A stretch of DNA of 33,615 nucleotides from Verrucomicrobiota bacterium (GTDB lineage Bacteria; Auribacterota; JABMQX01; JAFGEW01), in the NCBI GenBank assembly GCA_016931415.1, contig JAFGEW010000001.1:1-33615 (forward strand), written 5' to 3'. Each line of letters starts with the position of its first letter. Position 1 is the stretch's first letter. This document shows positions 1-33,615 of this stretch, one piece after another. Position numbers and translations under genes: made by a program. The notes under the pieces were generated by a model, which saw nothing but the letters and a program-made list of their open reading frames with translations, was not told the DNA's origin and did not search any database.

Positions 1-74
1 CCGTGGACTGGCGCTTCACCACAACCGACGCTCGCATCAAGCTCAAACGGCTATACCCAACAATATTAACGTGA
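1..74 (+). mobile_element. 3' end of an IS630-family transposase gene (partial, cut by window edge)
   Basis: Reading from base 3, the last 23 codons before a TGA at 72-74 spell a peptide containing FTTTDARIKLKRLYP. From memory, this closely matches the extreme C-terminus of many IS630 (Tc1/mariner-like DDE) transposases, which end in FTTADARIKLKRLYP-type sequences. Nothing upstream is visible, so catalytic residues cannot be checked and the copy may be intact or a remnant. The stop lies only 8 bases from the end of the convergent patatin gene, so a 3' terminal inverted repeat of the element would have to overlap that gene's last codons. Too short for certainty, but the motif is distinctive. 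Confidence 0.7.
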
Positions 75-81
75 CTCGACA

Positions 82-945
82 CTAGGCCGGCTGGGCGGTC
101 CAGGCGCGGATTCTGGCCAGGTCGTTGGGCGCGAACGCCTCGTAGCCGCGCCGCATCAACTCGTCGACGCGCCGCATTGTCAGCCCCCACATCGAGTAAT
201 GGCGATCGATAGGCCGGATCAGCACCACGTCGTCGGGCCGCCGCGCGACGGCCTCCTCGACGTCGATCGCTTGTGTCGAGGTGTACGGGTAGAGCGCGCG
301 CGTGATGAGGTGCCAGCTCCAGTTCTTCTTGCGATGCGGCGGCCGCACGTCGACAGCGATGACCCTGGTTGCATTGATCGGCGCGCCGAAGGCACGGTCG
401 ATGGGCACCGGATGGATGACCCCGCCGTCGACGAGCAAGTGGTCGTCCTCGCGGCGCTTGCGCGCGGGGTAGAAGAGCGGCACGCGGCACGACACCCCCA
501 CGGCGTCGCGCAATGTAAAGCCGGTGTTGGGCAGCCCCGTGCAGAAGAAGATCTCGCGTCCGCTGAGCTTGTCGTAGGCGACGATCCCGAGCTGGCGGAT
601 GTCGTGCCGGAGCTTGTCAAAGCTGCCCTGGGCGAGCTGGTCGAGCGTGTCGGCCACGTACTTGCCCTTGCGTGCCGCATATCGGCTCAGCGCGCCGAAG
701 CGCCGCAGGCTCAGGCTGTGATGGAACAGGTTCGACCAGTTCAGACCCTTGCCGAGTTGGAGGATCTCGTGCGGATCGAGCCCGACGCCCGCGTAGAAGC
801 CCGCGATGAGGCTCCCGACGCTGCATCCGACGATGGCGTCGACGTGGATTGCCTCCTCACGCAGCCGTTGCAGGATGCCGACGTGCGAGATGCCCTTGAC
901 ACCGCCCGACCCGAGGACGAGGGCGACTTTGTGTTGTTGAACCAT
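82..945 (-). CDS. Patatin-like phospholipase family protein
   Basis: This 287-residue protein is a patatin-fold serine acyl hydrolase, probably acting on phospholipids or other acyl esters. The oxyanion-hole motif GSGGVKG is at residues 12-18, the nucleophile elbow GCSVG puts the catalytic serine at Ser42, and the dyad aspartate is in VDGG at Asp173. Its length fits stand-alone bacterial patatins of the RssA/YchK type, and there is no signal peptide or membrane segment, so it is probably cytoplasmic or peripheral. It is the last gene of a minus-strand run, 113 bases after yraN. A weak promoter-like pair lies in that gap. No good ribosome binding site precedes the ATG. Its 3' end is almost touching a convergent transposase remnant. 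The substrate cannot be predicted. Confidence 0.9.
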   Translation of the reverse strand: MVQQHKVALVLGSGGVKGISHVGILQRLREEAIHVDAIVGCSVGSLIAGFYAGVGLDPHEILQLGKGLNWSNLFHHSLSLRRFGALSRYAARKGKYVADTLDQLAQGSFDKLRHDIRQLGIVAYDKLSGREIFFCTGLPNTGFTLRDAVGVSCRVPLFYPARKRREDDHLLVDGGVIHPVPIDRAFGAPINATRVIAVDVRPPHRKKNWSWHLITRALYPYTSTQAIDVEEAVARRPDDVVLIRPIDRHYSMWGLTMRRVDELMRRGYEAFAPNDLARIRAWTAQPA

Positions 946-1008
946 GCTGTGGACCGAACGTGTGGTGTGCCGCGAGGGCGGGAAGACACCCGCGCCGATG
1001 CGAGCCGG

Positions 1009-1037
1009 AGTCTAGTCGGAGTGTCGCCTGGGAGCAA
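1009..1037 (-). promoter_or_regulatory. Weak candidate promoter for the patatin gene
   Basis: In the 113-base gap between yraN and the patatin gene the minus strand has TTGCTC, 17 bases, then TAGACT, about 60 bases before the patatin ATG. Spacing is ideal but the hexamers are only partial matches, so readthrough from the upstream operon is an equally good explanation for expression. Confidence 0.3.
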
Positions 1038-1058
1038 GAGGAATCGCCGCGAGCCGGC

Positions 1059-1418
1059 TCAGACCGCGTTCTCGACGTGTTCGAAGCTCACAGGACGCGC
1101 CCCGTCGAAGGTGACGAACACGCAGTCAATTCGCCACGGCCTGTCGAGCATTCTGTAGCGATACATGTAGTCCTGGGCGGTGCGGAGCATGTGGTGCTGC
1201 TTGGTCGCGCTGAGCATCGCCATCGGTGGCTCTTCGGGTCGCGACGAGCGCGAACGCACCTCGACGAACACGATAATCTCGCCATGCTGCATCACGATGT
1301 CGATCTCGCCGTGCGCCGAGCGCCAGTTGCGCGCGCGCAGCCGGAACCCCTTGTCGCGCAGATGGCGCAACGCGGCGCGCTCGCCCCGTGCGCCGAGGTC
1401 TTTTCTCTGAATCGTCAT
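1059..1418 (-). CDS. yraN: YraN family protein (UPF0102, endonuclease-like fold)
   Basis: The 119-residue product has the usual length of the UPF0102/YraN family. It shows the family's core: an N-terminal GARGERAALRHLRDKGF helix, then HGEIDIVMQHGEIIVFVEVRSR (about residues 36-58), whose E-x-D and E-V-(R/K) residues are the restriction-endonuclease-like catalytic motif of Holliday-junction-resolvase-like folds. The family's biological role is not settled; in many bacteria it lies near cell-envelope or rnhB/trmD genes. Here it sits 51 bases downstream of an HNH nuclease gene. A GGGA sequence about ten bases upstream of the ATG is a plausible ribosome binding site. Confidence 0.92.
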   Translation of the reverse strand: MTIQRKDLGARGERAALRHLRDKGFRLRARNWRSAHGEIDIVMQHGEIIVFVEVRSRSSRPEEPPMAMLSATKQHHMLRTAQDYMYRYRMLDRPWRIDCVFVTFDGARPVSFEHVENAV

Positions 1419-1469
1419 GTTCGTCCCAGCCGGTTGTTCGTGGATCGGGTCGAGCCGGCCCGGCCGCGT

Positions 1470-2096
1470 CTAGTCCTGGCCGAGCTCGACGTTCCAATAG
1501 GCGAGATCGATGAAGCGGCGCCACGTCGCGTGCGGCGGGCCGGCGATCGACATGGCGAGGAACGGGTGCCAGCTCGGCTTCTTGGGCTTGCGGACCAGTC
1601 GGAGACCGGCTTGGCGTGGCGTACGGTTGCCCTTCCGCGTATTGCAGCGCTTGCAGGAGCAGACGATGTTGGTCCACGTCGTGTGGCCACCCTGGTCCTT
1701 GGGGATGACGTGGTCGAGGTTGAGCTCGCGCCGGTCGAAAGCCTTGCCGCAGTACTGGCACGTGTTGCGGTCGCGCTCGAAGATGTTGGCGCGTGTGAAC
1801 TTGACGTCCTTGATCGGCAGCTTGTCGTACTCGAGCAGCAGGATGATCTTAGGCACGACGAGCCGGAAACTCACCGTGTGGAGGAACTCCGTGCCGCCCT
1901 CGCCGGTCTCGATCGAGAAGTCCTGCCAGTCGTGGAACGAGTAGGTGACAAGTTGGCCGCCATCCTCGAAGACGACCTGTGCCTGCCCCTCGTAGAGCAG
2001 GCAGACGGCGCGCCGCACAGTGCAGACGTTGACCGCCTGCCACAAGCGGTTGAGCACCAGGACGCCTTCGTTGAGCAGCGCCATATCGGGCTCCAT
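1470..2096 (-). CDS. HNH endonuclease family protein
   Basis: This 208-residue protein begins with the VLVLNRLWQAVNVCTVRRAV segment typical of a widespread HNH family of unknown biological target. The nuclease domain follows: a zinc-binding CxxC at Cys113/Cys116, the LDHVIP strand with Asp128-His129, and the second CxxC at Cys148/Cys151 followed by NTRKGNRTP. The start chosen is the ATG at 2096; the open frame continues upstream but that extension is just the antisense of the lytic transglycosylase gene and has no family similarity. An internal Met5 is an alternative start. Its ATG shares one base with the TGA of the upstream transglycosylase gene (a TGATG junction), suggesting translational coupling. 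The tail after residue 165 (KPSWHPFLAMSIAGPPHATW) is conserved in relatives. Confidence 0.9.
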   Translation of the reverse strand: MEPDMALLNEGVLVLNRLWQAVNVCTVRRAVCLLYEGQAQVVFEDGGQLVTYSFHDWQDFSIETGEGGTEFLHTVSFRLVVPKIILLLEYDKLPIKDVKFTRANIFERDRNTCQYCGKAFDRRELNLDHVIPKDQGGHTTWTNIVCSCKRCNTRKGNRTPRQAGLRLVRKPKKPSWHPFLAMSIAGPPHATWRRFIDLAYWNVELGQD

Positions 2097-2668
2097 CAAA
2101 ACGCGTCTATCTCCTCGAGGCGCCTGAGCAACCGCCTCGTGCCGAGCACGTTGTGCACGTAGCGCCGGGTCTCGTCGAACGCCTGCTCCTCGAGCATGCG
2201 CTCGGCGTCGCCGCCGACAGCCTCGAGCCAGCGGGCCACATTGCCGCGGCCCGCGTTGTACGCGGCCAGAGCGACCGTTTCGTTGCCGCCGAAGCGGTCG
2301 AGCAGCTCGCGCAGATAGCCACAACCGAGCCGTACGTTGACCCCCGGCTCGTCGAGCATCGCCTCGTTGTAGCCGGCAATCCCGAGCTTGGCGGCGACCT
2401 CACTCGCCGTCGCGGGCATGATCTGCATCAGCCCGCGCGCGCCCGCCGGCGACGCGGCCGTCGGACGGAAGCGGCTCTCACAATGGATCACCGCCGCCAC
2501 GAGCAACCGGTCGATGCCGGCTTCGCGGGCCGCCTCGGCCACCACCGCGCGATACGTTCTCGGGAACAGCCTGGCCCGCGCCATGCCGTACAACGCAAGG
2601 AACGCAACCGTTGCTGCCGCAAGCGCGAAGAACCCCGCCAACATGGCGTTGCGCGCCTTCCTTGTCAA
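2096..2668 (-). CDS. Membrane-anchored lytic transglycosylase (SLT domain)
   Basis: The 190-residue protein cleaves peptidoglycan glycan strands, judging from its Slt70/MltE-like catalytic domain. Residues 9-30 form a hydrophobic signal anchor, so the domain faces the periplasm. The catalytic glutamate is Glu64 in IHCESRFRP, followed by GLMQIMP (79-85) and AYNAGRGNV (about 136-144), the three hallmark motifs. A TTG start at 2668 is preferred because a GGGAGG ribosome binding site lies about six bases upstream; the ATG at 2644 would place the site too far away. It is the first gene of the run transglycosylase-HNH-yraN-patatin and overlaps the HNH gene by one base. A strong promoter is about 45 bases upstream. 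Confidence 0.93.
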   Translation of the reverse strand: MTRKARNAMLAGFFALAAATVAFLALYGMARARLFPRTYRAVVAEAAREAGIDRLLVAAVIHCESRFRPTAASPAGARGLMQIMPATASEVAAKLGIAGYNEAMLDEPGVNVRLGCGYLRELLDRFGGNETVALAAYNAGRGNVARWLEAVGGDAERMLEEQAFDETRRYVHNVLGTRRLLRRLEEIDAF

Positions 2669-2710
2669 CAGGCGCCTCCCTTGCGTGTGCTCAGGCTACT
2701 GCCGTTTGGT

Positions 2711-2739
2711 ACAATACGCGTTGGGATCCGTTCTGTCAA
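2711..2739 (-). promoter_or_regulatory. Strong sigma70-type promoter of the transglycosylase operon
   Basis: The minus strand reads TTGACA (2739-2734), a 17-base spacer, and TATTGT (2716-2711). The -35 is perfect and the -10 matches five of six positions. Transcription would begin near 2704, giving a leader of about 36 bases before the TTG start. Confidence 0.75.
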
Positions 2740-3324
2740 TGCGAGCTCAGCCCGGATCTTTGGGCAAAACGGGGTGAATCCGAGCTCGGGGCCAAGAACT
2801 CGGCCCGTCTGTCGGCGGTGACGCAAGCCGGGCTATTGGCCAAACGACCGTGTGAGGATGCACTTTACGGGCGAAGGGTTTCTGGGTGACACCTGCAGCA
2901 CGGGGCTTCGACGAGTCGGTCAGCTCCGGGCCTGGTCTTGGCGCGAGCTTGTCAGCGGCTTCATGCAGGCTCACGCTTGCGGGCATGGCTTCGTCATGTT
3001 CAGGATGAGGTGTTGAGAGCGCGGCGTCGAGGCCCTTGCCTTCCAGAATGCACGTGCGCTGCGTTCCGCCGCGGCTGTGGCGCCTCACGGTCTCTGGCCC
3101 TGAGATGCCCTATCGCCGCTCCCGTGCGGTGACTACAACGGACGGGCTTCGCCGCCCGTCAGATCGAGAAGGCTTCCGGAGTGCCCAGCTGAGTTGCTCG
3201 ATCGTGCCGCAAGGGGCATGCGCACGCGGGGTGGTTCCCTCTGGGGCTATTCTCACTTGCCCACCTGTGCAAGACACTTCATTGGCAATCCGTCCGCAAT
3301 CCTGCACTGGAAGGATGCTTGGCC
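2740..3324. other. Intergenic region without a convincing gene
   Basis: Divergent spacer between the transglycosylase operon and the first large secreted protein. Open frames here (for example minus 2747-3088 and plus 3036-3350) have no recognisable motif and no ribosome binding site. The only structure seen is a 7-bp hairpin with a six-base loop, GACGGGC/GCCCGTC at 3141-3160, without a T tract. No tRNA or riboswitch signature was noticed. Confidence 0.5.
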
Positions 3325-3353
3325 TTGACGATTCGTCCCGGAAATGGTAAGAT
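3325..3353 (+). promoter_or_regulatory. Sigma70-type promoter of the first large secreted protein
   Basis: TTGACG at 3325-3330, a 17-base spacer and TAAGAT at 3348-3353 form a near-consensus promoter. Transcription would begin near 3360, leaving a leader of roughly 75 bases before the ATG at 3435. Confidence 0.7.
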
Positions 3354-3434
3354 CATTAGTCAGTTAGAGGCGCGCACTGCCGTACCGAACTGCAGGCGCA
3401 TGAAGCACTTGCGGCGTCAGAGAGGATCCAGGAC

Positions 3435-6251
3435 ATGATTAGGCAATCCGTCCTTGTGTTGGTGGTGGTCTTACTTGGCCTCGGCGCCCGTCTTGGAGCT
3501 GAGGCCTTCGAGCCGTCCAAGACCCCGCCGGTCATTGTCGGCGAGGGGCGCGACGCGGGCATCTTCGTGATGTCACACAAGGCGGTGCCGGCGCGCACGA
3601 CCGAGACCGTTCTCCCGCCAGCGGCACAGGGCGACCCTGCAGCGAGCGGTCTGCACTACTATGTCGATATCCCTACGCTCGTGGTGATCTACACGGACTA
3701 CTACCACACCCCCGACTGCCAGATGCACCTAACCTCAGCCGACATCGCCGTGCTGCAAGCCGAGGTCGAGAAGACGCGCCTGTTCAACTGGCGCTCGTCG
3801 CACATGAAGTGCAACATGGCGATCGACTACCTCATCATCGGCGACGATCCTGGCGAGCGTACGCTTACGCCCGACATGATGTGGGAGTTCACGCCGGGTG
3901 AGGGCAACTACTGGATGCCGTGGTGGTCGTGCGACGGGTCGACGTCCGTGCAGCAGGACCTGTACGATGCCGGCGTTGTTGACGGCCAGTACTCGGTCGT
4001 CATGGTGCTCTACGCGTTCCAGAACTGCGACACGGCCTGGGCGGCCATTGGCGGCGGCACGTACGGTCCGGCCGAGTTCGGCGGTGGCTTTATGGACGAT
4101 GCGGCCTACATCGCCAACCCGCTTGCCTGGGGACTCGAGGCCGAGGATGTCTGCATTCACGAGTACCTGCACGCCCTCGACGCCATCTATGAGCTGAGCG
4201 GCAATCCCGTGGGATCCAATCCACACCATGCGGACCAGCCGAGCACGTTCCCGTATCCGAAGGACTGCGGCCTGGACTTCAACTACCAGATCAACAATGT
4301 GCTCGATCCGGCGAGTTGGCTCGCGCTCTTCCCGCAATGGGCCACCGATCGGTCGACGACCGACAGCGACAACGACGGGGTGCCAAATGGGGGCGACCTG
4401 CCCATCACCGAGGCGACTCTGGGGACGAACTACCTCGACCAAGACACTGACGACGATGGCTTGTCCGACCTAGCCGAGACGATGGCCACCTACTACGCCA
4501 TGTCGGACCTTTTCAATCCGGATACCGATGGCGATGGTGTGCTCGACGGCGAGGATCCATATCCGCTTTTCGCCTGCAGCGAGCACGTGATCAAAGGTGT
4601 GCCCATTACCGACGGAGTGATCGAGCCAGGCGAGTACGCTGAGATCATCCGATATAATGAAAGCGACCTCAACCATTCGGCGGTCGTCTATGGCCGCTGG
4701 ACCAACGGGGTGCTCTTTCTTGCGGCTGACATTACTGACGATATGCTCAGCACGTACTACGACGAGCCGTGGTGGTGCGATAATTTCGAGATCCAGATTG
4801 ATGCCCAGGAGGACGGTTGGTTCTTCGCCGGCACCCAGAATTATCGCTTCCTCATCGTGCCGAGGGGCCTGGATGGCGTGCCCGACGTCTACGGGCACGC
4901 CTACTACGACGATCCGGGCAACGACCCGTACCACGCGATAGACACCTCGGCTGTTTCTGCACGCTTCTCGTACACGGCCACGGGCTATGTTGTCGAAGTG
5001 GCGATCCCCGAGAGCGTCATGCCGGGCGTTGATGTGGAGAGCGACGCCACGTTACGTGCGACATTCTTCGTCGAGGATTACGATACGTGGCCGGGCTGGC
5101 CACGCTACAACATCATGACGGAGCGTGATGACGATATCCCCGGCTTTGTCCTCTTCAGTTTCAGCGAAGCGGCCCACTACTATGTGAACGCGCTGACCGG
5201 CGACGATGACAACGACGGGCAGGCCGCCGAGTGGGATGGTCTCCACGGGCCGAAGCAGACGATCCAGGCGATGGTCGACGCCGCCACGGCGCCGGCCATC
5301 ATCCACGTGGCCCCCGGCACGTACCACGAGTCGGTCGAGATGGCGAGCAACATCGCGATCCTTGGTTCGGGGGCGGACAGGACACTTATCGACTCGGACG
5401 GCCTGACCAACCGGCACCCGCAAGGCTTGGGCGAAGCCGTCTTTTGCAGCGGCGTGACCGGGGTGACTGTGGACGGGTTCACGCTCACTACGCGCGACAT
5501 CAATGACACGGCCCTCCGATCAATCAACTCGACCGTGACGGTGCGGAACTGCGTCGCTACCGGCAGCGTCAGCGGCTTTGGCGTGGGCCAGACGGGCAGT
5601 GCGACGCTAGTCAACTGCCTGCCGTACGGCAACCTCCGAGGGATCTGGCAGAGCGGGGAGGCCGGCCTAACGGTGCGCAACTGCACGCTTGTCGACAACA
5701 GCCAAGTCGGCCTGGTGCGCTGGGGCACCGGTGCAGTGACGCTCACCGATTCGATCCTGTGGGGCAATGGCGACGACCTGAGCGCTTCGAGCATCACAGT
5801 GGGTTACTGCGACATCGGCGACGGGGACTTCGCTGGCACCAACGGCAACATCTTGCAGGATCCGCTGTTCGTCGCCGGCCTGCTGCACGACTACTACCTG
5901 AGCCACATGACCTCTGGTCAACCGACAACGAGCCCGTGCGTTGATGCGGGCAGCACAACGGCTTTGGATGCCGGACTCGATGGGCTGACGACTCGCACCG
6001 ATGGTGTGGGTGACACCGGCCAGGTCGATATGGGTTATCACGCGCCCTACGTGCCCCACATCACATCGATCGAGCTCACGGGTGGCATGGTACAGATCCA
6101 GTGGAACGCTCGGCCTGGCGCGAGCTACGCAGTCGAATGGTCCGATAACTGCGTGGACTGGCATGAGGTACCCGTCGGCGAGACCGGTACGTGGACTGAC
6201 GTTGACTCGCCGCTATACACCGAGAAGCGCTACCGAGTCCGTGAGCAATAG
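3435..6251 (+). CDS. Secreted putative metalloprotease: HExxH core, TSP3 repeats, CBM9-like domain, beta-helix
   Basis: The 938-residue protein starts with a signal peptide (about 1-24). A core domain (about 72-300) contains WRSSHMKCN, DPGERTLTPDM and YSVVMVLYAF, then HEYLH with His242, Glu243 and His246, a zincin-type zinc site; a third ligand is not obvious. Thrombospondin type 3 calcium-binding repeats (DSDNDG, DTDDDG, DTDGDG) occupy about 310-378. A CBM9-like beta-sandwich follows at about 385-560, then a right-handed parallel beta-helix at about 580-840 that ends in the usual SPCVDAG, and a C-terminal WNARPGASYAVEWSD module (873-938) common in surface proteins of PVC-group bacteria. Proteolysis is inferred from the HExxH only; substrate unknown. 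An AGGA lies just upstream of the ATG. Two paralogues are at 16583-19573 and 20504-23143. It is transcribed alone. Confidence 0.85.
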   Translation: MIRQSVLVLVVVLLGLGARLGAEAFEPSKTPPVIVGEGRDAGIFVMSHKAVPARTTETVLPPAAQGDPAASGLHYYVDIPTLVVIYTDYYHTPDCQMHLTSADIAVLQAEVEKTRLFNWRSSHMKCNMAIDYLIIGDDPGERTLTPDMMWEFTPGEGNYWMPWWSCDGSTSVQQDLYDAGVVDGQYSVVMVLYAFQNCDTAWAAIGGGTYGPAEFGGGFMDDAAYIANPLAWGLEAEDVCIHEYLHALDAIYELSGNPVGSNPHHADQPSTFPYPKDCGLDFNYQINNVLDPASWLALFPQWATDRSTTDSDNDGVPNGGDLPITEATLGTNYLDQDTDDDGLSDLAETMATYYAMSDLFNPDTDGDGVLDGEDPYPLFACSEHVIKGVPITDGVIEPGEYAEIIRYNESDLNHSAVVYGRWTNGVLFLAADITDDMLSTYYDEPWWCDNFEIQIDAQEDGWFFAGTQNYRFLIVPRGLDGVPDVYGHAYYDDPGNDPYHAIDTSAVSARFSYTATGYVVEVAIPESVMPGVDVESDATLRATFFVEDYDTWPGWPRYNIMTERDDDIPGFVLFSFSEAAHYYVNALTGDDDNDGQAAEWDGLHGPKQTIQAMVDAATAPAIIHVAPGTYHESVEMASNIAILGSGADRTLIDSDGLTNRHPQGLGEAVFCSGVTGVTVDGFTLTTRDINDTALRSINSTVTVRNCVATGSVSGFGVGQTGSATLVNCLPYGNLRGIWQSGEAGLTVRNCTLVDNSQVGLVRWGTGAVTLTDSILWGNGDDLSASSITVGYCDIGDGDFAGTNGNILQDPLFVAGLLHDYYLSHMTSGQPTTSPCVDAGSTTALDAGLDGLTTRTDGVGDTGQVDMGYHAPYVPHITSIELTGGMVQIQWNARPGASYAVEWSDNCVDWHEVPVGETGTWTDVDSPLYTEKRYRVREQ

Positions 6252-6334
6252 TCGTACAGCGTGTCGAATAGAGAGCCGGCAACTCAATTGCTGGAGCGTC
6301 TGCGGCGGGCGGCCCCAGTCCGGTGGAACCGTGT

Positions 6335-8518
6335 TCAGGAGACCACGGCTGTGCCGTCGAGGTATAGCGTCTGAGACGAGCCGTCGTCGAACACGATGCG
6401 TACCTCACGCGGCGAGCACGCCAGGTCAGTAAGCGTCCATCCGGCCTCTTCCTTCTCTACGGCGATCGAGTCGATGCCGAACGCCAGCCCGCGCGGACGA
6501 TCGACGTAGACGTCGCCGTAATGGTCGCGGATGCGACTGCGTGCCTCGGCGGCGGCGCCGTTGCCCCAGTCGTAGATCGTGAAGTCGCCGATTTCCTCGT
6601 CGAGGCGGGCCGTCGTGCCGCCGTGCGCGTAGTTCTCCATCATGAAGCCGTAGTCTTGGAGTCCGAAAAACGCATGAGTCTGCTCATAGAGCGCCTTGGT
6701 CCGAGGATTCTCGGGGCAGTACATCATTACGAAAGAGGCCTTGAGCGCCGCGATGCCGCGCTCGAAGAAATGTGGATCGCCCGTCTCGGCGTAGTAGTCC
6801 ATAAGCAACTCGGCGAACAGACTCTGGCGTGCGTCATTCCATTCGGCGTCGGCGTTCATGACGCCGAATCCGCCGAGCGCGCGGATGTGGACAAACGGCG
6901 GCTGCCAGACCTGTTGCATCATTGACAGCTCGTCGAGTGTGCGCACGCCCCAGGCAAGGTAGCGCGCGTCGCCGGTTGCTCGATGGCAGGCGAGCAGCGC
7001 CTCGGCCGTCCAGAACATCGATAGGGTGTTCTGCTTGTACATCGCGTTGCGCTCGATGCGCCGGCCGAGGTGTGTGTCGGCGCCGAACCTCGAGCACGAC
7101 CAGTACGTCTCGAAATCCTCCCAGCGGCCTGCGGGCACCGGCTCGTCGAGCAGCGCGTCCATCGTCTTGAGGGCGGCCTGTCGATACGCCGTGCTACCCG
7201 TGACCTCGGCGAGTTTGAGCAGAAACGAGACGTGCATCGCGTCCTCGGGCGAGCCGTGGAGGAGGCCGGCCGGCTCGAGCGTTTCCGGATGGAGCCATGC
7301 GGGAAACCGGCCGCCCTCGTCCTGAAGCGTCAGGAGTTTGCCGGCGTAGGTCCGGGCATGCTCGACAAGCCGGGCGTCCGGCTCGAGTTCGTCGTGCCAG
7401 CGCAGCATGAGCAGGCACGTCCAACTCGCGTCGAGTAGGTGGTACCAGCGGTCGTCGATGCCGCGCTCCCGAGGGCAGCGGTTCGAGTTGGTCCAATACC
7501 CTGTTGCCCAGCCCTTCGAGCGCCGGGAGGCCTTGCCGTCGATCTCGACCTCGTGCACGGCTGTGCGGTAGACGGACGGGAACAGGCCGTCGCGCATCGG
7601 GGCCGAAAGGGCCAGCTCCTTGGTGAGTCGCGCCTTGTCCTTCAGCTCGTCGTTCTGCGTGCGTATCGCGTAACGCATGAGACCCGACGCGCTGCGCAGC
7701 GACGAGAACCACGCCTGGTTCCAGATGGAGAGGAACTCGCGCTGTGCCGGTTCGCCGGGGTAGTTGGGCGACTCGGTGACGTTGACGATGAACGCGGGCG
7801 CGCCGACGCGCGTGCCGCCGAGATCGAACTCGTGCCACACAGCGTCACGCCACGTCGAGAATGCCCACGTGTACGTGTGTTCGACGAAGCGGTCCAGTGG
7901 CGTGGTGCCCGGCTCGCCCGCAGCCACAAGGGGCCGCGCGTATCGCTCCCAGAGGAAGCGGCTCACGCGCCGCCACGGGTCGGGCGGTTGCGCGTTGTCG
8001 CGGTACGCCGTGATCCAGAATCCGAGTCGCACCTGACCCGGCTCGAGCACCATGCCACGAGCCTTGCGGTAGAGGACGTGGCCCTTGATCTCCGCGCGCG
8101 ACAGCCCCAGCCACATTGTGCGCTTTGGCGCATCGAGGTCCATGAACCACGGAGCGTTCTCGTTTGGGCCGCACAACTCGAGGTCCGGGATGACCGCGAC
8201 GATGTCGCCGCCTGTGGCCGCAAGCAGTGCCGGTGAGCGAAACACGTGCTGCGCGATGCAGTCCCCGTCGTCGGGCGCGAGATGCGGCGCCCACCAGAAG
8301 TCGGGCTCGCACGTGAGCCTGAACGCGATGCTCAACTCGTCCTGGGCGACGGCTTCGTCGAGTCTCCATGTCAGCCACACGCGGCGCCAGTCGTTGATTT
8401 CATCTCCGATCTCGACGGTGGGCGTGAGTCTGCCGAGACGCGGCAGGACGAGTCGTGCGCGTTCTGTACCGTCGTGATGGAGAATCAGGCCACGGCCGGC
8501 TTGCGTCAGCTCAGTCAT
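6335..8518 (-). CDS. Predicted six-hairpin (alpha/alpha)6 glycosidase-like protein
   Basis: The 727-residue protein has no signal peptide and is probably cytoplasmic. Residues 1 to about 210 look like a beta-sandwich. Residues 220-640 show the repeated helical pattern of (alpha/alpha)6 barrels, with segments such as [53 protein letters not shown] and [21 protein letters not shown] that resemble the helix pairs of GH88/GH105/GH127-like enzymes. A short beta domain ends the chain. I cannot assign a CAZy family or a catalytic pair. Its ATG overlaps the glnS stop by eight bases, so it is translationally coupled to a tRNA synthetase, an unusual partner. A role in intracellular breakdown of an oligosaccharide or uronide is inference. 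A DUF without activity is possible. Confidence 0.7.
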
Positions 8519-10214
8519 GGTTACCCTGCTGCTGCGACTTCTGGATCTTGGCCCAGGTGTCGCGCAGCGTTACGGTGCGGTTCAGCACGGGGCGCTCGTC
8601 CGTCGAGTCCGGATCGACGCAGAAGTACCCGAGTCGCTCGAGCTGAATGCGCGTGAGTGGCGCCAAGCCCTTGAGCGCGGGCTCGAGCTTGCAGTCGAAG
8701 AGCACCTCTCTCGAGTGCGGGCGGATGTTCGAGCGCCAGTCTCGGCCTTCCTCGACGTCGTTCGGATTCTCTTTCGTGAAGAGGTGCTCGTAGAGGCGCA
8801 CGTCGGCACCGACGGCGTGCTCGGCCGAGACCCAATGGAGCGTCGCCTTGACCTTGCGGCCGTCGGGGGCGTCGCCACCGCGCGTCGCCGGATCGTACGT
8901 GCAGCGCAGCTCGACGACGGTCCCGCCGGCGTCTTTGACGACCTCCTCGCACTTGATGAAGTAGGCGTACCGCAAGCGCACCTCGCGCCCGGGCGCGAGC
9001 CGGAAGAACTTCTTCGGCGGATTCTCCATGAAGTCTTCCTGCTCGATGTAGAGCACGCGCGAGAACGGGACCTGGCGTGTTCCGGCGCTCGGGTCCTCGG
9101 GGTTGTTGATCGCCTCGAACTGCTCGACCAGGTCTTCGGGGTAGTTGGTGATCACCACGCGTAGCGGTCGGAGCACGCCCATGTAGCGTGACGAGGTTCT
9201 GTTGAGATCCTCACGCACGAAGTGCTCGAGCTGCGCGAAATCCACCGTATTCGCGGCCTTGGCGACGCCGACAGATCTGGCGAAGCTGCGGATCGACTCG
9301 GGACTGTAGCCGCGCCGGCGCATCCCGGCCAAGGTCGGCATGCGTGGATCGTCGTAGCCGTCGACGAAGCCTTCCTCGACGAGCTGGCGCAGCTTGCGCT
9401 TGCTCATCACCGTATACGTTACGTTGAGACGCGCGAACTCGATTTGCCGCGGGTGGTAAATGCCGAGTTGGTCAAGGAACCAATCGTAGAGCGGTCGGTG
9501 ATCCTCAAACTCGAGCGAGCAAAGCGAGTGCGTGATCCGCTCGATCGAGTCCTCAAGACCGTGGGCCCAATCATACGTTGGGTAGATGCACCACGCATCG
9601 CCCGCGCGGTGGTGCGACGCGTGCAGAATGCGGTACATCACCGGGTCGCGCAGGTTGAGGTTCGGCGAGGCCATGTCGATCCTGGCGCGCAACGTGCGTG
9701 AGCCGTCGGGGAACTCGCCGTTCTTCATCCGCTCGAACAGGTTCAGGTTTTCTTCGACGGAGCGGGTGCGATACGGGCTTTCGCGACCAGGCGCCGTCAG
9801 GGTCCCGCGATACTCGCGCATCTCGTCGGCGCTCAGGTCGCACACGTAGGCCTTGCCGGTGTTGATGAGCTGGACGGCCCACTCGTACATCTGTCCGAAA
9901 TAATCAGAGCCGTAGTACAGATGCTCGCCCCAGTCGGCGCCGAGCCAACGAATATCGTTGATGATCGCCTCGACGAACTCCGGTTCTTCTTTCACCGGGT
10001 TGGTGTCGTCGAAACGGAGGTGGAACGTCCCGCCGAATTCCTGCGCGATGCCCCAGTTGATCGCAATCGCCTTCGAGTGTCCGATGTGCAAGTAGGCATT
10101 TGGCTCGGGTGGGAAGCGAGTGACGACGCGCCCGCCCCACTTGCCTGCTTTGACATCCTCAGCGACGATGGCGCGGATGAAGTCCACCGGCCGTTGCAGT
10201 TCGTTCTCTGTCAT
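8511..10214 (-). CDS. glnS: Glutamine--tRNA ligase
   Basis: The enzyme charges tRNA-Gln directly with glutamine. The 567-residue chain is close to the 554 residues of E. coli GlnS. The class I signature HIGH is at residues 43-46 within [19 protein letters not shown], and the KMSKS loop appears as VMSKRKL (about residue 270). The long C-terminal anticodon-binding beta-barrels are present ([49 protein letters not shown]). It lies 18 bases downstream of the EEP-family gene in the gltX operon and overlaps the next gene by eight bases. Direct GlnRS in bacteria is thought to derive from transfer from eukaryotes and implies that the neighbouring GltX need not charge tRNA-Gln. A GGAAGGA ribosome binding site precedes the ATG. 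Confidence 0.97.
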
Positions 10215-10232
10215 GGGTGATCCGTCCTTCCG

Positions 10233-11099
10233 TCAATCGGTATTCGCGCCGAGTTCGAGCTCGCTCACGACCAGAAAATGGTCAGACGAGTCGTTGGTGA
10301 TGATCCCGCTTGCGCGCGTCGCGAACGCCCCGTCGTGAAAGATGTAGTCAATGCGGGCACGGAGCTGGCCGTAGCGTGTCGGCCAGTTCCAGGACGGGTG
10401 GGTATCCGCCTCGTCCACCGTGGCCGCGAAGCTGTCCGTGTAGCCGTGGGCGCGCAAGAACGTCGGCGCGGCGAACCATGACATGCTGTTGAAGTCTCCG
10501 AGAATCACTGTCGGCATTTTGGGATCACAGCCGGACTTCCCGTCTGCTGCACCATGAATCCAGGCGATTTCGGCGGTGTGGATATCCTCGGCGCTGCGCA
10601 GCGCCTTGAGCAGATCAAACGGGCCGTGCGTATCGAGGACGTGCACGGGCTGCAAGTGCACGTTGACGAAGCGCATCGGCTGCCCAGCCATGTCAACCTC
10701 GACAAGCTGCACGCCGAACAGCCCGTGCTCGGGCGGCATGTAGTCGGCCTTCGTAATCGGGTGCTTCGAGATCAGGCCGAAGCCCTGCGCCGCGTACAGC
10801 CCCGGCCACCCATCGAACGTCATGTGCGGGTAGTCCGTGCCAAGCTGCTCGCGCAGGTACGCCTCAGACTTGTCGGCCATCTCCTGCAAGGCGACGACGT
10901 CGGCCTGCGATTCACCAATAGCCTTGACGACCAGGTCGAGGCGCTGGTTGGCGTAGTTGATGTTATAGGTCGCCACACGAACAGTAAGGGCCTGCGCCTC
11001 AGCTTCCTCCGACGTCTTCTTCGGAAACAGGCCGAGCCTGACCGCTACAGCCGCAGTGGCCACGAGAATCAACAGCCCGATCTGACGCAAGCGGCGCAT
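10233..11099 (-). CDS. Endonuclease/exonuclease/phosphatase (EEP) family protein, signal-anchored
   Basis: This 288-residue protein has an N-terminal signal anchor or uncleaved signal (about residues 5-24) followed by an EEP (DNase I/sphingomyelinase-like) domain. Visible motifs are RVATYNINYAN near residue 44, VVALQEM with the metal-binding glutamate near residue 73, the GDFNSMSW strand (Asp and Asn of the active site) and the final SSDHFLVVSEL with the catalytic Asp-His. The domain therefore probably sits outside the cytoplasmic membrane and hydrolyses a phosphodiester, but nucleic acid, phospholipid and nucleotide substrates cannot be separated by sequence. It is 13 bases after gltX and 18 before glnS, clearly within one operon. 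GGAG precedes the ATG. Confidence 0.88.
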   Translation of the reverse strand: MRRLRQIGLLILVATAAVAVRLGLFPKKTSEEAEAQALTVRVATYNINYANQRLDLVVKAIGESQADVVALQEMADKSEAYLREQLGTDYPHMTFDGWPGLYAAQGFGLISKHPITKADYMPPEHGLFGVQLVEVDMAGQPMRFVNVHLQPVHVLDTHGPFDLLKALRSAEDIHTAEIAWIHGAADGKSGCDPKMPTVILGDFNSMSWFAAPTFLRAHGYTDSFAATVDEADTHPSWNWPTRYGQLRARIDYIFHDGAFATRASGIITNDSSDHFLVVSELELGANTD

Positions 11100-11112
11100 G
11101 GTTTCTCCGAGA

Positions 11113-12576
11113 TCAGGCCTTGCTCAGTTTCTCCAGGGCCGTCCTGATGCGGCGCACACAGATGTCTCGGCCGAGCACTTCCATCGTCTCAAACAGTGGC
11201 GGCGTCGCCGTGCTGCCCGTCAAGGCGACGCGCACAACCATGAAGAGCTTGCTTGCTTTCCAGTTGTAAGGTTCCTGCTCGGCGGTGGCGCGCATTCTAA
11301 GATCTAGAGCCGTGGCAGTGAACTCGTCATCCGGAACGGCGGGCAGCCACTTGAGCAACTCACCGAGCATTGTGGCTGCGCCGTCGAGTGTGTGGCCCTT
11401 CACCTTGAGCAGACTCGTGTCGTAGTCAACGTCCTCGAAAAAGAAGCGCATGTAGCCGGGCGCTTCCTCGAAGCGGTTGAGCCGGTCGCGTACGAGCGGG
11501 ATCGTCTTACGCAGGATCTCGGGATCGGCCTCCGGCAGTTGCGTCCGCAGTTGACGCTCGAACTCCTCGTCGGGCAGGCGGCGGATGTACTGGCCGTTCA
11601 GGTCGTTGAGTTTCTTCATGTCGAAGCGCGCGCCCGACTTGTTTACCTTTTCGAGTGAGAACTCCGTCGTCAGTTGCTCGAGCGTCAGTTGCTCGCGATC
11701 GTCGCCGGGTGACCAGCCGAGCAGCGCGAGATAGTTGACCAGCGCTTCGGGCAAGTACCCGCGCTCGCGGAAGACGCGCACATAGGGCTCGAGGCCCTCG
11801 ATAGTCTTGCGTTTGCTCATCTTCGATCCGTCAGGATTGAGGATGAGCGGCAGGTGCGCGTACACGGGCGGCTCGCAGCCGAGGGCGTGGAACAGCGCAA
11901 GGTGCTTCGGTGTGTTCGACAGATGGTCCTCGCCGCGAATGACGTGCGTGATCGCCATCTCCGCGTCGTCGACGACGTTGCTCAGGTGGAAGATGGGCGA
12001 GCCGTCCGGCTTGGCGATGACGAAGTCACCGATCTCGGTTCCCTTGACGGTCACTTCGCCTCGAATGAGGTCCGTGAACGTGAACGTCTCGTCAGGCATC
12101 TTGAAACGCACGGTGTGCAGTCTGCCCGCGGCCATATTCGACTCGATGACGTCGAGCGGCAGGTTGCGGCACGTACCGCCGTAGTGGACGGGTTCCTTGT
12201 CGGCGAGTTGACGCTGCCGCTCGGTTTCGAGTGCCTCGGCCGTGCAGAAGCAGCGGTAGGCGTGTCCGGCCTCGATGAGCCGCTCGATGGCGGCGCGGTG
12301 GCGGTCGGCGCGTTCGGACTGACGGTACGGCCCGTATGGGCCGCCCACATCCGGCCCCTCGTCCCAGTGCAGTCCAAGCCAATGGAGCGACTCGTACAAT
12401 TCCTGCTCGAACGCGGCCGTTGAACGCTCTCGGTCCGTATCCTCGAGGCGAAAGATGAACGTCCCGCCGTGCCGCTTGGCGAACAGGTGGTCGAAGAGGG
12501 CCGTGCGTGCCGTGCCGAGGTGGCACGGCCCCGTCGGCGACGGAGCGATGCGTGTGCGTATCATTGGCTCAGTCAT
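11113..12576 (-). CDS. gltX: Glutamate--tRNA ligase
   Basis: The enzyme charges tRNA-Glu. From the chosen ATG at 12576 it is 487 residues, the normal length. The chain opens with IRTRIAPSPTGPCHLGTART (the HIGH box is HLGT), carries a zinc-binding CFC...C cluster at YRCFCTAEALE...YGGTCRNL and the KMSKRKT loop. A GTG at 12597 would add seven residues, but GGAAG sits about six bases before the ATG, and the GTG lies inside a hairpin, so the ATG is preferred. It begins an operon with the EEP gene, glnS and a glycosidase-like gene. A promoter with an extended -10 lies immediately upstream and overlaps a 13-bp palindrome. Confidence 0.97.
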   Translation of the reverse strand: MTEPMIRTRIAPSPTGPCHLGTARTALFDHLFAKRHGGTFIFRLEDTDRERSTAAFEQELYESLHWLGLHWDEGPDVGGPYGPYRQSERADRHRAAIERLIEAGHAYRCFCTAEALETERQRQLADKEPVHYGGTCRNLPLDVIESNMAAGRLHTVRFKMPDETFTFTDLIRGEVTVKGTEIGDFVIAKPDGSPIFHLSNVVDDAEMAITHVIRGEDHLSNTPKHLALFHALGCEPPVYAHLPLILNPDGSKMSKRKTIEGLEPYVRVFRERGYLPEALVNYLALLGWSPGDDREQLTLEQLTTEFSLEKVNKSGARFDMKKLNDLNGQYIRRLPDEEFERQLRTQLPEADPEILRKTIPLVRDRLNRFEEAPGYMRFFFEDVDYDTSLLKVKGHTLDGAATMLGELLKWLPAVPDDEFTATALDLRMRATAEQEPYNWKASKLFMVVRVALTGSTATPPLFETMEVLGRDICVRRIRTALEKLSKA

Positions 12577-12594
12577 GGTCGTCTTCCAAGAGAA

Positions 12595-12627
12595 CACCCG
12601 TGCAAGGCCTGCGACCTTGCACGGGTG
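12595..12627 (-). terminator. 13-bp perfect hairpin: PFOR terminator and gltX leader
   Basis: CACCCGTGCAAGG (12595-12607) pairs perfectly with CCTTGCACGGGTG (12615-12627) around a seven-base loop. On the minus strand it is followed by a short pyrimidine run, TTCTCTT, so it can end transcripts of the PFOR gene, which stops 57 bases upstream. The hairpin also sits inside the start region of the gltX transcript. The U tract is poor, so its efficiency is uncertain. Confidence 0.6.
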
Positions 12628-12656
12628 ATCATATCAGGTTCTGCCCATGTGTTGAA
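12628..12656 (-). promoter_or_regulatory. Candidate extended -10 promoter of gltX operon
   Basis: The minus strand has TTCAAC (12656-12651), 17 bases, then TGATATGAT, an extended -10 with TATGAT at 12633-12628. The predicted start at about 12620 falls within the 5' arm of the adjacent hairpin. It is the only good promoter between the PFOR stop and gltX. Confidence 0.6.
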
Positions 12657-12683
12657 AGGTTGCGGTCTCGGCTCCTGACGGAC

Positions 12684-15600
12684 CTAGTCGCCGCTGCCCG
12701 CTTGGACGGTCTCCTTGAGCTCCTCGGCGCCCGGGAGCGGGTCGAACGCCATTTCCGCCATCTGCTGGTAGAGCTGCCAGCGGCGGTTCGCGTCGTATTG
12801 GGCCAGCCCGAGCAGTTCCTCGGCCAGTTCCGGATTGGTCTTGGCGAGCATGCGGAACCGGTTCTGTGTATAGGCATACTGGCGATACTCGATTGACGGC
12901 GGCTTCGAGTCGATCTTGAGCGGCTTGTCGCCGACAAACGAGCGCCGCGGATCGTAGCGATACAGGATCCAGTGGCCGGAATCGACGGCACGTTTCTGGA
13001 TGTCGCCCGCCTCGCCCATCTTGGCAATGCCATGCGCGATGCAGTGGCTGTAGGCGATAACGATGCTGGGCCCGTCGTACGACTCGGCTTCGAGGAACGC
13101 CTTGACGCACTGCGAGTCGCTGGCACCCATTGCGACGCTGGCGACGTAAACGTTGCCGTAGCTCATCGCCATGAGTCCAAGGTCCTTCTTGGCCGACGGC
13201 CGGCCCGAGGCGGCGAACTTCGCCACGGCGCCGCGCGGCGTCGCCTTCGACGCCTGTCCGCCGGTGTTCGAGTACACTTCGCTGTCGAGCACGAGCACGT
13301 TGATGTTGCGCCCACTCGCCAGCACGTGATCGAGTCCACCGTACCCGATGTCGTAGGCCCACCCGTCCCCGCCGACCGACCAGACGCTCTTCTTGACCAG
13401 GTAGTCGGCCACGCTTGCGAGCTGCTTGGCCTCGCTCGAGTCGTCGCCGGCGAGCTTTGTCTTGAGCTGGGCGACGCGCGCGCGCTGGACGGCGAGGCCC
13501 TCCTCTCCAGACTGATCGGCCTCGACGAGCGCCTTGGCGAGCTCCTCGCCGATACGGCCGGCAAGCTTGCCGACCAGCTCGCTGGCGTACTCGCTCAGCT
13601 TGTCGATCGTGAGCCGGAATCCGAATCCGAACTCGGCTGCGTCCTCGAACAATGAGTTCGACCACGCCGGCCCGTGGCCCGCCCGGTCAACGGTCCACGG
13701 CGTCGTGGGCAGGTTGCCGCCGTAGATCGAGGAGCAGCCGGTGGCGTTGGCGATCACTGCACGGTCGCCGAACAGCCGCGACAGCAGCGCCACGTATGGC
13801 GTCTCACCGCAGCCGGCGCACGCGCCGCTGAACTCGAAGAGGGGATGAAGCTGGGCGGCGCCCTTGACCGTGCTGGTCTTGAGTTGCGAGCGGTCGGCTT
13901 CGGGCAGCTCGAGGAAGAACGACCAGTTCTCACGTTCCTGCTCGCGCAACGGCGGCTGGGGCTCCATGTTGATCGCCTTGCGGCCCTCGACCTGCTTGTT
14001 CTTGGCCGGACAGGTAAAGACGCACGCGCCGCAGCCCGTGCAGTCCTCGGGCGCGACCTGGAGCGTGAACTTCTTGCCCGCGTTCTCCTTGCCGCGCGCG
14101 TCGGTCGACTTGAAGGCCCGCGGCGCATCCTTGAGCGCGGCTGGGTCGTAGATCGCGCCGCGGATGACCGCGTGGGGGCAGGCGAGGACGCAGCGGAGGC
14201 ACTGGATACACACGTCGGGATCCCAGACGGGGATCTCGAGGGCGATGTTGCGCTTCTCCCACTGCGTGGTGCCGGTCGGGAACGAGCCGTCAACGGGCAT
14301 CTTGCTCACGGGCAGCTCGTCGCCGCGGCCGGCCATGATCGGCGCCGTGACCTCCTGGACGAACTTCGGCGCCTCGGGCGAGACCGTCGGCGGCATCTCG
14401 ACCGTGCTCGTCGCCGTTGCCGGCACCGTGACCTCGTGCAGGTTGGCGAGCGTGGCGTCGACCGCGTTGAAGTTCATCTGAACGACCTCTTCGCCCTTGC
14501 GGCCGTAGGTCTTCTTGATCGCGTTCTTGATCTGAGCGATCGCCTCATCGCGCGGCAGCACGCCCGAGATGGCGAAGAAGCACGTCTGCATGATCGTGTT
14601 GATCCGCTCGCCCATCCCGGCTTCTTCGGCCACCCTGTAGGCGTCGATGACGTAGAACTTGAGCCGCTTGTCGATGATCTGCTGCTGCACCTCGCGCGGC
14701 AGATGGTTCCACACCTCGTCGGGTCCGTAGATGCTGTTGAGCAGGAACGTCGCGCCCGGCACCGCGTTCTTGAGCATGTCGTACTTCTCGATGAACGACC
14801 ACTGGTGGCACGCGACGAAGTTGGCCGCATTCACGAGGTACGTCGAGCGGATTGGCCTCGGGCCGAACCTCAGGTGCGACACCGTGACCGCGCCGGCCTT
14901 CTTCGAGTCGTAGACGAAGTAGCCCTGGGCGTAGTTGGGCGTTTCCTCGCCGATGATTTTGATCGAGTTCTTGTTCGCGCCCACCGTGCCGTCGCTGCCG
15001 AGACCGTAGAACATACCGCGTACCACATCATCGGCCTCGATCGAGAACGTCGGATCGAACTCGAGGGACGTGTGCATCACGTCATCCGTGATGCCGACGG
15101 TGAAGTGGTTCTTCGGCGTGGGTGCGGCGAGGTTCTCGAACACGGCCTTGACCATCGCCGGGGTGAACTCCTTCGACGAGAGCCCGTAGCGACCACCCAC
15201 AATGCGCGGCGCCGCGGCAAACGGCGCTGAGCCCTCGGCGAGCATCTCGTTGACCGCCGCGACCACATCTTCGTAGAGCGGTTCGCCTGCGGCACCCGGC
15301 TCCTTGGTGCGGTCGAGCACGCCAATGGCCTTCACTGTCTTAGGCAACGACCCGACAAAGTCTTTCATCGAGAACGGCCGGTACAGGCGCACCTTCACGA
15401 GGCCGACCTTCTCTCCTTTCTTGACGAGATGCTCGACCGTCTCGTGCGTGGCCTCGGCGCCCGAGCCCATGAGCACGATCACGCGCTCGGCATCCGGTGC
15501 GCCGACATAGTCGAAGAGGCGGTACTGGCGGCCGACGACTTTGGCGAAGCGGTCCATCGCCTGCTGCACGATGCCGGGACAGGCGCTGTAGAATGGGTTG

Positions 15601-16295
15601 CACGTCTCGCGGGCCTGGAAAAACACATCCGGGTTCTGTGCTGTGCCGCGCAGCACGGGCCGGTCGGGCGTCATGGCGCGTGCGCGATGGGCGAACACGT
15701 CCTCATCGTCGATCATGGCCCGAATATCGCTGTCGGCAAGCTGCTCGATCTTCTGGATCTCGTGGCTCGAGCGGAATCCGTCAAAGAAATGCACAAACGG
15801 CACGCGCGACTTGAGGCTCGAGGCATGTGCGATCAGTGCCATGTCCATCACCTCCTGGATCGACCCGGACGCCAGGAGGCCGAAACCGGTCGAGCGTGCG
15901 GCCATCACGTCGCCGTGGTCGCCGAAGATCGACAGCGCGTGCGTCGCCACCGTTCGTGCCGAGACGTGGAACACTGTCGGCGTCAGCTCGCCGGCGATCT
16001 TGAACATGTTGGGCAGCATGAGCAGCAGGCCCTGACTTGCCGTGAATGTCGTGGTCAGCGCGCCTGTCTGCGCCGCGCCGTGCACCGCGCCCGAGGCGCC
16101 GCCCTCGCTCTGCATTTCGGTCACCTGTGGGACCGTGCCCCAGATGTTGGTCTTTCCTGCGGCCGACCATTCGTCGGCGTACTCGCCCATGCCCGACGAG
16201 GGAGTGATCGGGTAGATGGCGATGACCTCACTGACCTTGTGCGCCACGTATGCGGCGACCTGATTCCCGTCGATCGTGATTTGCCGGCGTGTCAT
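12684..16295 (-). CDS. nifJ: Pyruvate:ferredoxin (flavodoxin) oxidoreductase, single-chain
   Basis: The enzyme oxidises pyruvate and CoA to acetyl-CoA and CO2, reducing ferredoxin or flavodoxin. The 1203-residue fused chain has the normal domain order. The N-terminal domain opens with VAYVAHKVSEVIAIYPITPSS. A transketolase-C-like domain (about 255-400) and the gamma domain follow. Then comes a two-[4Fe-4S] ferredoxin domain with CIQCLRCVLACP and CTGCGACVFTCP (about 690-770). The C-terminal thiamine-diphosphate domain carries GACAGCGETPY, NATGCSSIYGG and GDGWAYDIGYGG...EVYSNTGGQ, with the proximal-cluster cysteines present. GAGAGGA precedes the ATG. It appears monocistronic, with its own promoter and downstream hairpin. 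Together with NfnAB it implies ferredoxin-centred carbon metabolism. Confidence 0.97.
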   Translation of the reverse strand: MTRRQITIDGNQVAAYVAHKVSEVIAIYPITPSSGMGEYADEWSAAGKTNIWGTVPQVTEMQSEGGASGAVHGAAQTGALTTTFTASQGLLLMLPNMFKIAGELTPTVFHVSARTVATHALSIFGDHGDVMAARSTGFGLLASGSIQEVMDMALIAHASSLKSRVPFVHFFDGFRSSHEIQKIEQLADSDIRAMIDDEDVFAHRARAMTPDRPVLRGTAQNPDVFFQARETCNPFYSACPGIVQQAMDRFAKVVGRQYRLFDYVGAPDAERVIVLMGSGAEATHETVEHLVKKGEKVGLVKVRLYRPFSMKDFVGSLPKTVKAIGVLDRTKEPGAAGEPLYEDVVAAVNEMLAEGSAPFAAAPRIVGGRYGLSSKEFTPAMVKAVFENLAAPTPKNHFTVGITDDVMHTSLEFDPTFSIEADDVVRGMFYGLGSDGTVGANKNSIKIIGEETPNYAQGYFVYDSKKAGAVTVSHLRFGPRPIRSTYLVNAANFVACHQWSFIEKYDMLKNAVPGATFLLNSIYGPDEVWNHLPREVQQQIIDKRLKFYVIDAYRVAEEAGMGERINTIMQTCFFAISGVLPRDEAIAQIKNAIKKTYGRKGEEVVQMNFNAVDATLANLHEVTVPATATSTVEMPPTVSPEAPKFVQEVTAPIMAGRGDELPVSKMPVDGSFPTGTTQWEKRNIALEIPVWDPDVCIQCLRCVLACPHAVIRGAIYDPAALKDAPRAFKSTDARGKENAGKKFTLQVAPEDCTGCGACVFTCPAKNKQVEGRKAINMEPQPPLREQERENWSFFLELPEADRSQLKTSTVKGAAQLHPLFEFSGACAGCGETPYVALLSRLFGDRAVIANATGCSSIYGGNLPTTPWTVDRAGHGPAWSNSLFEDAAEFGFGFRLTIDKLSEYASELVGKLAGRIGEELAKALVEADQSGEEGLAVQRARVAQLKTKLAGDDSSEAKQLASVADYLVKKSVWSVGGDGWAYDIGYGGLDHVLASGRNINVLVLDSEVYSNTGGQASKATPRGAVAKFAASGRPSAKKDLGLMAMSYGNVYVASVAMGASDSQCVKAFLEAESYDGPSIVIAYSHCIAHGIAKMGEAGDIQKRAVDSGHWILYRYDPRRSFVGDKPLKIDSKPPSIEYRQYAYTQNRFRMLAKTNPELAEELLGLAQYDANRRWQLYQQMAEMAFDPLPGAEELKETVQAGSGD

Positions 16296-16452
16296 CTCTG
16301 TCCTCTCTGTCTGGTATGTTCGGGCCGCCGCGCGCAGGCAAGTGCCTCCGTTCGAAATGAGACGGGCCGACGGCCTTCAGGAAGCTGCACGAAATCGGAA
16401 GCACACAAGTGGGACCGTCAGGACGGGGTCTGCTCCGAGTGCATCCGGCCGC

Positions 16453-16481
16453 ACCATACTCCAGGACGGCTTCCCTGTAAA
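16453..16481 (-). promoter_or_regulatory. Candidate promoter of the PFOR gene
   Basis: The minus strand has TTTACA (16481-16476), a 17-base spacer and TATGGT (16458-16453), about 150 bases before the PFOR start. It lies between the terminator of the upstream gene and the PFOR coding region, where a promoter is required. Confidence 0.6.
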
Positions 16482-16528
16482 GAGGGTTTCCAGGGTGGCC
16501 CGAAACGTGCCCTGGCAGGGAAACAAAG

Positions 16529-16555
16529 GGGGATGGCGGGCGTGCCGCCATCCCC
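16529..16555 (-). terminator. Rho-independent terminator of the second secreted protein gene
   Basis: GGGGATGGCGG (16529-16539) and CCGCCATCCCC (16545-16555) form a perfect 11-bp stem with a five-base loop, starting 28 bases past the stop codon at 16583. On the minus strand it is followed by CTTTGTTT. The core of this hairpin is repeated at the terminator of the paralogue (20386-20410). Confidence 0.85.
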
Positions 16556-16582
16556 GGTGCGGTCTGGTTGTCGAGTTGGTCG

Positions 16583-19573
16583 CTACTGGTGCTTGACGAC
16601 GAAGCCGACAAGCGCTTGCTTGCTTGGGTACGAATGCGTCACGCTTGGCGTCTCGGTGGCGCCGGTGGCCGCCTTATAGCCGCCCGTGCCGTCGGAGGAC
16701 GTCATCGTAATCTCGAGCGCCTCGGTGAAGCTGTTGTTGGGCGTGTAGGTGCCCGTTCTGCCGTTGGTGCCGGCGTAGATGACCATGTCGCCGTTGGTCG
16801 TGGCCAGTGATCCCGTAGACACAGTAGTCGCCGTGTCACTGCCGCCGGTGCTGTTCGCACCTGTCGAGGCTGACTGGTTGACGTTCTGCAGGAACACGCT
16901 CGAGTAGCCCGTATACGCCGGAGCGTACTCCCACGTGACGGCAAACGTGCTGCTCGTCGCCGCGGCGATGCCCGCCTCTTTGAGGATAAACGTGGCAACA
17001 TAGCTTCGGTTGCCCGAGCTCCCCTGGTTTCGCTCGATCAGCTTGGTCATCGCCTGGCCGCCGTAGGTGACCGACGTGCAGTTCATCGTGCCGTAGCGTT
17101 CGCCGTGGACGGTGAACACCAGCAGCCGGTTCGTGCCGGACGGCTTGGTGTGGCTCGTCCCCGAGGTCCACGAGCCGAGGAGCTCAACCGGGGTGCTTGC
17201 CGGATCAGTCGTGGCCGACTGCGTGCTCGACCAACTGGTCTCGTTCTGATTGGCGCTCTTGTCGCGTGCCTTGACCCGGTAGGTGTACTGCGTGTTCGGG
17301 TTGAGGCCCGTGTCCTGGTAGGTCGTGCTGTCCTGCCAGCCGCTGCTGTGGCCGCCGCCGGCCGTGCACTCGAAGTAGTACTCGACCCCGCTCGGATCGG
17401 ACGCCGTTGTTGCCGTCATCGAGATCGAGTTCGGGCCCGTCGCGTACGGCACGGTCGTCCAGGTCATTGGGTTCGGTGTCGGCGGGGTCGTGTCGTCGCC
17501 GCCGCTGCCGCTGAGGGTCACCTCGACAACGTCAACGTAGGCATCCTCATTGCTGTAGTTCATCTTGCCTCTGAAGCGGAGCGTAAGCGTGCTGGCGCTG
17601 CTCACGTCGACCTCGATGCTCGCGTTATGCCAGAAGTCCTCGGTGTCGACGTTGCCCCGGAGAATGCCTTTCTCGGTCCAGCTCTGCCCGCCGTTTGTCG
17701 ACACGTCAAAGGCGAGATACTCGCCGGTGTCGAGATAGCCGTCGATCCACCACCAGAACGACACAGTGGCTGTCTGCGCCGCCGACACGTCGATGGCCTG
17801 AGAGACCAGCTTGGAGTCCAAGACGTTGCCGTCGATCTCGGCCGAGTAGCTGTCGTCGTGGCCCTTGGTGGTCACGCGCGCCCACGAGGTCTCGATCGTC
17901 GTCCACTGCGGCGCCCAACTCGTATCATCGAAGGTGTCTGAGAACACCACGGTGCCCCCGCCGGCGGTGGTCAGCGTGTGCTCGACGAAAGCGGGCAGGC
18001 AGAAGGTCCCGCCGCTGAACGGATCGTGCTCGGACCATTCCTCTGACGGGTAATCGTCCAGGTCCTGGACGCCATAGCAGATCCGGATCATGTTGCCGCT
18101 GCCGATCGTCATGCCGGGCAGAACGCTCTGTGGAATCTGAGCCTCAATGACGTAGGTGTTGCCGTTGACGGTGTATCTGGCTGTGATTCCTGAGGTGTCC
18201 AGCGGATGCATCTCACCGTTCTGCTCGTCTTGGTACAGGTTGTACCCCCCCACTTCGGCAACCCCGCTCGAGCCCTTCGGGACGAAACGGATGTGGTAGT
18301 TGGTGTCGCCGCCAGAGCCGAACCAGAAACCGTCCCGGCCCGCGTCGATGTTGACCAGAACGAGGTCGTTGCAGTTCAGGGAATCGTCCCCCGTGTAGTA
18401 CGTGCGGATCTGGTCGTCGGTCACCTGGGCGGCGAAGTACAACGACGTCCCGTCCCACCGGAGGTAGAAGGTGGCGTTGATGTCGGAGTCGGTGCCGTTG
18501 AAGTGCGTCACCTCGACCCACTCACCCGATGCGATGGAGCCGTTGACGGTCGGCGCGCCCTGTTCGATCGACGCTGGAGACGCATACAACGGGAAGGGAT
18601 CCGTGTTGTCGCCTATCCCGTCATCGTCCGTGTCACCGTCATTGACCGGATTGGATCCAGCGTAGTACGTGGCGTAGAGCTCACCGAAGTCGCTCAGACC
18701 ATCGCCGTCCGTGTCGGACGAATACGCGCTAGTGCCGAGCGTCTGCTCGGTGATCGGCAGATTGCCCGAGTCGGGCACACCGTCACCGTCGGTGTCCGTT
18801 GCCGTGCGCGGCGTCGCCCACTGCGAATAGATCTGCATCCAGGCGCTCGGATCCGGCCGATTGAGGTTTTGGAACCAGAAGTCCCTATCCCCATCTATCC
18901 CGTACGGAAAGGAATAAGGATCGTCCGGATCCTGAATGTCGAGTGGGCTCCAGCAGACGAAATCGATGAAGTCGAGCGCATGCATGTACTCATGGATAAT
19001 GGCGTCCTCATACCAGTCCTTGTTGTATGGGATCAGCATGCAGCTCGCCGTGTCCAGCACGGCATCAACATAGTAGCACCATGCGCCGTACGGGGCATAG
19101 TAACCGTCACCGTCCTCGAAGGCGTAATAGACGATGACGACTGCGTATTCATTCTCGATGCCGGCGTCGGCCAGATCCTGGATCACCGATGTCTGGCCGT
19201 CGACGCTTTCGATGCCCAGCATCACGCCGCCCCCACCCTCGTCTTGGAGCATGTCTGGAGTCAGGGTCCGCTCGCCGGGATCGTCGCCGATGATGAGCAG
19301 GTCGGCCTCCTCGCTCCACGAGTAGTTCAAGTTGCAGTTCAGGCCTGATGCGCGCCAGTAAAACTCCCGAACTAAGGCAGTCTGCTGCTGGAGGAAGTCG
19401 ATGTCGTTCTGGGTCAGGTCCTTTGTGGTGGAACCGCCGCTGTCGTAGTGAAGATAAATGACGATAAGGATGTTCATGTCGATGTAGTCGATGGAGCTAG
19501 CGGCTGCGGCGGTGCCAGGACAGGATAAAGCGAGAAGGACGGAAGCGAGCGCTGTCAATGCAAGCGTCTTCAT
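16583..19573 (-). CDS. Secreted putative metalloprotease paralogue with TSP3, CBM9-like, FN3 and C-terminal beta domains
   Basis: The 996-residue protein has a signal peptide (1 to about 25, ending AAAA). The family core follows: WRASGLNCN, DPGERTLTPDM, VDGQTSVIQDLADAGIENEYAVVIVYYAF and HEYMHALD, with His194, Glu195 and His198. TSP3 repeats (DTDGDG, DTDDDG) span about 255-320 and a CBM9-like domain about 330-525. A jelly-roll-like module (about 535-690) contains WARVTTKGHDDSYSAEIDG and is almost identical to the C-terminus of the protein at 20504-23143. An FN3-like domain (about 697-790) and a C-terminal beta domain with TNRLLVFTVHGE and SVTYGGQAMTK (about 795-996) close the chain. AAGGAG precedes the ATG, with its own promoter and terminator. 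Protease activity is inferred only from HExxH; extracellular adhesion or glycan binding is equally likely. Confidence 0.85.
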   Translation of the reverse strand: MKTLALTALASVLLALSCPGTAAAASSIDYIDMNILIVIYLHYDSGGSTTKDLTQNDIDFLQQQTALVREFYWRASGLNCNLNYSWSEEADLLIIGDDPGERTLTPDMLQDEGGGGVMLGIESVDGQTSVIQDLADAGIENEYAVVIVYYAFEDGDGYYAPYGAWCYYVDAVLDTASCMLIPYNKDWYEDAIIHEYMHALDFIDFVCWSPLDIQDPDDPYSFPYGIDGDRDFWFQNLNRPDPSAWMQIYSQWATPRTATDTDGDGVPDSGNLPITEQTLGTSAYSSDTDGDGLSDFGELYATYYAGSNPVNDGDTDDDGIGDNTDPFPLYASPASIEQGAPTVNGSIASGEWVEVTHFNGTDSDINATFYLRWDGTSLYFAAQVTDDQIRTYYTGDDSLNCNDLVLVNIDAGRDGFWFGSGGDTNYHIRFVPKGSSGVAEVGGYNLYQDEQNGEMHPLDTSGITARYTVNGNTYVIEAQIPQSVLPGMTIGSGNMIRICYGVQDLDDYPSEEWSEHDPFSGGTFCLPAFVEHTLTTAGGGTVVFSDTFDDTSWAPQWTTIETSWARVTTKGHDDSYSAEIDGNVLDSKLVSQAIDVSAAQTATVSFWWWIDGYLDTGEYLAFDVSTNGGQSWTEKGILRGNVDTEDFWHNASIEVDVSSASTLTLRFRGKMNYSNEDAYVDVVEVTLSGSGGDDTTPPTPNPMTWTTVPYATGPNSISMTATTASDPSGVEYYFECTAGGGHSSGWQDSTTYQDTGLNPNTQYTYRVKARDKSANQNETSWSSTQSATTDPASTPVELLGSWTSGTSHTKPSGTNRLLVFTVHGERYGTMNCTSVTYGGQAMTKLIERNQGSSGNRSYVATFILKEAGIAAATSSTFAVTWEYAPAYTGYSSVFLQNVNQSASTGANSTGGSDTATTVSTGSLATTNGDMVIYAGTNGRTGTYTPNNSFTEALEITMTSSDGTGGYKAATGATETPSVTHSYPSKQALVGFVVKHQ
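17507..17965 (-). repeat. Duplicated module-coding segment, copy 1 (partner 20504-20965)
   Basis: About 150 codons encode a beta-sandwich module with very high identity to the C-terminal module of the paralogue at 20504-20965. The DNA is also close: around 17841-17890 it differs from about 20840-20889 at only one or two positions, including the codons for WARVTTKGHDDSYSAEIDG. Surrounding domains of the two genes are far more diverged, so the module was copied or homogenised more recently than the rest. Confidence 0.8.
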
Positions 19574-19750
19574 GGCGTTCTCCTTGTGCGTGGTCCGAAA
19601 CTGAACTTCAGAATCACGAAACGAGACAACCTTTTCCCCTCATACGGTCGCCAGACTCACACAACTCGATAGGCATCCTCCTCTCCGAAAGTGCACAGCA
19701 ATGCCCCATGATCCCAAGTGATCGATACACAGACCCCAAAAGGACGGCGC

Positions 19751-19779
19751 ATCATGTGCACACATGCGAAGGCTGTCAA
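19751..19779 (-). promoter_or_regulatory. Promoter of the second secreted protein gene
   Basis: The minus strand has a perfect TTGACA (19779-19774), a 17-base spacer and CATGAT (19756-19751). The leader to the ATG at 19573 would be about 170 bases. A GTGCAC palindrome overlaps the 5' flank of the -10, and a similar arrangement occurs upstream of the paralogue (GTGCAC at 23360-23365). Confidence 0.6.
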
Positions 19780-20385
19780 GCGGGATCTCTTCGTGTCTGG
19801 ACGCTATGATGATGGCCTGGAAGCACTTATGAATGTGCCTCCGCCGCGGGTGTGCCACGCACTCATCAAGCCTTGTCGTGCAGGCTTTCGTGGCTGAGCT
19901 TGACCAGGCATCACCGTGATATGGTCTGGGCGAGGCGTGGTAAATATGGATGATCGTGCACGTCCGAGCGCGACGCCACACTGATTCTGTGGTCAGCATG
20001 CGCAGTTCAGCGCCTGACGTCTCACGTCAACACCATAGGATGTGAGCTTGTTCTCGACGAGGATGTGGCTGATCGCTCCGGTGGATCACGCAGTGCACGG
20101 CAGTCCTGTGGAAGTCGAGGCGCGGACTGCCTTCTTGCCAGCTCGTCGTGGCGCGCAGCATTATGGGGCATCACGCAATTCAGAGGCCGTCTGGACTGAC
20201 CGTCTGACAGGAAGGGCAGCCCTCTGCCTGGTCTCCTCCGTGAAACGATCTCGCCCTCGATGACTGGTCGGCGCAGCGCGCCGCCGCCGGGGCCCCTCGT
20301 AAGAACGGTGGTGAGATCGACAACGTGGAGTATTCGGACCGGAACAGGCGAGGGCGCCGCACCCGAAGTATCCCGAGACACAAAA
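19780..20385. other. Intergenic region without a recognised gene
   Basis: Spacer between the terminator of the third secreted protein gene and the promoter of the second. Open frames (minus 19640-19999, minus 20022-20405, plus 20042-20263) have no family motif, signal peptide or ribosome binding site and look random. No tRNA or strong hairpin was seen. It may hold eroded coding DNA, but nothing identifiable remains. Confidence 0.5.
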
Positions 20386-20410
20386 CGGGGATGGCGTGCC
20401 GCCATCCCCG
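20386..20410 (-). terminator. Rho-independent terminator of the third secreted protein gene
   Basis: CGGGGATGGCG (20386-20396) and CGCCATCCCCG (20400-20410) form an 11-bp stem with a three-base loop, followed on the minus strand by TTTTGTG. It lies about 90 bases past the stop and shares the core GGGGATGGCG/CGCCATCCCC with the terminator at 16529-16555. Confidence 0.85.
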
Positions 20411-20503
20411 CAGGAGCTCTGCTGTTGTTGTCGCTAGTCGATCAGCGCGACGTGAGCGATACCGACCAGTCGGCCGGCCGCCGTGTGTGAGATCCTCGGG
20501 ATC

Positions 20504-20965
20504 TCACTGGGCGGTCACGACGATCTGGTCGGCGTAGCCGTCCTCGTCGCCTCGGTTCATCTTGCCCCTGAACCGGATGTGCAGGGTGTTAGTGGCGCTC
20601 ACGTCTACGTTGATACTCTCGTCGTGCCAGGTGTTCTCTTGACTGACGTCCCCCTGCAGGATGGCCTTCTGAGTCCAAGTCGACCCACCGTTGGTGGATA
20701 CGTCGAAGGCGAGGTACTCGCCGGCGTCAACGTAGCTGTCGATCCACCACCAGAAGGTGACGTTCGCGCTGTTCTTGCCGGTTACGTCGATGCTTTGGGA
20801 TGTCAGGGAAGAGTTGCTCACGTACCCGTCAATCTCGGCCGAGTAGCTATCGTCGTGGCCCTTGGTGGTCACGCGCGCCCACGAGGTGCCGACCGAGGTC
20901 CATTGCGGTGTCCAGTACGTGTCCCCGAAGGTGTCCTCGAAGACCACCGTGCCCCCCCCGGCACC
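20504..20965 (-). repeat. Duplicated module-coding segment, copy 2 (partner 17507-17965)
   Basis: This segment encodes the final ~150 residues of the third secreted protein and is the near-identical partner of the internal module in the second. Here the module ends the protein, whereas in the partner two further domains follow. Confidence 0.8.
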
Positions 20966-23143
20966 GGCGGTGAAGTTGACCTCGATCAAACCGGGATTGA
21001 ACGCGCCCGGGTCCTCCACTTCGGGGGCCGATATCCAGAGAGAGTCGGTGAAGACGTCTTTGGGCTTCGTGATGCTGGAGCCATCAACATCCTGGAACGC
21101 GAAGCCCAGACGGACCGACCCGCCCTGCTGGAACGTGGCGTTCTCCAAGGCGCTGGCCGGGATCTTCGACTCGATGACATAGGTCGTCGCGGTCTTCTTG
21201 AAGATCGACACGATCTGGTAGAGGTCGCCTGAGTCCATCTCCAGCAAGTCATGGTAGTAGGCCGCCTTCCGGTAGTAGCCATAGACGAAGGTGCCGCCGG
21301 TGAACTCGGGATTCGGATCGTCCGGCGCGAAGCGGAGCACATAGTCATTCACGGGCGGATTGCCGCTGGGATCTGCCATGTTGCGCCAGCCGTCGCCGAG
21401 TCCGTCGATCAGGAGCTGGAACAGGTCATCGCCAGTCTGGCCGCTGTTCCAACCGGCATCGGCATCGACATCGTCGTCATTGGCGGCGATGGCGATGTAG
21501 AGGTAGCCGTTGTCCCAGGCGCCGTAGATCGTGGCGTTCAGGTCACCGGTGGTGCCCCACACATGGGCGATCTCGGTCCATCCGTCCTCGGGCGCGAGGA
21601 TCCCATCGATCGTTGGCGTAGCCTGAGCGACGTTCAGATTGGTGGTCTTGTAGAGCGGGTGAGGATCGGTCCCATCGAGCACGCCGTCATCGTCGGTGTC
21701 GTTGTCGGTCCAGTTGGAGGAGGCGTGATAGGTGGCCACTTTCTCGGCCAGATCGTTCAGGCCGTCGCCGTCCGAATCAGCGTTGCTGTCGTTGACGTCG
21801 TAGATCGGGAACGCCGTTGAAGCCGGCACCCCGTCCTGATCGTTGTCCGTGGCGTATGCTACGTTGACCCAACCTGAGTTGTACGTCACCCAGTGCGAAG
21901 GGTTGACATTGTTCAGGCACTGGAACTCGTAGTCCAAGGTGCTGTCTATGGGGTAGTCGTCGTCGGCGGGATCGTCGACGGGCGGGTAGTAGTCGCCGCC
22001 GTCTTGAACGAGGGACTCAAAGAAGTGGCTTGTCTCGTGCCGGAGGATCCCTGACAGGTACCCATAGTCGTTGACGTATGTGTTGTAGACGCAGACGGTG
22101 ACAAATGAGGCGTAGCCGAGATCCGGCGGGGCGATGTCGATGCCCCAGGTGAGCCCGGCGAAGCCGCCGCCGTTGTACTCCGAGTCTTCCTTCAGCGGGA
22201 AGTAGCACATCACGACGGAGTAGCTTGCGGGATCCTTTCCGGCAGCCAGAGCGTCCGCGGCGACGCACCCTGTGTCGACCCAGACAGGGAATGGAGGCCC
22301 ATCGCTGTCGTTGCCGAATATGAGGATGTCGTCGAGGGCGATGTCGCCCAGGTTTCCGCCAACGGCGACGGCGCGGAACCGGACCTGAATCGAGCCGGTG
22401 TAGGCGCTCAGGTCGACCTGCGTGTACGTGAAGCCTTCTTCCGAGCTCGAGTGCTGTTGACCCGTCTTGCTCCAGACGTTGTTGTGCCAGGTGCCGCCGC
22501 TGTAAACGTCGACGTAGAGCGTGCCGATGTTGGCGCCGTACATGTGGTACTGGAACGTCAGAACGCGGTTGACGCCGGTGGTGATCGTCGGTCCGAGAAG
22601 GATCGCGCTGTTGCCGGCGTATTTCGCATAGTCGGTCTCAAGATAGATGTAGTACGGGCCGGTCCAGGGTGGCGCCTCCGAAGGGCCGGTGTTGGGGGTC
22701 GGCGTATAGCCCGTCCGGCGTGTCCAGTTGTGGCTGTCGCCGCTTGTGACATTGACCCATCCTTCGTCGAAGCCGCTCTCGAAGCTCGCGTAGGTGAGGT
22801 CAACGATGCCGCCGACGTCGACGTACATATCGCCCGTGTCGGTTGGGCGTAGGGTGTTGCCGCCTTCGGCGTCCGTACCCACGACGACGACATCGGCTGT
22901 TGTGTAGTTCAGATGAGCCTTGAGGTTCGACGCTCGCCAGGCAAATGTCCGTTCCTCAGCGACGGCCTGCTTGATTTGATTCACCTGATCTGTGGTCAGG
23001 GTCATCGTTGTGGAACCATTCTGGTAGGCTTTGTAGATCATGACGAGTGTTGGGATGTCCGCATGACTCGTGGTCGCCGACATCGCCGGGTAAGAGAGAG
23101 CGCACAGAACTGAGAGTAGAACAGAAACCAGAAGCGTCTTCAT
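20504..23143 (-). CDS. Secreted putative metalloprotease paralogue with inserted MAM-like domain, TSP3 and CBM9-like domains
   Basis: The 879-residue protein has a signal peptide (1 to about 23). The family core starts with DIPTLVMIYKAYQ, WRASNLKAH and GTDAEGGNTLRP. It is then interrupted at about 115-278 by a MAM-like jelly roll (FESGFDEGWVNV, NWTRR, YIYLETD, LTFQYHMYG, LDDILIFG). The core resumes with DPASYSVVMCYFPL and the zincin-like HETSH (His369, Glu370, His373). TSP3 repeats (DNDQDG, DSDGDG, DTDDDG) span about 430-500 and a CBM9-like domain about 510-705. The C-terminal module (about 720-879) nearly matches an internal module of the protein at 16583-19573. GGAGGGGAGC precedes the ATG. 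It is exported and probably calcium-bound; enzyme activity is inferred from HExxH alone. Confidence 0.85.
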   Translation of the reverse strand: MKTLLVSVLLSVLCALSYPAMSATTSHADIPTLVMIYKAYQNGSTTMTLTTDQVNQIKQAVAEERTFAWRASNLKAHLNYTTADVVVVGTDAEGGNTLRPTDTGDMYVDVGGIVDLTYASFESGFDEGWVNVTSGDSHNWTRRTGYTPTPNTGPSEAPPWTGPYYIYLETDYAKYAGNSAILLGPTITTGVNRVLTFQYHMYGANIGTLYVDVYSGGTWHNNVWSKTGQQHSSSEEGFTYTQVDLSAYTGSIQVRFRAVAVGGNLGDIALDDILIFGNDSDGPPFPVWVDTGCVAADALAAGKDPASYSVVMCYFPLKEDSEYNGGGFAGLTWGIDIAPPDLGYASFVTVCVYNTYVNDYGYLSGILRHETSHFFESLVQDGGDYYPPVDDPADDDYPIDSTLDYEFQCLNNVNPSHWVTYNSGWVNVAYATDNDQDGVPASTAFPIYDVNDSNADSDGDGLNDLAEKVATYHASSNWTDNDTDDDGVLDGTDPHPLYKTTNLNVAQATPTIDGILAPEDGWTEIAHVWGTTGDLNATIYGAWDNGYLYIAIAANDDDVDADAGWNSGQTGDDLFQLLIDGLGDGWRNMADPSGNPPVNDYVLRFAPDDPNPEFTGGTFVYGYYRKAAYYHDLLEMDSGDLYQIVSIFKKTATTYVIESKIPASALENATFQQGGSVRLGFAFQDVDGSSITKPKDVFTDSLWISAPEVEDPGAFNPGLIEVNFTAGAGGGTVVFEDTFGDTYWTPQWTSVGTSWARVTTKGHDDSYSAEIDGYVSNSSLTSQSIDVTGKNSANVTFWWWIDSYVDAGEYLAFDVSTNGGSTWTQKAILQGDVSQENTWHDESINVDVSATNTLHIRFRGKMNRGDEDGYADQIVVTAQ

Positions 23144-23353
23144 ACTGCTCCCCTCCAGATTGTCCTGTCGCTTGCAGGACGTGAATTTGTTCTCAAGACG
23201 GCCGGTCCGGTACCGCCGTCTCGTTTTCGAATCGAGGCGAGACGCCTCGGAAGCTCAATCCATGCATGCCTCCTTTCTGTTAGACTGGTACAGTAAGCCC
23301 CGCTGGAACCAAGACACAGACACCCCCAACCACAATCCCTCCGACTCGGGGTT

Positions 23354-23382
23354 ACCTTTGTGCACGAGTGTTGTGGTGTCAA
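23354..23382 (-). promoter_or_regulatory. Weak candidate promoter of the third secreted protein gene
   Basis: The minus strand has a perfect TTGACA (23382-23377) but the hexamer 17 bases downstream is AAAGGT, a poor -10. A GTGCAC palindrome (23360-23365) lies at nearly the same distance from TTGACA as in the promoter of the paralogue at 19751-19779, and downstream GGGG..TCTGTGT sequences also correspond, suggesting a shared ancestral promoter. An activator may compensate for the weak -10. Confidence 0.35.
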
Positions 23383-23582
23383 CTGCCCAGATTCAGCCTT
23401 GGACTCGCAGGCAAATTGGGGATTCTGGGTGTCAGTCCCAGGAATCCATCAGGTCTGCATCCGCACGGTGTGCTCTGAGGAGGAGACATGCATGGCACCA
23501 CGAGTGGTGACATGGCGCCGGAGGAAGTCGAGTCGAGGGGAATGAGGAGACAAGAAACAAACGGTTGTATACACGTGAAACA
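23383..23582. other. Intergenic region, possible small plus-strand unit
   Basis: Spacer between the third secreted protein's promoter and the fumarase terminator. A GAGGAGGAG sequence at about 23476-23484 lies just upstream of ATGs at 23488 and 23492, and a T-tailed hairpin follows on the plus strand (23583-23623). No family is recognisable and no plus-strand promoter is convincing, so no gene is called. Confidence 0.3.
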
Positions 23583-23617
23583 GTGCTGCACGCGGCTCTC
23601 CGTCCCGTATGCAGCAC
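23583..23617. terminator. Hairpin terminator downstream of the fumarase genes
   Basis: GTGCTGCA (23583-23590) and TGCAGCAC (23610-23617) form a perfect outer stem with further pairing (CGG/CCG) inside. On the plus strand it is followed by GTTTTT; on the minus strand, the direction of the fumarase genes, by TGTTT. It is therefore probably bidirectional and ends fumarase transcripts about 70-100 bases past the stop at 23686. Confidence 0.6.
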
Positions 23618-23685
23618 GTTTTTGCCTGTTCCCGCCGCCCTTGTCGAGAGACCGGGGGCGAGGTTGCCGATGCTCGTCGAGGAAT

Positions 23686-24282
23686 CTACCTGTACAGCGC
23701 CTGCTGGACTTCCGTGCTCTTGTCGAGGATGGCCTTGTGGAGCGAGGTGCCGTGGCTGTCCATTGTGACGATGGCGGGGAAGTCCTTTGTGCGGATGACC
23801 CAGATTGCCTCGGGCACGCCGAACTCGTCGAGCATGAAGACGTCGACGACTTCAGTGACGCACTCGGCGAGCACGGCCGCCAGCCCGCCGATGGCGTGCA
23901 GATAGACGCCGCCGTGTTGCTTACAGCCTTCGAGTGTCTTGGCGCCCATGCCGCCCTTGCCGATGACGCCGCGGACCTTGTAGAGGCCCATGACGTCGGC
24001 TTCGTACGGCTCTTCGCGGATGCTGGTCGTTGGGCCGGCGGCGATGAAGCGGTAGCGGACTGGAAGTCCGGCCTTCCCGGCGTCTTTGCCGACGACGGGG
24101 CCGCAGTGGTAGATCATCGAGCCGTTGAGGATCTTGTGCAGGTAGTCGGGCTTCTGCTCGACCATGTACTTGTGGGCGGCATCGCGCGCGGTGACCATGA
24201 TGCCCGAGATCTCGACCTCGTCGCCGGCCTTGAGCGCGCGGATGTCCGCCTCACTGACAGGGAGTTGGATCTTTTTAGGCAT
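23686..24282 (-). CDS. Class I fumarate hydratase, beta (C-terminal) subunit
   Basis: This 198-residue subunit corresponds to the C-terminal half of Fe-S class I fumarases (FumA/FumB) and to TtdB of tartrate dehydratase. Characteristic segments are LKAGDEVEISGIMVTARDAAHKYM, MIYHCGPVV, AAGPTTSIREEPYE, GVIGKGGMGAKTLEGC and the final EFGVPEAIWVIRTKDFPAIVTMDSHG. The subunit supplies part of the active site for reversible hydration of fumarate to malate. The ATG overlaps the alpha subunit stop by eight bases, and AAGGTGAG lies just before it, so the two are translationally coupled. Fumarase is more likely than tartrate dehydratase on family frequency, but sequence alone does not exclude the latter. 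Confidence 0.93.
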   Translation of the reverse strand: MPKKIQLPVSEADIRALKAGDEVEISGIMVTARDAAHKYMVEQKPDYLHKILNGSMIYHCGPVVGKDAGKAGLPVRYRFIAAGPTTSIREEPYEADVMGLYKVRGVIGKGGMGAKTLEGCKQHGGVYLHAIGGLAAVLAECVTEVVDVFMLDEFGVPEAIWVIRTKDFPAIVTMDSHGTSLHKAILDKSTEVQQALYR

Positions 24283-25135
24283 AACTCACCTTCTTGTCGC
24301 GGATGATCATCTGCTTGCGCCGGCACGCCCAGCACATGTAGCTCACGGTGACGAAGTAGCACGCCGGCAGCCGGTTGGCCGTGCCGATCTTGACGCCGAG
24401 CACGGTGGTCGAACCGCCGAGGCCCATCGGGCCGATGCCGAGCCGGTTGATCTCATCGAGACAGCGCGTCTCGAGCTTGGCGAGCGCCTTGTCCGCATTC
24501 GTGTCGGCGAGTTTTCGGAAGAGCTGCTCTTTGCTCACCGTGTAGCCATAGCCGCGGTCGCCGCCGATGCAGACGCCGAGCACGCCGGGCGCGCAGCCCT
24601 GGCCTTGGGCCTGGACCGCTGCGTCGATGATGCAGCGGCGCACGCCTTCGAGGTCGCGGCCCGCGCCGAGACGCTTGTCAGGCAGCTTGTACTGGATGCC
24701 GCAGTTCTCGCAGCCGCCGCCCTTGAGCATGAGACGCACGCGCAAGTGCGGTTTGTCCCACTGGTGGAAGTGCAGCGACGGGTGGCCCACGCCGATGTTG
24801 TTGCCCGTGTTCTTCTCCGTGCGTGGATCGACCGAGTTGGGGCGCAGGTAGCCCTTCTTTGTCGCGGCGATGGTGGCCTTCTTGATCGCGTCGGCGATCG
24901 TCTTCTCCGCCATCTTCTTGGGGTAGTCGATGAAGAAGAGCAGTGTGCCTGTGTCCTGGCAGATGGGGACGGACTTCTGCTCGGCGAGCTCGGCGTTCTC
25001 GATCATCTTGCCCAGGATGTTCTGCGCCATCGAGCCTTTGGCTTCCTTGCGGCCACAGGTTTCGATCGCGTCGAGCACGTCCTTGGGCAGTTGTGTCGAG
25101 GCGCGCCGGATCAGTTCGAGGAATGCGTCCTGCAT
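24275..25135 (-). CDS. Class I fumarate hydratase, alpha (N-terminal) subunit
   Basis: The 286-residue alpha subunit binds the catalytic [4Fe-4S] cluster of class I fumarase. Cluster-ligand candidates are Cys59 in VPICQDTG, the cysteine in GQGCAPGVLGV, and a cysteine in the C-terminal YMCWACRR. Other family motifs include LRPNSVDPRTEKNTGNN, KGGGCENCG and GIGPMGLGGSTTVLGVKIG. The ATG at 25135 is chosen because it follows a GGAGGAGG ribosome binding site; an in-frame start at 25210 would begin inside the promoter. It forms an operon with the beta subunit (eight-base overlap). The enzyme is oxygen-sensitive in general, which fits the PFOR-containing metabolism. Confidence 0.94.
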   Translation of the reverse strand: MQDAFLELIRRASTQLPKDVLDAIETCGRKEAKGSMAQNILGKMIENAELAEQKSVPICQDTGTLLFFIDYPKKMAEKTIADAIKKATIAATKKGYLRPNSVDPRTEKNTGNNIGVGHPSLHFHQWDKPHLRVRLMLKGGGCENCGIQYKLPDKRLGAGRDLEGVRRCIIDAAVQAQGQGCAPGVLGVCIGGDRGYGYTVSKEQLFRKLADTNADKALAKLETRCLDEINRLGIGPMGLGGSTTVLGVKIGTANRLPACYFVTVSYMCWACRRKQMIIRDKKVSYA

Positions 25136-25181
25136 GATGGGTCGGCCTCCTCCCTCAAGCGTCCACGTGAAGCTGCCGCGG

Positions 25182-25210
25182 ATTCTACCGGCCCGACTGG
25201 ACCGGGTCAA
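25182..25210 (-). promoter_or_regulatory. Promoter of the fumarase operon
   Basis: The minus strand has TTGACC (25210-25205), a 17-base spacer and TAGAAT (25187-25182), each hexamer matching five of six consensus positions. Transcription would start near 25175, about 40 bases before the ATG at 25135. Confidence 0.75.
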
Positions 25211-25225
25211 CGCGGAAGAGGAAAC

Positions 25226-25266
25226 AGCTACCGATTTCCACAGACAGCTACAGATTCAGTGCAGAT
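25226..25266 (-). repeat. Decayed copy of an ATCTGTG-type dispersed intergenic repeat
   Basis: On the minus strand this spacer contains several degenerate ATCTG/CTGTG words (GATCTGCACTGAATCTGTAG, then CTGTCTGTGG). It resembles the cleaner repeats at 29279-29364 and 30569-30596. It is placed between the exported protein gene and the fumarase promoter. Confidence 0.4.
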
Positions 25267-25289
25267 CCGCGGCTCGTTCTGCCTCTATT

Positions 25290-26678
25290 CTACTCCTCCG
25301 CGTCACCGCCTAACAGGCGCGAGTTCCAGACATAGTCGTCGCCCTGCCACGGGCTGTGCTGTTCGGGGACATTGCCGCCGTCGTCGGTGAGGTTCTCGCC
25401 GATGCTCCAGATCGTGAACGAGCCGTCGTCTTCCAGTCTGTAGCGCAGCGGTTCCTCCGAGAACGGGTCGAGCCTGTTGCCGAGCATCAGGACTCTCAGT
25501 GCGTCGAGCGTGTCAGGATACCGCCCGTGCTTGACCTTGCAGCGTGCGAGGGCGAGTTCGATGTCGAAGATGGTCCAATAGAGATCGGCCCTGGCATACA
25601 TGATACGACTGCTGACAAGAGACAGGCCGAGGAATGACATCATGTTCGGCGGTCGTTCGCCTTTGCCGATATTGACGAGCTCGCTGAGTTTCTCCCCTGC
25701 CTTCTTCTTAAGGAACTCGGGCAAGGGCATTCTGAGGTACTCGTCGGCAACTTCCCAGAAGACGGCGACGTCGGCGCGCATCATGTCTTTCCAATCGTCC
25801 GGCGACAAATCGTACTTCTCGAGTTCGCTCCGCCACAGCTCCTCGCCTCCGGCAAGAATCGCTGGATTACGGATCTCCATGTATAGACTCGGATTCCGGA
25901 GCGTGTACTCGATCGTGTGCTCCGTACAGATCTTCTCGTTGGTCAACGCCCGTCTCAACTGCGGGCGCTGGGCCGAGAGAGCATGCAGTTGTTTCTGCAC
26001 GTCAGCAAGCGTCTCCTCGTCCAGCTCGTTTTGAAGGATGGAGGATTCGATGGCCTTCAGTCCTATCGTGTTGCACGCGATGCCAACGAGGCCGTCGATC
26101 AGGAACGGCCCGCACGCCGCATGATTCCCAAGGCGGGCAACAAGCAGGTAGGATTCCAGCGCCCCGCCGGGTTTTCCGTCGAACTCGAGCTTCTTGCCCT
26201 GCACGACACAGAGCGTGGCAAGCTCGCGCATTCCCTTCGCGTACGGCATACTCGCGCCGCCGAGGAGCATGTCGTCGGGCGCAGTCTTGCTTGAGAACAT
26301 GATGGGGAAGAAGCACGCCGGCGTCGAGGCGGCCTGCTTGGCCAGCTCCAGCGCCTTCGTGTTCCTGTCGAGGTAGTCGTTGAGTGCCGCGGCGTCCTCC
26401 GACCAGCCGTACTTCAGGACATTGTCGCGTAAGTCGCGCAGCTCCGAGCCGCGTTCGGGCTCCCAGGCGGCGTTGATCGCCTCGAAGTAGACGTAGGCCG
26501 CGTTCTCGGCGAGCGGGACCTCGGGAACATCGAAGCCGATCGTACGCATCGCCTCGTCCGAGAGCGGGTAGTACGTCTTGCCGCGGATCACGATGGGTGC
26601 CGTCTCAGCCGCTTCGGCGCCCTTCGCTGGCGACGACAGCAGCAGTCCGGCGCCTATGAGCATCAGAATGGCTTTCAC
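25290..26678 (-). CDS. Exported protein of unknown function
   Basis: I do not recognise this 462-residue protein. It starts with a signal peptide (1 to about 20, MLIGAGLLLSSPAKGAEA). The rest is mostly helical, with a segment ENAAYVYFEAINAAWEPE near residue 60 that is reminiscent of exported helical proteins in planctomycete-like genomes. Near the C-terminus, HGRYPDTLDALRVL...LDPFSEEPLRYRLEDDGSFTIWSIGEN resembles the C-terminal end of pseudopilin-like proteins common in these phyla. The start is a GTG at 26678, chosen because GGGAGGG lies six bases upstream and the signal peptide starts there; the open frame extends far upstream without similarity to anything. It is monocistronic, divergent from nfnA. 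Confidence 0.8.
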   Translation of the reverse strand: MKAILMLIGAGLLLSSPAKGAEAAETAPIVIRGKTYYPLSDEAMRTIGFDVPEVPLAENAAYVYFEAINAAWEPERGSELRDLRDNVLKYGWSEDAAALNDYLDRNTKALELAKQAASTPACFFPIMFSSKTAPDDMLLGGASMPYAKGMRELATLCVVQGKKLEFDGKPGGALESYLLVARLGNHAACGPFLIDGLVGIACNTIGLKAIESSILQNELDEETLADVQKQLHALSAQRPQLRRALTNEKICTEHTIEYTLRNPSLYMEIRNPAILAGGEELWRSELEKYDLSPDDWKDMMRADVAVFWEVADEYLRMPLPEFLKKKAGEKLSELVNIGKGERPPNMMSFLGLSLVSSRIMYARADLYWTIFDIELALARCKVKHGRYPDTLDALRVLMLGNRLDPFSEEPLRYRLEDDGSFTIWSIGENLTDDGGNVPEQHSPWQGDDYVWNSRLLGGDAEE

Positions 26679-26714
26679 CGCGCCCTCCCAGCATGTGTGT
26701 TGGTGAGCGCCCGT

Positions 26715-26720
26715 ATTATA
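26715..26720 (-). promoter_or_regulatory. Consensus -10 element upstream of the exported protein gene
   Basis: A perfect TATAAT is on the minus strand about 37 bases before the GTG start at 26678. No good -35 hexamer is found at 16-18 bases, so this may be an activator-dependent promoter. Confidence 0.5.
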
Positions 26721-26821
26721 CACATTTCGACGTGCCCGGTTGCTTCCCTCTGTGCAGAGTACCCATCCGAGAGAGCTCGTTGCGGTTCTTTCAGTCCTCG
26801 TCCTGCGAGGAGGGAAACGCC

Positions 26822-26850
26822 TTGCGTGAGCGAGGGTGGCAGGGTATGTT
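26822..26850 (+). promoter_or_regulatory. Candidate promoter of the nfnAB genes
   Basis: TTGCGT (26822-26827), a 17-base spacer and TATGTT (26845-26850) give a moderate promoter with a leader of about 85 bases. A small GACCC/GGGTC hairpin lies in that leader (about 26869-26887). Confidence 0.5.
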
Positions 26851-26942
26851 ATGAGCCTCACCTGCCTCGACCCAGTGCAGCAGGGTCGGGTCCGGTCTTC
26901 GGGTGGACATGCTGTTTGTGTAACCGATTGGTTTGAGGGTAG

Positions 26943-27824
26943 ATGCAGACTCAACACACCATTATTTCCAAGCGCGAGCTGGCACCGGCGGTCAAGGAGT
27001 ACATGGTCGCCGCGCCCGTGCTGGCCAAGAAAGCCAAGGCCGGTCAGTTCATCATCTTGCGCATTGCCGAGGACGGCGAGCGGGTGCCATTGACGATCGC
27101 CGATGCCGACGCCACGGCCGGGACGATCACGCTCGTGGTGCAGGAGGTCGGCAAGACGACGACCGAGATGGGCCGGCTCAATGAGGGCGACGCGATCCTG
27201 AACCTGATCGGACCGCTGGGCACGCCGTCGCACATCGAGAAGCTCGGCACCGTATGCGTGATTGGCGGCGGGATCGGTATCGCGCCCATCTACCCGATCG
27301 CCAAGGCGATGCGCGACGCGGGCAACCGCGTGATCTCGATTATCGGCGCGCGTTCGAAAGACCTCCTGTTCTGGGAGGACAAGATGCGCGCGGTGAGCGA
27401 CAAGCTGTGTGTAACGACCGACGACGGCTCGTACGGCGTCAAGGGCTTCGTGAGCGACGAGCTGCGGCGCATCATGGAGGAGGGCGTGACGCTCGGCAGT
27501 GTGACCGCTATCGGGCCGGTGCCCATGATGCGCGCCGTGGCCGAAACGACGCGTGCGCGCAAGGTGCCGACGGTTGTGAGTCTCAACCCGATCATGATCG
27601 ACGGCACGGGCATGTGCGGTGGGTGCCGCGTGACCGTCGGGGGCGAGACGAAGTTCACGTGCGTTGACGGGCCGGAGTTCGACGGCCACCTTGTTGACTT
27701 CGCCGAGCTGATCCAACGCCAGGCCTACTACCGCGACCTGGAGCAGGATGCCGCTGACCATTGCCGCCTCGCCCAGGAACACCCCGAAGCTGGCCCGAGA
27801 AAAAAGACACCATCAGCAGGCTGA
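26943..27824 (+). CDS. nfnA: NADH-dependent ferredoxin:NADP oxidoreductase, small subunit (NfnA/SudB type)
   Basis: The 293-residue flavoprotein is the NAD-binding small subunit of the NfnAB transhydrogenase, which couples NADH and reduced ferredoxin to NADP reduction by electron bifurcation. It has a ferredoxin-reductase-like FAD domain (1 to about 100, with GQFIILRI and GPLGTPS), an NAD-binding domain (VCVIGGGIGIAPIYPIAKAM near 104) and a C-terminal [2Fe-2S] site with Asp220, Cys225, Cys228 and Cys240 in DGTGMCGGCRV...TCVDG. An aspartate plus three cysteines is what Nfn structures are reported to show. The C-terminal tail after about 262 is longer and variable. GAGGGT precedes the ATG. Its stop is 7 bases before the nfnB start. 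A dihydroorotate-dehydrogenase electron-transfer subunit is unlikely given the partner. Confidence 0.93.
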   Translation: MQTQHTIISKRELAPAVKEYMVAAPVLAKKAKAGQFIILRIAEDGERVPLTIADADATAGTITLVVQEVGKTTTEMGRLNEGDAILNLIGPLGTPSHIEKLGTVCVIGGGIGIAPIYPIAKAMRDAGNRVISIIGARSKDLLFWEDKMRAVSDKLCVTTDDGSYGVKGFVSDELRRIMEEGVTLGSVTAIGPVPMMRAVAETTRARKVPTVVSLNPIMIDGTGMCGGCRVTVGGETKFTCVDGPEFDGHLVDFAELIQRQAYYRDLEQDAADHCRLAQEHPEAGPRKKTPSAG

Positions 27825-27831
27825 GAGCACC

Positions 27832-29274
27832 GTGAGCGAACACGCAGACAAGCAGGTTGAAGCCGAGGCCAAACCGCGTCGCGAACGCCGAACCACCAAG
27901 GAGCCGATGCCGCGCCAGGATCCGAAGGTCCGTGCGACGAACTTCAACGAGGTCGCACTCGGCTATACGGAAGAACAGGCCGTCAGCGAGGCCGAACGCT
28001 GCCTGAGCTGCAAGAAGCGGCCGTGCATCGCGGGCTGTCCCGTCGAGGTTGATATCCCCGAGTTCATCGGTTTTGTGGCCAAGCGCGACTTCCGCGCGGC
28101 GGCCCGCAAGCTCAAGGAGAAGAACAGCCTGCCGGCCATCTGCGGGCGCGTCTGCCCGCAGGAAGAGCAATGCGAGCGCTTCTGCGTGCTCGGCAAGAAG
28201 CAGGAGCCGGTCGCCATCGGCCGCCTCGAGCGGTTTGTCGCCGACTGGGAGCTCGAGCACGGCGTCGAGACACCCCAGACCGCCGCGCCGACGGGCAAGA
28301 GCGTCGCCGTGGTGGGCTCGGGTCCCGCGGGGCTTACAGTCGCCGGCGATCTCGCCAAGCTTGGCCACCGCGTCGTGGTTTTCGAAGCGCTGCACAAGCC
28401 GGGCGGCGTGCTCGTTTACGGCATCCCCGAGTTCCGGCTCCCGAAGGCGATCGTGGCCAGGGAGGTCGAGTACGTCAAGAAGCTCGGCGTCGAGGTGCGC
28501 GTTGACCACGTCATCGGCCGCATCTACACGATCGAGGAGTTGATGACCGAGGAGGGCTTCGACGCCGTCTACATCTGCACGGGCGCGGGCCTGCCGACCT
28601 TCATGAGCATCCCGGGAGAGAACCTTGCCGGCGTTTACTCGGCCAACGAGTTCCTCACGCGGTCGAACCTGATGAAGGCTTACGACTTCGCCGCGCACAA
28701 GGCGACCCCGATCAAGGTTGGCTCGCGCGTGGTGGTCGTCGGCGGCGGCAACGTGGCGATGGACTCGGCGCGCACGGCGCTGCGACTGGGCGCCGACGAG
28801 GTGCACAACGTCTACCGCCGCTCGCGCGTCGAAATGCCCGCGCGCGCCGAGGAAGTCGAGAACGCCGAGGAGGAGGGCATCATCTTCGAGCTGCTCACCA
28901 ATCCGGTTGCGATCCTCGGCGACGACAAGGGCCGCGTGCGCAGCGTACGCTGCATCCGTATGGAACTCGGCGAGCCGGACGCCTCGGGCCGGCGCCGGCC
29001 CGTACCGGTCAAGGGCAGCGAGTTCGAGCTCGAGTGCGAGACGCTCGTGATGGCGATCGGCAACGGCGCCAACCCGCTCATCAGCCAGACAACGCCTAGC
29101 CTCGCCGTGAACCGGTGGGGCTACATCGTCGTTGACGAGGCGACCGGCGCCACCAACATCCCCGGCGTCTACGCCGGCGGCGACATCGTGCGCGGCGCCG
29201 CGACGGTGATCCTGGCGATGGGAGACGGCCGCATGTCGGCCCGCGCCATCCACGAGTACCTGAGCAAGGAGTAG
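27832..29274 (+). CDS. nfnB: NADH-dependent ferredoxin:NADP oxidoreductase, large subunit (NfnB; GltA-like)
   Basis: The 480-residue protein is homologous to the glutamate synthase small subunit and is the bifurcating subunit of NfnAB. An N-terminal two-[4Fe-4S] domain contains CLSCKKRPCIAGCP and CGRVCPQEEQCERFC. An FAD site, VAVVGSGPAGLTVAGDLA, follows, then GVLVYGIPEFRLPK and the NADPH site VVVVGGGNVAMDSARTALRLGA. The C-terminus ends with GVYAGGDIVRGAATVILAMGDGR. The GTG at 27832 is chosen because it lies just after the nfnA stop; an ATG at 27748 would overlap nfnA and add 28 residues of low similarity. Without a glutamate synthase large subunit nearby and with nfnA adjacent, Nfn is the better call. 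Confidence 0.94.
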   Translation: MSEHADKQVEAEAKPRRERRTTKEPMPRQDPKVRATNFNEVALGYTEEQAVSEAERCLSCKKRPCIAGCPVEVDIPEFIGFVAKRDFRAAARKLKEKNSLPAICGRVCPQEEQCERFCVLGKKQEPVAIGRLERFVADWELEHGVETPQTAAPTGKSVAVVGSGPAGLTVAGDLAKLGHRVVVFEALHKPGGVLVYGIPEFRLPKAIVAREVEYVKKLGVEVRVDHVIGRIYTIEELMTEEGFDAVYICTGAGLPTFMSIPGENLAGVYSANEFLTRSNLMKAYDFAAHKATPIKVGSRVVVVGGGNVAMDSARTALRLGADEVHNVYRRSRVEMPARAEEVENAEEEGIIFELLTNPVAILGDDKGRVRSVRCIRMELGEPDASGRRRPVPVKGSEFELECETLVMAIGNGANPLISQTTPSLAVNRWGYIVVDEATGATNIPGVYAGGDIVRGAATVILAMGDGRMSARAIHEYLSKE

Positions 29275-29278
29275 CCGT

Positions 29279-29364
29279 AGATCCCACAGATGAACACTGA
29301 TCGCCCGGGGCCGAGGCCGTCTGTCCCCGTCCCTTGATCTGCTGCGTCTGTGTGATCTGTGGCT
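29279..29364. repeat. Inverted pair of ATCTGTG-type dispersed repeats
   Basis: The spacer between nfnB and the oxidoreductase gene holds AGATCCCACAGATGAACACT (29279-29298) and, in the opposite orientation, GTCTGTGTGATCTGTGGCT (29346-29364), around a GC-rich centre. Both are variants of the (A/G)TCTGTGT-ATCTGTGG words that recur between genes in many environmental bacteria. The arrangement is like a small palindromic insertion sequence. Confidence 0.6.
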
Positions 29365-29388
29365 TGTTTCCGAGGAATGGGGGATGCG

Positions 29389-30468
29389 ATGAGTGAAGGG
29401 AGGGGCGAGAACAAGGTGCTGCGCGTCGGCGTGATCGGCCTCGGGTGGGGCGCGGTGCATGCGCAGGAATTCGCGTCGCGCGACGGCGTCGAGCTGGCCG
29501 CCGTGGCCGAGCCGCTCAGGGAAATCCGCGACAAGCAGCTCCCAAAGATCGAGGCGCAGCCCGCCGTCTACGACGACGCGCTCGACATGATTCACTCGGA
29601 GCAGCTCGACATCATCGTCGTCACCTCGCCCGACTGGATGCACGCCGAGCACTCGATCGCCGCGCTCGAGGCGGGCGCGCACGTCTTGTGTGAGAAGCCG
29701 CTGTGCGACACGCTCGAGGACGCGCAGGCCATGATCGCCGCCGTCGAGAAGACGAGCCTTTGCCTGCTCGTCGGCCACGAGGTGCGCCAGACGCCCATGT
29801 ATGTTCGGGCGATGGACCTCGTGCGCGCGGGCACGCTCGGCCGGCTCTGCTACGGCGAGTCGTGCTACCTGCACAACTTCGAGGACCACGCCGGCTGGAC
29901 GCCGTGGCGCGGCGAGCCGCGCTATCGCATGTTCACCTCCGGCGCGTGCCATCCCGTCGACCTGCTGCGCTACTTTTTCGGCGACGTCGCTGAGGTGCAT
30001 GCCTACAGCATTGCCATGAGCACAATCATCCACGCGGCCGATCTCGACACGATCGTGACGCTCATGCGGTTCGACAGCGGCGCCATCGGGCGCATCGTCG
30101 GCTCAGGCGGCGTCAAACGCGCCTACGAGCTCAACCTGCGGCTCTACGGCGACAAGGGCACCTTCGAGGGCAACAACGAGAGCACCGAGGCGCTGCTCCA
30201 CGTCGAGACCGGCATCCACAAGTTCGACGTGAGCAAGGTGACCTCCGAAGTGAACTCTCACCCGATCGGCCCGCAGACAGACAATATGATCGCTGCCATC
30301 CGCACGGGCGAGCCGCTGCTTGTCGACGTGTACGAGGGCGCCAACTGCATCGCCGTGTGCGAGGCGATCCGCGAAGCCGCCCGCACGGGCAGAACGGTCA
30401 AGCCCCACCGCTTCGTCCGCCCCGACGCCGCTAGGGCCTGCTACGTCGAGACCGCGGGCAGGTCGTAG
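29389..30468 (+). CDS. Gfo/Idh/MocA family oxidoreductase
   Basis: The 359-residue NAD(P)-dependent dehydrogenase has the Rossmann signature VGVIGLGWGAVHAQEF at about residues 10-25, EKPL near residue 103 (the catalytic-site lysine-proline), and a C-terminal alpha/beta substrate domain with SGACHPVDLLRYFFG, where the conserved histidine and aspartate are catalytic candidates. Such enzymes act on sugars, inositols, sugar acids or glycosides; the substrate cannot be inferred here, although glycosidase genes occur in the same window. The ATG at 29389 is preferred over the ATG at 29377 and a GTG at 29359, because GGGGGA lies about five bases upstream. There is a dispersed repeat before and after the gene. 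It is probably co-transcribed with nfnAB only by readthrough. Confidence 0.93.
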   Translation: MSEGRGENKVLRVGVIGLGWGAVHAQEFASRDGVELAAVAEPLREIRDKQLPKIEAQPAVYDDALDMIHSEQLDIIVVTSPDWMHAEHSIAALEAGAHVLCEKPLCDTLEDAQAMIAAVEKTSLCLLVGHEVRQTPMYVRAMDLVRAGTLGRLCYGESCYLHNFEDHAGWTPWRGEPRYRMFTSGACHPVDLLRYFFGDVAEVHAYSIAMSTIIHAADLDTIVTLMRFDSGAIGRIVGSGGVKRAYELNLRLYGDKGTFEGNNESTEALLHVETGIHKFDVSKVTSEVNSHPIGPQTDNMIAAIRTGEPLLVDVYEGANCIAVCEAIREAARTGRTVKPHRFVRPDAARACYVETAGRS

Positions 30469-30490
30469 CGCCGGTGTCCCGCCGACTGTC

Positions 30491-30511
30491 CTGCGGGCAT
30501 CTTGCCCTCAG
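30491..30511. repeat. REP-like hairpin between the oxidoreductase and trmJ
   Basis: CTGCGGGC (30491-30498) and GCCCTCAG (30504-30511) pair at seven of eight positions around ATCTT. The GGGCATCTTGCCC core resembles the GC-rich palindromes of REP families. No T tract follows on either strand, so a terminator role is doubtful. Confidence 0.4.
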
Positions 30512-30568
30512 GTGGATATCCGTTCGCACACGGCAGCGCCGGCGCCACGCCGATGGCCACCGCTCTCC

Positions 30569-30596
30569 ATCTGTGGTATCTGTGTGATCTGTGGCT
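30569..30596 (+). repeat. ATCTGTG-type dispersed repeat upstream of trmJ
   Basis: ATCTGTGG is followed after one base by ATCTGTGTGATCTGTGGCT (30578-30596), nearly identical to 29346-29364 (18 of 19 bases). It lies about 18 bases before the trmJ start, so it would be within the transcript leader. Confidence 0.65.
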
Positions 30597-30613
30597 ACTC
30601 CAAGGGTGCAACG

Positions 30614-31384
30614 ATGAAGATCGACGACGTGGTCATTGTGCTCGTGCGGCCGAAGGTGCCGGGCAATATCGGCAGCGCGGCGCGCGGTATGAAGGTGATG
30701 GGCCTGAGCGAGCTGCGCCTCGTGCAGCCCGAGGCCGATCACCTCGCCGATGACACGCGTTGGCTCGCCTACGGCTCCGAGGACGTGCTCGAACGCGCGC
30801 GCCTGTTCGACGACATCCCGTCCGCCATCTGCGATTGCAGCATCCGCATCGCCACGACGCACCGCTCGGGCCGGCGCCGCCAGGTGACCAAGACGCTGCG
30901 TGAATATGCCGCCGAGGCCGCCGCGCTGGCCGACGGCACGCGCCTCGCGCTCGTCTTCGGCAACGAGGAGCATGGGCTGTCGAACGACGAGCTGGCGCTG
31001 TGCGACATCGCGCTCACCGTGCCGCAGGCGGTCGACTACCCGTCGCTCAATCTTGCGCAGGCCGTCGTCGCCGTCTGCACGGCGCTCTATGGCGAGATCG
31101 TCGCGTCGAAGGAGAACCGCACACCGAGACTCGCCACGCCCACCGAGACCAACGACCTCTACGAGCGCATGGAGAGCGCGCTGCGCTGCCTCGGCTACCG
31201 CGACGTGCCCGACCGCAACCTGCTCAGCTCTGCCCTGCGCACGATCAAGCGTCTGTTTGCCCGCGCCGCGCTCCGCTCCGGCGAAGCCCGCTCGCTCCAC
31301 GGCGTCTTCCGCCGTGTCGAGATTCTGGCGGAGAAGAAGGGCTTGGATGATGGCGATGAGGACGTACCGGACACATCGGTTTGA
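30614..31384 (+). CDS. trmJ: TrmJ-type tRNA (cytidine/uridine-2'-O-)-methyltransferase, SpoU family
   Basis: The 256-residue SPOUT enzyme probably methylates the ribose at position 32 of the tRNA anticodon loop, using S-adenosylmethionine. Motif 1 is VRPKVPGNIGSAARGMKVMGL (residues 11-31), motif 2 is LALVFGNEEHGLSNDEL, and motif 3 is PSLNLAQAVVAVCTALYGE, which together build the trefoil-knot cofactor site. Its length is close to E. coli TrmJ (246), and the C-terminal helical extension of TrmJ is present. The ATG at 30614 follows AAGGG; the frame extends upstream but crosses dispersed repeats. The downstream broken nfi gene starts within its last 38 bases. Confidence 0.93.
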   Translation: MKIDDVVIVLVRPKVPGNIGSAARGMKVMGLSELRLVQPEADHLADDTRWLAYGSEDVLERARLFDDIPSAICDCSIRIATTHRSGRRRQVTKTLREYAAEAAALADGTRLALVFGNEEHGLSNDELALCDIALTVPQAVDYPSLNLAQAVVAVCTALYGEIVASKENRTPRLATPTETNDLYERMESALRCLGYRDVPDRNLLSSALRTIKRLFARAALRSGEARSLHGVFRRVEILAEKKGLDDGDEDVPDTSV

Positions 31385-31990
31385 CGTGGACTACCACGCG
31401 GCTGTGGCGATCCGGGAGGAACTGCGCCGCGAGGTGGTGCGGAGCGCTGAACGGCGTTCGGCTTGTGGCCGGAGCGGATGTGTCGTACGCGAAGCGGGCC
31501 GTGACGATGTATACGGCGGTGGTCGTGGTGGTCGAGTGGCCGTTGGGTGGGGTGGTCGAGGAAATGACGGCTGAGCGGGCGGCGGAGGTTCCGTGCATTC
31601 CGGGGCTGTTGAGCTTCGGCGAGATGCCGGCGCTCTCTCGCGCGTTTGAGAAGCTGCGGACGAGGCCCGATGCGATCATCTGTGATGGCCATGGGGTCGC
31701 GCATCCGCGCGGGTTCGGGCTCGCGTCGCACCTCGGCGTGCTGCTCGACGTGCCGACCGTCGGATGCGCGAAGAGCCACCTCGTCGGCGAGCACGCCGAG
31801 CCGCGGCCGGAGAAGGGCGCGCAGACGCCGCTCACGTTCGATGGCAAGACCATCGGCGCCGCCGTCCGCACGCGTGCGAACGTCAAGGGGAGTGCGGCGT
31901 CGAGCAGGCGGCCTTCGACCCGTCGTCCGCGCGCGCACGAACGTCAAGCCCGTCTATGCGTCCGTTGGCCACAAGGTGAGCCCGCGCAGC
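31347..31990 (+). pseudogene. nfi: Endonuclease V, frame-disrupted
   Basis: Endonuclease V cleaves DNA or RNA near deoxyinosine or inosine. Its pieces occur in three frames. The start, MMAMRTYRTHRFDVDYHAAVAIREELRREVV, lies from 31347. After a one-base shift near 31440-31460, GVRLVAGADVSY, CIPGLLSFGEMPAL and DGHGVAHPRGFGLASHLGVLLDVPTVGCAKSHL follow, retaining the metal-binding acidic residues in ADVSY, FGE and CDGH. After base 31887, a 61-base insertion flanked by imperfect direct repeats shifts the frame again, and VRARTNVKPVYASVGHKVS resumes downstream. Then a REP-like element begins and the usual C-terminus is missing. It overlaps trmJ by 38 bases. Either a real pseudogene or, for the first shift, a sequencing error. 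Confidence 0.8.
31863..31948. repeat. Imperfect 25-base direct repeat with 61-base period inside nfi
   Basis: The 25 bases at 31863-31887 and at 31924-31948 match at 22 positions, both ending GAACGTCAAG. They bracket 36 unrelated bases. Removing one period (61 bases) restores the nfi reading frame from the conserved AAVRTRANVK to PVYASVGHKVS, so the extra copy looks like the inserting event. Confidence 0.75.
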
Positions 31991-32188
31991 GGGCGACATC
32001 TTGTAGCCACGGGTGCCAACCCGTGGATAGCGAGCGCCGCAGATACGGGAACCCCCGCAGGGGGTGGCATATGGTCCTGGGTGGCTTGGAGCAGATGCCA
32101 CCCCCTGCGGGGGTTTTCTCGGCGCGTTGTTCACGCCCTCCACGGCCTCACGGCCGAGGCTACATCATGCCGCCCGCTGCGCGGGCTC
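31978..32188. repeat. REP/BIME-like palindromic element with inverted ends
   Basis: The 31 bases at 31978-32008 are an inverted copy of 32158-32188 with three mismatches, each containing the palindrome CCCGC-N3-GCGGG type. Just inside each end is a second hairpin preceded by GTAG in the outside-to-inside direction: CCACGGGT/ACCCGTGG at 32007-32026 and, inverted, a CGGCC/GGCCG hairpin at about 32142-32156. A GTAG tetranucleotide next to a hairpin is the signature of REPs mobilised by RAYT (TnpA-REP) transposases. The two REPs face each other, as in a BIME. No RAYT gene is in the window. Confidence 0.65.
32050..32115. repeat. 21-bp perfect inverted repeat in the centre of the palindromic element
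   Basis: The 21 bases at 32050-32070 are the exact reverse complement of 32095-32115, around a 24-base loop. Each arm is itself a palindrome of CCCCC/GGGGG type. TTTTC follows on the plus strand, so it might also terminate transcription from trmJ/nfi. Confidence 0.8.
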
Positions 32189-32223
32189 CGGCGTTGCGCG
32201 CTGCGTGGGCTCTGGCGTTGCGC
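32176..32223. repeat. Two tandem 24-base repeats
   Basis: The 24 bases at 32176-32199 are repeated at 32200-32223 with two differences. The first unit overlaps the right end of the palindromic element. The repeats lie in the noncoding gap between the broken nfi gene and the convergent glycosidase gene. Confidence 0.75.
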
Positions 32224-32283
32224 GGACTTCGGGAGCGCGGGGTCCAGGCGCGCGCGGACTCTGCAGCCCGCGTGCTGCCGAGG

Positions 32284-33615
32284 CTACTGCGTTACCTTCC
32301 GGTACGTGATCAAGTCGGAGCGGAGGGGTTCGGGAAGCGTGATCGGCCACTGCTCCATGAACGCGGCGCCTTTGAGGCGGACCGTTTCGCCGGTGCTGTC
32401 GAAGTGCAGTTCATAGGTCGCCTCGGGGTCGAGGCCGCGGAGCCTAACCTCGACGGTGGCGTCGGGGCTTTCGGCGTGCCGGAAGACAAGCAGCATGCCT
32501 TCGTCGAGGTCGGTGCGATGGTACTGCGAGCCGGTCCATTCCTTCGGGTCGCGCGAGTAGGGCAGCAGAGGATGCCACGCGCCGATGAGCAGGTGGCGCA
32601 CGGCGCGATACTTCTCGACGAGCACCTTGGCGCGCGCCATGTCGAACTCGGGATCGTCGGCGATCCAGCCGAGGCACAGCGACGACGCGAGCGTGGAGTG
32701 GAACGAGTAGTCGTCGAGCCGGATGAGGTGGGCGACGACGGTGTTGTTGGGCAGGTACTGGCTGAGGCCCCAGAGGCTGGCCTGGTCCACGTCGTCGTCG
32801 AACCAGTAGTCGGTCTTCTGGTGGATGTGCATGCGCATGACGGTCTCGAGGTCGATGCGCCGCCCGCCGCTGGCGCATTCCTCGAGCAGGGCGTCGGGCC
32901 AGGTCGCGGCGATGCGGTCCCAGTAGGCGTAGAGGCCCTCGACGTAGCGCATCTCGGTGATGCCCCGGCGGTCGGGCGCGTCGTTGGCGCGCCAGTACGG
33001 CAGCGGGTCCATGTTGAAGTCCTGGCGGTAGAAGCGGAAGCCGGGCAGTTTCATGAAGCCTTCGACGATGGCGAAGAAGTAGTCGCGCACCTCGGGCCGG
33101 CCGAAGTCGGCGAGGAAGGTGACGTCGTCGGGGTTGCCGTTGTTGAGGCACCAGTCGGGGTGCTCGGCGTCAACTGACGTGCCGCGCACGACGCGCTCGG
33201 GCTCGAACCATAGCCCGTAGATCATCCCCTCGGTCTTCGCCGCGGCGGCGACGGGCCCCATGCCGTTCGGGTATTTCTCCGGGTCGGGCGTCCAGTTGCC
33301 GGCGCCCATCGGCCAGCCGCCGATGAACCATCCGGCGTCGGTCAGCATCGCCTCGAGGCCGAGCGTGCCGTAGGCCTTGATGAGCGAGATCTGGTTCTCG
33401 GCCGTGCACTCGTTGAGCCAGCCGCCGCCGCGCGTGAAGCACGTGTTGCAGAAGAGCGTCGGCAGCAGCCGCTTGCCGCTGCGGCGCGCGGCGTAGTGCT
33501 TGTAGATGAGCTGGCGGAACTGCGCCTTCGCTTCGTGCGCCGCTTCGTGCGCCGCTTCGTGCGCCGCTTCGTGCGCCGCTTCGTGCGCCGCTTCGTGCGC
33601 CGCTTCGTGCGCCGC
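32284..33615 (-). CDS. GH36-like alpha-galactosidase (N-terminus beyond the window)
   Basis: The visible C-terminal 443 residues form a TIM barrel and C-terminal beta domain of a glycoside hydrolase clan D enzyme, most like GH36 alpha-galactosidases. Motifs include LTDAGWF, GLWFEPERVV, the nucleophile strand FRFYRQDFNMDPL, and the acid/base segment EECASGGRRID. The frame stays open from the internal Met at 33346-33348 up to the window edge, with sequence (FCNTCFTRGGGWLNECTAEN) that fits the start of the barrel, so the gene is longer than that Met suggests. The N-terminal beta-sandwich is not visible. The last visible stretch reads as tandem AAHE repeats. The TAG stop lies in a GGCTAC sequence also found in the REP-like element nearby. 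Confidence 0.85.
   Translation of the reverse strand, partial: AAHEAAHEAAHEAAHEAAHEAAHEAAHEAKAQFRQLIYKHYAARRSGKRLLPTLFCNTCFTRGGGWLNECTAENQISLIKAYGTLGLEAMLTDAGWFIGGWPMGAGNWTPDPEKYPNGMGPVAAAAKTEGMIYGLWFEPERVVRGTSVDAEHPDWCLNNGNPDDVTFLADFGRPEVRDYFFAIVEGFMKLPGFRFYRQDFNMDPLPYWRANDAPDRRGITEMRYVEGLYAYWDRIAATWPDALLEECASGGRRIDLETVMRMHIHQKTDYWFDDDVDQASLWGLSQYLPNNTVVAHLIRLDDYSFHSTLASSLCLGWIADDPEFDMARAKVLVEKYRAVRHLLIGAWHPLLPYSRDPKEWTGSQYHRTDLDEGMLLVFRHAESPDATVEVRLRGLDPEATYELHFDSTGETVRLKGAAFMEQWPITLPEPLRSDLITYRKVTQ
33529..33615. repeat. 12-base tandem repeat (minisatellite) at the right edge
   Basis: CGCTTCGTGCGC is repeated seven times without a mismatch from 33529 and runs into the window edge. On the minus strand it is in frame with the alpha-galactosidase and encodes (Ala-Ala-His-Glu)n in a predicted helix before the barrel. 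The number of copies beyond the edge is unknown. Confidence 0.9.

Follow-up and report, generated by a model that had tools for sequence, protein, structure and literature searches.

The system formed by REPs, REPINs, and RAYTs is one on which Bertels and Rainey reportedly worked in 2011. As described for E. coli and Pseudomonas (Nunvar 2010, PMC2817692), multi-copy palindromes with a GTAG foot on the hairpin occur as inverted pairs (BIMEs or REPINs) and arrays, and stand inverted around a Y1 HUH gene in a REPtron; the motif NP(L/V)(R/K)xG is presented there as peculiar to RAYTs. Tyrosine transposase genes between inverted repeats, which also occur as repeat families and are in some cases "double palindromic", have been described under the names TIRtron and TIRYT (Di Nocera 2013, PMC3733652), and 26 TIRYTs were assigned to subclasses 2.1, 2.2, and 2.5 (Quentin 2018, PMC6006769). 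In the latter classification, TnpA-Y1 subclass 1.2 is entered in Table 1 with "no" for REP, and its range is given as Cyanobacteria and Bacteroidetes. A fourth point of comparison is Acido-Lenti-1 (Rfam RF01687), which is listed among non-coding RNAs, from Acidobacteria and Lentisphaerae (Weinberg 2010, PMC2864571).

The element studied here lies at positions 31978-32188 of the window, the whole 33,615-nucleotide stretch of DNA that was analyzed. With its family it resembles the E. coli and Pseudomonas REPtron in the many palindromes with a GTAG foot, their inverted pairs and arrays, and their inverted placement around a Y1 HUH gene, but has two hairpins (A and B) per unit and, in the wider set of loci surveyed, a foot that ends in AG and is often not GTAG. 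Very probably the element is a gene-less, paired (BIME- or REPIN-like) member of a two-hairpin REP family, its units ordered A, short linker, AG-ending foot, and B, which is served by an IS200-like Y1 HUH transposase, most likely through cutting and rejoining; that the units are mobilized is something we infer.

The element is a 211-base palindrome with the layout A-B-A-core-A'-B'-A' (Table 1), in which A is a 6-bp GC hairpin with the loop GCA and B an 8-bp hairpin whose 5' foot is GTAG. The features on which the original prediction of a GTAG-type REP pair was built are all present: the inverted 31-base ends (31978-32008 and 32158-32188) are identical at 28/31 positions, the central inverted repeat matches at 21/21, and each GTAG foots an 8-pair hairpin. 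In a repeat search, the outer inverted arms could be extended to 55 nt at 78%, and the inner arms to 28 nt at 93%. Folding of the element gave −165.7 kcal/mol (z −10.6), a stability equaled by 0/200 shuffles. A canonical GTAG REP has GT[AG]G lying 0-2 nt 5' of a GC-rich stem of at least 7 bp with a loop of 2-5 nt; the window's unit has GTAG, an 8-bp stem, and a 4-nt loop. A CRISPR or an integron attC site was set aside on anatomy alone. Elsewhere in the window, at 33526-33615, a short tandem repeat (unit like cgcttcgtgcgc) extends into the contig end, which may be an assembly break in a repeat.

Table 1. Coordinates of the palindromic element and adjoining features in the window
Feature	Position	Strand	Evidence
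nfi (endonuclease V) pseudogene; three reading frames, the first for the N-terminus, the second for the core (31456-31887), the third for GHKVS	31350..31977 (start approximate)	+	
Outer A hairpin, stem 31980-31985 / 31989-31994	31978..31999	+	Repeat search, alignment, covariation
GTAG foot tetranucleotide of hairpin B	32003..32006	+	GTAG present in 32/42 aligned units
Hairpin B, 8-bp stem CCACGGGT/ACCCGTGG, loop GCCA	32007..32026	+	Covariation, sequence check
Inner A hairpin, forming the left arm of the central inverted repeat (21 bp, perfect)	32050..32070	+	
Core separating the inner A hairpins; place of the tnpA gene in gene-bearing loci	32071..32094	.	
Inner A' hairpin, forming the right arm of the same central repeat	32095..32115	-	
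Hairpin B', one T:T mismatch among 8 pairs, at stem pair 3; pair 3 unpaired in 20/42 units	32140..32159	-	
GTAG foot of B' (CTAC on +)	32160..32163	-	
Outer A' hairpin	32167..32188	-	
Rfam RF01687 Acido-Lenti-1 match, full model 1-46, 29.5 bits, E 1.9e-4, cut-off 37	32140..32187	+	
Degenerate additional A'-like copy adjoining the element; 24-nt direct repeat, 88%	32196..32219	-	

The palindrome begins where the last conserved Endo V residues, GHKVS, end. This placement had been read as an insertion that probably removed the C-terminus of nfi. The position itself is confirmed, but the element is not the sole cut in the gene, because two other frameshifts are present: the Endo V match spans three frames, with breaks near 31460 and within a partial duplication (31859-31948) whose 29-nt copies, 31859-31887 and 31920-31948, lie 61 nt apart and shift the frame. 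The window holds the sole nfi match in the assembly, and no C-terminal nfi match occurs 3' of the element up to 32700. The comparison drew on Endo V proteins from 5 of 8 loci (none from L095, L097, or L099). Insertion of the element may have removed the C-terminus, but any of the lesions may have come first.

The element has many relatives in its own genome. BLAST returned 103 matches to it in the 4.06-Mb, 134-contig assembly, and a covariance model of the unit (R1) returned at least 129, both results bearing out the expectation of a multi-copy repeat. Forty-nine units score 54.5 bits or more, followed by a gap down to 42.9; these counts are lower bounds, since 150 of 5527 candidates were scored. 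Matches at or below 42.9 bits consist for the most part of lone A hairpins and of a related, second repeat family. Counted from their coordinates, 24 of the 49 units make up 12 full pairs, another 17 belong to arrays or adjoin a pair, and 8 are single or half copies; several arrays reach contig ends, so that unit numbers are again minima. The tandem arrays have a period of about 70-75 bp, and the pairs are oriented ++ --. With 49 units and 12 full pairs, the family has the inverted pairing and the high copy number within one genome by which BIMEs and REPINs are recognized. A chance or single-copy palindrome is excluded by the fold statistics, the 103 BLAST matches, and the 49 units.

The two-hairpin structure was evaluated on a hand-picked alignment of 42 A-B units (A1), from which tandem copies that were nearly identical were excluded, as were weak or partial rows. 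In this alignment 94.2% of cells are paired, two-sided changes occur in 8/14 pairs, and the covariation score is 0.219, as compared with 0.080 for shuffled alignments (0/500 reach the observed value) and 0.02-0.05 for slid versions of the structure. One of five covariation measures, further pair types, was reached by 50/500 shuffles. The foot is GTAG in 32 of the 42 units and GTGG in 2. Two side observations concern repeats in this genome. A second REP family has the same A/GTAG-B plan with different hairpins (L075-L088, e.g., C133:38122, C103:34940, and C86:15305), and some copies were noticed just downstream of stop codons.

Among six Y1_Tnp matches in the window's genome, that on contig C66 alone has A-B family units on both sides: two A-B units 3' of the gene and, 5' of it, five together with a lone A. 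The gene and its units together are a REPtron. A Y1 HUH gene with matching flanks is thus found in the same genome, as the original prediction would have it, and a single copy with no such transposase, the outcome that would have spoken against it, did not occur. The C66 gene is present once, the next relative in the genome being 31% identical, and it is broken: an in-frame TAG stands at a Trp position invariant in nine relatives, where the stop replaces the W of WQ, and DH replaces HH.

The same genome contains other Y1 genes. On C90 (L030, C90:1-1000) there is a second, intact IS200-like gene of subclass-1.2 type with its own flanking hairpin repeat, for which just 4 matches were found in the genome. 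Two class-2-like genes, on C76 (L032) and C27 (L031), raise the alternative that a classical class-2 RAYT mobilizes the A-B family and that the C66 gene is a bystander. The GTAG foot in the window is the canonical RAYT tag, the C66 gene is broken, and both C76 (114.1 bits) and C27 (63.1 bits, under the cut-off of 80) fit the REP_Tyr_transpos model better than C66 does. Neither gene, however, adjoins A-B family units; each has a different inverted flank of its own, a GTAG-tagged hairpin, TGTAGGGCGGGTCGCCCTCGGCCCGCCG, at C76 and AATTAGGGACAGGCA at C27. We regard a class-2 partner as very unlikely, and this part of the original prediction, which spoke of a RAYT-mobilized BIME, does not stand; the BIME-like, multi-copy character and the flanked Y1 HUH gene do.

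Instead, the IS200-like partner has the characters of TnpA-Y1 subclass 1.2, which include WQ, Y---Q--HH, an HUH motif, a length of about 150 aa, a conserved C-terminal tail, and few copies (Quentin 2018, PMC6006769). Where that subclass is defined by DH[IV]H, WQ, Y---Q--HH, and a length near 148 aa, the nine proteins aligned here measure 150-155 aa; H[VI]H, WQ, and Y---Q--HH occur in 9/9, with D before the first H in 7/9. In the broader survey described below, WQ is present in 56/56 proteins and Y---Q--HH in 51/56. The RAYT motif NP(L/V)(R/K)xG is missing beside the catalytic Tyr in the aligned proteins, where 9/9 read Y-I-x-x-Q-x-x-H-H. Seven IS200-like proteins were scanned with family models: against the RAYT model NCBIfam NF047646 (cut-off 80 bits) none exceeded 27.5 bits, while the IS200 model NF033573 (cut-off 55) was passed by 5/7, the exceptions being C90 (45.9) and the 94-aa C66 part (54.2).

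Sequence relatives of these proteins in the PDB are likewise transposases, ISHp608 among them; PDB 2xm3 is presumably ISDra2. IS200/IS605 elements (subclass 1.1) share these relatives and the NF033573 match with the present enzymes, but have non-inverted subterminal hairpins around a mobile tnpA, whereas the flanks here are inverted. In a tree of 50 rows, 49 of them different (Bernardetia appears twice), the IS200-like proteins branch separately from both the ten named IS200 tnpA and the class-2 pair of the window's genome (90/97), a placement to be read with the long class-2 rows, the weak union of the IS200 rows (69/17), the absence of the published subclass 1.2 reference proteins, and a bootstrap that had not settled. 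TIRYTs differ as well, many of them sharing GGGGWSAS (PMC3733652), whereas the present enzymes are of class 1 and go with a foot-tagged hairpin. Judged by motifs, model scores, and tree, the partner is an IS200-like TnpA of subclass-1.2 type and no classical RAYT.

Gene and repeat were followed through 59 genomes, with at most 98 candidates scored per genome, so that the counts are lower bounds. Units reach 42 to 80 matches in each of four genomes (the window's genome, G017, G024, and G031) and do not exceed 4 in any of the remaining 55. At E 1e-6 the gene is matched in 5/59, namely the window's genome, G017, G031, G038, and G018. G031 and G017 are from the window's phylum but from other families, and their genes, which are intact, lie between units of the same kind, here with the foot TTAG, so that three genomes have a Y1 HUH gene with copies of one REP, inverted, on its two sides; the C66 gene groups with these two genes in the tree (81/88). 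G038 and G018 have related genes (one in G038 is 40% identical to that of C66) and nearly no R1 units; their genes are flanked by other repeats and lie elsewhere in the tree. G024, with 75 unit matches but no gene match in an assembly that is 87% complete, is an exception to the co-occurrence.

Inverted flanks proved to be common around such genes. Within the window's phylum, 9/10 have inverted flanks exceeding all 200 shuffles. With the nine-protein alignment as query, 62 of 201 genomes of one other phylum and 22 of 40 of a second gave matches (the phylum of G047 may be Bacteroidota, and that of G055 comprises just 40 species). Sixty loci were returned, chosen by score and not by flank, and their genes were located by HMM; 54 of these (6 partial ones were left out) and two named Bacteroidota plasmid loci make up 56 full-length genes, the Kovacikia match being partial. 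Requiring a flank score above all 200 shuffles and above 28, we found inverted repeats around 42/56 genes, that is, 20/27 and 21/27 in the two phyla and 1/2 on the named plasmids (Persicobacter yes, Bernardetia no). The remaining 14/56, the named Bernardetia included, lack inverted flanks at this threshold. Partial matches passed in 1/7 cases (L181), and similarity over 28 in direct orientation was seen at 10/56 genes. A mononucleotide shuffle is a weak null for GC-rich repeats, and the better controls are windows 750-900 nt away from the genes, of which 0/52 had inverted flanks, and IS200 tnpA loci, with 0/10; one of the latter (Paenibacillus) scored 24 against a shuffle maximum of 22, below the floor of 28.

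The flanks also have a strand-specific foot. Upstream of the gene, an AG-preceded stem occurs on the gene strand in 25/42 flanks and on the other strand in 1/42, and downstream the mirror image is found (25/42 vs. 2/42). GTAG is not kept across this wider set: among the commonest upstream feet listed are xTAG (14), xCAG (5), and xAAG (4), with GTAG itself in 4. These data run counter to the published absence of REPs from subclass 1.2, most surveyed genes having REP-like inverted flanks, which occur in at least two phyla and on a plasmid from Bacteroidota. As to the published range, the test covered the named plasmids, where the two full-length hits are both from Bacteroidota. The automatic REP search in the published classification demanded GTAG or GTGG, and manual inspection was also done (Quentin 2018, PMC6006769). 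Because the feet end in AG but are often not GTAG, a search limited to GTAG or GTGG would miss most subclass-1.2 flanks, and this requirement may be the reason that the REPs of this subclass were overlooked.

Repeats of this type are dispersed within genomes and differ between close relatives. The flank module of one surveyed gene has 47 matches in its own genome (G126), 22 in the congener G155, and none in G175. That of Persicobacter has 16 matches on its plasmid CP012861, arranged as six +/- pairs 171-205 bp apart from start to start, a gene-bearing pair at 625 bp, and one at 2 kb. Between the congeners G031 and G024, orthologous sites were compared in a partial search that covered 693,976 bases of the roughly 3.0-Mb G024 and 86,549 bases from G031. 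At one site, G031 has [A-B]2-A where G024 has just A; at a second, 3' of a stop codon, G024 has a pair that is bordered on each side by additional non-repeat DNA, and G031 has nothing; at a third, the repeat is common to both. Repeats are gained or lost within a genus, and some are inherited. A lone A hairpin common to both genomes (L206 2230-2680) lies just upstream of the likely ATG of the next gene, in whose expression it has a possible role.

How gene-less pairs arise is a related matter. Replacement of the gene by a core fits the window's genome, G126, and Persicobacter on our own reading of the coordinates. As a general origin of pairs it is contradicted by G031, whose commonest gene-less arrangement is the opposite of ++ --, with -- ++ in 10/21 clusters (L068 and L205-L224, one twice-fetched cluster removed).

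Could such repeats have spread passively, by slippage, gene conversion, or hitch-hiking, with no active enzyme? Tandem arrays with a regular period, a site at which unit number differs by whole A-B units, and the clustering of the Persicobacter copies (7/8 pairs, or 14/16 matches, inside about 13 kb) speak for this. Pairs on many contigs, the recurrent link to one transposase lineage in several phyla, and the strand-specific foot argue against it, and we consider passive spread extremely unlikely. For service by the transposase, a mechanism can be proposed by analogy with TnpA of IS200/IS605 and TnpA-REP of E. coli. The enzyme would bind hairpin B and its foot in the folded single strand, would cut nearby through a tyrosine-DNA link, and would rejoin units, so that units and pairs might be copied or moved into single-stranded DNA. 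The analogy extends to the cutting and the movement alike, and A and B would have separate roles.

The A-B unit also overlaps a catalogued candidate RNA. The 46-nt, two-hairpin consensus of RF01687 (hairpin, CUA, linker, second hairpin) is the reverse complement of A-linker-TAG-B. Though the window copy falls below the Rfam cut-off (Table 1), two other units of its genome pass at 42.5 and 37.0 bits, the sole passes among 20 of its own loci searched. Among 20 loci searched at the gathering threshold, just L062 (two matches) and L070 passed, corresponding to both sides of one G038 gene and one G017 unit. In the survey, RF01687 matches at E 0.01 or better lie within 300 nt of the gene in 15/57 loci, 5 of the 15 at the 37-bit cut-off (best 51.7 bits), and L148 and L165 have matches elsewhere in the locus; control loci gave 0/20. 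Hairpin-rich DNA does draw chance matches in this search, as on L141, where two microRNA families matched at E 2.1e-5 to 0.0024 but stayed far below their cut-offs. Group II introns have been noted as neighbors of Acido-Lenti-1. For a single genome, multiple copies have been listed (PMC10059132), and a 2026 pangenome paper describes these "ncRNAs" as perhaps involved in regulating neighboring protease genes (PMC13298647). The passages on Acido-Lenti-1 in these two papers and in its first description (PMC2864571) do not tie it to a transposase, and no published link between the two was found in the open-licence PMC literature.

One reading of this overlap is that selection acts on the unit as RNA, be it a non-coding RNA or a signal for RNA processing or termination, and that its link with the transposase is secondary. 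The RF01687 matches (the window copy, the two copies at cut-off in its genome, and the units beside transposase genes elsewhere) and the covarying structure are in keeping with this, but covariation also fits a DNA hairpin. Furthermore, both orientations of the unit are found, and inverted pairs as well as tandem arrays; units symmetrically flank the transposase gene, and their presence differs between congeners. Selection chiefly as RNA is very unlikely on these grounds, although an RNA and a transposase substrate are compatible and not mutually exclusive.

Because the A-B unit matches RF01687, the Acido-Lenti-1 RNA may instead be the DNA substrate of the transposase. The unit differs from Acido-Lenti-1 as catalogued in that the repeat here brackets transposase genes. 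We find it rather probable that what RF01687 describes is largely no RNA gene; it would be a unit of DNA, made up of A hairpin, linker, AG-ending foot, and B hairpin, that is recognized by IS200-like, REP-serving transposases of TnpA-Y1 subclass 1.2, which had been taken to lack REPs, with lineage and repeats present in at least three phyla.

The original prediction had also held that a GTAG-type pair in this background would widen the known range of REPs, but GTAG repeats were already reported from Cyanobacteria, Chloroflexi, and the PVC group in 2013 (PMC3733652). The noteworthy part is the partner, an IS200-like lineage with two-hairpin REPs that overlap a catalogued candidate RNA. For the source organism, the A-B family may no longer be mobile, because the C66 gene is broken by a stop codon. 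For annotation, the overlap bears on Acido-Lenti-1 entries that are read as ncRNAs near protease genes (PMC13298647). For the transposases, these data give a predicted substrate to a subclass published as having none, and suggest that REP-type systems are not confined to RAYTs but occur also on the IS200 side of the Y1 tree.
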